The translations under genes were made by a program, and so were the position numbers. Under the pieces are notes generated by a model, which saw only the letters and a program-made list of their open reading frames with translations, did not search any database and had not been told where the DNA came from. 64,000 nucleotides of DNA from Candidatus Avelusimicrobium vaccinum (GTDB lineage Bacteria > Elusimicrobiota > Elusimicrobia > Elusimicrobiales > Elusimicrobiaceae). Positions 1 through 64,000 of this stretch are shown piece after piece. The DNA lies in the NCBI GenBank assembly GCA_902794895.1, contig CADBIY010000007.1, positions 1 through 64,000 on the forward strand, in the 5' to 3' direction. Positions within the stretch are counted from its first letter, which is position 1, and every line of letters starts with the position of its first letter.

Positions 1-248
1 CCATCGACCTGATACCAGTCTTCCCGGCCTATAATCCCTTTTTCCATCACGGTTTCCGTTTCAGATTGAGGGTTGAAGCCGTCAATTTCTGTCAAGTTTT
101 CATTAATCTCAATTTCTTCCATCTTTCCGGTAGAAGAATTATATACCGATAAGAATTTAGAGGAAGTTTCTTGAGCATACACCCCGGAGGCTAATAACAA
201 ACACCCCAACACACCGAACCATTTGTTTAAATGAGTTTGCGTTTTCAT
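1..248 (-). CDS. Secreted protein, C-terminus cut by window edge; possible trypsin/V8-like protease
   Basis: The reading frame starts at ATG 248-246 behind an AGGA ribosome site and runs off the left edge, so only about 82 residues are visible. Residues 1-25 form a signal peptide: a Lys start, a Leu-rich core, and a likely cut after SGVYA. The mature part is acidic. It then reads KGIIGREDW, which resembles the mature N-terminus of V8/glutamyl-endopeptidase-like serine proteases (an IIGxDDR-type start after a propeptide). That family link is a guess from a few residues; the catalytic His, Asp and Ser would lie outside the window. It sits 36 nt downstream of a small secreted-looking ORF on the same strand. 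Confidence 0.6.
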   Translation of the reverse strand, partial: MKTQTHLNKWFGVLGCLLLASGVYAQETSSKFLSVYNSSTGKMEEIEINENLTEIDGFNPQSETETVMEKGIIGREDWYQVD

Positions 249-284
249 GATTTTCCTCACAATTTAAGTTTTTACCTTCCTACG

Positions 285-392
285 TTATTTTTTAGGTTCT
301 TCCTGCATGGCAACTTCTTGAGCGTGTAAGATTTTTCCGCTCAAGCAAAAAGACATCAACAAACTAATAATTAAAAAAATAAAGTTAGGCAT
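285..392 (-). CDS. Tiny secreted or membrane peptide, 35 aa
   Basis: ATG 392-390 opens a 35-codon frame ending at TAA 287-285; a second ATG two codons earlier (398) is also possible. The product has a hydrophobic core (MPNFIFLIISLLMSFCLSG) followed by an A-Q-E junction and a short charged tail ending in EPKK. It looks like a signal peptide with almost no mature domain. It precedes the edge-truncated secreted protein by 36 nt on the same strand. There is no good Shine-Dalgarno site, but a TATAAT box lies just upstream. Function is unknown, and it could be a degraded gene. Confidence 0.35.
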   Translation of the reverse strand: MPNFIFLIISLLMSFCLSGKILHAQEVAMQEEPKK

Positions 393-403
393 ATGCATCT
401 AAT

Positions 404-409
404 CCAATT
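404..409 (-). promoter_or_regulatory. Candidate -10 box for the small secreted-peptide pair
   Basis: On the minus strand TATAAT lies 11 nt before the ATG at 392. A weak TCCTTG lies 17 nt further upstream as a possible -35. Transcription would cover the tiny ORF and the edge-truncated secreted protein. Confidence 0.35.
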
Positions 410-485
410 ATAACACATTTTATTTCCAACAAGGACAGATGTCCGGTTATAGGAGTTTGTAGGACGTTTATGAATTATACTTACT

Positions 486-647
486 TCATCGCGGCAAAAT
501 TGTTCGAATATCGGTTCCCAAAAGTTCTTGAGTAAGGCGGTCCATATCGGTCCAATCGGCAAAGAATTTGTACTGAACGCCTTCAAACGCTTTAAGCAAT
601 CGCTCTTGTTTTAATGCTTGCGTTTGTTTTTCTGTTTCACGATTCAT
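486..647 (-). CDS. Small charged hypothetical protein, 53 aa
   Basis: ATG 647-645 sits 8 nt behind a perfect GGAGG, and the frame ends at TGA 488-486. The 53-residue product is strongly charged (MNRETEKQTQALKQERLLKA at the start) with an amphipathic C-terminal half that includes DWTDMDRLTQELLGTD. No signal peptide or membrane segment is seen. A short palindrome, TGATAT-TT-ATATCA at about 673-686, lies upstream and could be an operator. I do not recognise the family. The longer frame overlapping it at 371-586 lacks a ribosome site and looks like a shadow. Confidence 0.5.
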   Translation of the reverse strand: MNRETEKQTQALKQERLLKAFEGVQYKFFADWTDMDRLTQELLGTDIRTILPR

Positions 648-819
648 ACGGGCCACCTCCTTTTAGTCTAATTTGATATTTATATCATACGGTTTATGAC
701 GGGAAATCACCAGGGTCCTAGTACCCATTTTCATACGGAATTTAGGCCTACGATTTTACATAAACCGGACCCATCGGGCTTTAGGACCTAAGACCTATAT
801 TTTTGCTATACTCTTAAAG
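648..819. promoter_or_regulatory. Divergent intergenic region upstream of hydE
   Basis: This stretch separates the minus-strand 53-aa ORF from hydE. It holds the GGAGG site of the small ORF, an AT-rich palindrome near 673-686, and short GGTCC/GGACC words between 712 and 795. At its right end is the hydE -10 box, TATACT at 807-812, preceded by TTTTGC. That box is only 7 nt before the hydE ATG, so the hydE mRNA is probably leaderless. Confidence 0.5.
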
Positions 820-1860
820 ATGATAAATTCACTCGTAACAAAAGCCGCACAAACGCATACGCTTAATCGGGAAGAACTCGTTTCTTTGCTGCGTATCCAG
901 GAAGCACCCTTTTTGTTTGAAGCGGCTGATCGCATTCGTCAACAGTATGTGGGCGATGGGGTCTATTTACGCGCATTGATTGAATTTTCCAACTATTGCA
1001 AAAACGATTGTTTATATTGCGGAATTCGCAAAAGTAATTTACACACACGGCGTTACCGTTTGACGCCACTGCAAATTTTGCAAACAGCACGCCAAGCCGT
1101 TTCTTACGGATATAAAACAATTGTTTTACAATCCGGCGAAGATTTGTGGTTCAATACGGATACATTGTGCTACATCATCCGCGAAATCAAAAAATTAGAT
1201 GTAGCCATCACGCTTAGTATCGGTGAGAAATCACGTGAAGAATATGCCGCTTACCGCCAGGCCGGAGCCGACCGCTATTTACTGCGTATTGAAACAACCG
1301 ATAAAGCCTTGTATGAAAAACTAGATCCCGCAATGAGTTGGGATTACCGTGTCACGTGTTTAGAAAATTTAAAAACATTAGGTTATGAAGTAGGATCCGG
1401 ATCTCTTGTGGGACTTCCCGGGCAAACGATAGAAAGCCTGGCAGATGATTTGCTTTTCTTTCAAAAATTACCGGTAGATATGGCAGGCATCGGGCCGTTT
1501 ATCCCCCACCCACATACGCCGCTTTCCGGCGAAAAATCTACCGGGCATTTTGAACTTGCATTAAAAATGATGGCGCTGATGCGTTTGCTGCTGCCCGACA
1601 TTAACATCCCGGCTACTACCGCCATGGAAACGCTGCACCCTAATGGACGTTTACTGGCATTACAATGCGGGGCCAATGTGGTAATGCCAAATGCTACCGA
1701 CACCCAATTCCGTCCTTTATACGAACTATATCCCGGCAAAATTTGTTTGGGAGATTCTTCCGAAAAATGCCGTGGTTGTATTGAGCGGAAAATTGAGAGT
1801 ATCGGGCGGCATGTGGCAAATGGAAAAGGGTTTCACGGCGATTATCTTAAAGAAAAATAA
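820..1860 (+). CDS. hydE: [FeFe]-hydrogenase maturation radical SAM enzyme HydE
   Basis: This is a 346-residue radical SAM protein, the usual HydE length. The [4Fe-4S]/SAM motif CX3CX2C is at Cys60, Cys64 and Cys67 (YCKNDCLYCGIR). Further HydE-like features are YKTIVLQSGED, RIETTDKALYEKLDP, GSGSLVGLPGQT and GIGPFIPHPHTPL. The C-terminal part (EKCRGCIERKIESIGR) is also typical. HydE works with HydF and HydG to build the H-cluster of [FeFe] hydrogenases in the cytoplasm, so the organism should carry such a hydrogenase elsewhere; neither partner is in this window. Biotin synthase and PylB are relatives, but the C-terminal PHP and GC motifs favour HydE. The ATG follows a -10 box by 7 nt with no Shine-Dalgarno. 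Confidence 0.9.
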   Translation: MINSLVTKAAQTHTLNREELVSLLRIQEAPFLFEAADRIRQQYVGDGVYLRALIEFSNYCKNDCLYCGIRKSNLHTRRYRLTPLQILQTARQAVSYGYKTIVLQSGEDLWFNTDTLCYIIREIKKLDVAITLSIGEKSREEYAAYRQAGADRYLLRIETTDKALYEKLDPAMSWDYRVTCLENLKTLGYEVGSGSLVGLPGQTIESLADDLLFFQKLPVDMAGIGPFIPHPHTPLSGEKSTGHFELALKMMALMRLLLPDINIPATTAMETLHPNGRLLALQCGANVVMPNATDTQFRPLYELYPGKICLGDSSEKCRGCIERKIESIGRHVANGKGFHGDYLKEK

Positions 1861-1861
1861 G

Positions 1862-2425
1862 TTACCACTCGCGGTATTTATCCAGCAAATCTCCCAATTG
1901 GTGAGGATTCTGGGAACGATCCACCACCGCCTGTTTGCGTTGAGGATTAATCAGGCAAAGTCCGCCAAAACAATGTTCAAAGATCCAGGCCGTGGCGCAT
2001 TTCATATCCTGATGCCCCGGGCAAGCCACCGAAGTTGTTTTACCTACAGTCACAATCCTTTTGCGGTAATACTCAGCAAACCCATAATTGGTAAATAATT
2101 GTTTTAGCGCATGCTGATAAGCCCGGGAATAAGGACACCCGGGATAGGTAAACGTAAGAATATATTTATGGTTTCCAGTTAAATAGCGTTTAAATTGGGT
2201 ATCTTGTTGTAAACTTTCCAATACATAAGGAGGAATATCCACCACCGTCACATTTTTTAAAGACCCGTAGTTGCCAATGGCTCCCCCCATATGAACCGGC
2301 GTGGCAGAATCCGGCTTCCACATATTCTCAAAATCTATTTTGCGCCCGAAATGCGTCCCTAAAATAAGCGCACTAATCAAAATTGCCCAAACTTCCCAAT
2401 TTTCTAATCGTGAAAAAAAGTTCAT
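1862..2425 (-). CDS. Membrane-anchored thioredoxin-fold protein with a CxxS motif
   Basis: This 187-residue protein has an N-terminal membrane anchor (about residues 11-26). A soluble domain follows, with YILTFTYPGCPYSRAY, where Cys97-Pro-Tyr-Ser100 occupies the place of a thioredoxin CxxC. Four further cysteines lie at about 134-158 (VACPGHQDMKC, EHCFGGLC). The fold assignment rests on the beta strand followed by CxxS, a helix and further strands. Loss of the second Cys suggests an isomerase-like, mixed-disulfide or purely structural role rather than a dithiol oxidase. It converges on hydE with a 1-nt gap and starts divergently from ppdK. Substrate unknown. Confidence 0.55.
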   Translation of the reverse strand: MNFFSRLENWEVWAILISALILGTHFGRKIDFENMWKPDSATPVHMGGAIGNYGSLKNVTVVDIPPYVLESLQQDTQFKRYLTGNHKYILTFTYPGCPYSRAYQHALKQLFTNYGFAEYYRKRIVTVGKTTSVACPGHQDMKCATAWIFEHCFGGLCLINPQRKQAVVDRSQNPHQLGDLLDKYREW

Positions 2426-2571
2426 ACATTATCCTTATTATTTATTTATACATTATTTTTGATTCAAAAAAAACTTTATTTTCTAGCATAAATGTACTAC
2501 AATATAGAAGAATTAAAAGGACCTTACGTGTCCGGCATGATTTATTTTATACAAGGAGAACTTACCCAGAT

Positions 2572-4500
2572 ATGGTAAAGAAAACCGTTAAAAAAGTAGC
2601 CAAACCGGCTGCTAAAAAAGCAACAAAATATATTTATTCCTTCGGAGCAGGAAAAGCCGAAGGCAACGGGAAAATGAAAGAACTCTTGGGCGGTAAAGGA
2701 GCCAACTTAGCCGAAATGTCCGGCCAATTAAAACTTCCCGTCCCCCCCGGATTTACCATTACCACCGAAGTTTGCACCTACTATTGGAACAATAAAAGAA
2801 ATTATCCTAAAACCTTAAAAGCCGACGTAGAAAAAAATCTGCGCGAAGTAGAACGCAAAGCCAAAAAAGTATTCGGCAGCGAAAAGAACCCCCTCTTGGT
2901 GTCCGTCCGCTCCGGTGCCCGCGCATCCATGCCTGGTATGATGGAAACCATTTTAAATATTGGTTTAACTGAAAAAACCATTCCCGGCATGATTGCAAAA
3001 ACCGGAGATGAACGCTTTGTGTACGACGCTTACCGCCGTTTAATCATGATGTACAGCGACGTAGTAATGGAAAAAGCCGCCGGTATTGAACCCAAAGACG
3101 GCGAAGGAATCCGCAAAATTTTAGACGGTATGATGGCGGATGTAAAAACCAAACTCGGCGTTTCCAGCGACACTGAAATTCCGGCGGAAGAACTTAAAAA
3201 ACTCTGCGTGGAATTTAAGAAAACCGTTAAAAAAGTACTCAAAAAAGATTTTCCGGATGATCCGATGGAACAACTTTGGGGTGCAATCGGTGCCGTATTT
3301 GCCTCTTGGAACGGTAAACGCGCCATTGCCTACCGCAACATTGAAAACATTCCGCACGATTGGGGTACCGCTGTAAACGTGCAAACCATGGTTTTCGGTA
3401 ATATGGGCGATACCAGCGCAACCGGTGTGGCCTTTACCCGTAACCCCGGTACCGGAGACAGCCACTTTTACGGTGAATATTTAATCAATGCCCAAGGGGA
3501 AGACGTCGTAGCCGGGATCCGCACTCCGTCCCCGATGAACAAATGGTCCGCTAATGCCCACTCTAAAAACTTGCCGACTTTGGAAAAAGTAATGCCCAAA
3601 GTGTATAAAGAATTGGATGCTATCCAAAAGAAACTGGAAAAACATTTCCATGATATGCTCGATATTGAATTTACTATCGAACACGAAAAATTATGGATGC
3701 TCCAATGCCGTGTCGGTAAACGTAACGGTACAGCGGCAGTACAAATGGCGTTAGACATGGTCAAAGAACGCTTAATTACCAAGGAAGAAGCCGTGTTACG
3801 TGTTACCCCGGCCCAATTGGGTGAACTCTTACTCCCCGCCATTGATCCGAAAGCGGAATCCGGTGCTAAACCGATTGCCCAAGGGTTACCTGCCGGCCCG
3901 GGCGGTGCTGCCGGACAAATTGTTTTTAACTCGGTAGATGCCATTGCCTTGCAAGCCAAAAATATCCCGGCGATTTTAGTTCGTGAAGAAACCAACCCGG
4001 AAGATATTGAAGGGATGCGCGCCGCGGCCGGTATTTTAACGCAACGCGGCGGTATGACTTCCCACGCGGCATTGGTAGCCCGCGGTTGGGGTAAATGCTG
4101 CATTGTAGGTTGCGGCGATTTGGAAATCGATCTCAACAAAAAAACCGTTAAAATGGGCGGCAAAACCTATAAAGAAGGCGACTGCTTAACCCTTAACGGT
4201 ACCAAAGGGTATGTATACGACGGTGCTTTGAAAATGTTAGCCGCCGGAGAAGGCAATAAAAACTTAACGGCCTTCTTAGCCATGTGCGACAAAGTACGCA
4301 CCCTTAAAGTTCGTGCTAATGCCGATACGGAAGAAGATGCCATTAAAGCCCGCAAATTCGGCGCTGAAGGAATCGGCCTTTTCCGTATTGAACATATGTT
4401 CTATGGTAAACATTCCGAAGAACCGCTTTTCATCTTACGCAAGATGAGGGTAACGAATTTGAACGCAAAGCCGCGGTGGATGAATTATTCCCGCACATGA
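2572..4500 (+). CDS. ppdK: Pyruvate phosphate dikinase, N-terminal part (frameshifted)
   Basis: PPDK interconverts pyruvate, ATP and Pi with PEP, AMP and PPi. This frame carries the ATP-grasp nucleotide domain (GGKGANLAEM, VSVRSGARASMPGM) and the central phosphohistidine domain (GGMTSHAALVARGWGKCC, His in TSHAA). It also has the start of the PEP/pyruvate barrel (EGIGLFRIEHMF). After LFILRKM near 4446 the homology leaves this frame and resumes at once in the frame starting one base earlier. The start chosen is ATG 2572 behind AAGGAG; the frame is open further upstream but without a ribosome site. Odd N-terminus: about 18 Lys/Ala-rich residues (VKKTVKKVAKPAAKKATK) precede the usual YIYSFGAGKA. 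Confidence 0.9.
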   Translation: MVKKTVKKVAKPAAKKATKYIYSFGAGKAEGNGKMKELLGGKGANLAEMSGQLKLPVPPGFTITTEVCTYYWNNKRNYPKTLKADVEKNLREVERKAKKVFGSEKNPLLVSVRSGARASMPGMMETILNIGLTEKTIPGMIAKTGDERFVYDAYRRLIMMYSDVVMEKAAGIEPKDGEGIRKILDGMMADVKTKLGVSSDTEIPAEELKKLCVEFKKTVKKVLKKDFPDDPMEQLWGAIGAVFASWNGKRAIAYRNIENIPHDWGTAVNVQTMVFGNMGDTSATGVAFTRNPGTGDSHFYGEYLINAQGEDVVAGIRTPSPMNKWSANAHSKNLPTLEKVMPKVYKELDAIQKKLEKHFHDMLDIEFTIEHEKLWMLQCRVGKRNGTAAVQMALDMVKERLITKEEAVLRVTPAQLGELLLPAIDPKAESGAKPIAQGLPAGPGGAAGQIVFNSVDAIALQAKNIPAILVREETNPEDIEGMRAAAGILTQRGGMTSHAALVARGWGKCCIVGCGDLEIDLNKKTVKMGGKTYKEGDCLTLNGTKGYVYDGALKMLAAGEGNKNLTAFLAMCDKVRTLKVRANADTEEDAIKARKFGAEGIGLFRIEHMFYGKHSEEPLFILRKMRVTNLNAKPRWMNYSRT

Positions 4501-5348
4501 AACGGGAAATCAAAGCCACGTTAAAAGCCATGGCCGGGCACAGTGTAACCGTGCGTCTTATGGACCCGCCGTTGCACGAATTCGTACCGGCTTTGCCCGA
4601 AAAACAACGCGACTTGGCACAAGCCTTGCATATTGATATGGAAACCTTCCGCGAACGTGCTTCCAACTTGCACGAAGTAAACCCCATGATGGGGCACCGC
4701 GGTATCCGCTTAGGGGTTACCTATCCGGAAATTACTTCCATGCAAGCGCGTGCTATTTTTGAAGCCGCAGCCGAACTGATTAAATCCGGTATCAAAGCCA
4801 TTCCGGAAGTAATGATTCCGCTTACCTGCGAAGTAAACGAAATTATCTCCCAGAAAAAACTCATCCGCGCCGCTTATGAAGAAGTGGTGGCTAAAACGAA
4901 AGTGAAAAAACTCAACTACTCCGTCGGTACGATGATTGAAATTCCGCGGGCCGCTGTTCTTGCCTACGAAATTGCCGGCGAAGCGGACTTCTTCTCGTTT
5001 GGTACCAACGACTTAACGCAGATGACGTTTGGGTTCTCCCGTGACGATATCGGTTCGTTCTTGCCCGAATATTTGAAACAAGGTATCTTGGAAGATGATC
5101 CGTTCCAAACCTTGGATCAACGCGGCGTAGGCATGTTAATTGAACATGCCGTAACCGAAGGACGCGAACAGAAACCGAACTTAAAAGTCGGTATCTGCGG
5201 CGAACACGGCGGAGATCCTAAGAGCGTGGAATTCTGCCACCGCGAAGGATTCACCTATGTGTCCTGCTCGGCGTTCCGCGTACCGATAGCGCGCCTTGCC
5301 GCTGCTCAAGCCGCCGCCAAAGACGTCTTGGCTAAGAAACGGAAATAA
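4446..5348 (+). CDS. ppdK: Pyruvate phosphate dikinase, C-terminal part (out of frame with the N-terminal part)
   Basis: From about 4446 (GAG GGT AAC...) this frame continues the PEP/pyruvate-binding TIM barrel: VRLMDPPLHEFVP, NPMMGHRGIRLG, GTMIEIPRAA, FFSFGTNDLTQMTFG, CGEHGGDPKSV. The catalytic Cys is in YVSCSAFRVPIARL near the end. The barrel is therefore complete if the two parts are joined. The first internal ATG is at 4476 and has no ribosome site, so independent translation is unlikely. Only a short stretch is missing at the junction, and no residue known to be catalytic is lost. It is followed by a strong terminator at 5372-5404. It may be a real mutation, a strain variant or an assembly error; see findings. 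Confidence 0.85.
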   Translation, partial: EGNEFERKAAVDELFPHMKREIKATLKAMAGHSVTVRLMDPPLHEFVPALPEKQRDLAQALHIDMETFRERASNLHEVNPMMGHRGIRLGVTYPEITSMQARAIFEAAAELIKSGIKAIPEVMIPLTCEVNEIISQKKLIRAAYEEVVAKTKVKKLNYSVGTMIEIPRAAVLAYEIAGEADFFSFGTNDLTQMTFGFSRDDIGSFLPEYLKQGILEDDPFQTLDQRGVGMLIEHAVTEGREQKPNLKVGICGEHGGDPKSVEFCHREGFTYVSCSAFRVPIARLAAAQAAAKDVLAKKRK

Positions 5349-5371
5349 AAAATAAGTAGTTCTTAATTCGT

Positions 5372-5404
5372 AAAAAACGGTAGCCCTAAAGACTACCGTT
5401 TTTT
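5372..5404 (+). terminator. Intrinsic terminator after ppdK
   Basis: AAAAAACGGTAG (5372-5383) pairs perfectly with CTACCGTTTTTT (5393-5404) around a 9-nt loop. The run of T ends the arm. Confidence 0.9.
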
Positions 5405-5406
5405 GT

Positions 5407-5515
5407 TATAACGGGAAAGTAGTTACAATCATCTCGCAAGAGGTGGGTGGGTGACGATTATTATACGGGTTAGTGGAATAGCCTAGATAATAATACGTCG
5501 TCTTTTTTTGTGCTC
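5407..5515 (+). ncRNA. Candidate small RNA or attenuated leader with its own promoter and terminator
   Basis: A -10-like TATAAC (5407-5412) is followed 5 nt later by AGTAGT. The same start-region word follows the -10 boxes of the pilins at 14091 and 36256. About 35 nt on, GACGATTATTAT (from about 5452) pairs with ATAATAAT plus CGTC (to about 5503). The right arm has a 4-nt bulge and is followed by seven T, which looks like an intrinsic terminator. Transcription stopping there would give an RNA of about 95 nt; read-through would reach the 36-aa ORF at 5532. No known RNA family was recognised. Confidence 0.35.
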
Positions 5516-5531
5516 CTAACGAGGAGAAAAA

Positions 5532-5642
5532 ATGACAAAACAAACAAAAAGCAGGGAAAATGAATACAAGGGTCATCCTGAATTTGATTCAAGATCTTCA
5601 ACGCTTGCTGTTATTGTTACGAAACAACATGCGCGCGGATGA
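5532..5642 (+). CDS. 36-aa ORF ending inside a dispersed repeat; Shine-Dalgarno in a hairpin
   Basis: ATG 5532 follows GAGGAG with good spacing. The ribosome site is the right arm of CTCCT-AACG-AGGAG, so it may be masked. The first 13 residues (MTKQTKSRENEYK) are unique. The rest (GHPEFDSRSSTLAVIVTKQ and beyond) is the translation of the dispersed palindromic repeat at 5572-5660. It may be the remnant of a gene truncated by that repeat, or a small peptide. Function unknown. Confidence 0.3.
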   Translation: MTKQTKSRENEYKGHPEFDSRSSTLAVIVTKQHARG

Positions 5643-5660
5643 ATATTCCAAATTTAGATG
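5572..5660 (+). repeat. Dispersed palindromic repeat, degenerate copy A
   Basis: The stretch matches the repeat core seen at 14661-14758 and 48496-48593: TCATCCTGAAtTTGATTCA..., then GATCTTCAACG, GTTACGAAACA, and a decayed ATTCCAAAT half. The first hairpin has lost pairing (CCTGAA against TTCAAG), so this copy is eroding. Between it and gmk (5661-5770) I see nothing beyond AT-rich DNA. Confidence 0.7.
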
Positions 5661-5778
5661 CTGGGCATATTCGCAATCTTCATCCGTTTCCAAAAAAATT
5701 TGCTCACAAATCAACAGCACTGGCGGATTATAAACCAGGTATTGCTATCTCTCCTTTAATTTTAAGGCTCATATTTGC

Positions 5779-5784
5779 TATAAT
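5779..5784 (+). promoter_or_regulatory. gmk -10 box (TTTGCTATAAT), leaderless arrangement
   Basis: TATAAT preceded by TTTGC lies 6 nt before the gmk ATG. Transcription would start at or next to the A of the ATG, and no Shine-Dalgarno is present. Confidence 0.6.
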
Positions 5785-5790
5785 AGCAGT

Positions 5791-6387
5791 ATGAAGGCCT
5801 TTCCCATTATTGTATCTTCCCCCTCCGGGGCCGGTAAAACGACGCTCGTGGATGCGGTTTTGAAAAATAATAAAACCGTTTCCCGCGTGATTACCGCCAC
5901 TACACGGGCACCGCGTAAAGGCGAGAAAGATGGGAAGGATTATCACTTTTGGACGATTAAACAATTTGAACAGGCTATTAAAAAAGGTCAGATGTTAGAA
6001 TGGGCGCAAGTGCATACCCATTATTATGGCATTCCTAAAAAATCGGTAGACGGCTTGTTAAAAAAGGGAATCTGCCCGATTTTAGTCATTGATGTACAAG
6101 GTTCCCGTACAGTAAAGAGCCAATATCCCGAAGCGGTCATGGTGTTTATTATTCCGCCCAGTCTAAAGGAACTTAAAAAACGTATTTTAGGACGGAATGA
6201 TAACACGCAAGATATTGAAATTCGTTTGGAAACCGCCAAAAAAGAAATGCAAGAACTGGACCGCTACGATTATGCGTTACTCAATGACGATTTAAAAAAA
6301 GCCATTAGCGATATGGCTGGTATTATCGCCGCTGAACAATGCCGGATTACCCGGCAAGATTTAAAGCAATTAAAACATCTTAAGTAG
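5791..6387 (+). CDS. gmk: Guanylate kinase
   Basis: This 198-residue protein phosphorylates GMP to GDP with ATP. The P-loop SSPSGAGKTT lies near residues 9-18. The GMP-binding region follows, with TTRAPRKGEKDGKDYHFW, and a lid with Arg-rich IRLETAKKEM. Length and order match bacterial Gmk. It heads a run with rpoZ, a uracil-DNA glycosylase and priA, an arrangement common in bacteria (gmk-rpoZ). A TATAAT box 6 nt upstream of the ATG, with no ribosome site, implies a leaderless message. Confidence 0.95.
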   Translation: MKAFPIIVSSPSGAGKTTLVDAVLKNNKTVSRVITATTRAPRKGEKDGKDYHFWTIKQFEQAIKKGQMLEWAQVHTHYYGIPKKSVDGLLKKGICPILVIDVQGSRTVKSQYPEAVMVFIIPPSLKELKKRILGRNDNTQDIEIRLETAKKEMQELDRYDYALLNDDLKKAISDMAGIIAAEQCRITRQDLKQLKHLK

Positions 6388-6407
6388 TACAAAGCGAGGG
6401 AGCAAGC

Positions 6408-6704
6408 ATGTCCGTAAAAAATGATAAAGAATTAGATGCAAAATTAATGAATTATGACGGAGACCGCTATGATGTAGTAGTTTTAGCATCTATGTGGGCC
6501 AAAGAACTCAAGAAAAAAAGCGAATATAAAAATCAACCGCATGCCGTCGTAATTAAAGTAGCGTTAGATGATATTTTATCGGGCCGCGTATCCAAAGACG
6601 AAGTTTTAAATACCTGCAAAACCAACTTGGAAGCTGAACTGAAAGCCAAAGAAGAAGCCCGTTTGGAAGCGGAACGCAAAGCCAAAGAACCGATGAAATT
6701 ATAA
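6408..6704 (+). CDS. rpoZ: RNA polymerase omega subunit (RpoZ-like)
   Basis: A 98-residue protein directly after gmk, where rpoZ normally sits. The central part (DRYDVVVLASMWAKELKKKS, then KVALDDILSGRVSKDEV) fits omega: a helix with R-Y-D, an alanine/lysine helix and the conserved G-R/K after I. The N-terminus is charged, and the C-terminus is a Glu/Ala/Lys helix ending in EPMKL. Omega assists assembly of the beta-prime subunit. Divergence is considerable, so the call leans on position. The stop overlaps the next ATG as TAATG, implying translational coupling. A GAGGGAG ribosome site precedes the ATG. Confidence 0.75.
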   Translation: MSVKNDKELDAKLMNYDGDRYDVVVLASMWAKELKKKSEYKNQPHAVVIKVALDDILSGRVSKDEVLNTCKTNLEAELKAKEEARLEAERKAKEPMKL

Positions 6705-7567
6705 TGTCAAATAACTCTGTAAGCCGGTTGGCTAGCGAACTAAAAAATTTTCTGGCCGCACAGGACGAAGATGATTTGATGATAGCGGCTGCTTCCCAAG
6801 CAGCCGCTTCGGTTTCGCCGAAAACTACCGAATCAACCCCTGCGCCGGTTTCCGGGCAGGATACGCTGACGATTGAATTTCGCCGCACCCAAACCGCCTT
6901 ATCCCCCCAATCCCAGGAGGATTTTTCCGTTATGAACAAAACGCAAAAACAAGCGGCTTTAAAAGAACTTGCCCAAACCATTCAAACCTGTACCCGTTGC
7001 CCATTAGGGGCTACCCGTTTAAATGCGGTGCCCGGTGAAGGAAATGTCAACACCGATTTAATGTTTGTAGGCGAAGGTCCCGGTTTTGACGAAGACCGCC
7101 AGGGCCGCCCCTTTGTTGGACGTGCAGGCCAACTGTTAGATAAAATGATTATTGCCATGGGATTAACGCGTGAACAGGTATATATTGCCAATATTGCCAA
7201 ATGCCACCCCATGGTGGACCCTCTTCACCCTGAAAAACATGGAAATGACCGCGCTCCCAATGCCGATGAAATTGCCTGTTGCCGTAAATATCTGGAACAA
7301 CAAATAGCCATTATTTGTCCCAAATATATTGTTGCGTTAGGCGGGGTTGCGGCAAAAGCACTGATTGCGGATGCCAAATCATTAGGGGCTTTGCGCGGAA
7401 AATTTTATGATTTACATTTAGACAATGTAAAACTTCCCCGTCCGGTGCAAATTCTAGCCACTTTTCACCCGGCGGCTTTGCTGCGCAATCCCGGTTGGAA
7501 AAAAGACGCTTGGATTGATTTACAAATGGTCATGGATCAATTAGGGCTCAAAGGGGCCCGCAAATAA
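6704..7567 (+). CDS. Family 4 uracil-DNA glycosylase (Fe-S)
   Basis: It removes uracil from DNA as the first step of base excision repair. The core (about residues 85-287) has the [4Fe-4S] cysteine pair Cys96/Cys99 (CTRCPLG) and a second pair further on (CCRKYL..., ICPKY). Active-site motif A is GEGPGFDEDRQGRPFVG and motif B is HPAALLRNP, both typical of family 4. About 80 N-terminal residues rich in Ala, Ser, Thr and Pro precede the core, as in some SPO1-polymerase-like fusions; their role is unclear. Coupled to rpoZ by a TAATG overlap and followed after 2 nt by priA. Confidence 0.88.
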   Translation: MSNNSVSRLASELKNFLAAQDEDDLMIAAASQAAASVSPKTTESTPAPVSGQDTLTIEFRRTQTALSPQSQEDFSVMNKTQKQAALKELAQTIQTCTRCPLGATRLNAVPGEGNVNTDLMFVGEGPGFDEDRQGRPFVGRAGQLLDKMIIAMGLTREQVYIANIAKCHPMVDPLHPEKHGNDRAPNADEIACCRKYLEQQIAIICPKYIVALGGVAAKALIADAKSLGALRGKFYDLHLDNVKLPRPVQILATFHPAALLRNPGWKKDAWIDLQMVMDQLGLKGARK

Positions 7568-7569
7568 AT

Positions 7570-9540
7570 ATGTTTTGCAAAGTGGTGTTTGATATTCCGC
7601 TCGACAGGGATTTCGATTATTTGGTTCCTAATTCACTGGAAGACAAAATCCAACCCGGTCTTCGCGTAACCGCTCCGTTCGGAAAAATGTTAACTGTGGG
7701 ACTTGTGACCCAAGTTACCCAGATCTCCGGTGCACCGGAAGGCATCACATTAAAAGAAATTAAACATATTATAGATGAAAAACCTTTATACGGAAGTGAT
7801 TTGTTCCCTTTAGCGCAATTTATTAAAAATTATTGGGGCGGCCCCATTGGACAAATTTTATTTTCACTCGTTCCGCCGCAACCTTATTTTAAGCCGGAGG
7901 CTTCCTATCAACCCATTTCTATTGATATCAAAGATCCTCCTTATCACTTAACAAGTTCCCAACAAAACGCCTTAAATTCGTTAGTTTCATTTCCGTCTTT
8001 CCAATTTAATGCCTGCTTACTCAGCGGACCTTCTTACACCGGCAAGACGGAAACAATTTTACGTTTTGCCGGAAGGATACTTCGCGGTTATGGACAAATT
8101 TTAATAACCGTTCCGGATATTGCCGCAGCCAGACAATTTATTCAAGAAGCCCAACAACGTTTTGGGAATAATAATGTTTTTGCATGGCATAGCCGTATGT
8201 TGTTGAGTCAAAAGAAAAAATTTTTCTCCGCTATTTCTAATGGGGTTCCCTGTGTGGTAATTGGCACACGCTCTGCCGCGCTTTTACCTTTTAAAAACTT
8301 ACGTTTTATCAGCATGCTTGATGAAGGGGATGATAATTATAAACAGGAAGAAAACAAACCCTATTTCCATGCGCGCGAGATTCTTCTTTACCGTGCACGC
8401 CAGCATGGTGCTTTATTTACAGCGGTTACGGCTACACCCAGCGTAGAATTATTATATGCTGTAGAACACCAGTCTATTACCCCCCTTACTTTTACGGATT
8501 TTGTGCCGGGACACCACTTTACGCCTCAAGTTAAAATTACGGAAAAGAAAGGAGAAAAATCGAAATTTTTATCCGATTTTTTACTCACCCAACTGGCAGA
8601 AAATATTCATCAAAAACAATGTTCTTTACTGATTTTAAACCGTCAGGGATATGCCAATGCGTATGTTTGCCATAATTGCGGTACTTATGCCAAATGTAAA
8701 AAATGCGGCGGCATTTTGGCACGTGAAAAGCATGCTGATTTAAAAGATGAACTGATTTGTAAAAAATGCGGCGCACATGAACCCCTCGTGCAGGAATGTC
8801 CCAAGTGTCATAATGTTATTTTTAAATCCCGCGGCGGAGGGACCCAAAAAATTGAATCGGACCTGACTAAACTGTTTCCGGGAGCCAAAATTTTACGATT
8901 GGAAAGCAACACATTAAAAACAAAATCCGGGCAAGGTTTTGAAGCATTAAACGCATTAAAAACAGGCCAGGCAGACATTATTATCGGCACCCGTGTAGCC
9001 GCCGGTGCACTCAGAGGCGCTAAAATCACGTTAGCGGCCGTATTAGATGCGGAATTGGAATTAGCTGGAACAGATTTCCGCTCCGGCGAAAAATTTGCAC
9101 GCCTTTTATTTGATTTGCGCGGTCATTTATCCGGCATCAAAAACGGACGGCTTGTGATTCAAACCAACGATCCGGAAGGGTATGATTACACTCCGGTTTT
9201 ATCCGGTGATTATTCGTTATCGGCCGATACGGAAATGTTACTGCGCGAAAGTTTCGGCTACCCCCCTTATGTTTATTTATTTAAGTTAACTTTAAAATCG
9301 AAAGATACTGCTTTATTAGAACAGGAAAATTTGCGTATTAAACAACGGGCTAAACCGTTTGCAACGGAGATTTTAGGCCCTGTTTGGTGCACTAAAAAAA
9401 CAGATACCCTGAAAAAACAATATTTACTTTTTAAAACGGACGAAACACGCCGTCCCGATTTACTTGCTCTATTGGATATGTGGACCCCGGTTAAAAAAGT
9501 AACCCTGCACTTAGCAGCGGATCCGTATGATTTTTATTAA
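7570..9540 (+). CDS. priA: Primosomal protein N' (PriA), helicase motifs degenerate
   Basis: A 656-residue PriA. The N-terminal 3'-end-binding domain (DRDFDYLVP, GLRVTAPFGK) is followed by Walker A GPSYTGKT at 153-160. The zinc-binding insert has four Cys pairs (CHNC, CKKC, CKKC, CPKC). PriA restarts collapsed replication forks by loading the replisome. Several helicase signatures are eroded. Motif II reads DEGD (251-254) rather than DEEH. The region expected to hold the arginine-rich motif QVAGRAGR reads LFDLRGHLSG. The zinc and DNA-binding parts look intact. It may therefore act mainly as a loading platform rather than an efficient translocase; that is inference. Confidence 0.88.
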   Translation: MFCKVVFDIPLDRDFDYLVPNSLEDKIQPGLRVTAPFGKMLTVGLVTQVTQISGAPEGITLKEIKHIIDEKPLYGSDLFPLAQFIKNYWGGPIGQILFSLVPPQPYFKPEASYQPISIDIKDPPYHLTSSQQNALNSLVSFPSFQFNACLLSGPSYTGKTETILRFAGRILRGYGQILITVPDIAAARQFIQEAQQRFGNNNVFAWHSRMLLSQKKKFFSAISNGVPCVVIGTRSAALLPFKNLRFISMLDEGDDNYKQEENKPYFHAREILLYRARQHGALFTAVTATPSVELLYAVEHQSITPLTFTDFVPGHHFTPQVKITEKKGEKSKFLSDFLLTQLAENIHQKQCSLLILNRQGYANAYVCHNCGTYAKCKKCGGILAREKHADLKDELICKKCGAHEPLVQECPKCHNVIFKSRGGGTQKIESDLTKLFPGAKILRLESNTLKTKSGQGFEALNALKTGQADIIIGTRVAAGALRGAKITLAAVLDAELELAGTDFRSGEKFARLLFDLRGHLSGIKNGRLVIQTNDPEGYDYTPVLSGDYSLSADTEMLLRESFGYPPYVYLFKLTLKSKDTALLEQENLRIKQRAKPFATEILGPVWCTKKTDTLKKQYLLFKTDETRRPDLLALLDMWTPVKKVTLHLAADPYDFY

Positions 9541-9592
9541 TACAAGTTGGTGTATTTTGCTAAAATATAGATAATTCATTTAGGAGAATATT

Positions 9593-10753
9593 ATGACAAT
9601 TGATGAACAAATTTCTTTTTTAACACGGGGTTGTATTGATGTCGTTTCCAAAGCCGATTTGGCTAAAAAATTAGAAAGCGGTAAAACATTAAAAATCAAA
9701 CTCGGTTGTGATCCTACTTCAGCCGATTTACATTTAGGCCATAGCGTAGCACTTTCCTTGATGCGCCGTTTTCAGGATTTTGGGCACACTGCCGTGTTAG
9801 TGATTGGCGACTTTACCGCCGCTATCGGGGACCCTTCCGGGCGCGACTCCACACGCCCTGTTTTGGCCCGTGAACAAATTTTAGAAAATGCCAAAACCTA
9901 CACGGAACAAGCCTTTAAAGTATTGGATCCTTCCAAAACAGAAATCCGTTTTAACAGCGAATGGTTAGACCCTTTTGTATCCGGGCGTGATTTGTTATCC
10001 ACCTTACAACACGTTACAGTCGCCCAAGTATTAGAACGGGATGACTTTAAAAAACGGATGGCTGCCGGGAATCCTATCAGCATGTTAGAAGTGCTTTACA
10101 GTTTATTTCAGGGACAAGATTCCGTGGCCTTAAAAGCAGATGTAGAACTGGGCGGAACCGATCAGATTTTTAATTTACTCGTTGGAAGACAACTACAAAA
10201 AAATAACGGACAAGAACCGCAAGTGGCCATTACAGTGCCGTTATTAGTAGGGTTGGACGGTGTGAAAAAAATGTCCAAGTCTTACAAAAATTATGTGGGT
10301 TTAACGGATGCGCCGGAAGACATGTTTGGAAAAATTATGTCGATTGCCGACGAAGTAATGCCCATGTACTATGAATTATTAACCAGTGAAAATTTAGACG
10401 AAATTAAAGCCATGCATCCTATGTCCGCCAAGAAAAAACTAGCCCATTTATTGGTTTGCCGTTTCCATAATCAAGAGGCTGCAGATGCCGCTCAGAATCA
10501 TTTTGAAACGGTATTTTCCAAAAAGGAAATTCCAACCGATATGCCTACTTATAAACCGGAAGCAGGAGCATTACTCTCCGCTGTTATTTTTTCGACCGGC
10601 GCTGCCCCTAGCAAAAATAAAGCCCGCGGGTTAATTGAGCAAGGGGCCGTGCGCTTAAAAGGTGAAAAAATTTCCCAAGATGCGCCCCTTTCTTTTGAAG
10701 ACGGAGACGTACTGCAAATCGGTAAGAGGTATTTCTTTAAATTAATCAAATAA
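9593..10753 (+). CDS. tyrS: Tyrosyl-tRNA synthetase
   Basis: Class I synthetase of 386 residues, the size of the TyrZ/TyrS-beta group. The HIGH motif is HLGH in DPTSADLHLGHSVALSL and the KMSKS loop is KKMSKSYKNYV. Tyrosine-site features include GDFTAAIGDPSGR and ELGGTDQIFN. The last ~60 residues (PSKNKARGLIEQGAVRLKG) form an S4 RNA-binding domain. AGGAG at 9582-9586 precedes ATG 9593, and a TTTTGCTAAAAT -10 lies near 9554-9565. It is followed by mltG after 2 nt. Confidence 0.96.
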   Translation: MTIDEQISFLTRGCIDVVSKADLAKKLESGKTLKIKLGCDPTSADLHLGHSVALSLMRRFQDFGHTAVLVIGDFTAAIGDPSGRDSTRPVLAREQILENAKTYTEQAFKVLDPSKTEIRFNSEWLDPFVSGRDLLSTLQHVTVAQVLERDDFKKRMAAGNPISMLEVLYSLFQGQDSVALKADVELGGTDQIFNLLVGRQLQKNNGQEPQVAITVPLLVGLDGVKKMSKSYKNYVGLTDAPEDMFGKIMSIADEVMPMYYELLTSENLDEIKAMHPMSAKKKLAHLLVCRFHNQEAADAAQNHFETVFSKKEIPTDMPTYKPEAGALLSAVIFSTGAAPSKNKARGLIEQGAVRLKGEKISQDAPLSFEDGDVLQIGKRYFFKLIK

Positions 10754-10755
10754 GC

Positions 10756-11721
10756 ATGAAAAAATTTATCTTACTATGTGCTTTGTTTGGGATAGCACTT
10801 CTTGGATTTTTATGGAGTGCAAAGATCTATTTTTTTAGTCCGGGCGAACCAATTGTAGTTCGAATTGAACCGGGACAAAGCGGTTCTTCGGTTGCACGTC
10901 TCTTAAAAGAAAAAGAGGTCATCCGTAGTAAATTTATTTTTAAATTGCTTTTCAAACTTACTTCTAATCCCAGCGATCTAAAAGCCGGGCAGTTTGATTT
11001 ACGCAAACATATGTCCGATTTTGAAGTAATTAACTGCATCAAAAGCGGGCGGTGTACTCATTTTGAAAAGATTACGTTCTTAGAAGGTTGGCGTAGCGAA
11101 GAAATGGCGGAAGAATTATCCGCAAAAGGGATTACGGATGCAAAAAGTTTTTTAAATTTAGTACGTGCAAAAAATTTGGAAGGGAAATTGTTTCCTTCCA
11201 CCTATCTTTTTGCGCAAAATACTCCTGCTAAAAAGGTAATTCAAGAAATGACCGCGCAATATCAAAAAAAGATTACTCCTCTTTTTCAACAATATCCAAC
11301 CGATTTAGACGAAAATCAAGTATTAACTCTTGCTTCTATTGTCGAGCGGGAAGCCATAGTACACGATGAACGCCCTAAAATTGCAGCGGTATATTTAAAC
11401 CGCTTTCGTATTGGGAAAAAACTGGAGGCGGATCCTACCGTACAATATGCTTTAGGTTTTAATTTAAAAGAAAACCGCTATTGGAAAAAAGGCCTTACCT
11501 ATGCCGATTTACGCACGGATTCTCCCTACAACACTTATCGCTACGAAGGACTTCCCCCCGGCCCCATTTGTAACCCTAGTTATGAATCTGTCAAAGGAGT
11601 ATTAAATCCAACCCCAGAATTTGAAGCGCTTTATTTTGTGGCAGATAATACGGGACGTCATGTATTTTCCAAAACCTTTGATGAACACCGACGTAATATT
11701 AAACGCATTCGCGGAAAATAA
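10756..11721 (+). CDS. mltG: Endolytic murein transglycosylase MltG
   Basis: A 321-residue protein with one N-terminal membrane anchor (about residues 4-27) and a periplasmic YceG domain. The conserved stretch LASIVEREA carries the expected catalytic Glu. Other signatures are LEADPTVQYALG, SPYNTYRYEGLPPGPICNP and YFVADNTGRHVFS. MltG cuts nascent glycan strands and is thought to set their length. It is cotranscribed with tyrS (2-nt gap) and converges on the metal ATPase with a 1-nt gap. Confidence 0.93.
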   Translation: MKKFILLCALFGIALLGFLWSAKIYFFSPGEPIVVRIEPGQSGSSVARLLKEKEVIRSKFIFKLLFKLTSNPSDLKAGQFDLRKHMSDFEVINCIKSGRCTHFEKITFLEGWRSEEMAEELSAKGITDAKSFLNLVRAKNLEGKLFPSTYLFAQNTPAKKVIQEMTAQYQKKITPLFQQYPTDLDENQVLTLASIVEREAIVHDERPKIAAVYLNRFRIGKKLEADPTVQYALGFNLKENRYWKKGLTYADLRTDSPYNTYRYEGLPPGPICNPSYESVKGVLNPTPEFEALYFVADNTGRHVFSKTFDEHRRNIKRIRGK

Positions 11722-11722
11722 G

Positions 11723-13618
11723 TTAATTGTTTGGGGTATAATACAAAGGTCTAAGAGCATTCGCAACAGCAATTAAGGCGACTCCGACATCAGCAAATAC
11801 GGCCATCCATAAATGGGCCAGTCCCACCATGCTTAACACCAACACAATACTTTTTACACCTAATGCTAACCCAATATTCTGTTTTACAATATGTAACGTA
11901 AACCGGGCCCCTTCAATACCAAAAGCAATTTTATGCAATTCATCTGTCATCAATACAACATCCGCTGTTTCAATGGCAGCATCCGTTCCCAAGCCGCCCA
12001 TAGCAATCGATACATCCGCCCGCGCAAGTACCGGGGCATCATTAATTCCATCCCCTGCAAAAGCAGTTGTCCTGCCGGGTTTTGTTTGACGGATTAACAT
12101 TTCTAATCGGGTAACCTTGTCTGCAGGCAATAAATTTCCATAAAATTCCTTAATACGGACCTGTGCTGCAATTTTTTTAACTGCATCCGGTTGGTCCCCA
12201 CTTAATATTACCAAACGTTTTACAAGACCGTTTTGTAAAGTTTTAACGGCTCGTACGGCTTCCGGCTTAAGGGTGTCCCCCAGTACAACCATCCCAATCA
12301 TATTTCCTTGATAGGATACATACAAACACGTCCCTTCCGGGCGTTTTTCCGGCAAGGCAATTTGATATCGCTTCATCAACCGTTCATTTCCACTTAATAA
12401 AATACCTTGCGCCGTTGTGGCCTCAATACCTTCGCCGGCAATTTCCTGATGAGAAATAACCGGTTCTAATTCGCTTCCTGCCGTTTCTTGCAAAATTGTT
12501 TTGGCAACCGGATGATTGGAAAATTGCTCCGCAGAAGCCGCATAGTATAATACTTGCTGTGCAGTAAAGCCCGGTTGAGGAAGGATTGATAAAACTTTCA
12601 GTTGTCCGCACGTTAACGTACCTGTTTTATCAAAAGCAAGTGTGTCGATGCGGGATAACTGTTCCAAAAATGAACTTCCCTTTACTAAAATTCCGTGCCG
12701 GGCCAGTCCGCCCAGCCCTCCAAAAAAACCTAGCGGCACCGACAATACTAATGCACAAGGACAAGAAACCACCAAAAAGACTAATGCGCGGGAAATCCAT
12801 ACGGAAAATTCCTGTCCAAGAAGCAAAGGCGGAAGAACGGCTACTACCAACGCTAAACTCACTACCGTCGGAGTATAAATGCGTGCAAAACGCGTAATAA
12901 ATTTTTCGGTGGAAGATTTTTTTTCGGCGGCTTGTTCCGTAATTTCTAAAATTTTCGCAATGGCCGATTCCTGATAGGATTTGGTAACTTGAATGGTAAA
13001 GGAAGTATTTACACAAATGCTTCCTGCAAAAATTTCTTCCCCGGGTTGTTTTTCTACAGGTACGGATTCTCCGGTTAGAACCGATAAATCTACCCAACCG
13101 TTCCCTTGTTTAATTTGGCCGTCAAGCGGGACCCGTTCTCCGGGGTAAACACGAATTAATTCGCCAACATGAACCTGTTCCGGTGCTTTATTTATTTCTG
13201 TTCCATTTTCTAATACACGTGCAAAAGTGGGGCGCAACGATACCAATCGAATAATTCCTTCCCGGGCCCGTCCGGCGGCACGCTCCTGCAATGCCTCCCC
13301 CACCTGATAAAACAACATAACGGCCACCCCTTCCGGATACTCACCTATACAAAAAGCACCTACCGTGGCAATCGTCATCAGTAAATTTTCATCAAAAAAA
13401 TCTTTTTCCAACATGTTATGTAATGCCCGGAAAAACACCTCCGCACCACAAATAATATAGGCCAATACATAAAGAAAGATTTGAACCCCCGGCGGAAACG
13501 GAAAAACAGCAGCAGATACCGCCACTACCGCGGCCGAGATAATTCGTTTCCACGGAATAGATACTTTTTCAGCGGTGCACTGACAGGTTGTACCGGGTTT
13601 CTTACAAGCACAACTCAT
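11723..13618 (-). CDS. Zn/Cd/Pb-exporting P1B-type ATPase
   Basis: A 631-residue heavy-metal pump. The N-terminus is Cys-rich (Cys3, Cys5, Cys12, Cys14) in place of a full ferredoxin-like metal domain. TGES is at 182-185, the membrane metal motif SCPCALVLSVP at 285-295, and the phosphorylation site DKTGT at 330-334. NHPVAKTI and the hinge GDGINDAPVLARADV follow. The last membrane pair has a Lys (GVKSI) and an Asp (FADVG), as in ZntA-type pumps, which favours Zn, Cd or Pb over Cu. Its start overlaps the stop of the ArsR/SmtB gene, so the repressor and pump form one metal-induced operon. Confidence 0.92.
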   Translation of the reverse strand: MSCACKKPGTTCQCTAEKVSIPWKRIISAAVVAVSAAVFPFPPGVQIFLYVLAYIICGAEVFFRALHNMLEKDFFDENLLMTIATVGAFCIGEYPEGVAVMLFYQVGEALQERAAGRAREGIIRLVSLRPTFARVLENGTEINKAPEQVHVGELIRVYPGERVPLDGQIKQGNGWVDLSVLTGESVPVEKQPGEEIFAGSICVNTSFTIQVTKSYQESAIAKILEITEQAAEKKSSTEKFITRFARIYTPTVVSLALVVAVLPPLLLGQEFSVWISRALVFLVVSCPCALVLSVPLGFFGGLGGLARHGILVKGSSFLEQLSRIDTLAFDKTGTLTCGQLKVLSILPQPGFTAQQVLYYAASAEQFSNHPVAKTILQETAGSELEPVISHQEIAGEGIEATTAQGILLSGNERLMKRYQIALPEKRPEGTCLYVSYQGNMIGMVVLGDTLKPEAVRAVKTLQNGLVKRLVILSGDQPDAVKKIAAQVRIKEFYGNLLPADKVTRLEMLIRQTKPGRTTAFAGDGINDAPVLARADVSIAMGGLGTDAAIETADVVLMTDELHKIAFGIEGARFTLHIVKQNIGLALGVKSIVLVLSMVGLAHLWMAVFADVGVALIAVANALRPLYYTPNN

Positions 13619-13950
13619 TTTATTTCCTCCTGTACATGTTCTAATCCTTGGTTAAAAATTCGTTGAACATGTTCATCCGCCATGGAATAAAACACCGTTT
13701 TCCCGAACCGGCGGGCTTTTACCAATTTATTTTGTTTTAAAAAACGTAACTGGTGGGAAATAGCGGAGTGCGTCATATGTAGTTCGTCAGCAATATGTTG
13801 TACGCAGCGTTCATTTTCAAACAAAGCACACAAAATACGCAGGCGGGTAGAGTCTCCAAACACTTTAAATAAATCGGCTAGGTCATAGAGAGTTTCTTCC
13901 GGTAACGATAGTTTTGCTTTACACACATGATTGTTATTTTTGACTAACAT
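13615..13950 (-). CDS. ArsR/SmtB-family metal-sensing repressor
   Basis: A 111-residue winged-helix dimer. The recognition helix region is MTHSAISHQLRFLKQNKLV. The C-terminal helix reads DEHVQRIFNQGLEHVQEE, giving the D-x-H ... H-x-x-E pattern of the alpha-5 zinc site of SmtB/CzrA sensors. A single N-terminal Cys (NNHVCKAK) could add a cadmium/lead-type ligand, but the alpha-3 CxC pair is reduced to one Cys (ERCVQH). It should release DNA when Zn or a similar ion binds and so derepress the downstream pump. The stop overlaps the pump start by 4 nt, and an operator lies 15 nt upstream. Confidence 0.9.
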   Translation of the reverse strand: MLVKNNNHVCKAKLSLPEETLYDLADLFKVFGDSTRLRILCALFENERCVQHIADELHMTHSAISHQLRFLKQNKLVKARRFGKTVFYSMADEHVQRIFNQGLEHVQEEIK

Positions 13951-13964
13951 AGTTATTTCTCCAA

Positions 13965-13988
13965 ATATATGAAAATATGTTCATATAT
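13965..13988 (-). promoter_or_regulatory. Operator for the ArsR/SmtB repressor
   Basis: A perfect inverted repeat, ATATATGAA (13965-13973), a 6-nt spacer, then TTCATATAT (13980-13988). The TGAA...TTCA spacing is that of SmtB/CzrA operators. It overlaps AT-rich DNA that would hold the -10 box (TATATAATTATATA just upstream), so binding would block transcription. Confidence 0.8.
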
Positions 13989-14052
13989 AATTATATAAAC
14001 AAATAATGATAAAATCAAGTAAAAATAAGTGAGAAAAAACCAAGAAAATTAG

Positions 14053-14058
14053 TATACT
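14053..14058 (+). promoter_or_regulatory. -10 box for pilin at 14091
   Basis: TATACT inside TTAGTATACTAT, followed 6 nt later by AGTAGT. The pilin at 36256 has the same layout (TTAGTATACTA then AGTAGT). Confidence 0.55.
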
Positions 14059-14090
14059 ATCAATAGTAGTAATATAGGAGGAAATAAGCC

Positions 14091-14531
14091 ATGAATCAAG
14101 GTTTTACATTAATTGAACTGTTAGTGGTGGTACTAATTATTGGAATTCTATCGGCGATTGCCTTGCCGCAATATGAAGCGGCTGTTGAAAAAGCCCGTTT
14201 AACGGAAGCCATGGTAAATATGAAAGCCATTGCAGATGCCGTACAACGCTATGAACAGGCTAACCCAGGAGATACAACTACGGATATCAAATTCTCAAAT
14301 ATTGCTGACATCCAACTAAAAGGCGGTACCCAAACGGATGACTCAACTTATACTACCAAACTCTTTACTTATACGTTAGAAGGAACTGTGTCCGGTTCGA
14401 CCACAGCCGTTCGTAAAGATGATAATACAACTCTGTATACTTTAAAATTGGGTTATAACGGGCAAAATCCAACATGCACCACGGATGACTCGGATTTTGA
14501 CCCCTTGTGTACATTCTTTGAAAACAGATAA
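14091..14531 (+). CDS. Type IV pilin-like protein (orphan pilin 1)
   Basis: A 146-residue prepilin. The short leader MNQG is followed by the peptidase site and FTLIELLVVVLIIGIL, with Glu5 of the mature pilin present. An alpha-helical spine (ALPQYEAAVEKARLTEAMVN) comes next, then a Thr/Asp-rich globular domain ending in a Cys pair (PTC...PLC) that probably forms the D-loop disulfide. It has its own promoter, an AGGAGG ribosome site and its own terminator, with no pilus assembly genes nearby. Four more such single genes occur in the window. Function could be pilus subunit, pseudopilin or competence pilin. Confidence 0.88.
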   Translation: MNQGFTLIELLVVVLIIGILSAIALPQYEAAVEKARLTEAMVNMKAIADAVQRYEQANPGDTTTDIKFSNIADIQLKGGTQTDDSTYTTKLFTYTLEGTVSGSTTAVRKDDNTTLYTLKLGYNGQNPTCTTDDSDFDPLCTFFENR

Positions 14532-14546
14532 AAACTATTACTGTTC

Positions 14547-14578
14547 AAAAATCCCGGAATCACGATTCCGGGATTTTT
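14547..14578 (+). terminator. Intrinsic terminator after pilin 1
   Basis: A stem of AAAATCCCGGAATC against GATTCCGGGATTTTT with a 2-nt loop and a T tail; it is near perfect. Confidence 0.93.
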
Positions 14579-14586
14579 GTGTGTTG

Positions 14587-14842
14587 TGAAAACCCAACGT
14601 TAGGCATGGGGTTCCGTTAATGTTCAACTGATGAACAGGTTGTTAAGATAAATCATAAACTCATCCTGAACTTGATTCAGGATCTTCAACGGATGTTGTG
14701 GTAGTTACGAAACAGCAACGGCAAAAGCGGAAGATTCCAAATCAAGTTTGGAATGACACTTTGTTTAAAAACAGCAAGAACAAAGCGTGGGAAGTTGAGC
14801 GTGGCAGGTAGTTAAGAAGGAACTAAGCCCTTAGGGGAAATA
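14587..14842 (+). repeat. Long dispersed repeat (~250 bp), copy B, with palindromic core 14661-14758
   Basis: This gene-free stretch matches 48411-48668 in inverted orientation over about 250 bp. The match runs from TGAAAAC...GGTTCCGTTAA through GTTGTTAAGATAAATCATAAA and the core to GGCAGGTAGTTAAGAAGG. The core holds two hairpins: CCTGAACTTGATTCAGG near its left end and ATTCCAAATCAAGTTTGGAAT near its right end. No reading frame of note lies in it. It is an element of unknown mobility. Confidence 0.85.
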
Positions 14843-14903
14843 GGTCCTGAATAAAGACATTTTCAGTACTCCGCTTTGCTTCGGTTTTACCCGTATGGTG
14901 AAT

Positions 14904-14930
14904 CCCCCCGGCATAGCCAGGGGGTAATTT
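14904..14930 (+). terminator. Hairpin with T tract, plus orientation, at the murG 3' end
   Basis: CCCCC-c-GGC (14904-14912) pairs with GCC-a-GGGGG (14916-14924), followed by TAATTTTTT. It would stop plus-strand transcripts leaving the repeat region; it is not oriented for murG. Confidence 0.6.
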
Positions 14931-14931
14931 T

Positions 14932-16014
14932 TTAGGATAGATTACGTAAAAGTTCTGCAATTTTACCGGCAGCCTTCAGCGGATTTGGAATTTTCAAACT
15001 GGCATAGGCCTTTCTCCATTTATCCAATAAAGCAGCATCTCCGGTCGATAAATCCTCTAAAATTTGCTGTAACCGGGTTGCCAGTTCCCCATTTTCCCGA
15101 ACAATCCGCGCACATCCGGCATCTTCTAAGATTTTTGCATTATAATATTGATGATCCGCTGTAGCATAGGGAAATGGTACTAAAATAGCCGGTAATTTAC
15201 AGTAAATCAGTTCTGCAAGGGTACTCGCTCCGCTGCGGCAAATTACCAAATCTACCGCCTGCATTAACGCATAAATTTCATGCGAATAAGGCAACACGGC
15301 CACCCGTTCCAATGCCCGATATTCTTCATGTAACATGCCATACCACCGTTCCCCGGTAATATGAATAAACTGCCAAGACGGATTATTTTTTGCTAGCGTC
15401 ACTACGGCTGCATTTAATGCGCGGGCCCCTTGACTTCCCCCCACGACCAGCACCGTTTTTTGTGCCGGATCCAACCCAAGCCCGGTTAAAAGAGCCTGCC
15501 TGTCAGCCGGAGTTTCAAACTCACTGCGAATAGGAGTACTGGTTAATTGCGAATTTTTAATTTTATCCGGGACCGGAAGTCCCAACATAAATAAATCAGC
15601 AAATCTACCGCAAACTTTATTAGCCAGCCCAATCCGTGCATTCGAATCATGTACGGCGGTTTTTACTCCCATACAATGAGCCATAAATATAAGCGGGAAA
15701 GAAATATAACCGCCCGTGCCCACTGCAACGTCCGGGCGGAATTCTTTAACCAAACTCCGCACTTGCCAAATAGATTTCATAAATTTACCGATAAACTGAA
15801 GATGTCGGATGGGATTTAACGAACGGGATAACCCCATAAAATCAATTTCCCGGTAATGCAATTGGTGTGCTTCCAATACTTGGGCGGCAGGATCATTTTT
15901 ACGAATAATAAATAATACAGGTAGTCCTTGTTTACGAAGCGTTCTTCCTAAGGCAAATCCCGGGTAAAAATGGCCTCCGGTTCCGCCGGATGCAATCATA
16001 AAACGTCTGTTCAT
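14932..16014 (-). CDS. murG: Lipid II synthase MurG (GlcNAc transferase)
   Basis: A 360-residue GT28 enzyme of the inner membrane face. It adds GlcNAc to lipid I to make lipid II. The N-terminal SGGTGGHFYPG loop binds the lipid diphosphate. The C-terminal half has VVGGSQGA, VICRSGASTLAEL and PFPYATADHQYYNA for the UDP-GlcNAc site. It is the last gene of the minus-strand dcw run (ftsW stops 1 nt before it). murC, ddl, ftsQ, ftsA and ftsZ do not follow, unlike many bacteria. Confidence 0.95.
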   Translation of the reverse strand: MNRRFMIASGGTGGHFYPGFALGRTLRKQGLPVLFIIRKNDPAAQVLEAHQLHYREIDFMGLSRSLNPIRHLQFIGKFMKSIWQVRSLVKEFRPDVAVGTGGYISFPLIFMAHCMGVKTAVHDSNARIGLANKVCGRFADLFMLGLPVPDKIKNSQLTSTPIRSEFETPADRQALLTGLGLDPAQKTVLVVGGSQGARALNAAVVTLAKNNPSWQFIHITGERWYGMLHEEYRALERVAVLPYSHEIYALMQAVDLVICRSGASTLAELIYCKLPAILVPFPYATADHQYYNAKILEDAGCARIVRENGELATRLQQILEDLSTGDAALLDKWRKAYASLKIPNPLKAAGKIAELLRNLS

Positions 16015-16015
16015 A

Positions 16016-17248
16016 TCATCGGTTCCTATTTCTATAATTTGTAATATCTTCTTTAAAATTATTTTGAGTATGGTCTACTGCGGCTAAATTAAGGATAATC
16101 CCTACCATAACCAAAGTCATAATAACAGAGGAGCCTCCATACGAAAAAAACGGTAATGCAATCCCCTTAGTAGGCAATAACCCTATCGCCATAGCCATAT
16201 TGAAAAAAGCCTGCATACAAATCGTAATAGTTAGGCCAAAAATCACAAGCGCGCGAAAATGTGTTTTTGCAATGCGGGCCAAACTAATCCCCCGGATTAA
16301 AAACCAACAAAATCCTCCCAAAATTAATGCAATTAAAAACAACCCCAATTCTTCACACATAATGGAAAAAATAAAATCTGTATGTGCGGCCGGTAAATAC
16401 TCCAGTTTCAGTTCACTGTTTCCCAGGCCTTTGCCGAACCAACCTCCGGATCCTACGGCCAAGAAAGACTGAACCAACTGGTAACCGCTCCCCCCTTCCT
16501 TTGCAAACGGATTTAGAAAAGAGAAAACACGTTCCCGACGATAGGCAACAAATAGAAGTTGGTGAATAATCAGCGGAGAAATAATAATCCCCGGCAAGGC
16601 TAAATGCCAAAGTTTTGCTCCGGCTACAATCAGCATAAATACGAACACGCCGCCCATTAAGGTGGGAGTACCCAGATCTTTTTCGGCTAAAATCAGCCCT
16701 AAAGTAAATCCGGCAACGGCCATTGGTTTTAATAAGAGTTTCCAATTTTTTGCCAAACGACCGGCTACACTTTCCAAATAATCAGCCACATAAATGACCA
16801 AGGTAACTTTTGCAATTTCCGACGGTTGCAACTTAAAAAATCCAAAATCAATCCAGCGGTGCACATGCGCTTGTGTGCGGGTAAATAACACCACAATCAA
16901 CAAGACCCATGTGATGTACATTAAGTTGATCGGACGGAAAATTTTCCAACGTTGGAGACGGTCATAAGTCTGGGAAAGAAATAAGGCTACACAGACCCCA
17001 AAAATATCAAATAATAATTGGCGTTTAAAAAACGCAGACGAATCAAATGCGCTGGAAGAATAGGTAAACAGCAACCCAAAAAGTACAAATGCAAAACTAA
17101 TAAAAGCAATCCGTTTATCCAATTTGAGCGGCTGCCAGGAGTTTTCTTTTTTACGCAAATTACCCGGGCGGTAAAAGTCCCGTTTCCTTCCTAATGAGGA
17201 ACGGGTAAAATTGTTTCGTACCGGGGTTTGTTTAAATAATCGAGTCAT
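16016..17248 (-). CDS. ftsW: SEDS peptidoglycan polymerase FtsW
   Basis: A 410-residue polytopic membrane protein of the FtsW/RodA/SpoVE family, which polymerises lipid II at the septum with FtsI. About 45 basic N-terminal residues precede the first membrane span. Family marks are DLGTPTLMGGVF, NPFAKEGGSGYQLVQSFLAVGSGGW and PTKGIALPFFSYGGSSV. Its position between mraY and murG identifies it as FtsW rather than RodA. murD, often found between mraY and ftsW, is absent. Confidence 0.92.
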   Translation of the reverse strand: MTRLFKQTPVRNNFTRSSLGRKRDFYRPGNLRKKENSWQPLKLDKRIAFISFAFVLFGLLFTYSSSAFDSSAFFKRQLLFDIFGVCVALFLSQTYDRLQRWKIFRPINLMYITWVLLIVVLFTRTQAHVHRWIDFGFFKLQPSEIAKVTLVIYVADYLESVAGRLAKNWKLLLKPMAVAGFTLGLILAEKDLGTPTLMGGVFVFMLIVAGAKLWHLALPGIIISPLIIHQLLFVAYRRERVFSFLNPFAKEGGSGYQLVQSFLAVGSGGWFGKGLGNSELKLEYLPAAHTDFIFSIMCEELGLFLIALILGGFCWFLIRGISLARIAKTHFRALVIFGLTITICMQAFFNMAMAIGLLPTKGIALPFFSYGGSSVIMTLVMVGIILNLAAVDHTQNNFKEDITNYRNRNR

Positions 17249-17251
17249 ATT

Positions 17252-18337
17252 TTAACGAATCTTTAAAGAGGCTAAAGCCAGCAACATCAGCATAACACCC
17301 ACAATCCAAAAGCGAACAATTACTTTTGGTTCGGCAATGCCCAACAGTTCAAAATGATGATGAATCGGAGCCATTTTAAAAAGACGTTTACCATGGGTCA
17401 ATTTAAAATACCCCATTTGCAACACCACAGAAAGTGTTTCTAATACAAAAATACCACCGGCTATAGGTAACAAAAGTTCTTGTTTAACACATAGAGCCGC
17501 TGTACCGATTACACCTCCTAAAAATAAGGAACTGGTATCCCCCATAAAAACTTGTGCCGGATAGGAATTAAACCATAAAAAGCCTAAACAGGCGCCCACT
17601 AAAGCGCCCATAAAAACGGTAATTTCACCTGCACCCGGCACATAAATAATCTTTAAATAATCAGCAAAATGAATATTGCCTGCTAAATAAGCAAAAATAC
17701 CGTAAGTAACCGCCGTAAAAACCATACATCCGCTGGCAAGACCGTCAAGGCCGTCTGTTAAATTAGTGGCGTTAGATGCCCCCACAATAACCAACATGGA
17801 AAAAGCAAAATAGAACACTGATAAATCAATAAACATTTTACTCATATACGGAATGATTAGAGAAGTCGTATATTCTCCGTTAGGCGGATTCATGGCCAAA
17901 TAACCGACAACTATAACAGCAGTAAATAACTGGATGGCTAATTTAATAGAGGATTTCATTCCTTCCGGATTTTTTTTCACTAATTTAGTATAGTCGTCCA
18001 TCACGCCGGCAAAACCTAATGTAATTGTCGTAAAAATAAGCAGCCAAATATAATTACAGTCTAAGCGGCCCCAAATCAGTACGCTGACAATTAGGCTGAT
18101 AAAAATTAAAAGTCCGCCCATAGTAGGGGTCCCGCTTTTAGATAAATGCGAAGCCGGGCCATATTCACGTTCGATTTGCTGAATTTTAAATGAACGCAAT
18201 TTACGTACTACAGCAGGACCTATAGATAACGTCAGTAAAAAGGCTGTAAAAATCGCCGCTCCGGTACGAAATGTAATGTAACTAAAAATATTTAAAAATG
18301 TAATATCATCTTTAAACAGGGATAAATAATATAACAT
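17252..18337 (-). CDS. mraY: Phospho-MurNAc-pentapeptide transferase MraY
   Basis: A 361-residue membrane enzyme that makes lipid I from UDP-MurNAc-pentapeptide and undecaprenyl phosphate. Conserved marks are GTPTMGGLLI, the Asp pair MDDYTK, NATNLTDGLDGLASG and the His cluster APIHHHFELLG near the C-terminus. About ten membrane spans are visible. It is separated by 3 nt from murF and ftsW in one operon. Confidence 0.96.
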   Translation of the reverse strand: MLYYLSLFKDDITFLNIFSYITFRTGAAIFTAFLLTLSIGPAVVRKLRSFKIQQIEREYGPASHLSKSGTPTMGGLLIFISLIVSVLIWGRLDCNYIWLLIFTTITLGFAGVMDDYTKLVKKNPEGMKSSIKLAIQLFTAVIVVGYLAMNPPNGEYTTSLIIPYMSKMFIDLSVFYFAFSMLVIVGASNATNLTDGLDGLASGCMVFTAVTYGIFAYLAGNIHFADYLKIIYVPGAGEITVFMGALVGACLGFLWFNSYPAQVFMGDTSSLFLGGVIGTAALCVKQELLLPIAGGIFVLETLSVVLQMGYFKLTHGKRLFKMAPIHHHFELLGIAEPKVIVRFWIVGVMLMLLALASLKIR

Positions 18338-18340
18338 GGC

Positions 18341-19687
18341 TTAGATCTCCTTTAAAATATTTTCAAAATTCATAGAACGGGAGGCTTTTACCAAACACAC
18401 CGACCCGGGGACAAGTGTCTTCTTTAGTGTTTTCGTCCAATCCGCCGGCGTTAAACCATAGGATACATTTATGGTAGGAATCGTTTTTAAAATTTCATAC
18501 GCATAATGCATTTCCGGTCCGGCCAAAAAAACGTTGTTAATCCCGTTATCATGCACATAACGAGCAATTAAGCGGTGGTAATCTTTAGAAGATGCGCCCA
18601 ATTCTTTCATGTCGCCCAAAACGGCTATTTTAGGAGAGTTTTTTTCACGTCCCAAAATAGAAAGTGCATTTTGCATACTTGCTGGGTTTGCATTATAACA
18701 GTCTAAAATAAAATGTACTCCATTTTTTTCTATCCGTTCTAAACGCATGGGCATGGGGGTAAAGTTTTGTAAACCTTTTTCAATATGATCCATATAAATA
18801 CCTAAGGCTACCGCCGCCGCTACTGCGGCCGCTGCATTTAGTTTATCGTGCCGTTCTAACTTGATTGCAAAACGGTACGCTTCGCCTTTGTAAGTAAAAG
18901 AAAAATCATCTGTTTCCAATATCCGCAAATCAGCCGCCGGACTAAATCCAAACGAAATTGCCTTTCCTTTAAATTCAGTACGCAGGCGGGCTAAGTATTC
19001 ATTATCTACATTGTATACCAACGTACCGCCATAATTTAAGCAATCCGCAATTTCTGTTTTTGTTTTATATACTGTTTCCAAATCATGGAAAAATTCCAAA
19101 TGAGCCGCTGAAACATTGGTAATGACCGCTACATCAGGAACCGTCAAACGGGCGGTTTCTTTAATATCGCCCGGATGGGAAGCCCCTAATTCAAAAATAC
19201 CGTATTTATGTTTGGGTTGAATTTCTAACAAAGAGAAGGGTACCCCAAATTGATTATTTAAATTTCCTACGTTTGCTACGGTTTCTCCTGCTAACGAACA
19301 TATGGCCCGCAACATTTGTTTGGTAGTGCTTTTTCCGTTTGAACCGGTGATGGCTGCTACTTTCAAGGTACTGTTTAACCGGTGATATTTGGCAAATTCC
19401 TGCAACGCCTTTAATGAATCATCTACTAAAATAAAAGAAGCCTTACTATTGGCTGGTACCGTAAATCCATCTTGCTGGGCAATCACAACAGCAGCCCCTT
19501 TTGCTAACACTTGTGCAATAAAAACCCGGGCATCGTATTTAGCCCCCTGCAACGCCCAAAAAGCATCCCCGGGGCCCACCACACGGCTATCCGTTACAAA
19601 AGAATTTAATTTTGCTTCCGGCTGAGAGGAAATCAATTTCCCTTTCATAATTTCAGCCGCCTTCCGAAGCGTAATATTTAATTTCAT
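18341..19687 (-). CDS. murF: UDP-MurNAc-tripeptide-D-Ala-D-Ala ligase MurF
   Basis: A 448-residue Mur ligase that adds D-Ala-D-Ala to complete the pentapeptide. The ATP loop is AITGSNGKSTTKQML. NLNNQFGVPFSLL and FELGASHPGDIKE mark the central domain, and FILDCYNANPASMQNAL is characteristic of MurF. The C-terminal domain carries VLGDMKELG. murE, usually just upstream, is not in this cluster, so the tripeptide ligase must be encoded elsewhere. Confidence 0.94.
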   Translation of the reverse strand: MKLNITLRKAAEIMKGKLISSQPEAKLNSFVTDSRVVGPGDAFWALQGAKYDARVFIAQVLAKGAAVVIAQQDGFTVPANSKASFILVDDSLKALQEFAKYHRLNSTLKVAAITGSNGKSTTKQMLRAICSLAGETVANVGNLNNQFGVPFSLLEIQPKHKYGIFELGASHPGDIKETARLTVPDVAVITNVSAAHLEFFHDLETVYKTKTEIADCLNYGGTLVYNVDNEYLARLRTEFKGKAISFGFSPAADLRILETDDFSFTYKGEAYRFAIKLERHDKLNAAAAVAAAVALGIYMDHIEKGLQNFTPMPMRLERIEKNGVHFILDCYNANPASMQNALSILGREKNSPKIAVLGDMKELGASSKDYHRLIARYVHDNGINNVFLAGPEMHYAYEILKTIPTINVSYGLTPADWTKTLKKTLVPGSVCLVKASRSMNFENILKEI

Positions 19688-19707
19688 ATATTTTTTATTT
19701 CTCCTTA

Positions 19708-21351
19708 TTAAAAATCGAGTTGGTCCGGCTCAATCCCCTTTAATGCTAACAAGGGAGAAGCAATTTCTTTAAAAACAGGTAAAATGGTAAACTGCGGGTT
19801 ACTGACCGGCGCAAATCCACAGAAAGAGACTACGTGGCTCCGTTTCCCATAACCGCCTTCTTTGCTTAATTTTTCCGCAGTTCCGGTTTTCCCGGCGACA
19901 TTATATCCGGTAATACGGGCTCTTTTCCCCGATCCGTTTTCCACCACACTTTGAAGTACTTTTTTCATAATTGCGGAGGTTTCTTCGCGAATAACACGCC
20001 GGATTTTGATCGGTTTTGCTTTCTTTTCCACTTTTCCGTTAGTATATTCAATCCGATCAATCAAATGCGGTTGCATAAGAATCCCCCCATTGGCAATGGC
20101 CGAATAGGCCCCAATCAATTGAATCGGCGTAATGGCAACCCCATATCCATAGCCTTTACTGGCCGTATCTACTTTCGTCCATGTAGTATAAGGAGCCACG
20201 CTGCCTTTGGATTCCCCGTTAAAATTAATATCGGTTTTAGACCCAAAGCCATAGGCTTTCATGTAATAAAATAAATTTTTAGCCCCCAATTCAACCGCAA
20301 TTTTACCCGCACCAATATTGGAAGATAATTGCATAATTTCCGGAATCGTAAGATAATCCTTATCATGCTGGTTATCCCGCACAATCACCCCTTTGGCTAC
20401 TTCCCATTTTCGGCCCTCCATCGCAATACTATCCGTAATGCTTACGGTCCCTGCATCCAGAGCCGCGGAAATGCCGATCGTTTTAAAAGTAGAACCCGGT
20501 TCATAGGTAAACTGAAACCCTAAAGATTGCCCATCTTTAACCGGATAAGAAGCCGCCGCCAACAATTTGCCGGTTGACGGTTCCTGCACTAATACAATAC
20601 CCTGTTCAGCTCCTACATTTTCTACGGCTTTTTTAAGAGCAGTTTCCGCATAGTACTGCACAATTTCATCAATCGTCAAATAAATATTGGCTACCGTTAC
20701 ATCTTCTTTCAATTTTCGGTCATAAATAATTTGACCGCGACGGGCTCGTTTTACACGTTTTTTGCTGATATCTTGGCTTAATTCCTGATTAAACATTTGT
20801 TCAATACCCGAAAGCCCAAAATTTTTAGAGTTAGAGGCGCCAATAATATCTAACGCGCTTTCTCCATACGGATGAATACGTTCATATTCCGGGGTTAATT
20901 CGATCCCTTGTCCGGCAGGAGTACGTAAAAAATCGACCAGTTCCATATATTTATCCGGTTTAATTTTTTTTGCTACGAAGAAAAAATTTTTAGCCCGATT
21001 CCATTTTTCTTCAATTCTTTTCCGGGGAATATCCAACGTGTCAGATAAAAAACTGATGACTTTATCTTTGTCTTTAACATATCGTTTACTAATTCCGCAG
21101 GAATGTGTCCGCACCGATTCAGCAAGCGGTTTTCCGTTTACATCCAAAATTTTTCCGCGCACCCGGTCTTCTGCTAAATAATTATAAATGGCACGTTCTG
21201 CTTTATTCGAAAATTCTTCATGCATAAAAGTTTGTAAATAAAATAAACGCACAAAAATCACTAGCGGTGCAAGCAGAATAAATAATCCTACCCAACGCAT
21301 GCGGTCTTTAATATTAAATACAAACGGTGCTGATACTGTTTTACGATACAT
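19708..21351 (-). CDS. ftsI: Septal transpeptidase FtsI (PBP3-like), with a missing conserved segment
   Basis: A 547-residue class B penicillin-binding protein with one N-terminal membrane anchor, a pedestal domain and a transpeptidase domain. The active-site Ser is in PGSTFKTIG (SxxK), followed by SSNIGA (SxN) and GKTGTAEK (KTG). After PQFTIL the protein goes straight to PVFKEIA. Family members have roughly 15-20 residues here (VxxDEPK...YYGG..AA) before PVF. This points to an in-frame deletion close to the active-site sheet. The C-terminal tail (EPDQLDF) is short. It lies between ftsL and murF. Confidence 0.9.
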   Translation of the reverse strand: MYRKTVSAPFVFNIKDRMRWVGLFILLAPLVIFVRLFYLQTFMHEEFSNKAERAIYNYLAEDRVRGKILDVNGKPLAESVRTHSCGISKRYVKDKDKVISFLSDTLDIPRKRIEEKWNRAKNFFFVAKKIKPDKYMELVDFLRTPAGQGIELTPEYERIHPYGESALDIIGASNSKNFGLSGIEQMFNQELSQDISKKRVKRARRGQIIYDRKLKEDVTVANIYLTIDEIVQYYAETALKKAVENVGAEQGIVLVQEPSTGKLLAAASYPVKDGQSLGFQFTYEPGSTFKTIGISAALDAGTVSITDSIAMEGRKWEVAKGVIVRDNQHDKDYLTIPEIMQLSSNIGAGKIAVELGAKNLFYYMKAYGFGSKTDINFNGESKGSVAPYTTWTKVDTASKGYGYGVAITPIQLIGAYSAIANGGILMQPHLIDRIEYTNGKVEKKAKPIKIRRVIREETSAIMKKVLQSVVENGSGKRARITGYNVAGKTGTAEKLSKEGGYGKRSHVVSFCGFAPVSNPQFTILPVFKEIASPLLALKGIEPDQLDF

Positions 21352-21352
21352 A

Positions 21353-21610
21353 CTATTTATCTTTTAAAATAATGACTTGATGCGGTTCTTGTTGCACAAG
21401 CCCTAATTTTTCATGCGCTAAGCGCGAAATATTTTCCGGACTGGAAAGGCGTGATATTTCCAACTCCAAATACTGGTTTCGGGCTTCTTTAATTGCCACT
21501 TCATTTTGCAATTGCCCAATGGTCCGTCCGGAGCGGTTGATTTCGATACGCATCCAAACCACACCAAATCCAAACAAACAAATTAACACAAGTAATCCGA
21601 AAATACGCAT
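21353..21610 (-). CDS. ftsL: Cell division protein FtsL
   Basis: An 85-residue bitopic protein with a membrane span at residues 4-20, followed by a coiled coil with heptad Leu/Ile (IGQLQNEVAIKEARNQYLEL). The family ending is SPENISRLAHEKLGLVQ. FtsL joins FtsB and FtsQ to activate FtsWI. Identity rests on size, topology and its place between rsmH and ftsI, since FtsL sequences vary widely. Its ATG overlaps the rsmH stop. Confidence 0.85.
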   Translation of the reverse strand: MRIFGLLVLICLFGFGVVWMRIEINRSGRTIGQLQNEVAIKEARNQYLELEISRLSSPENISRLAHEKLGLVQQEPHQVIILKDK

Positions 21611-22491
21611 TAAGATACCCTCTCAATAACCCGTAATTTTGCACTACGCGCACGCCGATTTTGACGCACCTCATCATAGGTAGGCACCAAGGCATGTTTA
21701 TTTACTAACCGCCAAGTACCGCTTTGCGCTAATTTCTTAAACGTATTTTTTACAATACGGTCTTCCAGCGAATGAAATGTTAAGACGGCCATTCTTCCGC
21801 CGGGTTTTAACAACTCGGGTAAAACCCGCACGCCTTGCTCGACGGCTTCTAATTCGCCATTACAAGCAATACGGAGTGCTTGAAAGGTTTGGGTCGCTGG
21901 ATGATTTTTTCCGCGGCGCGGCACGACAGTTTCAATTAATTTAGCCAATTCCTGCGTAGTTGTAAACGGTTTATCTTTGCGCGCACGCATCATGGCAAGC
22001 GCAATGGGCTCGGCCCGGCGTTCTTCGCCATAATCTGTTAGAATGCGGATTAATTCTTCCAAAGGCCATGTATTGACTATTACAGCCGCTGTTAACGAAT
22101 TTTGTAAATCAAAACGCATATCAAGCGGTCCGTTATTTAAAATACTAAATCCGCGTTCCGGATTATCCAATTGATAGGAACTTAACCCCAAATCCAATAA
22201 GATCCCGTCTACGTGTTCTACCCCCTGCGTTTTTAATAACTCCGGGGCTTGAATATAACTGGCATGAAATGTTTTTAGGCGCACATCCGATATATTCTGC
22301 CGGGCCATCTGTAAGGCTTGCTCATCTTTATCAAAACCAAACACAGCGGCTTTTGAATCTAATTTGGTTAGAAAATAACGCGTATGACCGCCTAATCCCA
22401 AAGTACCGTCCATATAAGTTCCGTTAGGATTAGTCAATATCATTTCGGCAATTTCACCTGCCATAATGGGAATATGTGTCCAGGTAGGCAT
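21610..22491 (-). CDS. rsmH: 16S rRNA m4C1402 methyltransferase RsmH (MraW)
   Basis: A 293-residue SAM-dependent enzyme. The N-terminus HIPIMAGEIAEMI, the SAM loop MDGTLGLGGHTRYFL, and LDLGLSSYQLDNPERGFS, DMRFD, RRGKNHPATQTFQALRIACNGEL and FHSLEDRIVK are all family marks. It methylates N4 of C1402 in the P-site region of 16S rRNA. It opens the dcw cluster; mraZ is not present upstream, where a secreted HExxH protein sits instead. Confidence 0.96.
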   Translation of the reverse strand: MPTWTHIPIMAGEIAEMILTNPNGTYMDGTLGLGGHTRYFLTKLDSKAAVFGFDKDEQALQMARQNISDVRLKTFHASYIQAPELLKTQGVEHVDGILLDLGLSSYQLDNPERGFSILNNGPLDMRFDLQNSLTAAVIVNTWPLEELIRILTDYGEERRAEPIALAMMRARKDKPFTTTQELAKLIETVVPRRGKNHPATQTFQALRIACNGELEAVEQGVRVLPELLKPGGRMAVLTFHSLEDRIVKNTFKKLAQSGTWRLVNKHALVPTYDEVRQNRRARSAKLRVIERVS

Positions 22492-23825
22492 TAAAATCCT
22501 CCCGAATAATTCGTCGGAACCTTTTGCAATTGAGGAATGACGGTTTTTTGCGGTTGTTTGACCGGTTGCCGGTTCGTTAGGCCGGCAGGATCCGCTGGGG
22601 TTGCAGGTAATAGTTGGGATGTCTTCTTTACGAAAGCCCCCCCTTGAATTGTGGGAGCCTGTTGAAGTATCTGTTGTTGCTGCTGCAATTGTTTCTGTTG
22701 CTGTTCCCGATAGGCTTTCTGCAAATCATGCAACCAAACATTTTCCAAGGTGCTTACTTTATTAAAAGGCATCCCGTAAGCACGGTATAAGGCCTGGTAA
22801 ACCGGAGTTTTTTGCTTTAATTCTGAACAAAATTTATAGAATTCGTCCCGGCTTCGTGTGTTCAGTAAATAATCAACCACACTATACGCCTCTGCGTAAT
22901 ACAAACCGGCCTTTTCTGTGGAATATGAATTAATATCTTCCGTTTGGGTAAGTTCTTCCAGCGGAATAATATTTCCGGCAATAATCTGACGAAGCCCTTG
23001 GGCAATCCAAGCCGGTTTTTGTTTAGATGCATGCACTTGCATATATACCGCCATACCTTCACTGAGCCAAAGTGGAGAAATGGTGGGTAGAAAGTATCCA
23101 TCGAAATACAAGTGAGTTAATTCATGGACCGTAAGCGGATAGAAACTTTTATCTTCAATGACATACATACTGTCCGACCGTAAATCAGAAGAGGCTCCGG
23201 ACCATGCAGGTAATTTTGTAAAATCCATATAACTTTTTTTGGCATCAAAAAGCATGACCAAAATTTTATTCGGTTTTAATATAATCGTAAACGGAGTCAA
23301 ATCCAACATTAAATTTCCGTGAATATTATTTAGTACGTTTTGAATTTTAGGAGTAACCTGCTGGTTTTCACGATAAATTAAATAATTATATGTATCCGCC
23401 GTTAAAAATCCGGGCGGAGGCGGAGCCCAACGTACCTTTTTGGCGGAATCAACCGGCCGGTGCGGCTGCGTAGGAATGGTTTCTATATTCATTTCAGTCT
23501 TTGGAGCAAGCCCGGCAATATTTTCAAGTCCGCTAATCATTTCATTAAAAGATTTTTCATCCGGATTGGAATATAATTTAGGCGTTGTCGGATCTTCTGC
23601 TTCAGGGGGTGGCGGAACCGTAATATCCGGCCGTAATTCTTTAGCCCGTCCACGTTCGTACGCAGAATCCGTAGCCGAAGACGGTTTAGAAGCGGCAGCA
23701 GGAGAATCCGCAAATAATGATTTCATCCTTTTTCCCCATTCCCAATCGCGTGCAGTAAGTTTCCCTGTAAATACAATACAGAGCAATATAGCACAGATAA
23801 ATTGAATTAAAAAACGTACTTTCAT
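22491..23825 (-). CDS. Secreted HExxH (gluzincin-like) metallopeptidase
   Basis: A 444-residue protein with a signal peptide (residues 1-25). A Pro/Ala-rich linker follows, then a peptidase-MA-like domain. The zinc motif HELTH is at 234-238, and WLSEGMAVY at 253-261 supplies the third ligand Glu256. The last ~80 residues are Gln-rich (a KQLQQQQQILQQ run), then Pro/Gln-rich. The domain matches secreted gluzincins of unknown substrate. It sits between rsmG and rsmH with overlapping ends, so it is transcribed with cell-division genes. That hints at a periplasmic role in envelope growth, but this is inference. Confidence 0.75.
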   Translation of the reverse strand: MKVRFLIQFICAILLCIVFTGKLTARDWEWGKRMKSLFADSPAAASKPSSATDSAYERGRAKELRPDITVPPPPEAEDPTTPKLYSNPDEKSFNEMISGLENIAGLAPKTEMNIETIPTQPHRPVDSAKKVRWAPPPPGFLTADTYNYLIYRENQQVTPKIQNVLNNIHGNLMLDLTPFTIILKPNKILVMLFDAKKSYMDFTKLPAWSGASSDLRSDSMYVIEDKSFYPLTVHELTHLYFDGYFLPTISPLWLSEGMAVYMQVHASKQKPAWIAQGLRQIIAGNIIPLEELTQTEDINSYSTEKAGLYYAEAYSVVDYLLNTRSRDEFYKFCSELKQKTPVYQALYRAYGMPFNKVSTLENVWLHDLQKAYREQQQKQLQQQQQILQQAPTIQGGAFVKKTSQLLPATPADPAGLTNRQPVKQPQKTVIPQLQKVPTNYSGGF

Positions 23826-24493
23826 AGTGCTTTTCTACATAATACCAAATGCTTTGGGGTTTGATCTTGTTCTAATTGGTATACAATTGTTTCTTCCCAC
23901 TTTCCCCCACACTTGGCTGGGTCCGCCTCCTGAAGTTGCGGTACGACCCCTTGATAGGCGATAAATACGCCCCCGGGCTTTACAGCCGCTAAGCAAAGCG
24001 GTAAAACATCCGGCAGTTGCCCCATAGCACGTTCCGTAACATAGGAGACTTGGGGCAATATTCTCTGCCCCAAACGACAATTTTTTACGGTTACATTGGT
24101 AAACCGTTCCTGCAATACTACCCAATTTAAAAACGCACCTCTTTTTTGAATACTTTCCACCAATATTACCTGGGCCTGAGGCAACGCAGCCGCAATCGAA
24201 AGGCCAATAAATCCTGCCCCGGAACCGGCATCCATTACTTCAAAAGAATTTTCCCCCGCCTGCCGGGCCAACCGGGCAATTTGAGCCGCCCCAAATAGTC
24301 CGTCGCATAGATGACGGTGTACTAATGTTTCTAAATCATCCGCACCGGTTAAATTCAATTGTGATTTTTTTTCAAGGACGCGGTTTGCATACGAAAGCAG
24401 TTTCTTTGCCGCTTCGTTAGAAAGCGTTAATCCGTGCTTGGCCGCAAAACTAATTAGTTTGTTTTGCATGCTTAAGTCTCCTGAAACGTTCAA
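23822..24493 (-). CDS. rsmG: 16S rRNA m7G527 methyltransferase RsmG (GidB)
   Basis: A 223-residue SAM enzyme; an internal ATG at 24469 (MQNKLISF) is an alternative start. Family marks are LNLTGADDLETLVHRHLCDGL, VMDAGSGAGFIGLSIAAALP for SAM, VESIQKRGAFLNWV and VTERAMGQLP. It methylates N7 of G527. Its start overlaps the 3' end of mnmG, the usual mnmG-rsmG pair near replication origins. Confidence 0.93.
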   Translation of the reverse strand: MNVSGDLSMQNKLISFAAKHGLTLSNEAAKKLLSYANRVLEKKSQLNLTGADDLETLVHRHLCDGLFGAAQIARLARQAGENSFEVMDAGSGAGFIGLSIAAALPQAQVILVESIQKRGAFLNWVVLQERFTNVTVKNCRLGQRILPQVSYVTERAMGQLPDVLPLCLAAVKPGGVFIAYQGVVPQLQEADPAKCGGKWEETIVYQLEQDQTPKHLVLCRKAL

Positions 24494-26246
24494 TATGCAC
24501 CGCTAACAGTTGAATGTCCGCGGGAGTAACCCCCGGAATCCGGCTGGCCTGGCCTAATGTCCGCGGTTGTACTTCGCGCAATTTTTGGGCACTTTCAAAG
24601 AGGAGCCCCCGCACGGCAGATGGGTCAAATCCTTCCGGAATTTTGATAGCATCCACTTCCGCCAATTTTTCGGCATCTTTTTTATTGCGTTCATAATAAC
24701 CCGCATATTTTTGGTGAATCTCTGCATAGTTCTGTGCTTTTTCTACAGTCCATGGAAATAAATCTGCGGTGTCTGCTTCTGTAATGACGGGATGAGATTG
24801 CTCCGTTAGTTTGCTGGTTAACTGTTGGTATTTTTCAAACGGATGACGATACGATTCGTCCAGTAAACCCAAACGCAACGCATGCGGGGTCAGGCGTAAA
24901 TCGGCATTATCATTACGAAGTAGAATGCGATATTCCGCACGGGATGTAAACATGCGGTAGGGTTCATTGACGCCTTTGGTTACCAAATCATCGATCAGAA
25001 CTCCGATATAGGCTTCATCCCGACGTAACACAAAGGGATCCTTCCCTAACGTTTTTAAAGCCGCATTAATACCGGCCATCAGCCCTTGACCGCCGGCTTC
25101 TTCATAGCCGGTGGTTCCATTAATTTGGCCACCCATAAATAGTCCGGGTACAATTTTACTTTCCAAATGCGGATATAAATCCATCGGGTCCGAACAATCA
25201 TACTCAATCGCATAGCCGGGACGTGTAATCGTGGCTTTTTCCATACCGGGAACAGAGGCAATTAAAGCGCGTTGTACATCTTCAGGCATACTGGTTGAAA
25301 AACCCTGAATATAATACTCTTCGGTATAACGTCCTTCCGGTTCTAAGAAAAGAGGATGGCTGGTAACTTCCGGAAATTTTTTGATTTTATCTTCTACGGA
25401 AGGACAATACCGCGGCCCCAATCCATGAATATTTCCGCTGTACATGGCTGAACGTTGGAAATTTTCGCGTAAAATTTTGTCGGTGGCTAATGTCGTACGG
25501 GTAATATAGCAACTTAAAAATTCTCTTTTCTGTTGCTCACGCACATCCGTAAAATGCGAAATAGGCTGCAAGGGGTTATCGCTGGCTTGCACTCTAAATT
25601 TAGAAAAATCAAGCCCCCGCGCATTGATACGCATTGGAGTACCTGTTTTAAAACGGGTCAAATGTAGCCCTAAATCCGTACGCATATTTTTCGCTAAATC
25701 GTCAGAGGGCATGTCATTATAGCGGCCACCGCGAAATAACTCCGTCCCGATATGAATAGTTCCACCTAAAAATGTTCCGGTAGTCAATACCACCGTTTTC
25801 GTCCGATAGAACGTATGGCGGATTGTCATCACGCCGTTCACCTGTCCGTCTGTGGTAGAAATTTGGGCAGCTTCATCCTGCATGATTTCTAAATTAGGTT
25901 GCAGTTCCAAAAAATGTTTGAACGTAAATTGATAGACTTTTTTATCACACTGAACACGCGGGGAGTGCACGGCGGGACCTTTGCCGGTATTGAGCATATG
26001 ATAATGAAGTGCCGCATGGTCAGTTACGCGCCCCATGGCTCCGCCCAACGCATCAATTTCACGCACAATTTGTCCTTTTGCAATTCCACCGATAGAGGGA
26101 TTACACGACATTTGGGCAATAGTGTCCAAACTTTGGGTTAACAAAAGCGTTTTAACCCCTAATTTAGCCGCGGCTAATGCGGCTTCACAACCGGCATGAC
26201 CGCCGCCAATCACAATAACATCATATTCAACCGGACAAACAAACAT
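24450..26246 (-). CDS. mnmG: tRNA uridine-34 carboxymethylaminomethyl-modifying enzyme MnmG (GidA)
   Basis: A 598-residue flavoprotein that works with MnmE to modify the wobble uridine of certain tRNAs. The FAD loop is VIVIGGGHAGCEAALAAAKLG. Further marks are MSCNPSIGGIAKGQIVREIDALGG, GTGKGPAVHSPRVQCDK, GPRYCPSVEDKI and GGQINGTTGYEEAGGQGLMAGINAA. It abuts mnmE (1 nt apart) and overlaps rsmG. Confidence 0.97.
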   Translation of the reverse strand: MFVCPVEYDVIVIGGGHAGCEAALAAAKLGVKTLLLTQSLDTIAQMSCNPSIGGIAKGQIVREIDALGGAMGRVTDHAALHYHMLNTGKGPAVHSPRVQCDKKVYQFTFKHFLELQPNLEIMQDEAAQISTTDGQVNGVMTIRHTFYRTKTVVLTTGTFLGGTIHIGTELFRGGRYNDMPSDDLAKNMRTDLGLHLTRFKTGTPMRINARGLDFSKFRVQASDNPLQPISHFTDVREQQKREFLSCYITRTTLATDKILRENFQRSAMYSGNIHGLGPRYCPSVEDKIKKFPEVTSHPLFLEPEGRYTEEYYIQGFSTSMPEDVQRALIASVPGMEKATITRPGYAIEYDCSDPMDLYPHLESKIVPGLFMGGQINGTTGYEEAGGQGLMAGINAALKTLGKDPFVLRRDEAYIGVLIDDLVTKGVNEPYRMFTSRAEYRILLRNDNADLRLTPHALRLGLLDESYRHPFEKYQQLTSKLTEQSHPVITEADTADLFPWTVEKAQNYAEIHQKYAGYYERNKKDAEKLAEVDAIKIPEGFDPSAVRGLLFESAQKLREVQPRTLGQASRIPGVTPADIQLLAVHIERFRRLKHAKQTN

Positions 26247-27599
26247 TTATTTCCCCATACAAAATTGCGAAAAAATAATTCCTAAAATATCATCGGGAGT
26301 AACCTCTCCGATTAAATCTTTCAAATACATAAGTGCCCCGCGGATATGTTCCGCATAAATTTCTCCTCCGGCATCTTCCGGCAACTGTAAAAGCGCACTT
26401 TCCAACTCCGTTTGCGCACGAAGCAGCGATTCATAATGGCGCAAGTTAGAAATCATTAACCCGTCCGCTGTTTGGGCATGGTCCAATTCCCCGATCAGAC
26501 ATTTTTTTAATGAGTCCAGTCCTTCTCCTGTTTTGCATGAAACAGCCAATGCGGTAAAGAGTTCTTCTTCCGGCAATTTATGAATCGAAGTCGATTTATC
26601 TGATTTATTGCGGATAATATAAATTCTTTTTTTCTGTTGTTTAACTTCTTCAAATAAAGCCAATTCTTCGGCGGAAGGCTTGCGCGAAGTATCTTGTACA
26701 AATAAAATAACATTGGCTTTCTCCATAGCACACCGGCTGCGGCGCATTCCTTCCTGTTCCGCCGGATCCAGGGCATGGTCTCGGATCCCAGCAGTATCGG
26801 TAAGAATCACTTTTTGTCCGTCAATTTCTAAGGTTTCCTCCACCGTATCACGTGTAGTTCCGCAAGCATCTGCCACAATAGCCCGGTCAAAACCTAAAAG
26901 AGCGTTCAGCAAACTGGACTTTCCGCTATTGGGCACTCCAACAATGGCTACTTTTAACCCGTCTTTAATCAGCCGTCCGACGGAAAAAGTATCCGTAAGA
27001 GCGCGCATGCGCGAGAGTGTATTGGTTAGTTCTGCCCGAATAAATTCGTCGGTTAGCGGAGTCATTTCTTCGTCTACATCATCTAAACGGACTTCTATTT
27101 GGGCAAGCAAGGTTGATAATTGTTGTTTTAATTCATTGACCCGCTCGCTTAATTTTCCGTCTAATGAACCCATAGCCAAATCATGTGCGGATTTATTACC
27201 GGCGGCAATTAAATCACACAGACCTTGTGCCTCCAACAAATCCATTTTTCCGTTTAAAAAAGCACGCTGGCTAAATTCCCCCCGTTTAGCGGGAACAGCC
27301 CCTAATTGACACAAAAGTTCCAACAAACGCCCTTTAATATACGGACTTGCATGCAATGCAAATTCTACTACCTCTTCGCCTGTAAAAGAATGCGGAGCCT
27401 GAAAGTAAGTAACAAGGGCTTTGTCTAAAATTGTTTTTCCGTCGTAAATAGTGCAAAAAATCTGTTTACGCGGTTCAAATTCACGCTCCGCACAAACCAG
27501 GTGTTTTAAAATGGATAATGCCTGCGGGCCGGAGAGACGGACCAAAGCGACGGCTCCGCCCATTCCGCTGGCAAGTGCACAAATAGTAGAATTTTCCAT
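26247..27599 (-). CDS. mnmE: tRNA modification GTPase MnmE (TrmE)
   Basis: A 450-residue GTPase, partner of MnmG. It has an N-terminal folate-binding domain (ICALASGMGGAVALVRLSG), a helical domain, and an inserted G domain with GVPNSGKSSLLNALL, GTTRDTVEE, DTAGIRDH and NKSD. The C-terminus is FCMGK, in place of the more common FCIGK; the Cys needed for modification is retained. A TAAAAT box lies 6 nt before the ATG, so the message may be leaderless. Confidence 0.96.
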   Translation of the reverse strand: MENSTICALASGMGGAVALVRLSGPQALSILKHLVCAEREFEPRKQIFCTIYDGKTILDKALVTYFQAPHSFTGEEVVEFALHASPYIKGRLLELLCQLGAVPAKRGEFSQRAFLNGKMDLLEAQGLCDLIAAGNKSAHDLAMGSLDGKLSERVNELKQQLSTLLAQIEVRLDDVDEEMTPLTDEFIRAELTNTLSRMRALTDTFSVGRLIKDGLKVAIVGVPNSGKSSLLNALLGFDRAIVADACGTTRDTVEETLEIDGQKVILTDTAGIRDHALDPAEQEGMRRSRCAMEKANVILFVQDTSRKPSAEELALFEEVKQQKKRIYIIRNKSDKSTSIHKLPEEELFTALAVSCKTGEGLDSLKKCLIGELDHAQTADGLMISNLRHYESLLRAQTELESALLQLPEDAGGEIYAEHIRGALMYLKDLIGEVTPDDILGIIFSQFCMGK

Positions 27600-27605
27600 A
27601 GTTAT

Positions 27606-27611
27606 ATTTTA
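27606..27611 (-). promoter_or_regulatory. Candidate -10 box of mnmE
   Basis: TAAAAT (minus strand) ends 6 nt before the mnmE ATG, and TATAAC overlaps it. No Shine-Dalgarno is visible. Confidence 0.4.
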
Positions 27612-27705
27612 TCAATTTTAGAGGCTTTTTTGGAGATTATTATTGCCTTATATTACCGACGATATTTTTTTATATTTTTGCCGGATATTAGGCCCCCTAT
27701 AAACA

Positions 27706-27740
27706 AAAAATTCCCCAGCCTTAATAGCCGGGGAATTTTT
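27706..27740 (-). terminator. Intrinsic terminator after jag
   Basis: AAAAATTCCCC-a-GC pairs with GC-c-GGGGAATTTTT around a 7-nt loop. It is symmetric in A/T tails, so it may work in both directions. Confidence 0.85.
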
Positions 27741-27758
27741 GCGATACATCCAAAGATT

Positions 27759-28895
27759 TTATTTTGTTTCTACATGTTCAGAAACAGATGGTTGTGCAAC
27801 CGGTTCTTGCGAAACGCAATCCACTTGTGTTGTTAACGGTTGCCCGGATTGCTCTTCCGGCACCGCCACGGTTTCCACCACAGCGACCGTCGCTTCAGTC
27901 AAGGCCGGAGTTTGCACAGATTCCGTAACTACTGTTACTTCTTCCACTTCCGCAATATCTTCGCCAATTACCCCCGGAACAAAATCCGCCGGTGCTTGGT
28001 TGGATTTTAAGAGTTCTTGTACTTTTTCGGTCGGGCGTAACGTAACTTTCCGCCATTTGCCTTCCCCTTCCGAAGCCGTAACTACAAATTCATTTCCTTC
28101 CACCGCACGGTGAATATAACGGCGCAGTTGTGCACTCATGGGGCGGAAACGGAATACACTGTGTCCGCTTTTGATTAAGGAAATGCCTTTCTCGATTTCT
28201 GCATCAATTTTATCTTCCGCTTTACGCCAATAATTCTGCGTATCGGCAATCACGGAAATCGGTGTATCAAAATGACGGCTTAACGCTAAAGTGGCCAGAT
28301 ATTGAATGGCTTCCAAGGTTTTACCTTCTTTACCAATCACAATAGCCGGATGATCACAATCAAAGGTGAGTAAAATACGTTGTTGCTGCTCATCCCACCA
28401 AACGTGTAAATTTTCCACCTTTACTCCCATATGGGTAAGTACTTTTTCCAAATATTCTTTGGCTTCTTGCATGGGTGCTTTTAGATTTTCAGGAATAACT
28501 GCCTGTTGAATTCGTTCGTTAGGCAATAATTGCGGTTCATTGGCTTTAGGTGCTTTTTCACGCGGTTCACGGTTTTCTACCCGTTCACTCCGGCGCATAT
28601 TGCGACGACCGCGTCCGGAGGATTCCCCACGTTCTTTGCGGCTATTGCGGCTGCCACGGCCTTTGGATTTGCGTTTCGGAACATCCATATAGATTTGGGA
28701 ATCCAAATCGGCCGTACTCCAACGTTTAGCACGCAATTCTACCACGGCATTGCGTGCACCGATTCCCAAAAAACCCTTTCGCGGTGTTTTTAAAATAGAT
28801 ACTTCCACTTGGTCGCGGCGTAAACCTAATTTTTTTAATCCTTTGTTAATTGCTTCGGTAACTTCTTTTGCTTCAATTTTAATTTTATGTGCCAT
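27759..28895 (-). CDS. jag: RNA-binding protein Jag (KhpB/EloR)
   Basis: A 378-residue protein. The N-terminal Jag domain (to about residue 55) carries the KGFLGIGARNAVVEL motif. A basic Arg/Ser/Gly-rich linker (about 70-115) follows, then a KH domain (about 140-210) with IVIGKEGKTLEAIQYL. The R3H domain (about 215-290) is FRPMSAQLRRYIHRAV. An acidic Val/Glu/Thr-rich tail of about 70 residues is unusual. The partner yidC is just upstream. KhpB-type proteins bind RNA and affect cell elongation and division. Confidence 0.92.
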   Translation of the reverse strand: MAHKIKIEAKEVTEAINKGLKKLGLRRDQVEVSILKTPRKGFLGIGARNAVVELRAKRWSTADLDSQIYMDVPKRKSKGRGSRNSRKERGESSGRGRRNMRRSERVENREPREKAPKANEPQLLPNERIQQAVIPENLKAPMQEAKEYLEKVLTHMGVKVENLHVWWDEQQQRILLTFDCDHPAIVIGKEGKTLEAIQYLATLALSRHFDTPISVIADTQNYWRKAEDKIDAEIEKGISLIKSGHSVFRFRPMSAQLRRYIHRAVEGNEFVVTASEGEGKWRKVTLRPTEKVQELLKSNQAPADFVPGVIGEDIAEVEEVTVVTESVQTPALTEATVAVVETVAVPEEQSGQPLTTQVDCVSQEPVAQPSVSEHVETK

Positions 28896-28910
28896 AATTC
28901 AAAGTTCTCC

Positions 28911-30488
28911 TTAATTGGCTTTCGCCAGTCTATGGTTGACAAATGTTTGAATTGCAAAAACAAGCAGGCTGTTGGTCAACCAATAAAGCACCAGCCCTGA
29001 CGGAAAATTCATAAAAAGCAGTGTAAAAATAAGCGGCATATATTTAAACATGGCTGCTTGTGCCGGATCCGTTCCGGCCGGCATAGAATTTTTCTGTTGT
29101 AAAAACATCACCGCACCCATCAAAAGCGGTAATACATAATATGGATCTTTGGAAGACAAATCCGTAATCCAAAACACAAATTTAGCCCCGTGTAATGACC
29201 AGGAAGTGCGTAAGGCATTAAACAACGCCAAAAAGATCGGCAGTTGAATAAGCATCGGTAAACAACCGGCTAACGGATTCACTTTATATTTACGGTATAA
29301 GTTAAGTGTTTCGCGATTCATGGCTTCCGGGTTACCTTTATATTTTTCTTGGATACGTTTCATTTCCGGTTGAATTTTTTTCATCTGGGCCGCTGATTTT
29401 AATTGCATCATGGTAAAGCGGAATAAAATCAGTTGCAAACAAACCGTCAGCATGATAATAGCCACGCCATAGTTTCCGGTCCATCCATAGAAAGTTTCCA
29501 ACACGTTCCGGGCAATTTTACCGAGTGCCCCAAAAAATCCAAAAGCAATACTTCTGTCCAAATGATAAGGCAAGTTTAAGAACGCCTTATAATCTTTTGG
29601 ACCAAAGTAAAATTGGGAATCATAACTCTTGTTTTCGCCAGACTGTAAAGTAGCCGCCGGCACCCCGATCGTAAACTGCGGACCGGTTAAGTCGCTCTCT
29701 CCCAATAAACCCCACATCCGTTTTTGTTTCCCGATATTTACTTTATCAGCAGCAAGTAATCCGGGTTGCCATCCTTGCGGAATTAATACGGACAAGAAAT
29801 AACGGTTTTCTACCCCTGCCCATAACCATGGTAACGACGGTTGTTTTGAGGTTTTCGAAAAAGTTTCTAAGGTAGGTTTCTTTTTCCCCTGTTCCTGGAT
29901 TAAATAAACGGCTTTGGATTCCCGTTCATTATCTTTCATTTCACTTTTGACCGTTGCAAGGCCCGGGCCAAAATTCCAAGACCACGACGGAATCGCCACT
30001 TCTTTTGCGGTTCTGTTTTGTAAAGTAACGGTTAAATCATTAATTCCGTTTTCGTTAAAAACATATTGTTTGGTAACGCTAACGCCTTTTACAAGTTCTC
30101 CGGCAAAAGTAATAGAATTTTGCGTGCGAACCTTTTCCGTAAAATCTACTTCCGGGAAAGTGGCAAAATAACCCAGCCCTTGATAAGGGGTCAAATCCAC
30201 ATTGCCTAAATCATCTTTAAAAAGATAGGTTTTAATTCCTGCGCCTTTAGAAGAGAATGTAATCTCTGCCTGGGGCAAAGAAAATTCAATCAGTTCTTCC
30301 GGCTTCGGGGCAGGTTTTTCTTGTTGTAACCGCACTTCTGTTTGTGTAGCGGCTTGCCGTGCCTGTTGTTTGAGTTGTTCTTCGGCGGCTTGTTGGGCAG
30401 CGCGGGCACGGGGTAAGGCTACAAATTGATTGTAACCGGTAATAATCAGTAAAAACAACATTACTGTAATAAGGAATTGTCTATTCAT
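28911..30488 (-). CDS. yidC: Membrane protein insertase YidC
   Basis: A Gram-negative-type YidC of 525 residues. The N-terminal span (MNRQFLITVMLFLLIITGYN) is followed by a large periplasmic beta domain (about 55-320). The insertase core has FRFTMMQLKSAAQMKKIQPE, NPLAGCLPMLIQLPIFLAL and PSGLVLYWLTNS. The start at 30488 is chosen because GGGAG lies 5 nt upstream; the frame is open to 30551. It inserts proteins with or without Sec. Neighbours yidD, rnpA and rpmH are in the standard order. Confidence 0.96.
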   Translation of the reverse strand: MNRQFLITVMLFLLIITGYNQFVALPRARAAQQAAEEQLKQQARQAATQTEVRLQQEKPAPKPEELIEFSLPQAEITFSSKGAGIKTYLFKDDLGNVDLTPYQGLGYFATFPEVDFTEKVRTQNSITFAGELVKGVSVTKQYVFNENGINDLTVTLQNRTAKEVAIPSWSWNFGPGLATVKSEMKDNERESKAVYLIQEQGKKKPTLETFSKTSKQPSLPWLWAGVENRYFLSVLIPQGWQPGLLAADKVNIGKQKRMWGLLGESDLTGPQFTIGVPAATLQSGENKSYDSQFYFGPKDYKAFLNLPYHLDRSIAFGFFGALGKIARNVLETFYGWTGNYGVAIIMLTVCLQLILFRFTMMQLKSAAQMKKIQPEMKRIQEKYKGNPEAMNRETLNLYRKYKVNPLAGCLPMLIQLPIFLALFNALRTSWSLHGAKFVFWITDLSSKDPYYVLPLLMGAVMFLQQKNSMPAGTDPAQAAMFKYMPLIFTLLFMNFPSGLVLYWLTNSLLVFAIQTFVNHRLAKAN

Positions 30489-30556
30489 GCAAACTCCCTG
30501 AATCATTTCGGTAATAAAATTACCGAAAAGCGGAAAACCGGGAATAAACAAATTAT

Positions 30557-30793
30557 TTACGGAACCGGATCATAACCGCCCGGATGCAGAGGATGACACT
30601 TGAGCAGACGCCGCATGGCTAAATAACAGCCTTTCAAAGCGCCATATTTGGAAATTGCTTCTTTGGCATACGCGCTGCAAGTCGGTGAAAAACGGCAAGT
30701 GCCTTTAGGCCCTAACAAAGGCCTCACACATACCATAAACACCGCTAGTAACGCCAGTACACATTTTTTTGAAAGAAGCGAAATCTTATTCAT
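30557..30793 (-). CDS. yidD: Membrane protein insertion efficiency factor YidD
   Basis: A 78-residue protein with the family core [33 protein letters not shown]-like spacing ([18 protein letters not shown]) and YDPVP at the end. The three conserved Cys are present. It is thought to help YidC-dependent insertion at the inner membrane face. It is located between rnpA and yidC as usual. Confidence 0.94.
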
Positions 30794-30810
30794 AGTACTC
30801 TTTCCCGTAA

Positions 30811-31185
30811 CTATTCGGATAAAGAGTCGTTGAGTAATCCGGCCTGACCGATTAGTGACTTGAGCGCCTCTTGCGCTGCCTGCACATTACCCAACGCATC
30901 AGAGCCTCTTGGGCTGATAATTACATCTGTTCCGGTTTGAATATAACTTCTGTTTAATCTAAATGCTTCCCGCAGCAACCGTTTGGCACGGTTTCTTACC
31001 ACCGCCGGTCCCAATTTTCGGGATACCACTACCGCAAAACGTGCCGGTTCTGCTTTTCGGGAAGCGGATTTCCGGCACCACAATACTAAGTTACGATATT
31101 GCAATTTAATGCCGCCTTGAATAATATCCTTAAAATCATTTTTAAGGTGAAGGCGGCAAAAACGCGGCAGGCCGTTTGGCTGCAT
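30811..31185 (-). CDS. rnpA: Ribonuclease P protein component
   Basis: A 124-residue basic protein. The motif [27 protein letters not shown] contains the RNR signature that contacts RNase P RNA. The start [16 protein letters not shown] and the central beta strands fit the family. It assists 5' maturation of tRNAs. It starts 5 nt after the rpmH stop. Confidence 0.94.
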
Positions 31186-31190
31186 AAAAA

Positions 31191-31328
31191 TTACGCTCTA
31201 ATCAGTTCGTGGCGGCCTTTGGCTCTGCGAGCACTGAGGACTTTGCGTCCGCCGGCAGTGGCCATTCTGGCACGAAAACCGATATGTTTAGCACGTCTTC
31301 TTTTGTTAGGTCTGTATGTCGGTAACAT
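31191..31328 (-). CDS. rpmH: 50S ribosomal protein L34
   Basis: A 45-residue, very basic protein. It begins [20 protein letters not shown], then [22 protein letters not shown] and ends LIRA; the pattern is that of L34 throughout. It is the first gene of the minus-strand run rpmH-rnpA-yidD-yidC-jag-mnmE-mnmG-rsmG, which in many bacteria lies next to dnaA and the origin. Confidence 0.97.
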
Positions 31329-31509
31329 GTTTCTTTTATACGTTAGTTCTGGCCCCGCTAGGAACTGGAAAAAACGTATCTCCTGTATTAATTTAAAATG
31401 GTGTCACTAAAAAGGGACGTTATTATTATATCTTTTCTTGCGCGGGAATGCAAAAGATTATTTTATCATCCCGCCATAAAAACTACTGAAATAAAATGTT
31501 TAAATTTGC

Positions 31510-31515
31510 TATCCT
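31510..31515 (+). promoter_or_regulatory. Candidate -10 box of recO
   Basis: TTTGC-TATCCT ends 8 nt before ATG 31524. The TTTGC prefix is the same as at gmk, hydE and kdsA. Confidence 0.4.
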
Positions 31516-31523
31516 ACTTATAT

Positions 31524-32231
31524 ATGATTTTTACAGACTCCGGCATTATTTTACTGCGTCAAGATTTTCGCGAAGCAGACCGAATTGTTTCGTTGTATAC
31601 CAAAGAACACGGGCGTATCAATGTGCGCTTGCCGGGAGTCGCACGTTCTGTAGGGAAATTAAAAGCCTTAAGTGAACCTTTCGTATGCGCGGATTACCGC
31701 ATTTATATCCGCCGGGGAGGAACGATCGGCACGGTAACCGGCGGAAAAATAAATCAAGTTTTCCCCCATATCAGACAAGATTTAAAAAAATTAGCCTTGG
31801 CTTTCCACTTTTGCGAACTCTTATACCGCATGACCCCTTTACATCAACCCAGTCCGGGGAAATTTGATTTATTATTACACGCCTTACAAGCCGTAGAAAA
31901 AGGTCCTGCCCACTCCTCTTTTCAAGCCGCTTTTACCTTACGGCTTATGATGTTGGCCGGTTTTGGGTTAGACCACCCTGTACTAAACATTTCAGCAGAA
32001 TTTTGGCAGCAAATGCATCAAGCCCCGTTTGAACAGTTAGATTTTTCATTGCCGGAGGATTTACTGGCACTCGCTAAATGCAACACGATTTGCCACCGAT
32101 TTTTAAGCCAATACCTCACCTATCCGCTTCACACCCAACATTCGTTTACTTTGCAAGAGGATTGGGAGGCTATTTCCGACGAAAAAACAATGCCGGACAG
32201 GCACGAACTTATTGCACAGCCGAGTCATTAA
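31524..32231 (+). CDS. recO: DNA repair protein RecO
   Basis: A 235-residue protein when started at ATG 31524 (MIFTDSGIILLRQDFREADR), which fits the RecO N-terminal OB fold exactly; the frame is open 42 codons further up but without similarity. RecO helps RecR load RecA onto SSB-coated DNA. LPGVARSVGKLKALSEPFV continues the OB domain, and the helical C-terminal half lacks the four-Cys zinc site found in some RecO proteins. It converges on the HAD gene. Confidence 0.85.
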   Translation: MIFTDSGIILLRQDFREADRIVSLYTKEHGRINVRLPGVARSVGKLKALSEPFVCADYRIYIRRGGTIGTVTGGKINQVFPHIRQDLKKLALAFHFCELLYRMTPLHQPSPGKFDLLLHALQAVEKGPAHSSFQAAFTLRLMMLAGFGLDHPVLNISAEFWQQMHQAPFEQLDFSLPEDLLALAKCNTICHRFLSQYLTYPLHTQHSFTLQEDWEAISDEKTMPDRHELIAQPSH

Positions 32232-32234
32232 CGG

Positions 32235-32894
32235 CTACGCAAGCAACTCCTCTATATCCGGATAAATATCTTGTAAAGAGGTATAGATTTTGAACGCTTG
32301 TTCGCGAATCAGGCGCGTGGGTTTGCTAATTTGCGGCACCATACAAGTCCGCATACCGGCCGCAATGGCGGCGGTGGCCCCGGCAGCAGAATCTTCGAAC
32401 ACCAAGCATTGCTGAGGCGGCACTTCTAACTTGTGAGCCGTTTTCAAATAAACTTCCGGGTTCGGTTTTAAATTTTTCACTTCTTCGCAAGTGGTAATAG
32501 CAGAAAAATATTTCAAAATCTCTTTTTTGCGCAAATAAAACTCGGCCCATTTGCGCATATTAGAAGAGGCCAGGCCGATTTTTAAACGGCGGTGATAGAA
32601 AAATTCTACCGCTTCTTTAGCACCCGGACGAAAGGGAATCTCCCCCCCGCTTTGCAAATAATCTTCTACCAATTGATACGTTCTGTTATGAATTTGGGCA
32701 GGATCTACCTCTTTACCGAAGTGTTGTTTCATAAAGCGTTCGGCTTCTTCGCGGCTAATTCCAATACAAGCCGAAAAAAGTTCAAACGTAAAATCAAGCC
32801 CCCATTCGGCCGCGGCTTTTTTATAACATGAAAAATAAATAATTTCAGTATCAAACAAAAGCCCGTCCATATCAAAAATTACACTGGTAATCAT
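32235..32894 (-). CDS. HAD-superfamily phosphatase, beta-phosphoglucomutase-like
   Basis: A 219-residue HAD subfamily IA protein. Motif I is FDMDGLLFDTE, with the nucleophile Asp and the +2 Asp. Motif II is GLASSN, and motifs III/IV follow in a Lys-containing KPNPEVYLK and VFEDSAAGATAAIAAGM. The helical cap (residues about 17-85) places it with sugar-phosphate phosphatases and phosphoglucomutases. Substrate cannot be read from sequence. A TACAAT box ends 6 nt before the ATG. Confidence 0.85.
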   Translation of the reverse strand: MITSVIFDMDGLLFDTEIIYFSCYKKAAAEWGLDFTFELFSACIGISREEAERFMKQHFGKEVDPAQIHNRTYQLVEDYLQSGGEIPFRPGAKEAVEFFYHRRLKIGLASSNMRKWAEFYLRKKEILKYFSAITTCEEVKNLKPNPEVYLKTAHKLEVPPQQCLVFEDSAAGATAAIAAGMRTCMVPQISKPTRLIREQAFKIYTSLQDIYPDIEELLA

Positions 32895-32900
32895 GGATAT

Positions 32901-32906
32901 ATTGTA
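32901..32906 (-). promoter_or_regulatory. -10 box of the HAD gene, leaderless arrangement
   Basis: Minus-strand ATTGC-TACAAT ends 6 nt before the ATG, with no ribosome site between. Confidence 0.5.
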
Positions 32907-32937
32907 GCAATTTGAACGTTATTTTTACTGAATTTTA

Positions 32938-32943
32938 TATAAT
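32938..32943 (+). promoter_or_regulatory. -10 box of glyQS
   Basis: TATAAT ends 10 nt before the glyQ ATG. The predicted 5' leader is 0-4 nt, and there is no Shine-Dalgarno. Confidence 0.5.
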
Positions 32944-32953
32944 ATAAGTACCT

Positions 32954-33835
32954 ATGAAATACGGAATGAATTTTCAGGATATGATTTCGGCCCTGAACAC
33001 CTATTGGGCCAAACAAGGCTGCGTACTTGTGCAGCCATACGACGTGGAAAAAGGAGCCGGCACCTACAACCCGGAAACTTTCTTTGGTTCTTTAACCAAA
33101 AAACACGTCAACCGCGCTTATGTGGAACCTTGCCGCCGGCCCGCAGACGGCCGCTATGGCGAAAATCCTAACCGCTTGGGTAAATATTATCAATATCAGG
33201 TAATTATGAAACCTGCCCCGGCGAATATTCAAGAAATTTATTTAAATTCCTTAAAAGCCATTGGGTTGGATCCCAAAGAGCACGACGTACGCTGGATTGA
33301 AGATGATTGGCAATCCCCCACTCTGGGTGCGTCCGGGGTCGGGTGGGAAATTTGGCTGGATGGTATGGAAATTACGCAATTTACTTATTTCCAAAATATG
33401 GCCGGGTATGCCTTAAATCCGATTACGGCAGAAATTACTTACGGCTTGGAACGGATCGCCATGTATTGCCAGAAAGTAGATAACGTGTTTGATTTGCGTT
33501 GGAATGAAGAAATTACCTACCGCCAGGTATTCCATGAAAACGAACGGCAGTTTTCACACTATTATTTTGAAGAATCAAACGTGGAACATCTGCGCCGCTA
33601 CATTGAAGAATGTGAAGAGGAATGTTACGCCCTGTGCAAAAAAGGCCTTTATTTACCGGCCTATGATGATACCATGAAACTCTCGCACTATTTTAATATG
33701 TTGGAAGCACGCGGAGCCATTAGCGTGTCCGACCGTACTAATAACATTACTAAAATCCGCAATTTAGCCAAAGCATGTGCCAAGGCCTATGTGGAAAGTG
33801 TAGAAAAGAAGGAAAAAGAGGAGGCCGCAAAATGA
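32954..33835 (+). CDS. glyQ: Glycyl-tRNA synthetase alpha subunit
   Basis: A 293-residue catalytic subunit of the bacterial alpha2-beta2 GlyRS. Family marks are TYWAKQGCVLVQPYDVEKGA, AYVEPCRRPADGRYGENPNR, HDVRWIEDDWQSPTLGASG, GWEIWLDGMEITQFTYFQ and SYFNMLEARGAISV-like (HYFNMLEARGAISVSDR). Its stop overlaps the glyS ATG by 4 nt, so translation of the two subunits is coupled. The last ~15 residues are Lys/Glu-rich. Confidence 0.97.
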   Translation: MKYGMNFQDMISALNTYWAKQGCVLVQPYDVEKGAGTYNPETFFGSLTKKHVNRAYVEPCRRPADGRYGENPNRLGKYYQYQVIMKPAPANIQEIYLNSLKAIGLDPKEHDVRWIEDDWQSPTLGASGVGWEIWLDGMEITQFTYFQNMAGYALNPITAEITYGLERIAMYCQKVDNVFDLRWNEEITYRQVFHENERQFSHYYFEESNVEHLRRYIEECEEECYALCKKGLYLPAYDDTMKLSHYFNMLEARGAISVSDRTNNITKIRNLAKACAKAYVESVEKKEKEEAAK

Positions 33836-35907
33836 ACGCACTATTAGAAATTGGAGTCGAACATTTGCCGGCCCGGTTCATGGAACCGTCTCTGAAACAA
33901 TTAGAAACTTTAGCCGCAAATTTACTCGCTGAAAAACGGATTTCTTACAAGGCCGTTCATACCTTTGGAACATACCGCCGGTTAGTAGTGGAAATTGAAG
34001 ACATTGCCGAAAAATCCGCCGATGTCCAAAAAGAAGTAAAAGGTCCGCCAGCTAAACTTTTGAAAGATGCAAACGGGAAATTTACCCCGCAAAGTGCCGG
34101 GTTTGCCCAGAAAAACGGATTAAAACCGGAACAATTAACAATTGTTGAAACCGATAAAGGACCTTTCATTTTTGCGAATGTAAAAATCAAAGGTGAAAAA
34201 ACGGCCAAATTACTGCCGGAAATTTTTACAAGACTCGTAACCGGTATAGAATTTGCCAAAAATATGATTTGGGAAGAATCCGGTCTGCGCTACGGGCGGC
34301 CGATTCGCTCATTAATCGGTTTATACGGCGATAAAGTGATTAAATTTACCGTTGCCGGAGTAACCTCCGGTCGATATACTTATCCGCTTTCGTCTTTTGG
34401 GCGCAAACCGATTTCCGTTAAAACGGCTGACCGGAAATTATACGCTGATTTACTACGCAACCAACCGCAACCGGTGCTGGTTGTGCCGCAAGAACGGCGC
34501 GAGGCGCTTATCAAAACCGTGTCCAACGAAGCAAAAGCGCATGGGTATGAGGCCGATTTGGATGAAAATTTAATTACCGAAACCGTCTGGTTTACCGAGC
34601 ATCCGGTAGCCGTTGGCGGAGACTTTGAAATTAAATTTTTAACGTTGCCTAAAGAACTGATTACCACCGTACTCAAAAAACAAATTAAAATGTTTCCGGT
34701 GATGAATAAAAAAGGTGAATTACAACCGTATTTTATCGCGGTGCGCGACGGGATTTCCGTCAACCAAAACGAAGTGCGCGACGGATTTAAAAAAGTCATG
34801 TCCGCACGCCTTTCCGACGCAGTATTTTTCTTTGAAAATGATAAGAAAGACGGACTGCAAAAATTCCAAGAAAAACTGAAAAACATCCAATTTTTAGAGG
34901 GCCTTGGTAATTTATTTGAAAAAGCCGGGCGCACTAAAAAATTGGCCGCTTGGTTATGCGAAAAAACAAGCAATCAATCGCTGTCTCAAACGGTGGATTA
35001 TGCCGCCGAATATGCCTATGCGGACTTAGCCAGTCATGTGGTTTATGAATTCCCGGAATTACAGGGATATATGGGTGGGCAATATGCCGCGTTAGAAGGC
35101 CAAAAAGAAGCCGCTAAAGCCATGGAAGAATTTTACTATCCGCTGACTTCTTCTTCCCCTTTACCGCAAACAACGGCCGGAAAACTGGTTTCCCTTGCCG
35201 GGAAAATAGATACATTGGTAGGGAATTTTCTCATTGGGCAAATTCCCACTGGGAGCGAAGATCCCTTTGCCTTGCGCCGGCAAGCCTTTGGCGCGGTGCG
35301 GATTTTGTTAGAAGGGAATTTGAACGTATCTGTCAAAGAACTTGTGGAAAAAGCCGCTAGCTTGTATCCGGCCGGAACGCCCGATAAAGGGCTTAAAGAA
35401 TTGCCTGCATTTTTGGGGCAACGCTTTGCGCTTACCTTGCAAGAACGCGGCCACGATCCGCGTGTGTTAGACGCCGTTGCAAATTGGTATGAACTGCCGC
35501 TCACGCAAGCTGAAGCGTTAGTGGGCGCGTTGGAAACGGTCAAAACCGGCGCGGAATTTGCCGCCGTGTTGGAAGCCGCTAAACGCGTGAATAACATTTT
35601 GAAAAAAGCGGAAGTTTCGTCGGCGAAAGTACAGGAAAACTTACTTACCGAACCCGCCGAAAAAGAGCTCTATCAAACGCTGAAAAAAGTGCAAGCCGAA
35701 ATTTCCGTGTTGCCCAAAGCGCACGATAAGCAAAGCTATTTAGCTGTGCTGAAAACGTACGCGTTATTTAAAGAACCGCTGGAAAAATTCTTTAAAGAAG
35801 TGATGGTCAACGCCGAGGATGCGGCTATAAAAAATAACCGCTTAGCGTTACTTTCGGCGGTGCGTACGTGCTTAAATGGTACGGGCACGGACATTACCAA
35901 GTTGTAA
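33832..35907 (+). CDS. glyS: Glycyl-tRNA synthetase beta subunit
   Basis: A 691-residue beta subunit that binds tRNA-Gly. The start MNALLEIGVEHLPARFMEPS, the KGPPAKLLKD and GRPIRSLIGLYGDKV segments, the HD-like core SHVVYEFPELQGYMGGQYA and the C-terminal anticodon-binding helices are typical. ATG 33832 is selected because it overlaps the glyQ stop and follows GAGGAGG. Followed by a strong terminator at 35924. Confidence 0.96.
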   Translation: MNALLEIGVEHLPARFMEPSLKQLETLAANLLAEKRISYKAVHTFGTYRRLVVEIEDIAEKSADVQKEVKGPPAKLLKDANGKFTPQSAGFAQKNGLKPEQLTIVETDKGPFIFANVKIKGEKTAKLLPEIFTRLVTGIEFAKNMIWEESGLRYGRPIRSLIGLYGDKVIKFTVAGVTSGRYTYPLSSFGRKPISVKTADRKLYADLLRNQPQPVLVVPQERREALIKTVSNEAKAHGYEADLDENLITETVWFTEHPVAVGGDFEIKFLTLPKELITTVLKKQIKMFPVMNKKGELQPYFIAVRDGISVNQNEVRDGFKKVMSARLSDAVFFFENDKKDGLQKFQEKLKNIQFLEGLGNLFEKAGRTKKLAAWLCEKTSNQSLSQTVDYAAEYAYADLASHVVYEFPELQGYMGGQYAALEGQKEAAKAMEEFYYPLTSSSPLPQTTAGKLVSLAGKIDTLVGNFLIGQIPTGSEDPFALRRQAFGAVRILLEGNLNVSVKELVEKAASLYPAGTPDKGLKELPAFLGQRFALTLQERGHDPRVLDAVANWYELPLTQAEALVGALETVKTGAEFAAVLEAAKRVNNILKKAEVSSAKVQENLLTEPAEKELYQTLKKVQAEISVLPKAHDKQSYLAVLKTYALFKEPLEKFFKEVMVNAEDAAIKNNRLALLSAVRTCLNGTGTDITKL

Positions 35908-35923
35908 AGTTTAGTTTGCCATA

Positions 35924-35960
35924 AAAAAATCCCGCGTCTAAAAAGAACGCGGGATTTTTT
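35924..35960 (+). terminator. Intrinsic terminator after glyS
   Basis: AAAAAATCCCGCGT (35924-35937) pairs with ACGCGGGATTTTTT (35947-35960), with a 9-nt loop. Confidence 0.93.
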
Positions 35961-35980
35961 ACGCGAACAAAAAAAATTAG

Positions 35981-35986
35981 TATACT
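35981..35986 (+). promoter_or_regulatory. -10 box upstream of the structured pilin leader
   Basis: TATACT in TTAGTATACTAG, followed 5 nt later by AGTAGT, as at the pilin of 14091. Transcription would begin near 35993 and give a leader of about 260 nt before ATG 36256. Confidence 0.55.
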
Positions 35987-36007
35987 AGAAAAGTAGTCAA
36001 CCATTTA

Positions 36008-36239
36008 AACTGTTTTTGGAACTGTATGCAGAATACAGGGCATTATCCGTAAGGATAGTCCCACGCTAATCCAAAAGCAGCCGCTTGAAGCACAAGATAA
36101 AGGGCCTTATAACCCCTTTGTTTTGTGCTGAATGTTTGCCATTCTGTCAGAATGGCAAACTACGGCTGTTTATATTGCAAGGCATTAGCGTGGGTTTGCA
36201 AGTAAACGGCCGTTTTTGCGTATGGTTTCCAAAGCAGTT
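36008..36239 (+). ncRNA. Large structured leader RNA or structured repeat, copy 1 (multi-helix)
   Basis: Helices read by eye: an outer stem closes the element (AACTG 36008-36012 with CAGTT 36035+200, i.e. 36235-36239; TTTGGAA 36015-36021 with TTCCAAA 36227-36233). Hairpin CTGTAT/ATACAG is at 36022-36038. A stem ATTATCC-GTAA-GGATAGT is at 36042-36059. CCCACGCTAAT (36060-36070) pairs perfectly with ATTAGCGTGGG (36184-36194). CAGCCG (36078) pairs with CGGCTG (36163). Inside are a 16-bp hairpin (36089-36104 with 36114-36129) and a 12-bp hairpin (36134-36145 with 36149-36160). A 12-nt palindrome is at 36204-36215. The pilin ribosome site AAAGGAG lies 5 nt after the outer stem. No known family was recognised. 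Confidence 0.6.
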
Positions 36240-36255
36240 ATAAAGGAGAAATTGT

Positions 36256-36849
36256 ATGCAGAAAGAAAAGATAGATAAAATCAATAGTCATGCTGAACTT
36301 GATTCAGCATCTCGTTGTTATAACAGAGAGATTCCAAATCAAGTTTGGAATGACGGCAAAGAGAAGGGTTTCACACTCATTGAACTGTTAGTGGTAGTTT
36401 TAATCATTGGCATTTTAGCGGCGGTAGCCTTGCCGCAATATAATAAAGCGGTGGAAAAAAGCCGCGTAGCCGAGGCGCGTGTAAACTTGAACACCATGCG
36501 CAAGAACTATGAGTTATGTGTTTTAGAATATGGAGATAGTGATGATAATGAATGTAATAAGTATCAAGAATTTATTCTTAATCATTTAACTATTCCGCTT
36601 CCCGGTGAATTTGAAACCGATATTGATAATTGTCCATCAGCAGGTAGTTCTTGTTTTAAGACAAAAGATTGGATTTATGATACGGATGATTCGTATGGAT
36701 TTTATGCAAACCGCATGATAAATGGTGCAAATCCATATGGTTTATGGATACACTACAATGATGGAAGTATAACCTGCTGGAATGAAGACACATCTTCCAC
36801 TGACTACTGCAAAATGTTATGTGGCGGGCATGATTGCATTTTAAAATAA
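36256..36849 (+). CDS. Type IV pilin-like protein with a repeat-derived leader (orphan pilin 2)
   Basis: A 197-residue prepilin whose leader is unusually long, about 38 residues. Residues 11-33 of the leader (HAELDSASRC..., IPNQVWND) are the in-frame translation of the dispersed palindromic repeat. After KEKG comes FTLIELLVVVLIIGIL and the helix AALPQYNKAVEKSRVAEARV-like region. The globular part has several cysteines (CVLEYGDSDDNEC, CPSAGSSC, CWNEDTSSTDYCKMLCGGHDC). ATG 36256 follows AAAGGAG; a start inside the repeat is possible but lacks a ribosome site. Promoter and terminator are its own. Confidence 0.82.
   Translation: MQKEKIDKINSHAELDSASRCYNREIPNQVWNDGKEKGFTLIELLVVVLIIGILAAVALPQYNKAVEKSRVAEARVNLNTMRKNYELCVLEYGDSDDNECNKYQEFILNHLTIPLPGEFETDIDNCPSAGSSCFKTKDWIYDTDDSYGFYANRMINGANPYGLWIHYNDGSITCWNEDTSSTDYCKMLCGGHDCILK
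36287..36355 (+). repeat. Short dispersed palindromic repeat, copy D, inside the pilin leader
   Basis: GTCATGCTGAACTTGATTCAGCAT forms the first hairpin (GCTGAA with TTCAGC) and ATTCCAAATCAAGTTTGGAAT the second. Against copies B and C, the first arm has changed C to G and its partner G to C, so pairing is kept. Confidence 0.85.
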
Positions 36850-36860
36850 TTTGCTTACAA

Positions 36861-36891
36861 AAAAAGGACGGTCTTTTGACCGCCCTTTTTT
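36861..36891 (+). terminator. Terminator between pilin 2 and thrS, likely bidirectional
   Basis: AAAAAGGACGGTC pairs with GACCGCCCTTTTTT around TTTT, with one mismatch. It separates two convergent genes. Confidence 0.85.
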
Positions 36892-36907
36892 ATATTGCTT
36901 TGTTTTC

Positions 36908-38659
36908 TTATTTCAGCAAGTTTTTTAAACTAAAGGTTTTTACTTCTTCTTGCATTTTGGCAATTACCTCATCAACCGTCATGGGTTGTGTGTTGCTGCC
37001 GTCTTTAAGGCGCAAAGTCAGCGTACCGTTGGCCATTTCATTCTTACCTAAGATAGCCGTGTACGGAATGCGTTGCATATGTGCTTCGCGAATTTTTAAG
37101 CCCAGTTTTTCCGGACGCACGTCCAATTCCGGCCGTAATCCGGCGGCTTTCATCTTGGCAGCCACCTCTTTAGCATACGGGATTTGATCGTCCGTCAGCG
37201 TTAAAAGTTTCACTTGCACCGGGGCTAACCACAACGGAAACCACCCGGCATAGTGTTCAATCAGCACTCCGGTAAACCGTTCAATACTGCCAAACATAGC
37301 GCGGTGCACCATAATCGGGCGTTGGCGGCCTTCTGGAGCCACATATTCCAGATCAAAGCGTTCCGGCAAATTGAAGTCAAACTGGATGGTAGACAATTGC
37401 CACAAGCGACCGATTGCATCCATCACTTTAATATCAATTTTCGGGCCATAGAAAGCGGCTTCGCCGGCATGTGTGGTGTACGGAATTTTATTTTCTTCCA
37501 ACACATGTTTTAAGGCATTTTCGGCCCGTTCCCATTCTTTTACGTCACCCGTAAAATGTTCCGGATGTTCCGGGTCGCGCGTAGAAAGTTCCACCGCATA
37601 TTTTTCGAAACCAAATGTTTTGAAAATATGCATGGCATATTCAAAAGCCTGTTTTACTTCGCTTTCCACTTGTTCAGGCATACAGAAGATATGCGCATCA
37701 TCTTGTGTAAATCCGCGCACGCGCAACATCCCGTGCAACGCCCCGGAACGTTCATAGCGGTATACCGTTCCCAGTTCACTAAAGCGGAGCGGTAAATCCC
37801 GGTAAGAACGCAAGTGCGTTTTATAAATTTCCACGTGGAAAGGGCAGTTCATGGGTTTGATTTGATATTTTTCATCATCAATATCCATGGGTTTGAACAT
37901 ACTGTCGCTGTAAAAACCGGCATGTCCGCTGATTTCAAACAAATGATACCGCGCAATATGAGGGCTGACAACCAAATCATAACCGCGTTTTAAATTTTGG
38001 TCTTTAATCCAGTCTTCCAAAATTTTGCGAAGCATCCCGCCTTTGGGGTGCATTAAAATCAGCCCCGGACCGACGTGATCGTTAATACTGAATAAATCCA
38101 ATTCCGGCCCTAATTTGCGGTGATCGCGCTTGGCGGCTTCTTCTTGTTGCTTGATGTAGGCGTTCAGTTCGTCTTTATTATCAAAACACAAGCCGTAAAT
38201 ACGTTGGAGCATGGGGCGTTTTTCGTCTCCGCGCCAATAGGCTCCGGCAATCGTTGTGAGTTTAAAACTGTTTACTTTGCCCGTATGCTCTACGTGCGGG
38301 CCGCGGCAGAGATCGGCATAATCCCCGTTGATATAAACGGAAATTTGTCCGTCTTCTAATTCTTCCAGTAATTCTAATTTATAGGTTTCGCCGCGTTTGG
38401 TAAAAAATTCGCGTGCTTCGGCCTTGCTCATTTCTTTGCGTTCAAAAGGCTGTTTGGCTTTGATGATTTCTTTCATCTTGGTTTCAATGGCTTTTAAATC
38501 TTCGGGAGTGAATTGCTTGGGGCAATCAAAATCATAATAAAAGCCATTTTCAATAGCCGGACCGATACCGAGTTTCGTACCGGGGAATAACTGCTGTACC
38601 GCTTGTGCCATAATATGGGCGCACGAGTGGCGTTTTACGTCTAGTTCGTTGTTTTCCAT
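36908..38659 (-). CDS. thrS: Threonyl-tRNA synthetase lacking the TGS domain
   Basis: From ATG 38659 the protein has 583 residues. It starts directly at the editing domain (HSCAHIMAQAV, with YADLCRGPHV supplying the Cys), so the usual N-terminal TGS domain is absent. The class II catalytic core has GPGLILMHPKGGMLR, MNCPFHVEIY, FSELGTVYRYERSGALHGMLRVRGFTQDDAHIFC and GSIERFTGVLIEHYAGWFPLWLAP. The C-terminal anticodon-binding domain is complete. A GTG at 38707 is in frame and has AAGGA upstream; it would add 16 residues of unusual composition. I prefer ATG on similarity, but it has no ribosome site. Confidence 0.92.
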   Translation of the reverse strand: MENNELDVKRHSCAHIMAQAVQQLFPGTKLGIGPAIENGFYYDFDCPKQFTPEDLKAIETKMKEIIKAKQPFERKEMSKAEAREFFTKRGETYKLELLEELEDGQISVYINGDYADLCRGPHVEHTGKVNSFKLTTIAGAYWRGDEKRPMLQRIYGLCFDNKDELNAYIKQQEEAAKRDHRKLGPELDLFSINDHVGPGLILMHPKGGMLRKILEDWIKDQNLKRGYDLVVSPHIARYHLFEISGHAGFYSDSMFKPMDIDDEKYQIKPMNCPFHVEIYKTHLRSYRDLPLRFSELGTVYRYERSGALHGMLRVRGFTQDDAHIFCMPEQVESEVKQAFEYAMHIFKTFGFEKYAVELSTRDPEHPEHFTGDVKEWERAENALKHVLEENKIPYTTHAGEAAFYGPKIDIKVMDAIGRLWQLSTIQFDFNLPERFDLEYVAPEGRQRPIMVHRAMFGSIERFTGVLIEHYAGWFPLWLAPVQVKLLTLTDDQIPYAKEVAAKMKAAGLRPELDVRPEKLGLKIREAHMQRIPYTAILGKNEMANGTLTLRLKDGSNTQPMTVDEVIAKMQEEVKTFSLKNLLK

Positions 38660-38725
38660 AATTTTTACGCTACGTGCCTGCCGGCCACCACGACCGGGCC
38701 AGGACACGAAGGTCCTTAGTAAGAT
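38660..38725 (-). promoter_or_regulatory. GC-rich thrS leader with hairpins
   Basis: After a minus-strand TATAAT (38737-38732), the predicted leader is markedly GC-rich compared with its surroundings. It forms AGGAC-CTTCGT-GTCCT, which hides an AAGGA ribosome-like site, and further GGCC and CGTG/CACG pairings. E. coli thrS is controlled by leader hairpins that imitate the tRNA-Thr anticodon arm; the CGT in the first loop invites that comparison, but it is speculative. Confidence 0.35.
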
Positions 38726-38770
38726 ATTTAAATTATACTAAATTGACTTGGGAATATGTTGCAATGGGAA

Positions 38771-38882
38771 AGTAGTAAAAAATTTGAATCTGTTTTTGGA
38801 ACGGCATGTAGAATGTAGTGGCGCTGTGCGTAGCAGCCCAACGAGCGTCCAAAGACAGCCTGTTTAGGCGCAAAATAAACGG
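38771..38882 (+). ncRNA. Structured element, diverged partial copy 2
   Basis: This region aligns with 35992-36085 over AGTAGT...CTGTTTTTGGAAC, ATGYAGAAT, GTA, TCCAAA and CAGCC. Stems are kept although the bases differ: GCAT/ATGT replaces CTGTAT/ATACAG, and TGG-c-GCTG/CAGC-CCA (38819-38840) replaces GGG-c-ATTATCC/GGATAGT-CCC, with the same bulged C. CTGTTTA/TAAACGG adds a stem at about 38870-38882. The downstream half and the closing strand are not found here, so the copy is partial. The rest of the gap to 39035 holds one hairpin (38938-38965) and no convincing gene. Confidence 0.5.
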
Positions 38883-39035
38883 AATAATGACTTGTACTGC
38901 TCATCCGACAGCTACAGTTTACGAAAAAAATAAAAATCTTTGTCTTTCCGTTTGCACGGACAAAGAATGGCGAACTTGGATTCACGGCGAGTATTGTATT
39001 ATTTAGCGAACTCGCAACGAACCACGCAAAAAAAC

Positions 39036-39041
39036 TATAAT
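39036..39041 (+). promoter_or_regulatory. -10 box of the sulfatase gene, leaderless arrangement
   Basis: TATAAT ends 6 nt before ATG 39048. No ribosome site is present. Confidence 0.5.
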
Positions 39042-39047
39042 ATAAAA

Positions 39048-40781
39048 ATGAAACGCTTTTTTGTACAACTTTTATCCTCCTTTCAAACACAGTGGAAACT
39101 ACTACTTATTTTATCTGTTCCGGCAGTGTTGCTCGGCATTTTTGGGCTTTACCAATTAAACCGTTTAACATTTACCAATGCACTCGCACTTACCCTAATA
39201 AAAGGGGTGTGCGAGTTTTGTTTTATCGGGTGCTGCTTGGCGTTACTGAATTTACTAGGTATAAAAAATAAATGGATCTTAGCGGGATTGTTTTTTCTTT
39301 ACTATATTTCCATGACGGCGGACCTGGTGTTACTATGGTATTTCCGCGAACGCTTCGGTGCAAAATATCTAGACACATTGCAAGGCGGCGATTATGCCTT
39401 TTTAACCGATTGGCGCGTGCTGAGTTATTTAGCGTTTCTGGTTTTATTTTGCGTGTTTACTTTTCGCCGATTTTTTAAGCCAACGCCTTGGCAACAAACG
39501 TTGAAACGCGGCATGATTTGCGGGTTGGGCTTTTTAGGCTGCCTGATTTGGACGCCGCTTTCTTGGCTAAAAGCACCGGATCATTTTTACACATCTTATT
39601 TAGTGCCCCCTTCTATTTTTTACACCGCACGCGCGGTACTTACCCCCGTTCAACCCATTGAAACAAATTTAACACAGCAAACGGAACAATTGGCACAAGA
39701 CTATCATATTTTTTCCGCTAAAAATACCGGGGTCGGTAAAGATTACAAACGGGTTATTTTAATTGCCAGCGAATCGCTTTCCAATAAGTATTTACATCAT
39801 TTTAATCCCAATATTCCCGCCGAAGCAAGCAAACCGTTAGATACCCTTTTTGAAAACTACCCCTCGGCTTCATTAAAACACGTATCGCTGTCTACACTGT
39901 ATGGTTTGTCAGTTATTTTTACGTCACATCCGTACGTCAAATTAGCCTATGAAAACGGATATCCGTTTTCTTTTGTGCGCATGTTGAAGCAACGCGGCTT
40001 TCACACCGCCTTTTTACGCGGCGCCAATGAAACGTATATGAATGAACACTTACTTTTTAAACAGGCCGGATTTGAGGAAGTGATCGGAGCAACTTATTTT
40101 AAAACGCGCAGCGATTATGCGCCGTATATCCATTGGTGGGGACTTTTGGACCGCAAACTATTTGATTATGCGGTAGAATTTTTGCAAACTCATCAAAATG
40201 AACCGACTTTTATCACGCTGCTAACGGTGGACTCCCATGTTCCGCTGGGAAGACCCGATTATTTAGGGGAAATTTATAAGGAAATTGATCATCCCGCTTA
40301 TCAAATTCCCACGTTGCCGCGCGCCTTTGCGCGTTTCGGGCAAGATGTCATGCGTTTTTTAGACACGTTACGCTCTAAAAATCTGCTAGACGATCACACG
40401 CTCGTTTTAATCATGCCGGATCATCCGTCCTACTCCAATACACCCACAAATACCCTCTTTTCCCCCTTCCGTCCGGAATTTGATAATTTACCGTTTATCC
40501 TAGTTACCAAAAATAAAATTACCGCACCGGTTACCCAAAATCCGCTGGTTAGCCAACTGGATATTGCCCCGACCGTTCTAGATTTGCTGAATATTGAACC
40601 GCCTAAAGGGATGTTTGGCCATAGTATTTTTGATTTGTCTGCCCAGCGGACGGTATTTGACATTAAGGAAGACTATGCGGTGATTACCACCGATAACGGA
40701 AAGCAAGTAGTTGCATTAAATTCAACTCAGCCCAAAGATCAGGAATTACTTGCCCTTATGCGCACTTTCTTACAAGAATAA
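39048..40781 (+). CDS. LtaS/MdoB-type membrane sulfatase (phosphoglycerol or phosphoethanolamine transferase)
   Basis: A 577-residue protein with about five N-terminal membrane spans (to about residue 165) and a periplasmic alkaline-phosphatase-fold domain. Visible sites are RVILIASESLSNKYL (metal Glu and nucleophile region), HVSLSTLYG, LRGANETY, TVDSHVPLG and LIMPDHPSY (metal Asp/His). The family moves phosphoglycerol or phosphoethanolamine groups onto lipids, glucans or LPS. With an acyltransferase next to it, envelope glycan decoration is plausible; donor and acceptor are unknown. ATG 39048 is chosen over an upstream in-frame ATG because a -10 box directly precedes it. Confidence 0.8.
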   Translation: MKRFFVQLLSSFQTQWKLLLILSVPAVLLGIFGLYQLNRLTFTNALALTLIKGVCEFCFIGCCLALLNLLGIKNKWILAGLFFLYYISMTADLVLLWYFRERFGAKYLDTLQGGDYAFLTDWRVLSYLAFLVLFCVFTFRRFFKPTPWQQTLKRGMICGLGFLGCLIWTPLSWLKAPDHFYTSYLVPPSIFYTARAVLTPVQPIETNLTQQTEQLAQDYHIFSAKNTGVGKDYKRVILIASESLSNKYLHHFNPNIPAEASKPLDTLFENYPSASLKHVSLSTLYGLSVIFTSHPYVKLAYENGYPFSFVRMLKQRGFHTAFLRGANETYMNEHLLFKQAGFEEVIGATYFKTRSDYAPYIHWWGLLDRKLFDYAVEFLQTHQNEPTFITLLTVDSHVPLGRPDYLGEIYKEIDHPAYQIPTLPRAFARFGQDVMRFLDTLRSKNLLDDHTLVLIMPDHPSYSNTPTNTLFSPFRPEFDNLPFILVTKNKITAPVTQNPLVSQLDIAPTVLDLLNIEPPKGMFGHSIFDLSAQRTVFDIKEDYAVITTDNGKQVVALNSTQPKDQELLALMRTFLQE

Positions 40782-40784
40782 AAC

Positions 40785-41819
40785 TCATCCAATCTCTTTT
40801 GTAATGTGCATAATTTGCTGATCCATAATCTTACCCAGTAAGATACGGCGGATTTTCTCCACGATAATACAAAACACCCAAATCCCTATCACGCACGTTA
40901 CTAAATTACATATTAAAAATTTATCGTTCCAAAACCAAGGTGCATGGAACCATTTAAGATAAAATACCCATAGCATAAATACATTTTCATGAATAATATA
41001 CGTTGGGAAAGTATACGTTGCCAATTGATTGACCACTGGATGATATTTCATATTGAAAGAACGGAAAAATTCAAAAAATCCGATTGCTCCAAACAAGTTC
41101 ATCAACGTATTATAATGCCAGGCTGCATAAACAACACATCCTAACACAGACGTAATACAAACGCCCACCGCGTACAAGCCCATACTTTCCGTTCTGCGTA
41201 AAGACTGTGGTCGATATAACCGTATGTAAGCACCTATACAATATAAAACGACAAAATTAGAAATACCATAACCGTTATCTTTTTGCACCGTCCCCGGGAA
41301 AAAAGTATCTATCCCGTAGAATAAAATAATACTAAGTATAAGTAGTTGCTCAAATTGATGCTTCTTCAATAAACCTATCAATTTATTCAAATACGGAATA
41401 AATAAGTACAGCACGCAATAATAGACCACAAACCAACGATAAAAAATGGTCGGGAAAAATCGCTGCACAAGGTCCCAGTTGATAGTAGGATTACGCCAGC
41501 CGATCATCACAAACGCAATAATTATACCGTAAAACACACTTAAAGCGTAAAGAAAAACAGGTTTTGAAATTTTGACCGTTTTTTTAAAACAGGAAAAATA
41601 TCCGGTCAGAATAATAAAAACATTAACGGATATAACGGTACAGGCTTTCACAATATCCATTAAATAATAATTAAAACTTTTAATGCGCGTTCCTTCAGAA
41701 AACCCCCCATAGCCAAAATAGTGTAAAGCAATAATCATTAAAATAAGCACAATACGCATGAGTTCAAAATTAGAACTGCGCGGGGTAACAGATCCTTCAT
41801 TTTTTGTAATAGATGTCAT
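40785..41819 (-). CDS. Acyltransferase family 3 (OafA-like) membrane protein
   Basis: A 344-residue protein with about ten membrane spans. NFELMRIVLILMIIALHYFG carries the family Arg and His near the start of the first span, and FIILTGYFSCFKK follows as the second signature. Members transfer acetyl or other acyl groups to surface sugars. It converges on the sulfatase gene with a 3-nt gap. It has no neighbour on its own strand, and the target glycan is unknown. Confidence 0.85.
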   Translation of the reverse strand: MTSITKNEGSVTPRSSNFELMRIVLILMIIALHYFGYGGFSEGTRIKSFNYYLMDIVKACTVISVNVFIILTGYFSCFKKTVKISKPVFLYALSVFYGIIIAFVMIGWRNPTINWDLVQRFFPTIFYRWFVVYYCVLYLFIPYLNKLIGLLKKHQFEQLLILSIILFYGIDTFFPGTVQKDNGYGISNFVVLYCIGAYIRLYRPQSLRRTESMGLYAVGVCITSVLGCVVYAAWHYNTLMNLFGAIGFFEFFRSFNMKYHPVVNQLATYTFPTYIIHENVFMLWVFYLKWFHAPWFWNDKFLICNLVTCVIGIWVFCIIVEKIRRILLGKIMDQQIMHITKEIG

Positions 41820-41969
41820 GCAAATCTCTCTGGTAAAGCAAAAGAATATTTTTATACTTTACCAAACACCTGTTCTTTCGTGCAACCCCTTCCTTTAAGT
41901 CCTCGTCAGTTGACGGAAAATATGCTAAAATAATGGAGTGTATTTTTACATTTAATCGGAGGATTTAAA

Positions 41970-42284
41970 ATGGAACAAGCAGCACAAGGAAGCGGAATGA
42001 TGTGGTTAATCCTGATGGCCGTGATGTTTGTGATGCTGATTTTTATGCCGGCTCGCAGCCAGAAAAAACGCGAGCAGGAACTTCTCAGCAAAGTAAACGC
42101 ACTCCAGAAAGGAGACCAAGTAATTATTCCCGGCGGAATTATCGGCACGGTTGCCGGTTTTAAAGATAATGCATTGGAAGTAAAAGTAGCGGAAAATGTA
42201 AAATTAACCGTCTTAAAAACCGCCATTGTAGGTGTTGTAAACGATTTGCAGGCTTCGGCTGGCAAAGAAGGAGGATCTAAGTAA
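41970..42284 (+). CDS. yajC: Preprotein translocase subunit YajC
   Basis: A 104-residue protein with one membrane span (residues about 9-27) followed by ARSQKKREQELLSKVNALQKGDQVIIPGG and GTVAGFKDNALEVKVAENVKL, the standard YajC pattern. It associates with SecDF. The ATG follows GGAGG with good spacing and a TGCTAAAAT box lies near 41923-41931. The stop overlaps the secD start (TAATG). Confidence 0.95.
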   Translation: MEQAAQGSGMMWLILMAVMFVMLIFMPARSQKKREQELLSKVNALQKGDQVIIPGGIIGTVAGFKDNALEVKVAENVKLTVLKTAIVGVVNDLQASAGKEGGSK

Positions 42285-43699
42285 TGTCAAACAAACTAGC
42301 CGTAAAATGGGGAATTATCATTGCCATTTTACTCGGGTCGTTGTATTTAATTTACCCCAACTATAAATGGTATTCTAAACCGCTTGCAGAACGCGAAAAA
42401 TTAGATACCTTAGGCGAACGCCCCAAACGTATGCTGAACCTGGGCCTGGATTTGCGCGGCGGTTCCAGCCTGCTTTTGGAGTTGGAAGTTGCGAAACTCA
42501 ATACGAAAGAGCCGCTTAATGAAGCCATGGCGCGTGCGATTGAAATTATCCGCAACCGTATTGACCAATATGGTTTAGCCGAAACGTCTATTACCAAACA
42601 AGGTGATAAATGGATTATGGTGCAATTGCCCGGCGTATCCAACCCGCAACGCGCAGAAGAACTGATTGGCAAAACAGCCATGTTGGAATTCCGCATTGTA
42701 AAAAATGATACCACGGCCGCCCAAAAAGCCATTGAAAAATTGGAAATGACGGAAAAGCCGTTTGACGATGAAGGAAATCTTGCTGCAGATATTGCCGCCT
42801 TGGTTCCGCAAGGATACCAAATTATGCGTAATAAAGACGGCGGATACAGCGTGGTAACCGATACGGCTACCGTTACCGGGGCCGACTTGGAAAATGCCCG
42901 CGTTGTAATGATGGGCGAAAACGGTTATCCGGAAGTATCCTTCTCTTTCAATGCCGAAGGCAGCAAAAAATTCGGTCAATTAACCGGTGCTAACATTGGC
43001 AAACAATTGGCTATCGTGTTAGATAACACGGTCCAGTCTGCTCCGGTAGTACAATCGCGCATTACCAAAGACGGCCGCATCTCCGGTACATTTACCCCCG
43101 AAGAAGCGCGCAACCTCGCCATTGTACTTAAAGCCGGTGCATTACCTGCCCCGGTAAAAGTAATTGAAAAGAAAACGATCGGCCCGACCTTAGGGGAAGA
43201 CTCAATTAAATCCGGTCTTTCCGCCTCCTTATACGGCTTAATTGCCATCTTACTGTTTATGGCGATTTACTATAAAGCCGCTGGAGTTATTTCCGATATC
43301 GCGTTGGTGCTCAACTTCGTTCTCACCGTTGCGATTATGAGTTATTTTTCTGCCACGCTTACCTTACCCGGTATTGCAGGTATGATTTTATCACTTGCTA
43401 TGGCCATTGATGCTAACGTGCTCATTATTGAACGTATGCGTGAAGAAAAATTAGCAGGGCGCCCGGTCTATGAAATTATCAACTTAGGTTATGATAAAGC
43501 CTGGTCTGCTATTTTTGACTCCAACATCACCACCATTATCGTTGGTGCCTGTTTGTTGCAATTCGGTACGGGCCCCGTCAAGGGATTTGCCGTAACGCTC
43601 ATTATTGGGTTACTGGTCAGTTTATTCACCGCCGTGTTTGTTACCCGCGCGATTTATGAACTCATTTTAACCTCTAACACGCAGGAGATCAGCCTATGA
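42284..43699 (+). CDS. secD: Protein translocase subunit SecD
   Basis: A 471-residue protein. The first membrane span is followed by the periplasmic P1 domain with LGLDLRGGSSLLLE and NRIDQYGLAETSI, then GKQLAIVLDNTVQSAPVV. The C-terminal half has five spans with MAIDANVLIIERMREE. SecDF uses the proton motive force to pull proteins across the inner membrane. It overlaps secF by 4 nt. Confidence 0.96.
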   Translation: MSNKLAVKWGIIIAILLGSLYLIYPNYKWYSKPLAEREKLDTLGERPKRMLNLGLDLRGGSSLLLELEVAKLNTKEPLNEAMARAIEIIRNRIDQYGLAETSITKQGDKWIMVQLPGVSNPQRAEELIGKTAMLEFRIVKNDTTAAQKAIEKLEMTEKPFDDEGNLAADIAALVPQGYQIMRNKDGGYSVVTDTATVTGADLENARVVMMGENGYPEVSFSFNAEGSKKFGQLTGANIGKQLAIVLDNTVQSAPVVQSRITKDGRISGTFTPEEARNLAIVLKAGALPAPVKVIEKKTIGPTLGEDSIKSGLSASLYGLIAILLFMAIYYKAAGVISDIALVLNFVLTVAIMSYFSATLTLPGIAGMILSLAMAIDANVLIIERMREEKLAGRPVYEIINLGYDKAWSAIFDSNITTIIVGACLLQFGTGPVKGFAVTLIIGLLVSLFTAVFVTRAIYELILTSNTQEISL

Positions 43700-44715
43700 T
43701 GCATTTATTACCGAAAACACAAATTGATTTCCTTAAATACCGTAAAGCGTATTTTACCCTATTTGCCATATTATTAATCGGCGGTGTGATTTGCTTTTTC
43801 ACCAAAGGGTTCAATATGGGTATTGACTTTACCGGCGGCACGATGGTGCAAGTGCAATTCAATGCCCCGGTGGAAATGGGTCAAGTGCGTGAAGCGCTGG
43901 CAAAAACCGGAGCCAACTCGGAACTCCAATCTTACGGGGATAATACCTTCGCCGTAAGCGAAAAGAGCACCGAACAAGAAGTCGGTGTGGTGCAAGCCCG
44001 TATTGAAAAAGCCTTGGATACCTTGGGTGTACCATATACGGTACAGCAAACAAACTCCGTAGGTCCGGCCGTCGGCGAAAGCATGACGGAACGCGCCTTA
44101 TGGGCCATTTTGCTCTCCTTGGTGTTTATCATTATTTACGTGGCTTTCCGCTTTAGCAACATTTTGTGGGGTGTATCCGGCGTAGTAGCGCTGTTCCACG
44201 ATTTGTTTGTGATGGCGGTTGCTTTCTCGCTGACCGGGCGCGAAATTGACCTCGTTGTTGTGGCGGCATTCTTAACGGTTGCCGGGTTCTCTATTAATGA
44301 TACGATCGTCATTTTTGACCGCATGCGCGAAAATATCCGGTTGCATCCGAAAATGAGTTTCGGGGAATTGATTAACTTATCCATTAACGAAACGTTATCC
44401 CGTACGATTATTACCACGTTAACGGTTCTTTTCGCACTGGTCGTTTTGTACGTTTTTGGCGGAGAAGTTATTAACTCGTTTGCATTTGCCATGTTAATCG
44501 GTTGTATCTCCGGCGTATATAGCACCATTGCGTTAACAACCCCGCTTGTATATACTTGGAGCCATGGCCAGTTAAATGACGGATCCAACCCCAACAAATC
44601 CGCCGCTAAACCGGCCACCAAACAAAATGTGGATGCGTTTGTCAAAGAACAAACAAAACCGCAAGGAAAAACGGTTACTAAAATTAAACGTACCCGCCGT
44701 TCCAAAAAACATTAA
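43696..44715 (+). CDS. secF: Protein translocase subunit SecF
   Basis: A 339-residue protein with six spans. Signatures are GFNMGIDFTGGTMVQV, VAAFLTVAGFSINDTIVIFDRMREN and NETLSRTIITTLTVL. The C-terminal tail is long and basic (about 35 residues, ending in KIKRTRRSKKH). It forms one unit with yajC and secD. Confidence 0.96.
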   Translation: MMHLLPKTQIDFLKYRKAYFTLFAILLIGGVICFFTKGFNMGIDFTGGTMVQVQFNAPVEMGQVREALAKTGANSELQSYGDNTFAVSEKSTEQEVGVVQARIEKALDTLGVPYTVQQTNSVGPAVGESMTERALWAILLSLVFIIIYVAFRFSNILWGVSGVVALFHDLFVMAVAFSLTGREIDLVVVAAFLTVAGFSINDTIVIFDRMRENIRLHPKMSFGELINLSINETLSRTIITTLTVLFALVVLYVFGGEVINSFAFAMLIGCISGVYSTIALTTPLVYTWSHGQLNDGSNPNKSAAKPATKQNVDAFVKEQTKPQGKTVTKIKRTRRSKKH

Positions 44716-44718
44716 GTA

Positions 44719-44799
44719 ATGCGTGCGGAGTTTCTGCAAAGAGACTCCGCCGTTTACGTAAACATCCACCGGGTGTTTACGCGAACGGACCAGCAAACT
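44719..44799 (+). promoter_or_regulatory. Two strong hairpins between secF and the next gene
   Basis: GCGGAGTTTC pairs with GAGACTCCGC (about 44724-44749). CGTAAACA pairs with TGTTTACG (about 44757-44781), and a palindrome GTTTACGTAAAC overlaps it. There is no T tract, so processing, mRNA stability or attenuation is more likely than simple termination. The downstream frame can be extended through this stretch, but the hairpins argue it is non-coding. Confidence 0.5.
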
Positions 44800-45441
44800 A
44801 TGCGAAAAATTAAACGGTTTAAAATATCTTCCCGCCAAAAAGAAATCCTACGCAAATTATTGCGAGGCGGTGGTTTGTTACGTCAAGCCGGGTTTACCAG
44901 TGAATTAGAAGTAAACCAATACATTGTGGGAGCATTTGCGCTGTTAGACCCGGGCGTTGTATATGAATTTAATCAAGATGCCCATTGGGAATTAGACGAC
45001 CAAAGTGCCGTTTACAAAGAAATGTTCAGTGCCTGCGCGGTCACGTTAGGCTCTCCTATAGAACAATTTATGCAGGAAGCACAAGCGGTGAATCCGTCCC
45101 GGGTGATTGTGGCCGGAACAATTGTACTGGAATTTTTAAAAAATGCAATTACTTTTGTTACGGATCTGATTTCCCAACAAGCCACCAAAGAAGAATTTGA
45201 AGCGTTAGAACCTCAATTTGTTTATCTTCCCCCCTTTGGGATTGCAGCCCCTCCCAAATTGCTGCGCGAAGCGGTACGGTTGGATAAAACCCTAGCCCAC
45301 AAAACGCTTCCGCTGATTTTAGACAAGTTAAATGCCTCTAAAATTGATGTTTCTTTAACGCCGGACAACTGTATTTCCCCGCAATATTCGGCGGTGTTTT
45401 TAGTACCCTGGCAAAAACTTCGTAAAAAGGGGAAGAAATAA
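44800..45441 (+). CDS. Hypothetical protein of 213 aa
   Basis: ATG 44800 begins MRKIKRFKISSRQKEILRKL, a basic helical start. A mostly helical protein follows with QYIVGAFALLDPGVVYEF, a middle region resembling no family I know, and FVYLPPFGIAAPPKLLREAV towards the end. Several family-like features (FNQDAHWELDDQSAVYKEMFS; a PP-rich loop) suggest a folded cytosolic protein. It lies between secF and a DUF374 acyltransferase with a 1-nt gap to the latter, so it may belong to an envelope lipid function. No signal peptide or membrane span. Confidence 0.6.
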   Translation: MRKIKRFKISSRQKEILRKLLRGGGLLRQAGFTSELEVNQYIVGAFALLDPGVVYEFNQDAHWELDDQSAVYKEMFSACAVTLGSPIEQFMQEAQAVNPSRVIVAGTIVLEFLKNAITFVTDLISQQATKEEFEALEPQFVYLPPFGIAAPPKLLREAVRLDKTLAHKTLPLILDKLNASKIDVSLTPDNCISPQYSAVFLVPWQKLRKKGKK

Positions 45442-45442
45442 T

Positions 45443-46129
45443 ATGCCCAAACATACACAAACCTATCCGGATTGGAAACATGCAGTAGGATCTACGTTGG
45501 CCTATTGGTATACGTTATTTTTAGGTTGGACCACCCGCGTATATTGGTTTAAAAATACACCCGCTGAGCAATTGGAAACATCAGGAAAAGGTATTATTTA
45601 TGCGATTTGGCATAACCAACAACTATTTTTATTATATCCCTACCGCGGACAAAAAATCGCACCTTTAATCAGTCAATCCAGTGACGGAGAATATATCGCC
45701 CGCTGTTTGCCGAAATTCGGCATGATGGCGGTACGCGGTTCTTCTACCCGGGGTGGCGCAAGAGCGCTTATTAAACTACTGCAAGCCACGCGCGAAGGAT
45801 ATCGCCCCATGCTCACGCCCGACGGTCCGCGCGGACCTATTTACAAAGTTCAAAACGGAATTTTATTTTTAGCCAAAAAAACGGGATTTCCCATTATTCC
45901 GGTCGGCACAGCCCTCAGCCACAAATTTAAAGTGCACTCGTGGGATAAAATGCGAGTTCCCCTCCCCTTCGGCAAAACGGCTCTTTGCTATGGAACGCCC
46001 ATTTATGTAAAAGCGGATGAAGATATGCCCCGCGCCGCGGCGGAATTGGAAAAACAACTTAACGAAATGACCGATAAAGCCGAGTGGTTTATTAACAAAA
46101 CACATTTTTCTCCCACTCAGACCAATTAA
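45443..46129 (+). CDS. DUF374 lysophospholipid-type acyltransferase
   Basis: A 228-residue protein. The region IYAIWHNQQLFLLYPYRG, then SQSSDGEYIARCLPKFG, VRGSSTRGGARALIKLL and LTPDGPRGPIYKVQNG, are the DUF374 signatures; the family belongs to the LPLAT fold, with the HNQ and RGSSTRGG blocks near the active site. Members are linked to lipid A or phospholipid acylation in Gram-negative bacteria. It is followed by a bidirectional terminator. Confidence 0.9.
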   Translation: MPKHTQTYPDWKHAVGSTLAYWYTLFLGWTTRVYWFKNTPAEQLETSGKGIIYAIWHNQQLFLLYPYRGQKIAPLISQSSDGEYIARCLPKFGMMAVRGSSTRGGARALIKLLQATREGYRPMLTPDGPRGPIYKVQNGILFLAKKTGFPIIPVGTALSHKFKVHSWDKMRVPLPFGKTALCYGTPIYVKADEDMPRAAAELEKQLNEMTDKAEWFINKTHFSPTQTN

Positions 46130-46165
46130 TAAATCCACGGCCAAAACAAAAGCCGTGGATTTATT
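46128..46165. terminator. Bidirectional terminator between convergent genes
   Basis: AATAAATCCACGGC (46128-46141) pairs perfectly with GCCGTGGATTTATT (46152-46165) around a 10-nt A-rich loop. Confidence 0.85.
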
Positions 46166-46181
46166 CACTATCCATGCAAAA

Positions 46182-47444
46182 TTACCTCTCTTGCAACAAC
46201 TTAATCCCTTGCGCGATATTCTGTCCGCTGGGCTGCTGATAAGCCGATAAACCAAATTCAGGCAAGACCGAAAATAAATGGTCAAAAATATCACTTTGCA
46301 ATCCTTCATATTGGGTCCAAACCGTGGTATTTAAAAAGCAATAAATTTCTAATGGCAACCCATGTGCCTCTTGCTTTAACTGGCGCACCATCAGCGTCAA
46401 CCCCGGATTATCTTTTACCACATAAGGCCGGGAGGATAAGTAGAGTTCTGCATATTTGCGGAAGGTGCCTATATTGGTTAAATGACGCCCGTTTAGCACA
46501 TTATCTTTTAAATTATGCTCCGCATTAAAAGAGGTTAATTCTTCTTCTTTTTGGTTTAAATATTCTTTTAATAAATCTATTTTTTTAAGACGGGCTAGCA
46601 TTTCTTTATCTAAAAATTTTACCGTATCCACATCAATAATAATACTGCGCTGGATACGCCGGGCACGCGCCTCGTACATACCGCTCCAGTTTTTAAACGG
46701 TTTGGATAGCAAATCATACGTTGGCACACTTACAATAGTCATATCAAAATTTTGCACCCGTACACTGGTTAAAGAAATATCAATAATATTTCCGTCGGCA
46801 CCCGCCGAGTCTACGGTAATCCAATCGCCAATTTTAATTAGTTTATTGGTAGTCAGTTGAATACTGGCAGCAAAGCCCAAAATCGGGTCTTTAAAAATTA
46901 GGGAAAACACAGCCGCCAAGGCCGATAACCCGGTAATAATATACATGGGCCTCCGGCCTAATAACAGGGATACAATAAATAGTCCCGTCGCCAAAAACAC
47001 TAAAATTTTGACAGCCTGTACCAAACCTTTGATAGGCAAATTAGGATTTCGTCCATATAAAGAATCCAGCGTATTTAAAAAGGTGTTTATTAACCACGAA
47101 AAACTAAGCATCACAAATAGCCCGGTTAATTTGCCCATTAAACTAGCCACCCAAGCAATTTCCCGGGAAATAAATACCGGGTAGCAGTTAATTGCCACCG
47201 CCGCCGCTAGCACTAAACCCAATGCCGTAAAAAACCGGTGTGCAACTAGCGCACCAATCCATTTTTTAAATTTAAAACGTCCCAACAGGGTTCCTAAATA
47301 GTTATTACAGGCCCAAGTAAAAATACGAGCCAGCAAAAAAAGTAACAGCACAAACAACAAAGCCGATACTAACTGGGCCGTCAACTTGTGGTAGTTTTCC
47401 GGGATGTACGAAATTTGCTGAATATAAGGTAAAATAAATTGCAT
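46182..47444 (-). CDS. Mechanosensitive channel of the MscS family (YbdG-like)
   Basis: A 420-residue protein with about five membrane spans, then the MscS pore helix and beta domain. FKDPILGFAASIQLTTNKLIKIGDWI is the conserved pore-exit region, and DGNIIDISLTSVRVQNFDMTIVSVPTYDLL the beta domain. An insert after NWSGMYEARARRIQRSIIID, with extra C-terminal residues, resembles the YbdG/MscM subgroup. It should open under membrane tension to release solutes. Divergent from the lipoprotein at 47484. Confidence 0.87.
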   Translation of the reverse strand: MQFILPYIQQISYIPENYHKLTAQLVSALLFVLLLFLLARIFTWACNNYLGTLLGRFKFKKWIGALVAHRFFTALGLVLAAAVAINCYPVFISREIAWVASLMGKLTGLFVMLSFSWLINTFLNTLDSLYGRNPNLPIKGLVQAVKILVFLATGLFIVSLLLGRRPMYIITGLSALAAVFSLIFKDPILGFAASIQLTTNKLIKIGDWITVDSAGADGNIIDISLTSVRVQNFDMTIVSVPTYDLLSKPFKNWSGMYEARARRIQRSIIIDVDTVKFLDKEMLARLKKIDLLKEYLNQKEEELTSFNAEHNLKDNVLNGRHLTNIGTFRKYAELYLSSRPYVVKDNPGLTLMVRQLKQEAHGLPLEIYCFLNTTVWTQYEGLQSDIFDHLFSVLPEFGLSAYQQPSGQNIAQGIKLLQER

Positions 47445-47469
47445 ATATTTTCTTGCTCCAAAAAGTTAC

Positions 47470-47475
47470 TATAAT
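47470..47475 (+). promoter_or_regulatory. -10 box of the lipoprotein gene, leaderless arrangement
   Basis: TATAAT ends 8 nt before ATG 47484. There is no ribosome site. Confidence 0.5.
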
Positions 47476-47483
47476 AAAAGTGT

Positions 47484-48401
47484 ATGAAAAAACATATCTT
47501 GCATGCAATGTTAATTCTTATATTAGCCGGATGTTATACACCGCTTAATAACTCCGGGGTTGCCACCACTAAACCCTGGTTAGAAGTTTCCGGCAAAAAA
47601 CTTGATTTCGACGGTAAACAATATGATTCCTGTTATCAATTTAAACTCCATTTCTGGCCGCAAGAAGCCGCCCAATCCCTTTCATTAAAAGAGTCCTGTA
47701 TTTCCGGATGTTGTTGGCGCAGCGACAAAGAAGAAGTGGTGTTGGATTTTAATAAATATTTTGAAAGTGATTTATCGATCCGCGGGCGAGCACGAAAATA
47801 TACTCCTGCAAAAATTACACTTAAAGTACATCATTCAAATTTACTAAATACCACCAAAGTAACCGTTTCCCCCCGGGGGGCCATTACGAATAGCGGCCTT
47901 GTGAAACTTTCGTATAAAGAATATGAAAATCCTACCCGTTTAGCCCAATTGGAACAATCTGCCCGGCAGCAGCAAGCCTTAGCCGCTGCACAAACGGCTG
48001 CCTATTATCAGGGGCAACAGGCAACCCGGCCCGAAACCGGAAATTTAACTAAATCGAGTAAAATAAAAAAATCCGCTACAGCATCCCCTTCCCAGGACGA
48101 ATTGGCGAAAGAAATTTTCCAGCGGTATGTCGGTACGAAAGTAGATACCTTCTTTTATCAAATGGATAAAACCTATAAAAAACAAGGGGCTGTATTTTTC
48201 TTAAGCGAACGGCTCCTGCAAGCCAAACCGACTGACACTACAAACGTGTATACAATTATGTGTCACGCCAAAGCCCGTACCGGTTTAGATGTTAAGCAGT
48301 TACGCGCATCCACTTTCTCCTGTGGGAATTGGCAAGTAAACGTATCCCAACAAACGGTCCTTCCGATAGATAAACGGGCGCAGTTAATAGCGGGAATATA
48401 A
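47484..48401 (+). CDS. Lipoprotein of unknown function
   Basis: A 305-residue protein with a lipobox LILAGC (Cys17). The N-terminal half is beta-rich with a Cys cluster (YDSCYQ, KESCISGCCWRSD). An Ala/Gln-rich helical stretch at about 150-175 leads to a Ser/Lys linker. The second half is a small domain (LAKEIFQRYVGTKVDTFFYQ ... TIMCHAKARTGLDVKQL). I do not recognise either domain. The lipid anchor places it in the periplasm at a membrane. It is followed by the long-repeat copy C. Confidence 0.65.
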   Translation: MKKHILHAMLILILAGCYTPLNNSGVATTKPWLEVSGKKLDFDGKQYDSCYQFKLHFWPQEAAQSLSLKESCISGCCWRSDKEEVVLDFNKYFESDLSIRGRARKYTPAKITLKVHHSNLLNTTKVTVSPRGAITNSGLVKLSYKEYENPTRLAQLEQSARQQQALAAAQTAAYYQGQQATRPETGNLTKSSKIKKSATASPSQDELAKEIFQRYVGTKVDTFFYQMDKTYKKQGAVFFLSERLLQAKPTDTTNVYTIMCHAKARTGLDVKQLRASTFSCGNWQVNVSQQTVLPIDKRAQLIAGI

Positions 48402-48410
48402 AAACCCTTG

Positions 48411-48668
48411 CCTACTAACCTAGGGCTTAGATCCTTCTTAACTACCTGCCACGCGCGACTTCCCACGCTTGGTTCTTGCTGTTTTTACACAAAGCGTCAT
48501 TCCAAACTTGATTTGCAATCTTCCGCGTTTGCCGTTGCTGTTTCGTAACTACCACAACATACGTTGAAGATCCTGAATCAAGTTCAGGATGACTTTATGA
48601 TTTATCTTAACAACCTGTTTATCGGCAGAACCTTAACGGAACCACACGCTTAGCGCAGGGTGTTTTCA
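48411..48668 (-). repeat. Long dispersed repeat (~250 bp), copy C, with palindromic core 48496-48593
   Basis: The reverse complement matches copy B (14587-14842) with few differences in the middle and more at the ends. Core hairpins are CCTGAACTTGATTCAGG and the ATTGCAAAT...GTTTGGAAT half, where one base change weakens the second. It fills the space between the lipoprotein gene and the OmpA-like gene's terminator; no reading frame is supported. Confidence 0.85.
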
Positions 48669-48673
48669 GCGAT

Positions 48674-48700
48674 AAAAAATATCCGCCCGGAGGCGGATAT
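48674..48700 (-). terminator. Intrinsic terminator after the OmpA-like lipoprotein
   Basis: On the minus strand ATATCCGCC pairs with GGCGGATAT, loop TCCG, followed by TTTTT. Confidence 0.88.
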
Positions 48701-48718
48701 CAAAAAACGAAATCTTCC

Positions 48719-49246
48719 TTAATAAATTGCCTTCCAGTTTCGTTTTGTAAATTTAAATTCTACCCGGCGGTTAGCCCGACGGCCTTGCGAAGAATTATCC
48801 AAGGTAATCGGCCGGTCTTTTCCGTAGGCATGTATACGAATACGGTCCGCTTCAATGCCTCTGCTTACTAAATACGATTTCATCGCAGATGCACGTGCCG
48901 CAGAAAGCCAATAATTATATTCTGCATTTCCAACCACATCCGCATGGCCTTCAATAATTAAATGCAAGGTGGGCGCATCTTTCATAATAGTGGCAATTTT
49001 ATCCAACAACGGATAGGCTTCTTCCGGCGGACGAACTGAATCAAATTCATAAGTAATCGAAGGCACCTGAAGCGTCTTAGCCATCCGTGCCACACTTTGA
49101 TTGTATAATTTGTCATTGGACTGGCTTTGTGCTTCAATGGCCGGATCTCTCTCGACCCGGGGTGGAAAATCGTCTTCTTTTTGGGAAGAGGCACAAGCCG
49201 TAAGTAATCCGATCATACTAATAGATAAAAAAATCTTTAATTTCAT
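48719..49246 (-). CDS. OmpA-family peptidoglycan-binding lipoprotein (Pal-like)
   Basis: A 175-residue lipoprotein: the signal peptide ends in LLTAC (Cys18). A short acidic linker is followed by an OmpA C-terminal domain with ITYEFDSVRPPEEAYPLLDK, IIEGHADVVGNAEYNYWLSA, ARASAMKSYLVSRGIEADRI and QGRRANRRVEFKF. This domain binds diaminopimelate in peptidoglycan. Single, without tol genes nearby, so Pal is not certain. The start is ATG 49246 behind GGAGGA; the frame is open 11 codons further. Confidence 0.85.
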   Translation of the reverse strand: MKLKIFLSISMIGLLTACASSQKEDDFPPRVERDPAIEAQSQSNDKLYNQSVARMAKTLQVPSITYEFDSVRPPEEAYPLLDKIATIMKDAPTLHLIIEGHADVVGNAEYNYWLSAARASAMKSYLVSRGIEADRIRIHAYGKDRPITLDNSSQGRRANRRVEFKFTKRNWKAIY

Positions 49247-49355
49247 AAAAATCCTCCTGTTCCCATTATACCAAAACAAGGCTAAAGAAAGTATAAACTT
49301 TTTCCGGGGCTATAACAAGAACAAAATTTGAGGTTGCTTTTACCATTTTTTTTGC

Positions 49356-49361
49356 TATACT
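49356..49361 (+). promoter_or_regulatory. -10 box for pilin at 49398
   Basis: TTTTTTTTGC-TATACT, the extended -10 seen across the window; ATG follows after a ~30-nt leader with AGGAG. Confidence 0.55.
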
Positions 49362-49397
49362 ATGGATAGGAAATTCTATATCTGTTCAGGAGAAGTT

Positions 49398-49904
49398 ATG
49401 CAAACAAAAAACAAAAATGGTTTTACTTTAATTGAATTGTTAGTTGTTGTACTGATTATTGGGGTGTTAACGGCTGTGGCGCTGCCACAATATAGTACTG
49501 CCGTAGAAAAAGCACGTTCAGCAGAGGCGCTATCCCTCATGAATGCAGTGGCCGGATCGGCGGAACGTTATTGCTTTCAAATGGATAAGTGGCCCAATAA
49601 TATGAGTCAATTGGATATTGAAGTTCCCAAATCTTCAGCAGACAATAGTGACGGCGGTAAAAATTTTTCAATTGCTTTTTCCAGTGGCGGCAACACCGAT
49701 TGTACCGTAGACACGAATAAATTAACTATTAAAGCAACACGCCGGGATTTAACCGGGGATAGCGGATACAGTTTAACCACGGAATTAGTGCTTGATCCCG
49801 ATACGGAAACAGTTAATGCAACCCGCAAATGCACCTATACAGGGTCCGGAAAAGGGAAAACATATTGCGATTCGATTACCAACGGTCATAATGAAAATTT
49901 CTAA
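49398..49904 (+). CDS. Type IV pilin-like protein (orphan pilin 3)
   Basis: A 168-residue prepilin: leader MQTKNKNG, then FTLIELLVVVLIIGVL and ALPQYSTAVEKARSAEALSL. The globular domain is Ser/Thr/Asp-rich with Cys in ERYCFQ, TDCTVD, RKCTYT and TYCDSI. ATG 49398 follows AGGAG; the frame is open 12 codons earlier without a ribosome site. It has its own promoter and terminator. Confidence 0.88.
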   Translation: MQTKNKNGFTLIELLVVVLIIGVLTAVALPQYSTAVEKARSAEALSLMNAVAGSAERYCFQMDKWPNNMSQLDIEVPKSSADNSDGGKNFSIAFSSGGNTDCTVDTNKLTIKATRRDLTGDSGYSLTTELVLDPDTETVNATRKCTYTGSGKGKTYCDSITNGHNENF

Positions 49905-49922
49905 CTAAATGTAAATACATAG

Positions 49923-49950
49923 ACCCGGGTTGATAACCCGGGTTTTTTTT
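49923..49950 (+). terminator. Intrinsic terminator after pilin 3
   Basis: ACCCGGGT twice (49923-49930 and 49936-49943) pair with each other, loop TGATA, then a run of T. Confidence 0.9.
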
Positions 49951-49982
49951 TATTCATTCTACTCCTCATACGTATTATAAAG

Positions 49983-50314
49983 TTATCCACATACAGTGGA
50001 TAACCTGTGGATAACTTCACTGATACTCTACAATTAATCCACCGCAAACCTGATTCCCGGCAAAATATCAACCAGGTTGCCCTATTCGTTTGTGGATAAC
50101 TTTATTTTTTTGTGGATAACTTTTGATTTGTATAGGAAAAATCGATTTTATATTTTTATATTTTCCGACGGAATTATTTGGATTGTATGGGAAATAAAAA
50201 ACGCAGACTCCTGCCCTGTAATTTCTGTGGACAAGTCTGCATTTTTAATTAAATTTTAACGTTTTTCAGTAGGATTTTAACTTCATTTTCAATGAAAACC
50301 GCTTGTTATCCACA
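49983..50314. other. Candidate replication origin: DnaA-box cluster with AT-rich DNA
   Basis: Perfect DnaA boxes TTATCCACA or its complement occur at 49983 (+), 50006 (-), 50091 (-), 50111 (-) and 50306 (+), with a one-mismatch copy at 49995 (-). Another perfect box is at 51326 (+). The stretch 50101-50175 is very AT-rich and could be the unwinding region. No gene lies between 49905 and 50265. The origin-type gene run rpmH to rsmG is 19 kb away on the same segment. dnaA itself is not in the window, and strand bias around the site is mixed. Confidence 0.6.
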
Positions 50315-51252
50315 ACCCCGTTCACTTTTACGGCGCCCGGAGCCGCTCCCGGTACCACTTTGATAAGACCAGATACAGGATCCCAATTTAAATAAGGGGG
50401 ACTAAAACGTAAGGCCGTTGGCACCACGTCAAACCATTCTCCATTATGCAGTTTGGCCCACACCCGCAGACCACTTTCATCCGGTTGATGTACGGCCAAA
50501 AAAGACTTTTGGACCGCAGCATCCAACCGTTTTAATTGTAATTGCGAAGTTGCCGCGGTTAAATAAGTCCAATCCACCGCTTCCAAAGCAGACACTTCCG
50601 CTTTGTCATAGCGCATTGCAAATCCCATTCCATAAGAAATCCCCGCAGATTCCAAGATGCGCTGGGCATGGGCCAGTTCTTGCTGGTTACCCCGAATAAA
50701 AAAGCGAATATTTTTCACTGAAACAGTGGGTAACAAGTCAAACGTTCCGGGAGAAACCAACGCAATTTTTCCCAGCCAATCCGGATGTTTTAAAAGAGGA
50801 AGCACCGCCTGTGCACCTTTTTCCCCCTGTCCAATCAAAATACGGTTTTCTCCCCCCGGCAACACGGCATAATTCGTTTCTAAATAAGGCATCAATTCCC
50901 GATGTAAGAAAGTTTCTACGGCATGGGGATCTTGCACTTGGTTGCCGGCCCACGTTTCCCAACTTACTACGGCTAACACCAACTGATATTTTTGTGCAAT
51001 CTGTTCGCCCGCAGCCAACCGGTCTTGCGGAAGGCCTACCCATATGGCTAACGGGTATTGTTTCATCAGGGGAATTTTTTCTTCCGGCAAGAAAATCGTT
51101 AAACGTACCCCAAGGCCAAGGGTTTCGCTGGGCAAATTGACAAACACCTCCCGAAAGGGATGTACAAACAACCGCGATTCTTTCGTCGGAGTACTTGCGT
51201 ATACATCAATCAATAAAAAGGGAAAAACAAGGAATAGGATTATTTTTTTCAT
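50266..51252 (-). CDS. Secreted alpha/beta-hydrolase (esterase-like), nucleophile apparently lost
   Basis: A 328-residue protein with a signal peptide (to VYA). The putative-esterase fold (YPLAIWVG, LVLAVVSWET, LHRELMPYLETNYAVLPGG) leads to the nucleophile elbow, which reads ILIGQGEKGAQAV at 138-150. The family has GxSxG there, so Gly143 stands where Ser is expected. A C-terminal ~75-residue beta domain (LRVWAKLHNGEW, then PAAPGAVKVNG-like) may bind a ligand. Probably a non-catalytic relative, or the Ser is supplied elsewhere. A TACAAT box ends 6 nt before the ATG. Confidence 0.6.
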   Translation of the reverse strand: MKKIILFLVFPFLLIDVYASTPTKESRLFVHPFREVFVNLPSETLGLGVRLTIFLPEEKIPLMKQYPLAIWVGLPQDRLAAGEQIAQKYQLVLAVVSWETWAGNQVQDPHAVETFLHRELMPYLETNYAVLPGGENRILIGQGEKGAQAVLPLLKHPDWLGKIALVSPGTFDLLPTVSVKNIRFFIRGNQQELAHAQRILESAGISYGMGFAMRYDKAEVSALEAVDWTYLTAATSQLQLKRLDAAVQKSFLAVHQPDESGLRVWAKLHNGEWFDVVPTALRFSPPYLNWDPVSGLIKVVPGAAPGAVKVNGVVDNKRFSLKMKLKSY

Positions 51253-51258
51253 ATTTTG

Positions 51259-51264
51259 ATTGTA
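51259..51264 (-). promoter_or_regulatory. -10 box of the esterase-like gene, leaderless arrangement
   Basis: Minus-strand TACAAT ends 6 nt before the ATG at 51252. Confidence 0.45.
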
Positions 51265-51286
51265 TCATTTCAATTTCACCAAAACC

Positions 51287-51327
51287 AGGGCCTAATAAAA
51301 ATCTAGGTCTAATGGCCCTTGTTTTTT
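51287..51327 (+). terminator. Hairpin with T tract in the 51.3-kb intergenic region
   Basis: AGGGCC (51287-51292) pairs with GGCCCT (51314-51319), then TTGTTTTTT. The 21-nt loop is long. A DnaA box overlaps the end. Confidence 0.45.
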
Positions 51328-51379
51328 ATCCACAAAACTCGTATCTTAAAAATAAGAAGCACTGATAAGGAATTACGTT

Positions 51380-51535
51380 ATGACTAAAAAACACAATTTA
51401 CATTTTTTACTAGCCCTCGGAAATTCGAAAATGGTCGTATTAAAAGAAAATGACCAATTACAATTTTATACCAACCAACAAAAAAAACAAACGGTTGATT
51501 CCTCCCGGGTCGCCGAGGCGTTGACAAGCCGATAA
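51380..51535 (+). CDS. Small hypothetical protein, 51 aa
   Basis: ATG 51380 follows AAGG and the frame ends at TAA 51533-51535, just before a clear terminator. The product starts MTKKHNLHFLLALGNSKMVV and continues with a basic, Gln/Lys-rich second half ending in EALTSR. No signal or membrane span. The terminator placed right after the stop supports a real transcript. No family recognised. Confidence 0.5.
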   Translation: MTKKHNLHFLLALGNSKMVVLKENDQLQFYTNQQKKQTVDSSRVAEALTSR

Positions 51536-51556
51536 TCACGGCTCTGTTTTCATTTT

Positions 51557-51579
51557 AACCCGCTTCCGCGGGTTTTTTT
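51557..51579 (+). terminator. Intrinsic terminator after the 51-aa ORF
   Basis: CCCGC-TTCC-GCGGG followed by seven T. Confidence 0.9.
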
Positions 51580-51623
51580 ATGTTTCATTACAAGTAAATT
51601 GTTATAATAAAAAAGAGGAATTT

Positions 51624-52661
51624 ATGTATCAAAAATTATTATTAGTTGTTGTCTTTACTTTTCAAATACTTTCTCTCCAAGCGGCAACCCCCTTGGAGCA
51701 AGCATTACCGCTTCTACAAAAAAACTATCGGACTCCTGCCGAAAACCAACAGGTATTACACCTTTTCCGCACCACCAAAGACCCCGATACTATTTTTGCG
51801 GCCGGGGCAAGTTTAGTTAAAAATCCGCCGGCAAAAGCCCAAGAACCCGTTTTGTTTTCTGTTTTATTGCGTTCTCAAAACGAATTAAAACAAACATTTG
51901 CCGCTGTCGTAATTACCGCCATGGGATCTATTCACGAAGAATTAATACCCACTTTATCGCAAGCACTAACAGGGAAAGATGCGGTACTACGTGCTTACGC
52001 AGCCGGAGCCTATGCGTTAATTGATCCCGCTGAAAAAAAATATACCGAAGATGTCATCCGTTTATATGCCTTTGATCCGTCCTTATCCCAACGTGCTCTT
52101 AATGCGTTAACGGATAACAGCACCCAACTATTAAAATATGTTAAGCAGGCCTCCCAATCCGCCGATGATACCACCCGGGCGGCCGCAGTAGCGTGGCTTG
52201 GAGCCCAGCACTCCCCCGAAGCGGCCAAACAGTTGCTAAAACGCGCCAAAAAAGAAACCGTTTCCACCGTTTGCACCCAACTCGCCACAGCGCTTGCTAA
52301 AAACCGAGATTTAACCTTACAGGAAACCGCACAAGGGCTTAAACAAAATTATCAGACGCCCCAATCGGCTACTTATGCCCTTGCTTTAGGATTTATGACC
52401 GGAAACGCGGCCGATATACTGCGGCATGGCTTAATTGATAAAAACACCAACGTACGTATTAATTCCGCCCGTGCGGCGGCCTATATGGCTGGAGTTTTAG
52501 CCAATCCGGATGCCTTTGCCTATTCCCAAGACCGCGTTTTTGATATTCACTTGCTAAAAGGACTCATTGCACCGCTCACAGCCCTTGCGGCATCCGGCTC
52601 GGAAACCGAACGGTTGTATGCACAAAACGCACTCACCCAAATTGAAAAATTAATGGAGTAA
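51624..52661 (+). CDS. Secreted HEAT-repeat-like protein
   Basis: A 345-residue all-helical protein with a signal peptide (about residues 1-21). Repeating pairs of helices are seen, for example LRAYAAGAYALIDP, TRAAAVAWLGAQHSPEAAKQLL, VRINSARAAAYMAGVL. This suggests HEAT/PBS-lyase-type repeats, which usually bind partner proteins. It lies 4 nt before dut, so the two may be cotranscribed. Role unknown; periplasmic scaffold is the simplest guess. Confidence 0.6.
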   Translation: MYQKLLLVVVFTFQILSLQAATPLEQALPLLQKNYRTPAENQQVLHLFRTTKDPDTIFAAGASLVKNPPAKAQEPVLFSVLLRSQNELKQTFAAVVITAMGSIHEELIPTLSQALTGKDAVLRAYAAGAYALIDPAEKKYTEDVIRLYAFDPSLSQRALNALTDNSTQLLKYVKQASQSADDTTRAAAVAWLGAQHSPEAAKQLLKRAKKETVSTVCTQLATALAKNRDLTLQETAQGLKQNYQTPQSATYALALGFMTGNAADILRHGLIDKNTNVRINSARAAAYMAGVLANPDAFAYSQDRVFDIHLLKGLIAPLTALAASGSETERLYAQNALTQIEKLME

Positions 52662-52665
52662 ACCC

Positions 52666-53094
52666 ATGAATATTTCTGCGTTAAAAGTAAAAAAACTTGT
52701 CCCGCATGCTAAATTGCCTCTTCGGGCACATGCAACCGATTCCGGTGCCGATTTATTTGCATTAGAACGTACGGTATTACCCCCCCGCGCTATTACCCAT
52801 GTTCATACCGGTATTTGTGTGGAATTACCGGAAAATACATCTGGGATTATTTGGGGCAAAAGTTCTGTGGAAAGCAAAGGAATCAAGGCCATGGCAGGTT
52901 TAATTGATGCTCCTTACCGAGGAGAATTAATTGTCTGCATGTATAATTTAAATGATACCGAATTTGTATTTGAAGCTGGGCAAAAAGTAGCCCAACTTGT
53001 TATCCTGCCCACTTTGTATCCAACTTTTACAGAAACGGATACGCTGAGTGAAACCACGCGCGGAGCAGGCGGATTTGGAAGCACGGGGAATTAA
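52666..53094 (+). CDS. dut: dUTP diphosphatase
   Basis: A 142-residue trimeric dUTPase that hydrolyses dUTP to dUMP, keeping uracil out of DNA. The five motifs are visible: HATDSGADLFA, CVELPENTSGIIWGKSSVESKG, GLIDAPYRGEL, GQKVAQLVILP, and the closing RGAGGFGSTG. Length is standard. Functionally complementary to the family 4 UDG at 6704. Confidence 0.96.
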   Translation: MNISALKVKKLVPHAKLPLRAHATDSGADLFALERTVLPPRAITHVHTGICVELPENTSGIIWGKSSVESKGIKAMAGLIDAPYRGELIVCMYNLNDTEFVFEAGQKVAQLVILPTLYPTFTETDTLSETTRGAGGFGSTGN

Positions 53095-53110
53095 TCATCT
53101 GTTTTGGCAT

Positions 53111-53142
53111 AAAAAATGGACGCTTATTCAGCGTCCATTTTT
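53111..53142. terminator. Bidirectional terminator between dut and pilin 4
   Basis: AAAAAATGGACGCT pairs with AGCGTCCATTTTT around TATTC. Confidence 0.9.
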
Positions 53143-53155
53143 CTGCATAGATCCG

Positions 53156-53605
53156 TTAAATTGACTCGATCCCATTACCCGCCAGTGAACGGCACACCTC
53201 TCCCGCCAAAGAACCAACCGCCGCACAAGTTTTTTTACCGCCGTTATTACTTTTTTCGGTATACATGGTAATGGTATACGAACCGTCTTTTACAGACCGG
53301 GTAATTGTGAGAGAACTTCCGTCCCCCATATTGTATGAAAAATCACGTGTTGTGAATGTACTTGAGGTCGTCCAAGAAACTCCGGACGGCTGCACATCAA
53401 GCGAAGCCCGCGTATTCGGGGCCATCCCCGGTCTTTCTGTATACGCACGGTCCATGGCTTCTACTACAAGACGTCCTATCGTCAATGCTTCAGCAACACG
53501 ACTCTTTTCAACGGCAATAGTATACTGCGGTAAAGCAATCGTGGTCAAAATACCAATAATAAGAACTACAACTAATAATTCAACTAATGTAAAACCTTGT
53601 GACAT
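53156..53605 (-). CDS. Type IV pilin-like protein (orphan pilin 4)
   Basis: A 149-residue prepilin: leader MSQG, then FTLVELLVVVLIIGIL and ALPQYTIAVEKSRVAEALTI. The globular domain has a Cys pair near the end (KKTCAAV...GEVCRSL). ATG 53605 is placed by an AGGAGG site. A TATACT lies about 40 nt upstream on the minus strand. It is a single gene with its own terminator. Confidence 0.88.
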   Translation of the reverse strand: MSQGFTLVELLVVVLIIGILTTIALPQYTIAVEKSRVAEALTIGRLVVEAMDRAYTERPGMAPNTRASLDVQPSGVSWTTSSTFTTRDFSYNMGDGSSLTITRSVKDGSYTITMYTEKSNNGGKKTCAAVGSLAGEVCRSLAGNGIESI

Positions 53606-53708
53606 CAGGTCCTCCTCAAGCAATTCTTTTTAATAGTATAAAATACCCAAAGCAAAAATACAAGTTTTTTCTTGCACTTGTATCTATAGAAACCTACTAA
53701 AAATTTGC

Positions 53709-53714
53709 TATGAT
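53709..53714 (+). promoter_or_regulatory. -10 box of kdsA, leaderless arrangement
   Basis: TTTGC-TATGAT ends 6 nt before ATG 53721. No ribosome site. Confidence 0.5.
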
Positions 53715-53720
53715 GTAGAT

Positions 53721-54548
53721 ATGCAAAAAATTATTCAAATCGGTAAGTACAAAATTTCCAACAGCCTGCCGCTTGCTTTTATGGCCGGGCCCTGTATTAT
53801 TGAAAGTGAAAAACACTATTTGGATACCGCCCGCAAACTCAAACAGATTCTGGCAAAAACCAAACATCCCTTTATCTTAAAAGCCTCCTTTGATAAAGCC
53901 AACCGCACCTCGGTTTCTGCGTATCGCGGACCGGGACTTTCGCTGGGATTAAACATTTTACAAAAAGCAAAACAAATCACAGGCCTTCCGGTTGTGGTAG
54001 ACGTACATGAACCCTGGCAAGCCGAAGAAGCCGCCCAAGTAGCAGACGTACTGCAAATTCCGGCTTTTCTTTGCCGCCAAACCGATTTGGTGTTAGCCTG
54101 TGCGGATACCGGTAAAGTGATTAATGTTAAAAAAGGTCAATTTCTGGCACCGGGCGCCATGGAACAAGTAATCAAAAAAATAGAATCCCGGGGCAACAAA
54201 CAAATTCTTCTTACGGAACGCGGGGCTTGTTTTGGGTATGGCGATTTAGTAGTGGATATGCGCTCGCTAGAAATTATGAAACAATTTGAATACCCGGTCA
54301 TTTTTGATGCTACCCATTCTGTGCAAAAGCCCGGAGCATTGGGTAGCGCTACCGGCGGCAACCGATTGATGGCCCCGGTACTGGCCAAATCTGCAACCGC
54401 ATTAGGTATTGCCGGTGTATTTTTTGAAGCACACCCGGATCCGGACCATGCTTTGTCAGACGGGCCTAATTCGCTCGATTTAAAATTAACCGCAAAAATG
54501 GTTCAACAATTATGCAAAATTGATGAACTGGTTAAAAAATTTAAATAA
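53721..54548 (+). CDS. kdsA: 3-deoxy-D-manno-octulosonate 8-phosphate synthase
   Basis: A 275-residue TIM-barrel enzyme that joins arabinose 5-phosphate and PEP to give Kdo-8-phosphate for LPS. Marks are FMAGPCIIESEKHYLDTA, LKASFDKANRTSVSAYRGPGL, VVDVHEPWQAEEAAQVADVLQIPAFLCRQTDL, NVKKGQFLAP and IFDATHSVQKPG. The Cys in GPCIIES is the residue typical of the metal-dependent class. It opens an operon with kdsD and the lpt genes. Confidence 0.96.
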   Translation: MQKIIQIGKYKISNSLPLAFMAGPCIIESEKHYLDTARKLKQILAKTKHPFILKASFDKANRTSVSAYRGPGLSLGLNILQKAKQITGLPVVVDVHEPWQAEEAAQVADVLQIPAFLCRQTDLVLACADTGKVINVKKGQFLAPGAMEQVIKKIESRGNKQILLTERGACFGYGDLVVDMRSLEIMKQFEYPVIFDATHSVQKPGALGSATGGNRLMAPVLAKSATALGIAGVFFEAHPDPDHALSDGPNSLDLKLTAKMVQQLCKIDELVKKFK

Positions 54549-54555
54549 CAGATAT

Positions 54556-54744
54556 ATGCAATACACGCCTTGGCACCCTTCCTTTCGGTTTCATGCCCGT
54601 TTACTCGGGGTGTTGGTGTTGGTTTGTGTGTTGTTGTTTATTGTGATTTTTTATCAAGTTGCCAGATTGCCAGCCCCCTATCAAACGTATAGTCCGGCTC
54701 CGCAAACTACGCCGTGGAAGATTCATTTATCGGAGGATTTATGA
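54556..54744 (+). CDS. Small membrane protein between kdsA and kdsD
   Basis: ATG 54556 gives 62 residues: a short basic N-terminus (MQYTPWHPSFRFHARLL), one Leu/Val-rich membrane span (about residues 16-34), and a Pro/Tyr/Thr-rich tail outside. Its stop overlaps the kdsD ATG (ATGA). Its place in the Kdo/Lpt operon suggests an LPS-related role; no family recognised. Confidence 0.6.
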   Translation: MQYTPWHPSFRFHARLLGVLVLVCVLLFIVIFYQVARLPAPYQTYSPAPQTTPWKIHLSEDL

Positions 54745-55739
54745 CGAAAACGATTTCCCCAAAGCAAATTCAATCTATTGCGCGCCAAGTTTTAACCATT
54801 GAACATAAAGCATTGGAACTAACACGTAAAAGTATTGACGGTAATTTTTTAAAAGCAGTGGAAGTAATTGCAAAAAGTAAAGGCCGTGTCGTGGTAATCG
54901 GCATTGGGAAAAGCGGCCTTATCGGACGGAAAATTGCCGCCACCCTAGCCTCCACGGGTACCCCCTCGTTTTTTGTACATCCGGTTGAAGCACTGCACGG
55001 TGACTTGGGAATGATTACTCCCGGGGACGTAATTCTTGCCATTTCATTTTCCGGTCAAACAGAAGAAATTAACCGCATTTTACCGTCTTTAGAACGGCGC
55101 AAACTGACGGTTATTTCTATGACGGGGCATATGCATTCTAAACTGGCCTTACTTTCGGATATTCACATCCCCATTTACATTGAACGCGAAGCCTGTCCTT
55201 ATAACTTAGCACCGACAGCCTCCACTACCGCCACGTTGGCGGTAGGAGATGCTTTGGCGCTTTGTTTAATGCGGATTAAACATTTTGAAAAACGTGATTT
55301 TGCTACGTTCCACCCGGGCGGCTCCTTGGGCAAACTGCTGACCCAACAAGTCAAAGATGTCATGCGCACAGGCAAAAATAATCCGGTTGTGCCATTAACC
55401 GCTACCGTGAAAGATGCGTTATTTGTAATGACTCAAACCGGAGCGGCCGGCGCCACCAGCATCGTAGATAAAAAAGGTAAGTTAGCCGGTTATTTTACAG
55501 ATGGCGATTTGCGGCGGTTACTCCAAGCCGGGCAAGATGTCCTCAATAAAAAAATCGCTGAAGTAATGACTAAAAATCCTTATCATTTAATCGATACTTT
55601 GCCCGCTATTGAAGCCGCAAAAATGATTCATTCCACCCATGTAGACAACTTACCGGTGTTAAACAAATCCGGCAAAGTAGTAGGCATGGTTGACGAAAAA
55701 GATTTAATTGAATTTCTAGCATTATTGGATAAAAAATGA
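54741..55739 (+). CDS. kdsD: Arabinose-5-phosphate isomerase
   Basis: A 332-residue protein: an N-terminal SIS domain (VVVIGIGKSGLIGRKIAATLASTGTPSFF, ALHGDLGMI, ISFSGQTEE) and two CBS domains (from about residue 200 on). It converts ribulose 5-phosphate to arabinose 5-phosphate, the substrate of KdsA just upstream. The start ATG 54741 follows GGAGG; the overlap with the small membrane protein implies coupling. Confidence 0.95.
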   Translation: MTKTISPKQIQSIARQVLTIEHKALELTRKSIDGNFLKAVEVIAKSKGRVVVIGIGKSGLIGRKIAATLASTGTPSFFVHPVEALHGDLGMITPGDVILAISFSGQTEEINRILPSLERRKLTVISMTGHMHSKLALLSDIHIPIYIEREACPYNLAPTASTTATLAVGDALALCLMRIKHFEKRDFATFHPGGSLGKLLTQQVKDVMRTGKNNPVVPLTATVKDALFVMTQTGAAGATSIVDKKGKLAGYFTDGDLRRLLQAGQDVLNKKIAEVMTKNPYHLIDTLPAIEAAKMIHSTHVDNLPVLNKSGKVVGMVDEKDLIEFLALLDKK

Positions 55740-56275
55740 GTCAACGCCTCTTAATATCTATTTTTCTACTCACTTTCAGTCTAAGCGCATGCGGCGGAAA
55801 TAAAGAATTTTCGCCGGAAGATGAGGACGGCTTACAACTGGCTAACCAAGTGACTATTTTTGAATCAAAAGATAGCCAAAAACAATGGACGCTAACTGCT
55901 GAGGCCGTTAATTTTGCGGATCTACAAAATGCCACGTTAAAAAATCCCAAATTACTTCTCCGCAAAGACGGAAAAGACAGCCTGGAAGTAACCGGCGACA
56001 GCGGCAGTTTTGACTATGCCCAAAAATTGGTATCTATTGAAGGTCATGCGCGAATTCGCGCCTTGCAGGAAAATGCCACCCTTACCACTGACTGTTTTTA
56101 TTACGATATTGATAAAGACCGCGTGTGGTCTGACGATAAAACTGTGATTGTTCGACAGCAAGCCAAAGTAACAGCCCGCGGCGGAGTGGAAACCGATTCA
56201 AAACTTTCTAAAATTGAACTTAAAAAGCAGACCACCCGCCTGCCAGATAATGTAAAGGAGTTTCAAATCAAATGA
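55736..56275 (+). CDS. lptC: LPS export protein LptC (lipoprotein form)
   Basis: A 179-residue protein with a lipobox LSAC (Cys19) instead of the usual membrane helix. The beta-jellyroll domain shows WTLTAEAVNFADLQNATLKNPKLLL-type strands, GDSGSFDYAQKLVSIEGHARI and GGVETDSKLSKIEL. LptC links the LptB2FG extractor to LptA. Overlaps kdsD and lptA by 4 nt each. Confidence 0.82.
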   Translation: MSQRLLISIFLLTFSLSACGGNKEFSPEDEDGLQLANQVTIFESKDSQKQWTLTAEAVNFADLQNATLKNPKLLLRKDGKDSLEVTGDSGSFDYAQKLVSIEGHARIRALQENATLTTDCFYYDIDKDRVWSDDKTVIVRQQAKVTARGGVETDSKLSKIELKKQTTRLPDNVKEFQIK

Positions 56276-57171
56276 ACCGTCTTTTCTGCTTGGGAACTTT
56301 GTTATCCGGCGTCTTATTTTTCTCGGCCTGCTCCACGGTAAAAAAAGAAGGCCCGTCCGTACCGGCTCCGGCAGCAAAACCGCGACTGGCAGCCGCCAAA
56401 AACAATCTTAAACATAAAAAATCAAAAGCCACCGAACTTCCGCCTGTACTGGGCGGGCTCGTGCAAAGCGATAGTTGGGTTATTTATAAAGATAAACAAG
56501 AAGAAGAATTTAAAGGCAACGTATCTTATGATAACGGTTCTTACCGTTTCCGTTCCGATTATGCCCTTTCCCAACGGACACTACAACTATTTACCGCAAG
56601 CGGACATGTTTTTTTACAACAAAACGAACCGGATGGCACCGTGTATGAAGCCCATGCCGATCATGCACGTTTTAATTATCATACCCAAAAAGGCACCTTA
56701 TCCGCTAAGGGCAAAAACCGTGTAATGCTTTATTTCCGCAATAACAAACAACAACAAGCAACGGCTTATGCTCAAAAAGTTACTTTTAATTTACTAGAAA
56801 AGGTGTTTGTGCTGGAAGGACAAGTGTATATGGAACGACCGACGGATACCGGTTTAAATACCCTGCAAGCACAGAAAGTAACTTTCAAACAATTAGAAGA
56901 TTATGCGTTATTGGAAGGCAATGCCAAACTATCGGACGGCAACCGTACGCTAGAAGCCCAAACGATTCTCTATGACGGACAACATAATACGTCTTCGGCC
57001 TCTGGGGAACGTCCGTTGGCTTACGGAAAAACCGAACAAGGCACATTTGCTATAATAGCCGATAAGGTGGAAAGTGATGCACAAGGTAATATCGTGCATT
57101 TAAACGGCAAGGTGCAAGGGTGGATGGTATCCCCCCAATTTAATAACGAAAAAATCAATTCCTCATTTTAA
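56272..57171 (+). CDS. lptA: LptA/OstA-like periplasmic LPS transport protein (lipoprotein)
   Basis: A 299-residue protein with a lipobox FFSAC (Cys20), a Pro/Ala/Lys linker, and OstA-type beta repeats (FKGNVSYDNGSYRFRSDYAL, HVFLQQNEPDGTVYEAHADH, FVLEGQVYMERPTDTG). LptA normally is soluble and forms a bridge for LPS between membranes. Here it is longer and lipid-anchored, which is unusual. Between lptC and lptB in the standard order. Confidence 0.85.
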   Translation: MNRLFCLGTLLSGVLFFSACSTVKKEGPSVPAPAAKPRLAAAKNNLKHKKSKATELPPVLGGLVQSDSWVIYKDKQEEEFKGNVSYDNGSYRFRSDYALSQRTLQLFTASGHVFLQQNEPDGTVYEAHADHARFNYHTQKGTLSAKGKNRVMLYFRNNKQQQATAYAQKVTFNLLEKVFVLEGQVYMERPTDTGLNTLQAQKVTFKQLEDYALLEGNAKLSDGNRTLEAQTILYDGQHNTSSASGERPLAYGKTEQGTFAIIADKVESDAQGNIVHLNGKVQGWMVSPQFNNEKINSSF

Positions 57172-57179
57172 GGATAATT

Positions 57180-57899
57180 ATGCAATTACGCAGCGAAAAA
57201 ATAGTAAAAGTTTACAAAGACCGCATGGTCGTAAAAGGTGTGGATATTCACGTCAGCTCCGGTGAAATCGTCGGATTGTTGGGCCCGAACGGAGCCGGAA
57301 AAACAACTTCTTTCTACATGATGGTCGGTTTTATCCGTCCCACGCAAGGGCGCGTATTTATTGATAATGATGACGTAACCGAACTGCCCATGTATGAGCG
57401 CGCACGCCACGGACTCGGTTATTTGGCACAAGAACCCACCATTTTTAAAGGGCTTACCGTAGAAGAAAATTTACTGGCTGTTCTGGAACGTATTTCCGAC
57501 GATAAACAAGCCCAAAAGAAACGAGTGGAAGAATTGTTAAACGAATTTGGACTTACCAAACTGGCCAAACAAAAAGCGTGGACATTATCCGGCGGCGAAA
57601 AGCGTCGTATGGAAATTGCACGGTGTATGATCAGTAACCCGAAAATCATTTTGTTAGATGAGCCGTTTGTGGGAATTGACCCGATTACCGTCGCCGATTT
57701 ACGACAAATGATTTTTAAACTTAAAGATAAAGGAATCGGCGTGTTAATTACGGACCACAACGTCCGCGAAACTTTACCGCTAACCGAACGTGCCTACTTA
57801 ATTTATGACGGTAAAATTTTGGTAGAAGGGGATCAAAATACCCTGCTTAATGATACCAATGCGCGTAAATTATATTTAGGCGAAGACTTTAAAATGTAG
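57180..57899 (+). CDS. lptB: LPS export ABC transporter ATPase LptB
   Basis: A 239-residue ABC ATPase. Walker A GPNGAGKTTSFYMMVG, Q-loop GYLAQEPTIFKGL, signature LSGGEKRRMEIAR, Walker B IILLDEPFVGIDP and switch His in ITDHNVRETL are present. It powers extraction of LPS from the inner membrane with LptF and LptG, which are not in the window. Confidence 0.97.
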   Translation: MQLRSEKIVKVYKDRMVVKGVDIHVSSGEIVGLLGPNGAGKTTSFYMMVGFIRPTQGRVFIDNDDVTELPMYERARHGLGYLAQEPTIFKGLTVEENLLAVLERISDDKQAQKKRVEELLNEFGLTKLAKQKAWTLSGGEKRRMEIARCMISNPKIILLDEPFVGIDPITVADLRQMIFKLKDKGIGVLITDHNVRETLPLTERAYLIYDGKILVEGDQNTLLNDTNARKLYLGEDFKM

Positions 57900-57906
57900 G
57901 TTTTTT

Positions 57907-58728
57907 ATGGCAGATTGGGCAGAACAAATTACCGCGGAACTGAAGAAAACGTTTGATCAAAATTTCTACGATAGGGCGGCCTTTATTCCCTCCGCTTCCG
58001 AAACGATAGAAATTTTCCGCTCTTTGCGTGATTTTCTGTATCAATACCCACTGGTGTGTACGCCGGACAAAAGCCATTGTTTAAAATCCCTTTCCACACG
58101 GCTTGAAAAACAAATTAAAAATGCGCTCTGCTTTGTTTGTTCATCTCCGGTAGATTGTCAAGCCTGTGAACAAAAAGCAGCACAAATTACCCGGGATTTT
58201 TTACGAAGTTTACCGCAAGTGCAAAAACTCGTGTTAAGTGACGTTACCGCCGCGTATGAAGGAGATCCGGCCGCCATGAACCCGATTGAGCCGCTACTGT
58301 GCTATCCGGGTATTACCGCAGTGACTTTCCAGCGTTTAGCCCACAACTTGCATGTGTTAGGAGTCCGGCTTTTACCGCGCATTGTAACAGAATATGCACA
58401 TAGTATAACCGGTATAGATATTCATCCGGGTGCCCAAATCGGTCCTTCTTTTTTTATTGACCACGGAACCGGGGTTGTGATTGGAGAAACATGCGAAATT
58501 GGTGCCCATGTAAAACTATACCAAGGCGTTACATTAGGGGCTAAAAGTTTCCCGCTGGATCAAAACGGAAATCCGGTCAAAGGGATTAAACGCCATCCCA
58601 ACCTTGAAGACAACGTAATTATTTATGCAGAAACTACGGTGTTAGGAAATGTAACCATTGGGCATGACAGCGTAATTGGGGCTAACAAATGGATTACCCA
58701 AAATGTCTCCCCCGGAAGTAAAATCTAA
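57907..58728 (+). CDS. cysE: Serine O-acetyltransferase
   Basis: A 273-residue enzyme that makes O-acetylserine for cysteine synthesis. The N-terminal helical domain has an unusual Cys cluster (CFVCSSPVDCQAC). The left-handed beta-helix begins with IHPGAQIGPSFFIDHGTGVVIGE and continues with YQGVTLGAKSF, KRHPNLEDNVIIYAETTVLGNVTIG. It is 8 nt after lptB, perhaps read through. Confidence 0.93.
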   Translation: MADWAEQITAELKKTFDQNFYDRAAFIPSASETIEIFRSLRDFLYQYPLVCTPDKSHCLKSLSTRLEKQIKNALCFVCSSPVDCQACEQKAAQITRDFLRSLPQVQKLVLSDVTAAYEGDPAAMNPIEPLLCYPGITAVTFQRLAHNLHVLGVRLLPRIVTEYAHSITGIDIHPGAQIGPSFFIDHGTGVVIGETCEIGAHVKLYQGVTLGAKSFPLDQNGNPVKGIKRHPNLEDNVIIYAETTVLGNVTIGHDSVIGANKWITQNVSPGSKI

Positions 58729-58760
58729 AGTAGAAAGATTATTTTCTAAATTGAATGTAA

Positions 58761-58788
58761 AAACCCCTAGTCGTATGACTAGGGGTTT
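58761..58788. terminator. Hairpin terminator between cysE and pilin 5
   Basis: AAACCCCTAGTC pairs perfectly with GACTAGGGGTTT around GTAT. T tail is short. Confidence 0.7.
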
Positions 58789-58807
58789 AGCATATACAAA
58801 CGTTTTC

Positions 58808-59293
58808 TTAGAATTTATAACAAGATCCAGTGACGCCCGTAATTGTAATAGACGGGCAAGTAACGGCAGTACTTTTTGCACCAACTTCCGTGCATTTAGC
58901 ACCTTGGCAATAGCGTTGTCCGTCAAAAGTCATCAACAAGCCATAGCCGGCAGAACTTCCACCCGTTCTTTTGGCCCAAGAACCATTTGTAGTTTTACCT
59001 ATTTCAAATGCTTTGCCAATAATATTTCCAGAACCGCTAGCCACTTGCCCAGCGCTTGGACCGGAAGTATGGGTAAACGCAATCGTCAAATCAGCCCAAT
59101 CAGATGGAACCGAAGATTCCCCTTTTTCCATTTGATAGATTTTGATAGAATCATTAATCGATTTCATCAAAGTCCATGCTTCCGATTGGCGGGATTTTTC
59201 TACCGCTTTCGTGTATTGCGGCAACGCCACGGAAGATAAGATACCGATAATCAGTACCACAACTAACAATTCAATTAATGTAAAACCTTTCAT
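58808..59293 (-). CDS. Type IV pilin-like protein (orphan pilin 5)
   Basis: A 161-residue prepilin with the shortest leader here (MKG), followed by FTLIELLVVVLIIGIL, ALPQYTKAVEKSRQSEAWTL and a Gly/Ser-rich globular domain. Cysteines are RYCQGAKC, VTCPSI and GSCYKF. A ribosome site AGGAGG lies upstream; an AT-rich promoter is probable near 59325-59340. Another single pilin without assembly genes. Confidence 0.88.
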   Translation of the reverse strand: MKGFTLIELLVVVLIIGILSSVALPQYTKAVEKSRQSEAWTLMKSINDSIKIYQMEKGESSVPSDWADLTIAFTHTSGPSAGQVASGSGNIIGKAFEIGKTTNGSWAKRTGGSSAGYGLLMTFDGQRYCQGAKCTEVGAKSTAVTCPSITITGVTGSCYKF

Positions 59294-59367
59294 AGAAGGC
59301 CTCCTTTTTTAACAACCTGGTCCTACTCTTTATAGTTTACAATATTTTTTTAAAAAAGCAAGCATGT

Positions 59368-60294
59368 TTAACGACTTTTATTGATAAAGGCTGCCGCTTC
59401 AATCCCGGCCTTCGCCCCCGCACCCGCGGCGATGATGGCCTGGCGATAGTATTTAGCGCAACAATCTCCGGCCGCAAAAATACCTTCTATTGTGGTATGC
59501 GTCCGTTCATTAGAAAGCACCAGCCCATTATCGGAAAGAGCCACCAAAGAATCTTTTAGAAACTCCGTTTGGGGAGTAGCGCCAATGGCAACAAATAATC
59601 CGGCGCAAGGAATATCCGTTTCTGCCCCGGTTTGTACATTCTTCACGCGCACGCCTTCCACACTTTCCGTACCTAAAATTTTCACCGGTACACTATTAAG
59701 TACAAATTCAATTTTCGGGTTTTTTCTGGCTTGTTCCACCGTTACCTGATCCGCACGAAATCCATCTCGGCGGTGAATTAAATGAACTTTCGTGCAAAAC
59801 TGGGCAAGAAATAACGCATCTTCAAAGGCAGTATTTCCTCCTCCAACGATACATACCTCTTTACCGCGCATAAAAAAACCGTCACAGGTAGCACAGGCAG
59901 AAAGGCCGTGCCCTTTCAATTTTTCTTCTCCGTCCAACCCCAACCAGCGGGCTTTGGCTCCGGTAGCGATAATCACACTTTTTGCCTGATATACTTTTCC
60001 GCCGGAACAAGTAACCGTAAAGGGTGTTTTCTCCCCTTCAATTTTTAATACTTCATCCGAGGTCAATTCAACGCCTAAGCGTTTGCACTGTTTATGCATA
60101 GCATCCATTAGTTCAAATCCGCCGACGGGGTTTTCAAATCCGGCATAATTTTCAATTTCACTCGTTTGCAACAATTGCCCACCCGGGACTGCTCCCCCTG
60201 CGATAACCGTTTGGATTCCGGCACGCACCGCATAAATAGCCGCACTGCACCCGGCAGGTCCGGCCCCAATAATTAATAATTCCACGTCTCTCAT
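59368..60294 (-). CDS. trxB: Thioredoxin reductase
   Basis: A 308-residue flavoprotein: FAD loop IIGAGPAGCSAAIYAVRAG, redox pair CATC in SACATCDGFF, NADPH loop VGGGNTAFEDALFLA, and the C-terminal FAD motif GIFAAGDCCAKYYRQ. It reduces thioredoxin with NADPH. The start overlaps the maf stop by 4 nt. Confidence 0.95.
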   Translation of the reverse strand: MRDVELLIIGAGPAGCSAAIYAVRAGIQTVIAGGAVPGGQLLQTSEIENYAGFENPVGGFELMDAMHKQCKRLGVELTSDEVLKIEGEKTPFTVTCSGGKVYQAKSVIIATGAKARWLGLDGEEKLKGHGLSACATCDGFFMRGKEVCIVGGGNTAFEDALFLAQFCTKVHLIHRRDGFRADQVTVEQARKNPKIEFVLNSVPVKILGTESVEGVRVKNVQTGAETDIPCAGLFVAIGATPQTEFLKDSLVALSDNGLVLSNERTHTTIEGIFAAGDCCAKYYRQAIIAAGAGAKAGIEAAAFINKSR

Positions 60295-60851
60295 TTGGCT
60301 AAAAACTCCTTCTTCATTTTTCTATAAAGTTCTGTCGGAAAACCCACCACATTACTACGGCTTCCTATAATACGCTCAATAAAGGGATCCTCTTCATCTT
60401 GTACTGCATAAGCCCCGGCTTTATCCATATGTTTCCCGGCTAAATGTTGCAGTTGCTTCTCATCGAGTTTACGGGCTTTACATTTGGAAATTTCATATCC
60501 GTACAAGGCCTTATGTTCTTCTAAACAAATGATACACATGCCCGTATAGACGGATTGCCAGGAACCGTTTAATTTACGCAAAATGCGCAACGCATCCGCC
60601 TTACTTTTCGGTTTCCCGATAATTTCTCCTTTGCAAAAAACCAAGGTATCCGCCCCCACAATCATTTTCCCGGGATACTTGCGCGCTACATCAAAGGCTT
60701 TTTGGGTGGCTAAATCTGTTACGCGTAGCGAAGGTCGTTTATACAGGGAAAATTCCGGACATTGGGAAGGAATAATTTCAAAGTTTTCACCCAACTCCTT
60801 TAAAATTTCAATACGGCGCGGTGACTTGGAAGCCAGTACAAGTTGCATCAT
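60291..60851 (-). CDS. maf: Maf-like nucleoside triphosphate pyrophosphatase
   Basis: A 186-residue protein. The N-terminal LASKSPRRIEILKELG, VGADTLVFCKGEIIGKPKSKADALR and DKAGAYAVQDEEDPFIERI blocks define the family, which hydrolyses non-canonical or free NTPs to NMP. Cotranscribed with trxB and with the small membrane protein. Confidence 0.93.
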   Translation of the reverse strand: MMQLVLASKSPRRIEILKELGENFEIIPSQCPEFSLYKRPSLRVTDLATQKAFDVARKYPGKMIVGADTLVFCKGEIIGKPKSKADALRILRKLNGSWQSVYTGMCIICLEEHKALYGYEISKCKARKLDEKQLQHLAGKHMDKAGAYAVQDEEDPFIERIIGSRSNVVGFPTELYRKMKKEFLAK

Positions 60852-61069
60852 TATTTCCGTACAAATTTTTCAATAATTAAGTAGCCCAAAATTAAGCCAA
60901 TGACCCCGCAAATCGTTACACTAAACGAAACCGGATGAATCCCCACGCTATACACGCGGGTCAAGGCGCCCCCAACCTGTCCGCCAATTAAAGCAGCCAA
61001 CTTTTCAAGCCCCAGGCCAATTAAAGCACCTACCACTAACGTCAGTACAGCAAAAACAATTCCACGCAT
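60851..61069 (-). CDS. Small membrane protein, DUF4321-like
   Basis: A 72-residue protein with two membrane spans (about 3-22 and 48-66) and a short loop (YSVGIHPVSFSV). Similar small proteins (DUF4321) occur next to maf in other bacteria; this link is from memory. AAGGAG lies 6 nt before ATG 61069 but abuts the ATG at 61075, which decides the start. Confidence 0.65.
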   Translation of the reverse strand: MRGIVFAVLTLVVGALIGLGLEKLAALIGGQVGGALTRVYSVGIHPVSFSVTICGVIGLILGYLIIEKFVRK

Positions 61070-61085
61070 AATCATCTCCTTTTAA

Positions 61086-62330
61086 CTAACTTAAAGTTAT
61101 TGTATCTTTTTTAATAGGAACCGGGGCAGTTTGTTTTCCGTCTTCTTCGGGGGTTAGTTCTTTACGTAGTGCCCAAAAGCCGCCACCGGCTAATAGGGCG
61201 ATCCCCCCTACAATCAGCCACGGCCCGGGTAAATAATGCGGAGCGATATAGTCTCCCAATATCCCGGCGGTAAAAAAACCGACCGAAGACCCCAAATTAT
61301 AAAACACCATCAGCATCCCTAAGTAACGACCGCGTGTTTCGCGCGAGGCAATATTAGAAACTAAGGTTTGTTCTCCGGGAGCCACAATTAACTCCCCGAT
61401 TCCCGCTAAAAAAACGCCTAATGCAATCAAAGGAAAAGAACGGAAGAACCCTACCGATCCAAAACCGATAGCGTACAATAAACACCCCCACCACATGGCC
61501 GTTGTTAAGCGCATACGGCTCATCACACGCGATGCCGTTGCTTGCAAAAAGACTACCACCAATCCATTGATAGTAAAAAACCACCCGATAAAATATTCCG
61601 GCATTTGCAAATATTGCTTACAGTGAATAGAAAGTCCCACTACTAATTGCGAATTGACTGCCGTAATCAATACCACATACAAACAAATTTTGGCCAGACG
61701 CGAATCTCGCAAACAAAGCAATGTAGAAACAAAATTTGCTTTACGGGATGTTTTACGCCGTTTTCGGTCCGTAATAAGGCGCCCCAAATAAAGAATGGTG
61801 GTAGCATATAATATCGCCGTAAAATAGAAAGCCATACTATAAGAATAACGTACTAAAAATCCACCCACTGCTGGTCCTAATGCCCACCCGATATTTAGAC
61901 CAATGCGGATAATTCCAAAGGCTTCCACCCGTTGCTTGGGAGTAGTATGGTCCGTTACCCATGCATTTGCCGCAGGACGGAAAAATGCCCCTAAAAAAGT
62001 GGTTAAAAAATAACAAGTGAGCATCCAAGCCACATCTGCCTGAAATTCAATACATAGCCCTAAGGCAAACATGGCAAGTATTTGCGAAAAAAGCCCCCAC
62101 ATCATTACCGATTTGCGGCCAAAAGCATCCGCCAGTTCCCCACTAATCGCGCTGGAAACACAGCGAGAAAGACCCGCCAACCCGACAATCAGCCCCGCAA
62201 TGGCCGGACTCAGGTGACGTTGATGAATTAAATAAATGGTAAAAAAGGGAAGTGATAAACCGTATCCGAATAGTAATAAACCATTGGCAACAGATACCAG
62301 TACCATCCCCCGGTAGGTGCTTTTATGCAT
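61086..62330 (-). CDS. Major facilitator superfamily transporter (multidrug-efflux type)
   Basis: A 414-residue protein with 12 membrane spans. The loop 2-3 motif is SGELADAFGRKSVMMWG and motif C-like GLNIGWALGPAVGGFL in span 5 is typical of antiporters of the DHA1 class. Central loop is basic. Substrate unknown. It is followed after 16 nt by the DUF4321-like gene. Confidence 0.85.
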   Translation of the reverse strand: MHKSTYRGMVLVSVANGLLLFGYGLSLPFFTIYLIHQRHLSPAIAGLIVGLAGLSRCVSSAISGELADAFGRKSVMMWGLFSQILAMFALGLCIEFQADVAWMLTCYFLTTFLGAFFRPAANAWVTDHTTPKQRVEAFGIIRIGLNIGWALGPAVGGFLVRYSYSMAFYFTAILYATTILYLGRLITDRKRRKTSRKANFVSTLLCLRDSRLAKICLYVVLITAVNSQLVVGLSIHCKQYLQMPEYFIGWFFTINGLVVVFLQATASRVMSRMRLTTAMWWGCLLYAIGFGSVGFFRSFPLIALGVFLAGIGELIVAPGEQTLVSNIASRETRGRYLGMLMVFYNLGSSVGFFTAGILGDYIAPHYLPGPWLIVGGIALLAGGGFWALRKELTPEEDGKQTAPVPIKKDTITLS

Positions 62331-62336
62331 AGATAT

Positions 62337-62342
62337 ATTGTA
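62337..62342 (-). promoter_or_regulatory. -10 box of the MFS gene, leaderless arrangement
   Basis: Minus-strand TACAAT ends 6 nt before the ATG at 62330; the box and spacing are the same as at the HAD gene. Confidence 0.45.
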
Positions 62343-62373
62343 GAAAATTTTGGCGTATTAAAGTAAATTTTGC

Positions 62374-62379
62374 TATAAT
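62374..62379 (+). promoter_or_regulatory. yggS promoter
   Basis: TTGGCG (62350-62355), an 18-nt spacer ending in TTTTGC, then TATAAT. The mRNA has a short leader with AAGGGA before ATG 62397. Confidence 0.65.
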
Positions 62380-62396
62380 ATGTCAAGGGAAATTTT

Positions 62397-63101
62397 ATGA
62401 ACAGGGAAGAAATACTTCTTCGTAATTATCAGAAAGTGATTGCATCCCTGCATTTGTCTGCCAAATTTTCTGGTCGGAATCCGGAAGATATAACCTTAAT
62501 GGCGGTAACTAAGTACGCTCCGGATGAAGACGTGCTTTTTTTCTTGCAACAGGGGCTGATTAAACATATCGGCGAATCCCGGGTACAGCAGGCAGAACTT
62601 CGGTGGAATAATCCACTTTTTGCGAAATACAACACAGTTAAACACTTCATCGGTCATTTGCAAAAAAATAAAGCAGCCAAAGCTGCCAAACTCTTTGATT
62701 TTATTGATTCACTGGATCATATCCATACCGCTCAAGCCTTGGAAGAACACGTTCCTCCCGGCAAAATACTGCGGGTTTTGGTTCAAGTTAAATTAACCAA
62801 CAGGGATACGCAATCCGGCTTAACACTTGAGGATGCCCGGCAATTGGTACAGGCACTGAAAACGTTTGAACACTTAAAAGTGTGTGGATATATGGGAATT
62901 GCCCCCCAAGGTGCCAGTGAACCTGAGTTACGGGCTATTTTTTCAGGGCTTAAAAAGGTCTTTGAAGAAGATTTTCCCCCTTCGGCAGAACGGTATTTGT
63001 CTTTAGGGATGAGTGAAGATTTTAAAATTGCGGTAGAAGAGGGCTCTAATTTACCGCGTATTGGCAGTTTGTTATTTGCCAAAAATTTGGAGGAAGTATG
63101 A
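62397..63101 (+). CDS. YggS-family pyridoxal-phosphate homeostasis protein
   Basis: A 234-residue PLP-binding TIM barrel (YggS/YlmE/PROSC). The PLP Lys is in LMAVTKYAPDEDV. Other marks are HIGESRVQQAELRW, HFIGHLQKNKAAKA, LGMSEDFKIAVEEGSNLPRIGSLLF. It buffers PLP and affects amino-acid metabolism. It overlaps the next gene by 4 nt. Confidence 0.94.
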   Translation: MNREEILLRNYQKVIASLHLSAKFSGRNPEDITLMAVTKYAPDEDVLFFLQQGLIKHIGESRVQQAELRWNNPLFAKYNTVKHFIGHLQKNKAAKAAKLFDFIDSLDHIHTAQALEEHVPPGKILRVLVQVKLTNRDTQSGLTLEDARQLVQALKTFEHLKVCGYMGIAPQGASEPELRAIFSGLKKVFEEDFPPSAERYLSLGMSEDFKIAVEEGSNLPRIGSLLFAKNLEEV

Positions 63102-63364
63102 TTATTAAAGTTCGTTTAATTCCCACCACAGGGCGCAATGAGGTAATTAGCCGCATTGGCAGTGTATTACGCGTAAAAATAAAAAACAAAAAAGTAGATG
63201 ATGATGCCGCGAACGCACTTATGAGAACTTTCTTATCCGATTTTTTTAACGTAGCCGAAGAAAGCATCATTATTGTCAAAGGTGCCAAAGGAAAAGAAAA
63301 AACCGTAGAAGTCCGTGATAAAAGCGAAGAAGAACTCCGCAAAATTATGGATTCGATCCCGTAA
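63098..63364 (+). CDS. DUF167 (YggU-like) protein
   Basis: An 88-residue protein: IKVRLIPTTGRNEV, RVKIKNKKVDDDAANALMRTFL and SIIIVKGAKGKEKTVEV match the DUF167 alpha/beta fold. Often next to yggS/yggT. Function unknown. Followed by a terminator. Confidence 0.85.
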   Translation: MIIKVRLIPTTGRNEVISRIGSVLRVKIKNKKVDDDAANALMRTFLSDFFNVAEESIIIVKGAKGKEKTVEVRDKSEEELRKIMDSIP

Positions 63365-63386
63365 ATTTTTTACCATCACACGCATT

Positions 63387-63422
63387 AAAAAAAGGAAATC
63401 CATTATGGATCTCCTTTTTTTT
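63387..63422 (+). terminator. Intrinsic terminator after yggU
   Basis: AAAAAAAGGA-a-ATCC pairs with GGAT-c-TCCTTTTTTTT around ATTAT. Confidence 0.88.
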
Positions 63423-63445
63423 GGAATAAAACGGAGTTCTGTTCG

Positions 63446-64000
63446 TTATAAGGGTAATTCCACAGGCAACTTTCCTTTTGCTACGCGCTTACCCAATATA
63501 ATTTCTGTCGCCACTTCCACCGTATCTACAGTCGGCCCGTACAAAGCCATCACCGTAGCAGCTTGCGGATATAACGGAATATCATAGGGACTAACTAAAG
63601 AAATTAAAATTGCCTTTTTTTGTTGAGCAGCAGCCTGGTCTAACGTTTGGGTTACCAATTTATATTGCCCGGGCATACTCTCTTTTTTAGCAAATCCGGA
63701 GGTACCGATAATTACCGCATCCGCATTTTCCAGACAAGTTTTAATTTGGTTCGCATAATAAGATTCTTCTTCCTCGGCAATCAATACCGGCGCAAAGATG
63801 TTTTGTACCTGTTTTTTATTTTTTCTTAATAAGGCATTTAATTGCCCCAATTGTTTTTGAAACACAAGATTGGCAAAAAATACCGTGCACACACGCGATT
63901 GCTTTTGTTGGAGTGGTAATGTTTTTTCATGACCACGCACCAAAGTAACACCTTCTTCCGCTGCCCGGCGTGCCATCCGGTCAAAAAGTTTCGAATTGCC
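63446..64000 (-). CDS. Glycoside hydrolase family 3, C-terminal domain (cut by window edge)
   Basis: The frame is open to the right edge (codons before the internal ATG 63976 read NSKLFDRM), so this is the end of a longer gene. About 184 residues show the GH3 C-terminal alpha/beta sandwich: RMARRAAEEGVTLVRG, KTLPLQ, ADAVIIGTSGF, LISLVSPYDIPLYPQA and a closing GKRVAKGKLPVELP. Such two-domain GH3 enzymes include NagZ-like beta-N-acetylglucosaminidases and beta-glucosidases; the catalytic domain is outside the window. Confidence 0.8.
   Translation of the reverse strand, partial: GNSKLFDRMARRAAEEGVTLVRGHEKTLPLQQKQSRVCTVFFANLVFQKQLGQLNALLRKNKKQVQNIFAPVLIAEEEESYYANQIKTCLENADAVIIGTSGFAKKESMPGQYKLVTQTLDQAAAQQKKAILISLVSPYDIPLYPQAATVMALYGPTVDTVEVATEIILGKRVAKGKLPVELPL

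What the first reader, a model, noticed from the sequence alone, without database searches (positions are those of the whole stretch)
36008..36239. Large multi-helix RNA-like element forming the 5' leader of a pilin gene
Between a TATACT box and the ribosome site of the pilin at 36256 lies a ~230-nt stretch in which nearly every segment pairs. An outer stem (AACTG...TTTGGAA with TTCCAAA...CAGTT) closes it. Inside are a 5' pair of hairpins, then an 11-bp plus 6-bp stem leading to a junction that carries a 16-bp and a 12-bp hairpin, then a 12-nt palindrome. The ribosome site is 5 nt beyond the outer stem, so folding could control translation. Alternatives are an independent ncRNA or a non-autonomous mobile element with long terminal pairing. 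I know no family with this layout.
Basis: partly seen in the sequence, partly recalled or inferred. Interest (0 to 1): 0.85.

Follow-up and report, generated by a model that had tools for sequence, protein, structure and literature searches.

The report
Terminator-switch leader RNA of gut Elusimicrobiota
In front of a pilus gene of an uncultured gut bacterium lies an RNA switch, found in up to 46 copies per genome ahead of surface and defence genes, that can fold into a stop signal for transcription or into an alternative shape, and every copy carries its own matching code and a self-complementary loop that suggests pairing between RNA molecules.

Summary
In detail: window 36000-36239 folds far better than chance (z = -11). 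It is a member of an RNA family with no Rfam match: 15 copies in this genome, up to 46 in relatives. I found it only in Elusimicrobiota, in two families of different classes. Covariation across 100 copies supports every helix.

Four strands (1 CUGUUUUUGG, 2 CCAAAAACAGYCG, 3 CGGCUGUU, 4 RRCRGCCG-U5) can pair in two exclusive ways. 1:2 with 3:4 makes an intrinsic terminator (about -24 kcal/mol, U-tract in 264/265 copies). 2:3 with S:S' makes an antiterminator. Both sets covary. So this is most likely a transcription attenuator, not a translational switch or a simple mobile repeat. About two thirds of copies precede pilin genes; others precede glycosyltransferases, outer-membrane proteins, lipoproteins and restriction-modification genes.

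Two features are unusual. The S:S' helix differs in every copy of a genome and has almost no G-U pairs. The 9-nt loop of hairpin 3 holds a 6-nt palindrome in 134/142 cases despite many different sequences, like the HIV-1 dimerisation loop. This points to RNA-RNA contact, possibly gene-specific feedback. The signal is unknown and nothing here shows transcription.

The parts
35930..35960 (+). Intrinsic terminator of the upstream glyS-like gene (CCCGCGT..ACGCGGG, T6); suggests the leader is its own transcription unit
   Evidence: Direct reading
35958..35986 (+). Putative promoter: TTTACG - 17 nt - TATACT (weak match; TATACT 35981-35986)
   Evidence: 9 of 12 positions; 0.8 expected by chance
36000..36009 (+). 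Conserved 5' flank (family consensus ACAATTTRAT), probably near the transcript start
   Evidence: core letters conserved at 69-90% in 262 copies
36010..36019 (+). Strand 1, CTGTTTTTGG; pairs with strand 2 (state A) or with strand 5
   Evidence: 1:2 paired in 96.7% of cells, not part of the model used for alignment
36022..36038 (+). Hairpin hp1 (6 bp)
   Evidence: Covariation in all 6 pairs
36042..36059 (+). Hairpin hp2 (7 bp)
   Evidence: Covariation in all 6 modelled pairs
36060..36070 (+). S, CCCACGCTAAT: copy-specific arm, perfect complement of S'
36071..36083 (+). Strand 2, CCAAAAGCAGCCG: pairs with strand 1 (state A) or strand 3 (state B)
36089..36129 (+). Hairpin hp3 (16 bp, 9-nt loop CCTTATAAC)
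   Evidence: Covariation in all 16 pairs
36107..36112 (+). Self-complementary 6-mer TTATAA in the hp3 loop (candidate kissing/dimerisation site)
   Evidence: 184/242 loops with a 6-nt palindrome against 15.3 expected
36134..36160 (+). Hairpin hp4 (11 bp plus a conserved bulged-U pair 36132:36161)
   Evidence: Covariation in all 11 pairs
36163..36170 (+). Strand 3, CGGCTGTT: pairs with strand 2 (antiterminator) or strand 4 (terminator)
36184..36194 (+). S', ATTAGCGTGGG: complement of S; lies in the loop end of the terminator hairpin in state A
36205..36217 (+). Strand 4 AACGGCCG followed by U5: 3' arm and tail of the intrinsic terminator (hairpin -24.2 kcal/mol here)
36224..36239 (+).
   Evidence: such a strand in 108 of 264 copies, 12 in shuffles
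36242..36248 (+). Ribosome site AAAGGAG
   Evidence: Direct reading
36256..36849 (+). Pilin-like gene (N_methyl domain, PF07963), the regulated gene
38784..38950 (+). Decayed second copy in front of a membrane sulfatase-like gene; 5' half recognisable, hp3 to strand 4 lost
   Evidence: 17.9 bits, E 0.04

Best explanation
It is a cis-acting transcription attenuator, a new leader-RNA family that makes the nascent transcript of a surface or defence gene choose between two folds. State A: strand 1 pairs with 2 and strand 3 with 4, giving an intrinsic terminator just before the gene (OFF). State B: the continuous arm S-2 pairs with 3-S', a three-way junction with hp3 and hp4, which breaks the terminator (ON). 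SHOWN by comparative sequence: both sets of helices, their mutual exclusion, the terminator-like stem with U-tract, position and orientation before genes. INFERRED: that RNA polymerase really terminates there, that B is ON, and that something shifts the balance. The computed balance is close: before strand 4 is made B is favoured by ~9 kcal/mol, afterwards A by ~6. There is no large conserved unpaired pocket, so I think the switch is more likely set by an RNA-RNA contact through the palindromic hp3 loop (dimer of two leaders), or by a protein, than by a small metabolite; that last step is a guess (about 0.4 for RNA-RNA contact of some kind).
For: State B covariation on 97 distinct copies: 94.3% of cells paired, 1482 cells changed on both sides, score 0.720 against 0.229 in shuffles and 0.09-0.14 when slid. 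State A pairs, which were not in the model, also covary: 113 both-side cells against 50 in shuffles, score 0.199 against 0.132 (0.06-0.08 slid), terminator arm included. One relative (L123) has changed all four strands together (AUAUUUUUGG / CCAGAAAUAG / CGGCUAUU / AAUAGCCG), and L073 changed the 1:2 end pair G-C to A-U; L038 shows the same in the unaligned reading. S:S' is complementary over 8-14 nt in 70 of 71 copies by an alignment-free test; mismatched copies typically give 4-7. Terminator: median -24.1 kcal/mol, at least 5 T in 8 after the stem in 264 of 265. Energies of A and B within a few kcal/mol, order reversed once strand 4 is made. A co-directional gene with ribosome site follows in 248 of 258; a long ORF starts downstream in 219/240 against 31/158 upstream on the other strand. 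8 of 15 copies in this genome precede one of its ~62 N_methyl loci, ~0.06 expected by chance (my arithmetic).
Against: No transcript data: neither a terminated ~210-nt RNA nor read-through has been seen. The terminator stem is long and its loop is 9 nt or more, so a standard scan (loop up to 8) does not call it. The U-tract could also be conserved because GUUUUU can pair with AAAAAC of strand 2. No signal, ligand or partner protein was identified. Conserved junction adenines (columns 113, 180, 288 of A2) leave room for a small pocket.
Confidence: 0.8

Rival explanations
1. Gene-specific RNA-RNA switch (an extension of the best explanation): the terminated ~210-nt leader, or a second nascent leader, pairs in trans with the leader of the same gene. 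The hp3 palindrome starts the contact and S/S' give the specificity, so each surface gene has its own feedback (possibly bistable) switch.
For: The hp3 loop holds a palindrome of at least 4 nt in 239/242 (expected 98) and of 6 nt in 184/242 (expected 15); by distinct loops 34/36 and 23/36 against 13 and 2; over a dozen different cores (TAATTA, TTATAA, TCATGA, TTCGAA, TTGCAA, TCTAGA, CTCGAG, CTATAG, GATC, GGCC and others). In 134 of 142 nine-nt loops the palindrome sits exactly at positions 3-8. No two copies in a genome share S (43 copies in G041); among element pairs 5-19% different elsewhere, 0 of 45 within a genome but 56 of 283 between genomes have S within 2 changes. G-U pairs are 2.0% in S:S' against 9.6% in hp2-hp4 (p 6e-14, cells not independent).
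Against: Near-identical S (1-2 changes) do occur in one genome among less similar copies, at the between-genome rate, so crosstalk is not strictly avoided. The pattern could also come from gene conversion that homogenises the rest of the element but not S. Palindromes are shared by many copies, so hp3 alone is not gene-specific. No RNA dimer was observed.
Confidence: 0.2
2. Metabolite or second-messenger riboswitch: the hp3/hp4 junction with strand 2:3 binds a small molecule that stabilises state B or A.
For: The two-state terminator architecture is that of many riboswitches; conserved junction A residues and a bulged U; pilin genes are controlled by c-di-GMP riboswitches in C. difficile (PMC11477304).
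Against: Few conserved unpaired residues outside the four switching strands; hp1 differs in size between the two families; the regulon mixes pilins, glycosyltransferases, outer-membrane proteins and DNA methylases; no Rfam riboswitch matches.
Confidence: 0.2
3. Binding site of an antiterminator or RNA-chaperone protein that controls a surface-gene regulon (LicT/BglG-like logic).
For: One architecture in front of many functionally related genes; protein-controlled attenuators are well known (general knowledge; BglG mentioned in PMC11477304).
Against: No sequence-conserved protein site outside the switching strands; the palindrome is conserved by symmetry, not by sequence.
Confidence: 0.25
4. 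Non-autonomous mobile element (MITE-like) with no regulatory role.
For: Copy number per genome runs from none to 46; similarity between close copies stops at the element's edges and downstream genes can be unrelated; strands 1 and 5 look like terminal inverted repeats in 41% of copies.
Against: Nearly always sense-oriented directly before a gene; terminator kept; compensatory changes in every helix including the switch strands; strand 5 absent in most. Target-site duplications were not tested formally.
Confidence: 0.05

Closest known systems
Terminator/antiterminator attenuators and transcriptional riboswitches (general class)
   Same: Four-strand 1:2 + 3:4 versus 2:3 logic with an intrinsic terminator before the gene
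   Different: No known aptamer or leader peptide; the antiterminator arm S is different in every copy of a genome; no Rfam family matches
c-di-GMP riboswitches before pilin and adhesin genes (e.g. C. difficile pilin operon, PMC11477304)
   Same: Control of type IV pilin genes from a 5' leader, in C. difficile mostly through transcription
   Different: No match to any Rfam c-di-GMP model; different layout; regulon includes glycosyltransferase and methylase genes
pT181-type antisense-controlled attenuators
   Same: Leader RNA whose terminator can be steered by RNA-RNA pairing (general knowledge)
   Different: No separate antisense transcript identified; the possible partner would be the leader itself
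HIV-1 DIS / oskar palindromic kissing loops (PMC7357161)
   Same: Six-nt palindrome in an apical loop; the 2+6+1 nt register is the one I recall for the HIV-1 DIS
   Different: Bacterial mRNA leader; palindrome sequence varies widely; dimer not shown
Termite-flg / Termite-leu RNAs (Rfam RF01729, RF01730; PMC2864571)
   Same: Candidate RNAs known only from termite hindgut metagenomes, a habitat of Elusimicrobiota
   Different: No match to these models in the window or in 20 loci

Membership tests
Transcription attenuator (cis leader) | Intrinsic terminator between promoter and gene | tested here: met
   3:4 stem with U-tract, 264/265 copies, -24 kcal/mol median, ~38 nt before the start codon
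Transcription attenuator (cis leader) | Mutually exclusive antiterminator supported by covariation | tested here: met
Transcription attenuator (cis leader) | Measured termination and regulated read-through | not testable with these tools
   No RNA data
Small-molecule riboswitch | Conserved ligand-binding core of unpaired residues | tested here: inconclusive
   Only a few junction residues conserved outside the switching strands
c-di-GMP-I/II and other Rfam riboswitches, T-box | Match to the Rfam model | tested here: not met
   No match at gathering score in the window; none over the element at E 0.05 in 20 loci
Ribosome-mediated (leader-peptide) attenuator | Conserved short ORF in the leader | tested here: inconclusive
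   hp1-hp2 length and frame vary between copies (by eye); no formal ORF test
MITE / mobile repeat | Terminal inverted repeats in all copies | tested here: not met
   Strand 5 present in 108 of 264
MITE / mobile repeat | Orientation independent of neighbouring genes | tested here: not met
   219/240 against 31/158
MITE / mobile repeat | Target-site duplication | not tested
   Flanks were only inspected for seven close pairs
DIS-like palindromic kissing loop | Six-nt self-complementary sequence in an apical loop | tested here: met
   134/142 nine-nt loops, at positions 3-8
DIS-like palindromic kissing loop | Homodimer in vitro, lost on mutation of the palindrome and restored by compensation | not testable with these tools
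   Needs RNA biochemistry

The most novel reading that the evidence does not exclude
A genome-wide set of up to 46 individually addressed RNA switches, in which each leader recognises another copy of itself through a palindromic kissing loop and its own S/S' code, so that terminated leader RNA feeds back on its own gene and makes surface-antigen and defence genes switch independently (an RNA-based alternative to DNA phase variation).
Probability: 0.15. Interest if true: 0.93.

Novelty: new variant of a known kind. Interest (0 to 1): 0.78.

Why it matters
It is a large attenuator family in gut and rumen Elusimicrobiota with no Rfam match, up to 46 copies in a 1.5-Mb genome, and apparently a main way in which these uncultured bacteria control individual pilins, surface glycans and restriction-modification genes. 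If the palindromic loop really makes leaders dimerise, it would be, as far as I know, the first case of mRNA homodimers steering bacterial transcription, and the copy-specific S/S' helices would offer ready-made orthogonal RNA switches. The claims are directly testable in vitro with one 250-350-bp template.

Tried and rejected
Rfam, gathering score on the window and E 0.05 on 20 loci: no known family (the hits are a neighbouring 5S rRNA and an sRNA model below its cut-off, outside the element). Phage and plasmid records, viral contigs: no match. A Bacteroidales pattern hit (L207) is a chance match: the model does not find it. Loop palindrome pairing with another site in the same leader: 18 of 184 recur against 15.2 with swapped palindromes, so no. 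Leader peptide: segment lengths and frames vary, no formal test. Fixed promoter spacing: the -10 box is not at a constant distance. Strict orthogonality of S: rejected for less similar copies, near-identical S occur at the background rate. Paper searches found no description of this RNA in the held library; the 224-candidate paper of 2017 is not held, so prior description there cannot be excluded beyond the Rfam check.

Full report
OBSERVATION. The region 36008-36239 folds at -108.7 kcal/mol, z = -11.2 against dinucleotide shuffles. Upstream, the glyS-like gene ends with its own terminator (35930-35960); a TATACT box follows at 35981-35986 (weak as a promoter by scan), and the gene downstream is a pilin with the N_methyl domain. 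No Rfam family matches in the window or over the element in 20 related loci.

A FAMILY. DNA search of the own genome found several copies. A covariance model R1 (196 positions, 59 pairs, built from 21 copies) found 15 in this 1.45-Mb genome and 46 in relative G041. It is present in 56 of 61 sampled genomes of the genus, with 41 (the scoring limit) or more copies in four of them, and in 69 of 248 sampled genomes of the phylum. These are two genera of the same family (f1) and four genera of a family (f12) that shares only the phylum; none of the listed order-mates of family f2 has it. Named contigs that carry it are mostly rumen and gut MAGs of Elusimicrobiaceae, including Candidatus Avelusimicrobium. 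Viral contigs, phages and plasmids gave nothing.

STRUCTURE BY COVARIATION. On 97 distinct copies from both families, state B (hp1, hp2, S:S', 2:3, hp3, hp4) forms 94.3% standard pairs, has 1482 cells changed on both sides, and scores 0.720 against 0.229 in shuffles; sliding the partners by 1 to 3 columns drops the score to 0.09-0.14. The alignment was fitted to state B, so two checks matter that were not. First, S and S' were compared without alignment: 70 of 71 copies have an uninterrupted helix of 8 to 14 bp, whereas S of one copy against the S' region of another typically gives 4 to 7. Second, the alternative pairs 1:2 and 3:4, which are not in the model, also covary (113 both-side cells against 50; score 0.199 against 0.132 in shuffles and 0.06-0.08 slid).

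THE SWITCH. Strand 2 is complementary to strands 1 and 3, and strand 3 to strands 2 and 4. 1:2 is paired in 96.7% of cells and 2:3 in 98.1%. In L123 all four strands have changed in concert. Strand 4 is followed by a U-tract in 264 of 265 copies and the 3:4 hairpin has a median of -24.1 kcal/mol against -6.3 for downstream control stretches. Up to the moment S' is out, fold B is favoured by a median of 8.7 kcal/mol; once strand 4 is made, fold A (terminator) is favoured by 5.9 (nearest-neighbour energies without pseudoknots). This is how a transcription attenuator is built.

GENES UNDER IT. Among 258 copies with enough downstream sequence, 248 are followed by a gene with a ribosome site in the same direction; 168 look like type IV pilins. 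The rest include glycosyltransferases of families 2, 8 and 9, LicD, outer-membrane beta-barrels, lipoproteins, an EcoRI-type methylase, a type III DNA methylase and HKD+Snf2 helicase-like proteins. This genome has about 62 N_methyl loci; 8 of its 15 leaders lie within about 170 nt before one, where about 0.06 would be expected by chance (my arithmetic). Close copies in one genome can sit before unrelated genes (L126 and L138), and similarity fades at the edges of the element, so the leader spreads as a module.

TWO UNUSUAL PROPERTIES. (i) The hp3 loop is self-complementary. In 242 loops of 6 nt or more, 239 hold a 4-nt and 184 a 6-nt palindrome; shuffled loops give 98 and 15. Counted once per distinct loop the figures are 34 and 23 of 36, against 13 and 2. 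The sequences are many and different, and in 134 of 142 nine-nt loops the palindrome sits exactly at positions 3-8. Conservation of symmetry without conservation of sequence is the mark of a homotypic RNA-RNA contact; HIV-1 DIS and oskar mRNA use six-nt palindromic loops, and the review that describes them says functional RNA oligomers have rarely been observed in nature (PMC7357161). The palindrome does not recur elsewhere in the same leader above chance. (ii) S differs in every copy of a genome. Matched for divergence of the rest of the element (5-19%), S is nearly the same in 56 of 283 pairs between genomes but in 0 of 45 within a genome (Fisher p 2e-4, pairs not independent). S:S' has 2.0% G-U pairs against 9.6% in hp2-hp4. 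This looks like a copy-specific code, but gene conversion of the rest of the element could produce the same picture, and less similar copies do have near-identical S at the background rate.

MECHANISM AND WHAT IS INFERRED. Termination itself, the direction of regulation and the signal are inferences. I favour an attenuator set by RNA-RNA or protein contact over a metabolite riboswitch, because conserved unpaired residues outside the switching strands are few and the regulon has a surface/defence theme rather than a metabolic one. The strongest version (terminated leader acting back on its own gene through dimerisation) is offered as the novel case, probability 0.15.

LIMITS. All genomes are assemblies, mostly MAGs, without RNA data. 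Pairs and cells in the counts are not independent. E-values from the short calibration are rough.

Noticed in passing
window 38784-38950: A decayed copy of the leader in front of a membrane sulfatase-like gene: strands 1 and 2 and the 5' half are readable, the 3' half is lost (17.9 bits).
   Followed up: partly
window 36273-36355; also 14573-14831 and 48422-48680: A dispersed palindromic repeat (translated HAELDSASRCYNREIPNQVWNDG) lies inside the N-terminal prepilin leader of the pilin ORF; the same repeat occurs within 89% inverted copies elsewhere in the window.
   Followed up: no
whole genome G000: About 62 N_methyl pilin-like loci in a 1.45-Mb genome; most have no copy of the leader, so what controls the others is open.
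   Followed up: partly
L137, L144, L131: A few copies in the f12 family are not followed by an obvious gene but by short AGCTGAGAAGCTGA-like repeats or other non-coding sequence; they could be stand-alone RNAs.
   Followed up: no
phylum search: Presence in two families that share only the phylum, with none in the listed relatives of the same order, suggests horizontal spread between gut lineages.
   Followed up: partly
downstream of leaders, e.g. L147, L216, L257: Some leaders precede restriction-modification or helicase defence genes rather than surface genes.
   Followed up: partly

What the first reader, a model, noticed from the sequence alone, without database searches (positions are those of the whole stretch)
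38771..38882. Diverged second copy of the structured element with compensatory changes
The 5' third of the element recurs here in the same orientation. Unpaired words are conserved (CTGTTTTTGGAAC, GYAGAA, GTA, TCCAAA, CAGCC), while paired segments differ but still pair. TAT/ATA becomes CAT/ATG, and ATTATCC/GGATAGT becomes GCTG/CAGC with a conserved bulged C beside it. That pattern points to selection on RNA structure. This copy lies between thrS and a leaderless sulfatase gene; its 3' half is missing.
Basis: partly seen in the sequence, partly recalled or inferred. Interest (0 to 1): 0.72.

Follow-up and report, generated by a model that had tools for sequence, protein, structure and literature searches.

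The report
Relic of a pilin RNA switch
The sequence is the broken remains of one copy of a new, many-copy RNA switch that gut Elusimicrobiota bacteria place in front of pilin and other cell-surface genes, and the intact copies look like on/off attenuators that may pair up with each other.

Summary
The second copy is real. Window 38790-38882 carries the 5' part of an element whose full copy lies at 36010-36217. The copy is a relic. Its ortholog in a same-genus genome is intact and leads a pilin gene between thrS and the sulfatase; the window lacks that pilin gene and the 3' half of the element.

The intact element is a ~205-nt leader RNA with no Rfam match, found in 62 of 66 same-genus genomes, in all 18 genomes of a second genus of the family, and in one other family of the phylum. 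Copy number runs from 0 to about 45 per genome. Of 144 parsed copies, 130 sit within 100 nt of a same-strand gene with a ribosome-binding site (control 4 of 144); 89 lead prepilin-like genes, and most of the others examined look like surface genes.

Covariation supports two exclusive folds: helix P1 plus an intrinsic terminator, or a copy-specific ~10-bp helix plus an antiterminator. One hairpin loop carries a four-base palindrome that switches among seven palindromes, as expected for a self-kissing loop.

Best reading: a cis-acting transcription attenuator, possibly RNA-dimerising. The trigger is unknown and nothing was tested at the bench.

The parts
36010..36217 (+). Copy 1: intact leader RNA, ~208 nt, ending in an intrinsic terminator
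   Evidence: R1 match 174.9 bits (it was in the model's training set); with flanks folds at -112.1 kcal/mol, z -10.2
35981..35986 (+). TATACT, -10-like hexamer of a possible promoter for copy 1
   Evidence: read from the sequence; many copies have TATACT at a similar place; function inferred
36010..36020 (+). P1 5' strand
   Evidence: P1 columns paired in 98.9% of cells
36022..36062 (+). two hairpins (H1, H2) inside P1
   Evidence: H1 77.8% paired with both-side changes in 5 of 5 pairs; H2 by folding
36062..36070 (+). copy-specific (barcode) strand, pairs with 36184-36192
   Evidence: 117 distinct strands, own pairing 9.7 bp versus 3.8 bp swapped
36070..36080 (+). P1 3' strand; its end with CCG (36075-36083) also forms the antiterminator strand
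36089..36129 (+). hairpin A with palindromic loop (TTATAA at 36107-36112)
36134..36160 (+). hairpin B
   Evidence: 10 of 11 pairs change on both sides
36162..36217 (+). terminator hairpin and U run; 5' arm ACGGCTGTT is also the antiterminator partner; loop holds barcode partner 36184-36192
36256..36849 (+). prepilin-like gene (N_methyl) led by copy 1; AAGGAG at 36243-36248
   Evidence: PF07963, E 2.4e-9
38790..38882 (+). Copy 2: relic with P1, H1, H2, barcode strand (38837-38847) and 5' arm of hairpin A; hairpin A 3' arm, hairpin B, terminator and barcode partner missing
   Evidence: 44 bits
38883..39035 (+). stretch where the ortholog L169 has the 3' half of the element and a 171-aa pilin gene; pilin absent here
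   Evidence: only weak protein similarity left, 10-11 residues at E 0.01-0.04
39036..39041 (+). TATAAT just before the sulfatase ATG (39048)
   Evidence: a TATAAT sits similarly in the ortholog; promoter role inferred

Best explanation
The intact element is a cis-acting transcription attenuator in the 5' leader of prepilin-like and other surface genes. Fold OFF: P1 closes the 5' domain and the 3' hairpin forms an intrinsic terminator. Fold ON: the strand before P1 3' pairs with the terminator loop (copy-specific ~10-bp helix), and P1 3' plus the next bases pair with the 5' arm of the terminator (antiterminator), so RNA polymerase reads into the gene. Each of these helices is supported by covariation and the two folds are predicted by energy. 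Inferred: that termination and read-through really occur; that the palindromic loop of hairpin A lets two leaders kiss and bias the choice; what sets the switch. Copy 2 (38790-38882) is a dead remnant of such a leader whose pilin gene was deleted; that loss is inferred from one intact ortholog.
For: Covariation: 47 of 65 pairs change on both sides in 27 copies, 0 of 500 shuffles as high, slid controls 20-29. Barcode helix: 117 distinct strands, own pairing mean 9.7 bp, swapped 3.8 bp; in family f21 9.9 versus 4.6 over 30 copies. Antiterminator: RNAalifold on A6, given no structure, chose barcode helix plus antiterminator plus A plus B; its 7 antiterminator pairs are 98.9% paired, 4 with both-side changes; variants L037, L313, L340, L350 change the sequence but keep 8-10 pairs. 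Energetics: transcripts cut before the terminator's 3' arm fold as antiterminator plus barcode in 143 of 144; full transcripts as terminator in 137 of 144, 136 of them with P1. U run TTTT in 128 of 144. Position: 130 of 144 within 100 nt of a same-strand gene with a Shine-Dalgarno-like site, control 4 of 144. Palindromes: 137 of 139 copies with 9- or 10-nt loops; 7 of 9 distinct cores, p about 1e-7. Relic: ortholog L169 intact and leading a pilin.
Against: No expression, termination or dimerisation data. Energy folding ignores pseudoknots and kinetics; the barcode helix could instead coexist with the terminator as a pseudoknot. The conserved 5' arm of the terminator makes the antiterminator hard to test except in rare variants. 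5 of 144 copies have other loops, and 5 of 30 f21 copies have no such palindrome. 16 of 144 copies lack a clean TTTT after the hairpin. Most pilin genes of the window's genome lack the element: 8 of 62 have it directly upstream (matched by eye). Copies are related, so counts are not independent.
Confidence: 0.7

Rival explanations
1. A ligand- or protein-sensing leader (riboswitch, or a processive antitermination site like EAR or ops/JUMPStart) for surface genes, in which the terminator is only one output.
For: The non-pilin targets examined are mostly surface-related: glycosyltransferases, polysaccharide pyruvyl transferase, RgpF, sulfatase, outer-membrane barrels, LicD. Large conserved structure upstream of such genes.
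Against: Most conserved letters lie in paired or switch segments and no separate aptamer core was identified; no known aptamer or antitermination family matches; a complete attenuator is present in each copy.
Confidence: 0.3
2. A small mobile element (MITE-like) whose copies happen to fall upstream of genes.
For: Copy number varies from 0 to about 45 between species; 21 of 144 copies have a second CCAAA..CAG after the terminator that mirrors the 5' end.
Against: Orientation is far from random: 130 versus 4 of 144. Median distance to the start codon is 39 nt. The inverted end is absent in 123 of 144. Copies keep covarying structure rather than sequence.
Confidence: 0.08
3. The terminated leaders act mainly in trans as small RNAs, joined by kissing loops, with the gene downstream as one target.
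For: Strong terminator; palindromic loops shared between copies of one genome.
Against: Nearly every copy is tied to a gene start, which a free small RNA does not need.
Confidence: 0.12
4. Copy 2 is still functional as a short P1-domain RNA for the sulfatase.
Against: Terminator, hairpin A 3' arm and barcode partner are gone; only 2 of the 30 sulfatase loci searched carry an element upstream, and the other one leads a pilin; the sulfatase has TATAAT next to its ATG.
Confidence: 0.07

Closest known systems
Classical transcription attenuators (leader with P1-type anti-antiterminator, antiterminator and intrinsic terminator)
   Same: Two exclusive folds, terminator U run, gene start shortly downstream.
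   Different: Each copy has its own ~10-bp helix sequence and a palindromic loop; no Rfam match.
OLE, ROOL and GOLLD RNAs (PMC12286853, passages read)
   Same: OLE loop L9.3 switches an internal tetranucleotide between palindromes, the same type of evidence for a symmetric kissing loop.
   Different: Those are large RNAs forming RNA-only oligomers, not ~205-nt attenuators in front of genes (their exact sizes and roles recalled).
EAR RNA of eps operons and ops/JUMPStart elements (recalled; search listing only)
   Same: Nucleic-acid elements upstream of surface-polysaccharide genes.
   Different: No Rfam hit here; this element carries its own terminator; structures not compared directly.
c-di-GMP riboswitches upstream of pilin genes (recalled)
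   Same: Structured leader upstream of pilins.
   Different: No Rfam match; larger; ligand unknown.
Retroviral dimer-initiation loop (recalled)
   Same: 9-nt loop with 6-nt palindrome offset by two bases.
   Different: Here the palindrome varies between gene-leader copies of one bacterium.

Membership tests
transcription attenuator (intrinsic termination type) | GC-rich hairpin followed by a U run | tested here: met
   128 of 144 with TTTT after the hairpin; hairpin conserved
transcription attenuator (intrinsic termination type) | alternative antiterminator exclusive with the terminator | tested here: met
   by covariation and folding only
transcription attenuator (intrinsic termination type) | lies in the leader of a same-strand gene | tested here: met
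   130 of 144, control 4
transcription attenuator (intrinsic termination type) | regulated termination in the cell | not testable with these tools
   needs transcription assays
riboswitch | ligand-binding aptamer | not testable with these tools
   no aptamer family match in Rfam
any Rfam 15 family | covariance-model score at the gathering cut-off | tested here: not met
   0 in the window; only tRNAs in 20 loci that each hold an element
symmetric kissing-loop dimer RNA | self-complementary loop kept through sequence change | tested here: met
   7 of 9 distinct cores palindromic, 137 of 139 copies; 25 of 30 in f21
symmetric kissing-loop dimer RNA | dimer observed | not testable with these tools
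   needs native gel or cryo-EM
MITE-like mobile element | terminal inverted repeats and free orientation | tested here: not met
   21 of 144 with inverted end; orientation 130 to 4

The most novel reading that the evidence does not exclude
Leaders that share a loop palindrome recognise one another by kissing, so that pilin and surface genes of one palindrome class sense each other's transcripts, while the copy-specific helix keeps each switch folding only on itself: an RNA-only network that coordinates or mutually excludes members of a giant pilin repertoire.
Probability: 0.18. Interest if true: 0.92.

Novelty: new variant of a known kind. Interest (0 to 1): 0.74.

Why it matters
A structured leader RNA with up to dozens of copies per genome, strong covariation and a switchable palindrome would be a new regulatory RNA family in Elusimicrobiota, a phylum with little RNA biology known to me. 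It offers a concrete, testable rule for how bacteria with dozens to hundreds of prepilin genes may control which are expressed, and a natural case of a cis-regulatory RNA that may work as a homodimer.

Tried and rejected
Rfam at gathering and at relaxed thresholds on copy 1: only matches below gathering, the best of them around the glyS terminator. tRNA scan: none. The T-box idea for thrS was set aside: the element is on the strand opposite to thrS. MITE idea: rejected on orientation. Viral origin: pattern absent from viral contigs. Pilin remnant in 38883-39035: only 10-11 residue matches at E 0.01-0.04, so loss of the gene rests on the ortholog alignment, not on a remnant. Literature: six searches found no description of this RNA: Elusimicrobi with riboswitch, with pilin, E. 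minutum with type IV pil, Elusimicrobi with noncoding RNA and covariation (0 papers), Endomicrobi with pilin and regulat, palindromic kissing loop with riboswitch. I saw the listings only, plus passages of PMC12286853 and PMC11257099. The library lacks most subscription papers. In alignment A7 the L340 row was given on the wrong stretch and does not show the element; A7 was not used for any count.

Rows dropped before the counts on 144 copies: 183 aligned matches gave 151 distinct sequences of at least 175 nt; 6 failed a motif filter (L086, L037, L043, plus three antisense shadows in L053, L089, L096), leaving 145; one more antisense shadow (L116:1048-1258) was removed. Copy 2 itself is shorter than the filter. 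Copies fetched were mostly the best-scoring ones, so they are not a random sample.

Full report
WHAT IS THERE.

A FAMILY. A DNA search with copy 1 found further copies in the window's genome and matches in 13 of 24 other same-genus genomes, none in 16 genomes of another family. Twenty-seven copies aligned cleanly end to end and gave a covariance model, R1. R1 finds 18 matches in the window's genome, two of them antisense shadows, so 16 places including copy 2 at 44 bits. It finds 62 of 66 genomes of the genus and 81 of 149 of the order: 62 of 66 in g1, 18 of 18 in g14, 1 of 3 in g11, none in the other 62. One genome has 60 matches, 45 of them of 70 bits or more, two of these being identical contig-end pieces. 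A broader model, R2, finds 94 of 340 genomes of the phylum: 81 of the window's family plus 13 of one other family, f21, which the tool labels as related only at phylum level. So the window's family is most likely Elusimicrobiaceae; f21 I could not name.

ANATOMY. From 5' to 3': P1 5' strand; two hairpins; a copy-specific strand; P1 3' strand CCAAAAACAG, followed in most copies by YCG; hairpin A; hairpin B; a terminator hairpin with 5' arm ACGGCTGTT and 3' arm like AACAGCCGT; a U run; then a gene. On the 27-copy alignment, 65 pairs including the copy-specific helix are 91.9% paired and 47 have changes on both sides, against 20-29 when the partner is slid and 0 of 500 shuffles as high.

COPY-SPECIFIC HELIX. 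Across 144 copies there are 117 distinct strands; each pairs with its own terminator loop by 9.7 bp on average, against 3.8 bp when strands and loops of different copies are swapped; 112 of 117 reach 8 bp or more. The two clear failures are L048 and L133; L048 looks like a mosaic of two copies. In f21 the same holds: 9.9 versus 4.6 bp over 30 copies.

TWO FOLDS. P1 3' plus YCG is a near repeat of the terminator's 3' arm, so both can pair with ACGGCTGTT. Median duplex energies are balanced: P1 -14.0, antiterminator -12.3, lower terminator -15.2 kcal/mol; the antiterminator drops to -7.1 if the bases after P1 are shuffled. With transcripts cut before the terminator's 3' arm, 143 of 144 copies fold as antiterminator plus copy-specific helix, favoured by a median 8.9 kcal/mol; complete transcripts fold as terminator in 137 of 144, 136 of them with P1. 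RNAalifold, given no structure, chose the antiterminator fold on alignment A6, and there its 7 antiterminator pairs are 98.9% paired with both-side changes in 4; on alignment A2 it had chosen the P1-terminator fold. The most telling variants are L037, L313, L340 and L350, in which P1 and the terminator carry other sequences yet P1 3' still pairs with the terminator's 5' arm by 8-10 bp. Folding programs exclude pseudoknots, so the copy-specific helix may also coexist with the terminator.

PALINDROMIC LOOP. 139 of 144 copies have a 9- or 10-nt loop on hairpin A, and 137 of these have a palindromic central tetranucleotide: AATT, TATA, GATC, CATG, TGCA, TCGA or AGCT. Of 9 distinct cores 7 are palindromic, p about 1e-7 if cores are independent draws; one of the two exceptions is TTCGAA shifted by a base. 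The GATC class is not a six-base palindrome. Five copies have other loops. In f21 25 of 30 carry one of these palindromes in the right place (placement judged by eye). A tetranucleotide cannot pair with itself inside one loop, so this points to symmetric contact between two molecules. The same argument was made for OLE RNA, whose loop switches between palindromes (PMC12286853, passages read).

GENES. 140 of 144 copies have a Shine-Dalgarno-preceded ORF downstream, median 39 nt away; within 100 nt it is 130, against 4 for the opposite direction (136 against 30 without the Shine-Dalgarno demand). 89 of the 144 lead ORFs with the prepilin motif, 51 others, 4 none found. Twenty of the genes led, 19 of them from the 144 copies plus the one behind L313, were scanned in Pfam: glycosyltransferases (GT2, GT8, GT9), polysaccharide pyruvyl transferase, RgpF, sulfatase, YrbL, outer-membrane barrels, LicD, but also a DNA methylase, an HSDR_N protein, a HAD hydrolase and some with no match. 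The window's genome has 62 N_methyl hits; comparing coordinates by eye, 8 have the element directly upstream. Prepilin hits are far more numerous in this family (12 or more scored per genome, up to 251 candidates) than in its sister family (2 to 14). Several species with many prepilin genes have few or no elements, for example G083, so the element serves a subset.

COPY 2. Of 30 sulfatase loci searched with R1, two have an element upstream: the window's and L169 from G057; a third locus, L181, has one elsewhere. L169 is intact (153 bits), shares the flanking thrS and sulfatase starts with the window, and leads a 171-aa pilin. In the window the pilin is absent, the element stops resembling the ortholog inside hairpin A, and a -10-like TATAAT of the ortholog reads TGCAAT in the alignment. 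The sulfatase has TATAAT just before its ATG in both. The simplest history is loss of the pilin gene and decay of its leader. P1 and H1 still pair, so decay of the 5' domain is slow or recent.

MECHANISM AND LIMITS. Shown by comparison: the helices, the two alternatives, the gene association, the palindrome pattern. Inferred: termination and read-through, dimerisation, and any signal. A ligand- or protein-controlled leader remains the main rival, at 0.3. Copies are related and were mostly the best-scoring ones, so the counts describe the sample and are not independent trials.

Noticed in passing
G000 and family f1: Prepilin-like (N_methyl) genes are hugely expanded in this family: 62 hits in the window's genome, up to 251 candidates in others, versus 2-14 in the sister family.
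   Followed up: partly
L048:261-467, L133:1201-1409: Two copies whose barcode strand does not match their own terminator loop; L048 carries a strand also seen in L067 and a loop also seen in L126, as if recombined from two copies.
   Followed up: partly
window 36226-36237; 21 of 144 copies: A second CCAAA..CAG after the terminator, just before the ribosome-binding site, that could pair with the P1 5' strand.
   Followed up: partly
L038, L106, L107, L108 hairpin A: A different hairpin A loop type containing GCGACGG or GCGACGGC-like letters instead of a palindrome.
   Followed up: no
L031, L019, L164, L035, L033 downstream genes: Several copies lead small 70-86-aa proteins, some with similar N-termini (ALWxxAEA and alike); the one scanned (L031) has no Pfam match.
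   Followed up: no
window 39036-39048: The sulfatase gene seems leaderless: TATAAT ends 6 nt before its ATG, and a similar arrangement exists in the ortholog L169.
   Followed up: partly
family f21: The element appears in a distant family of the phylum with up to 25 matches per genome but is missing from all sister-family genomes searched; this is patchy, perhaps by horizontal transfer in gut habitats.
   Followed up: partly
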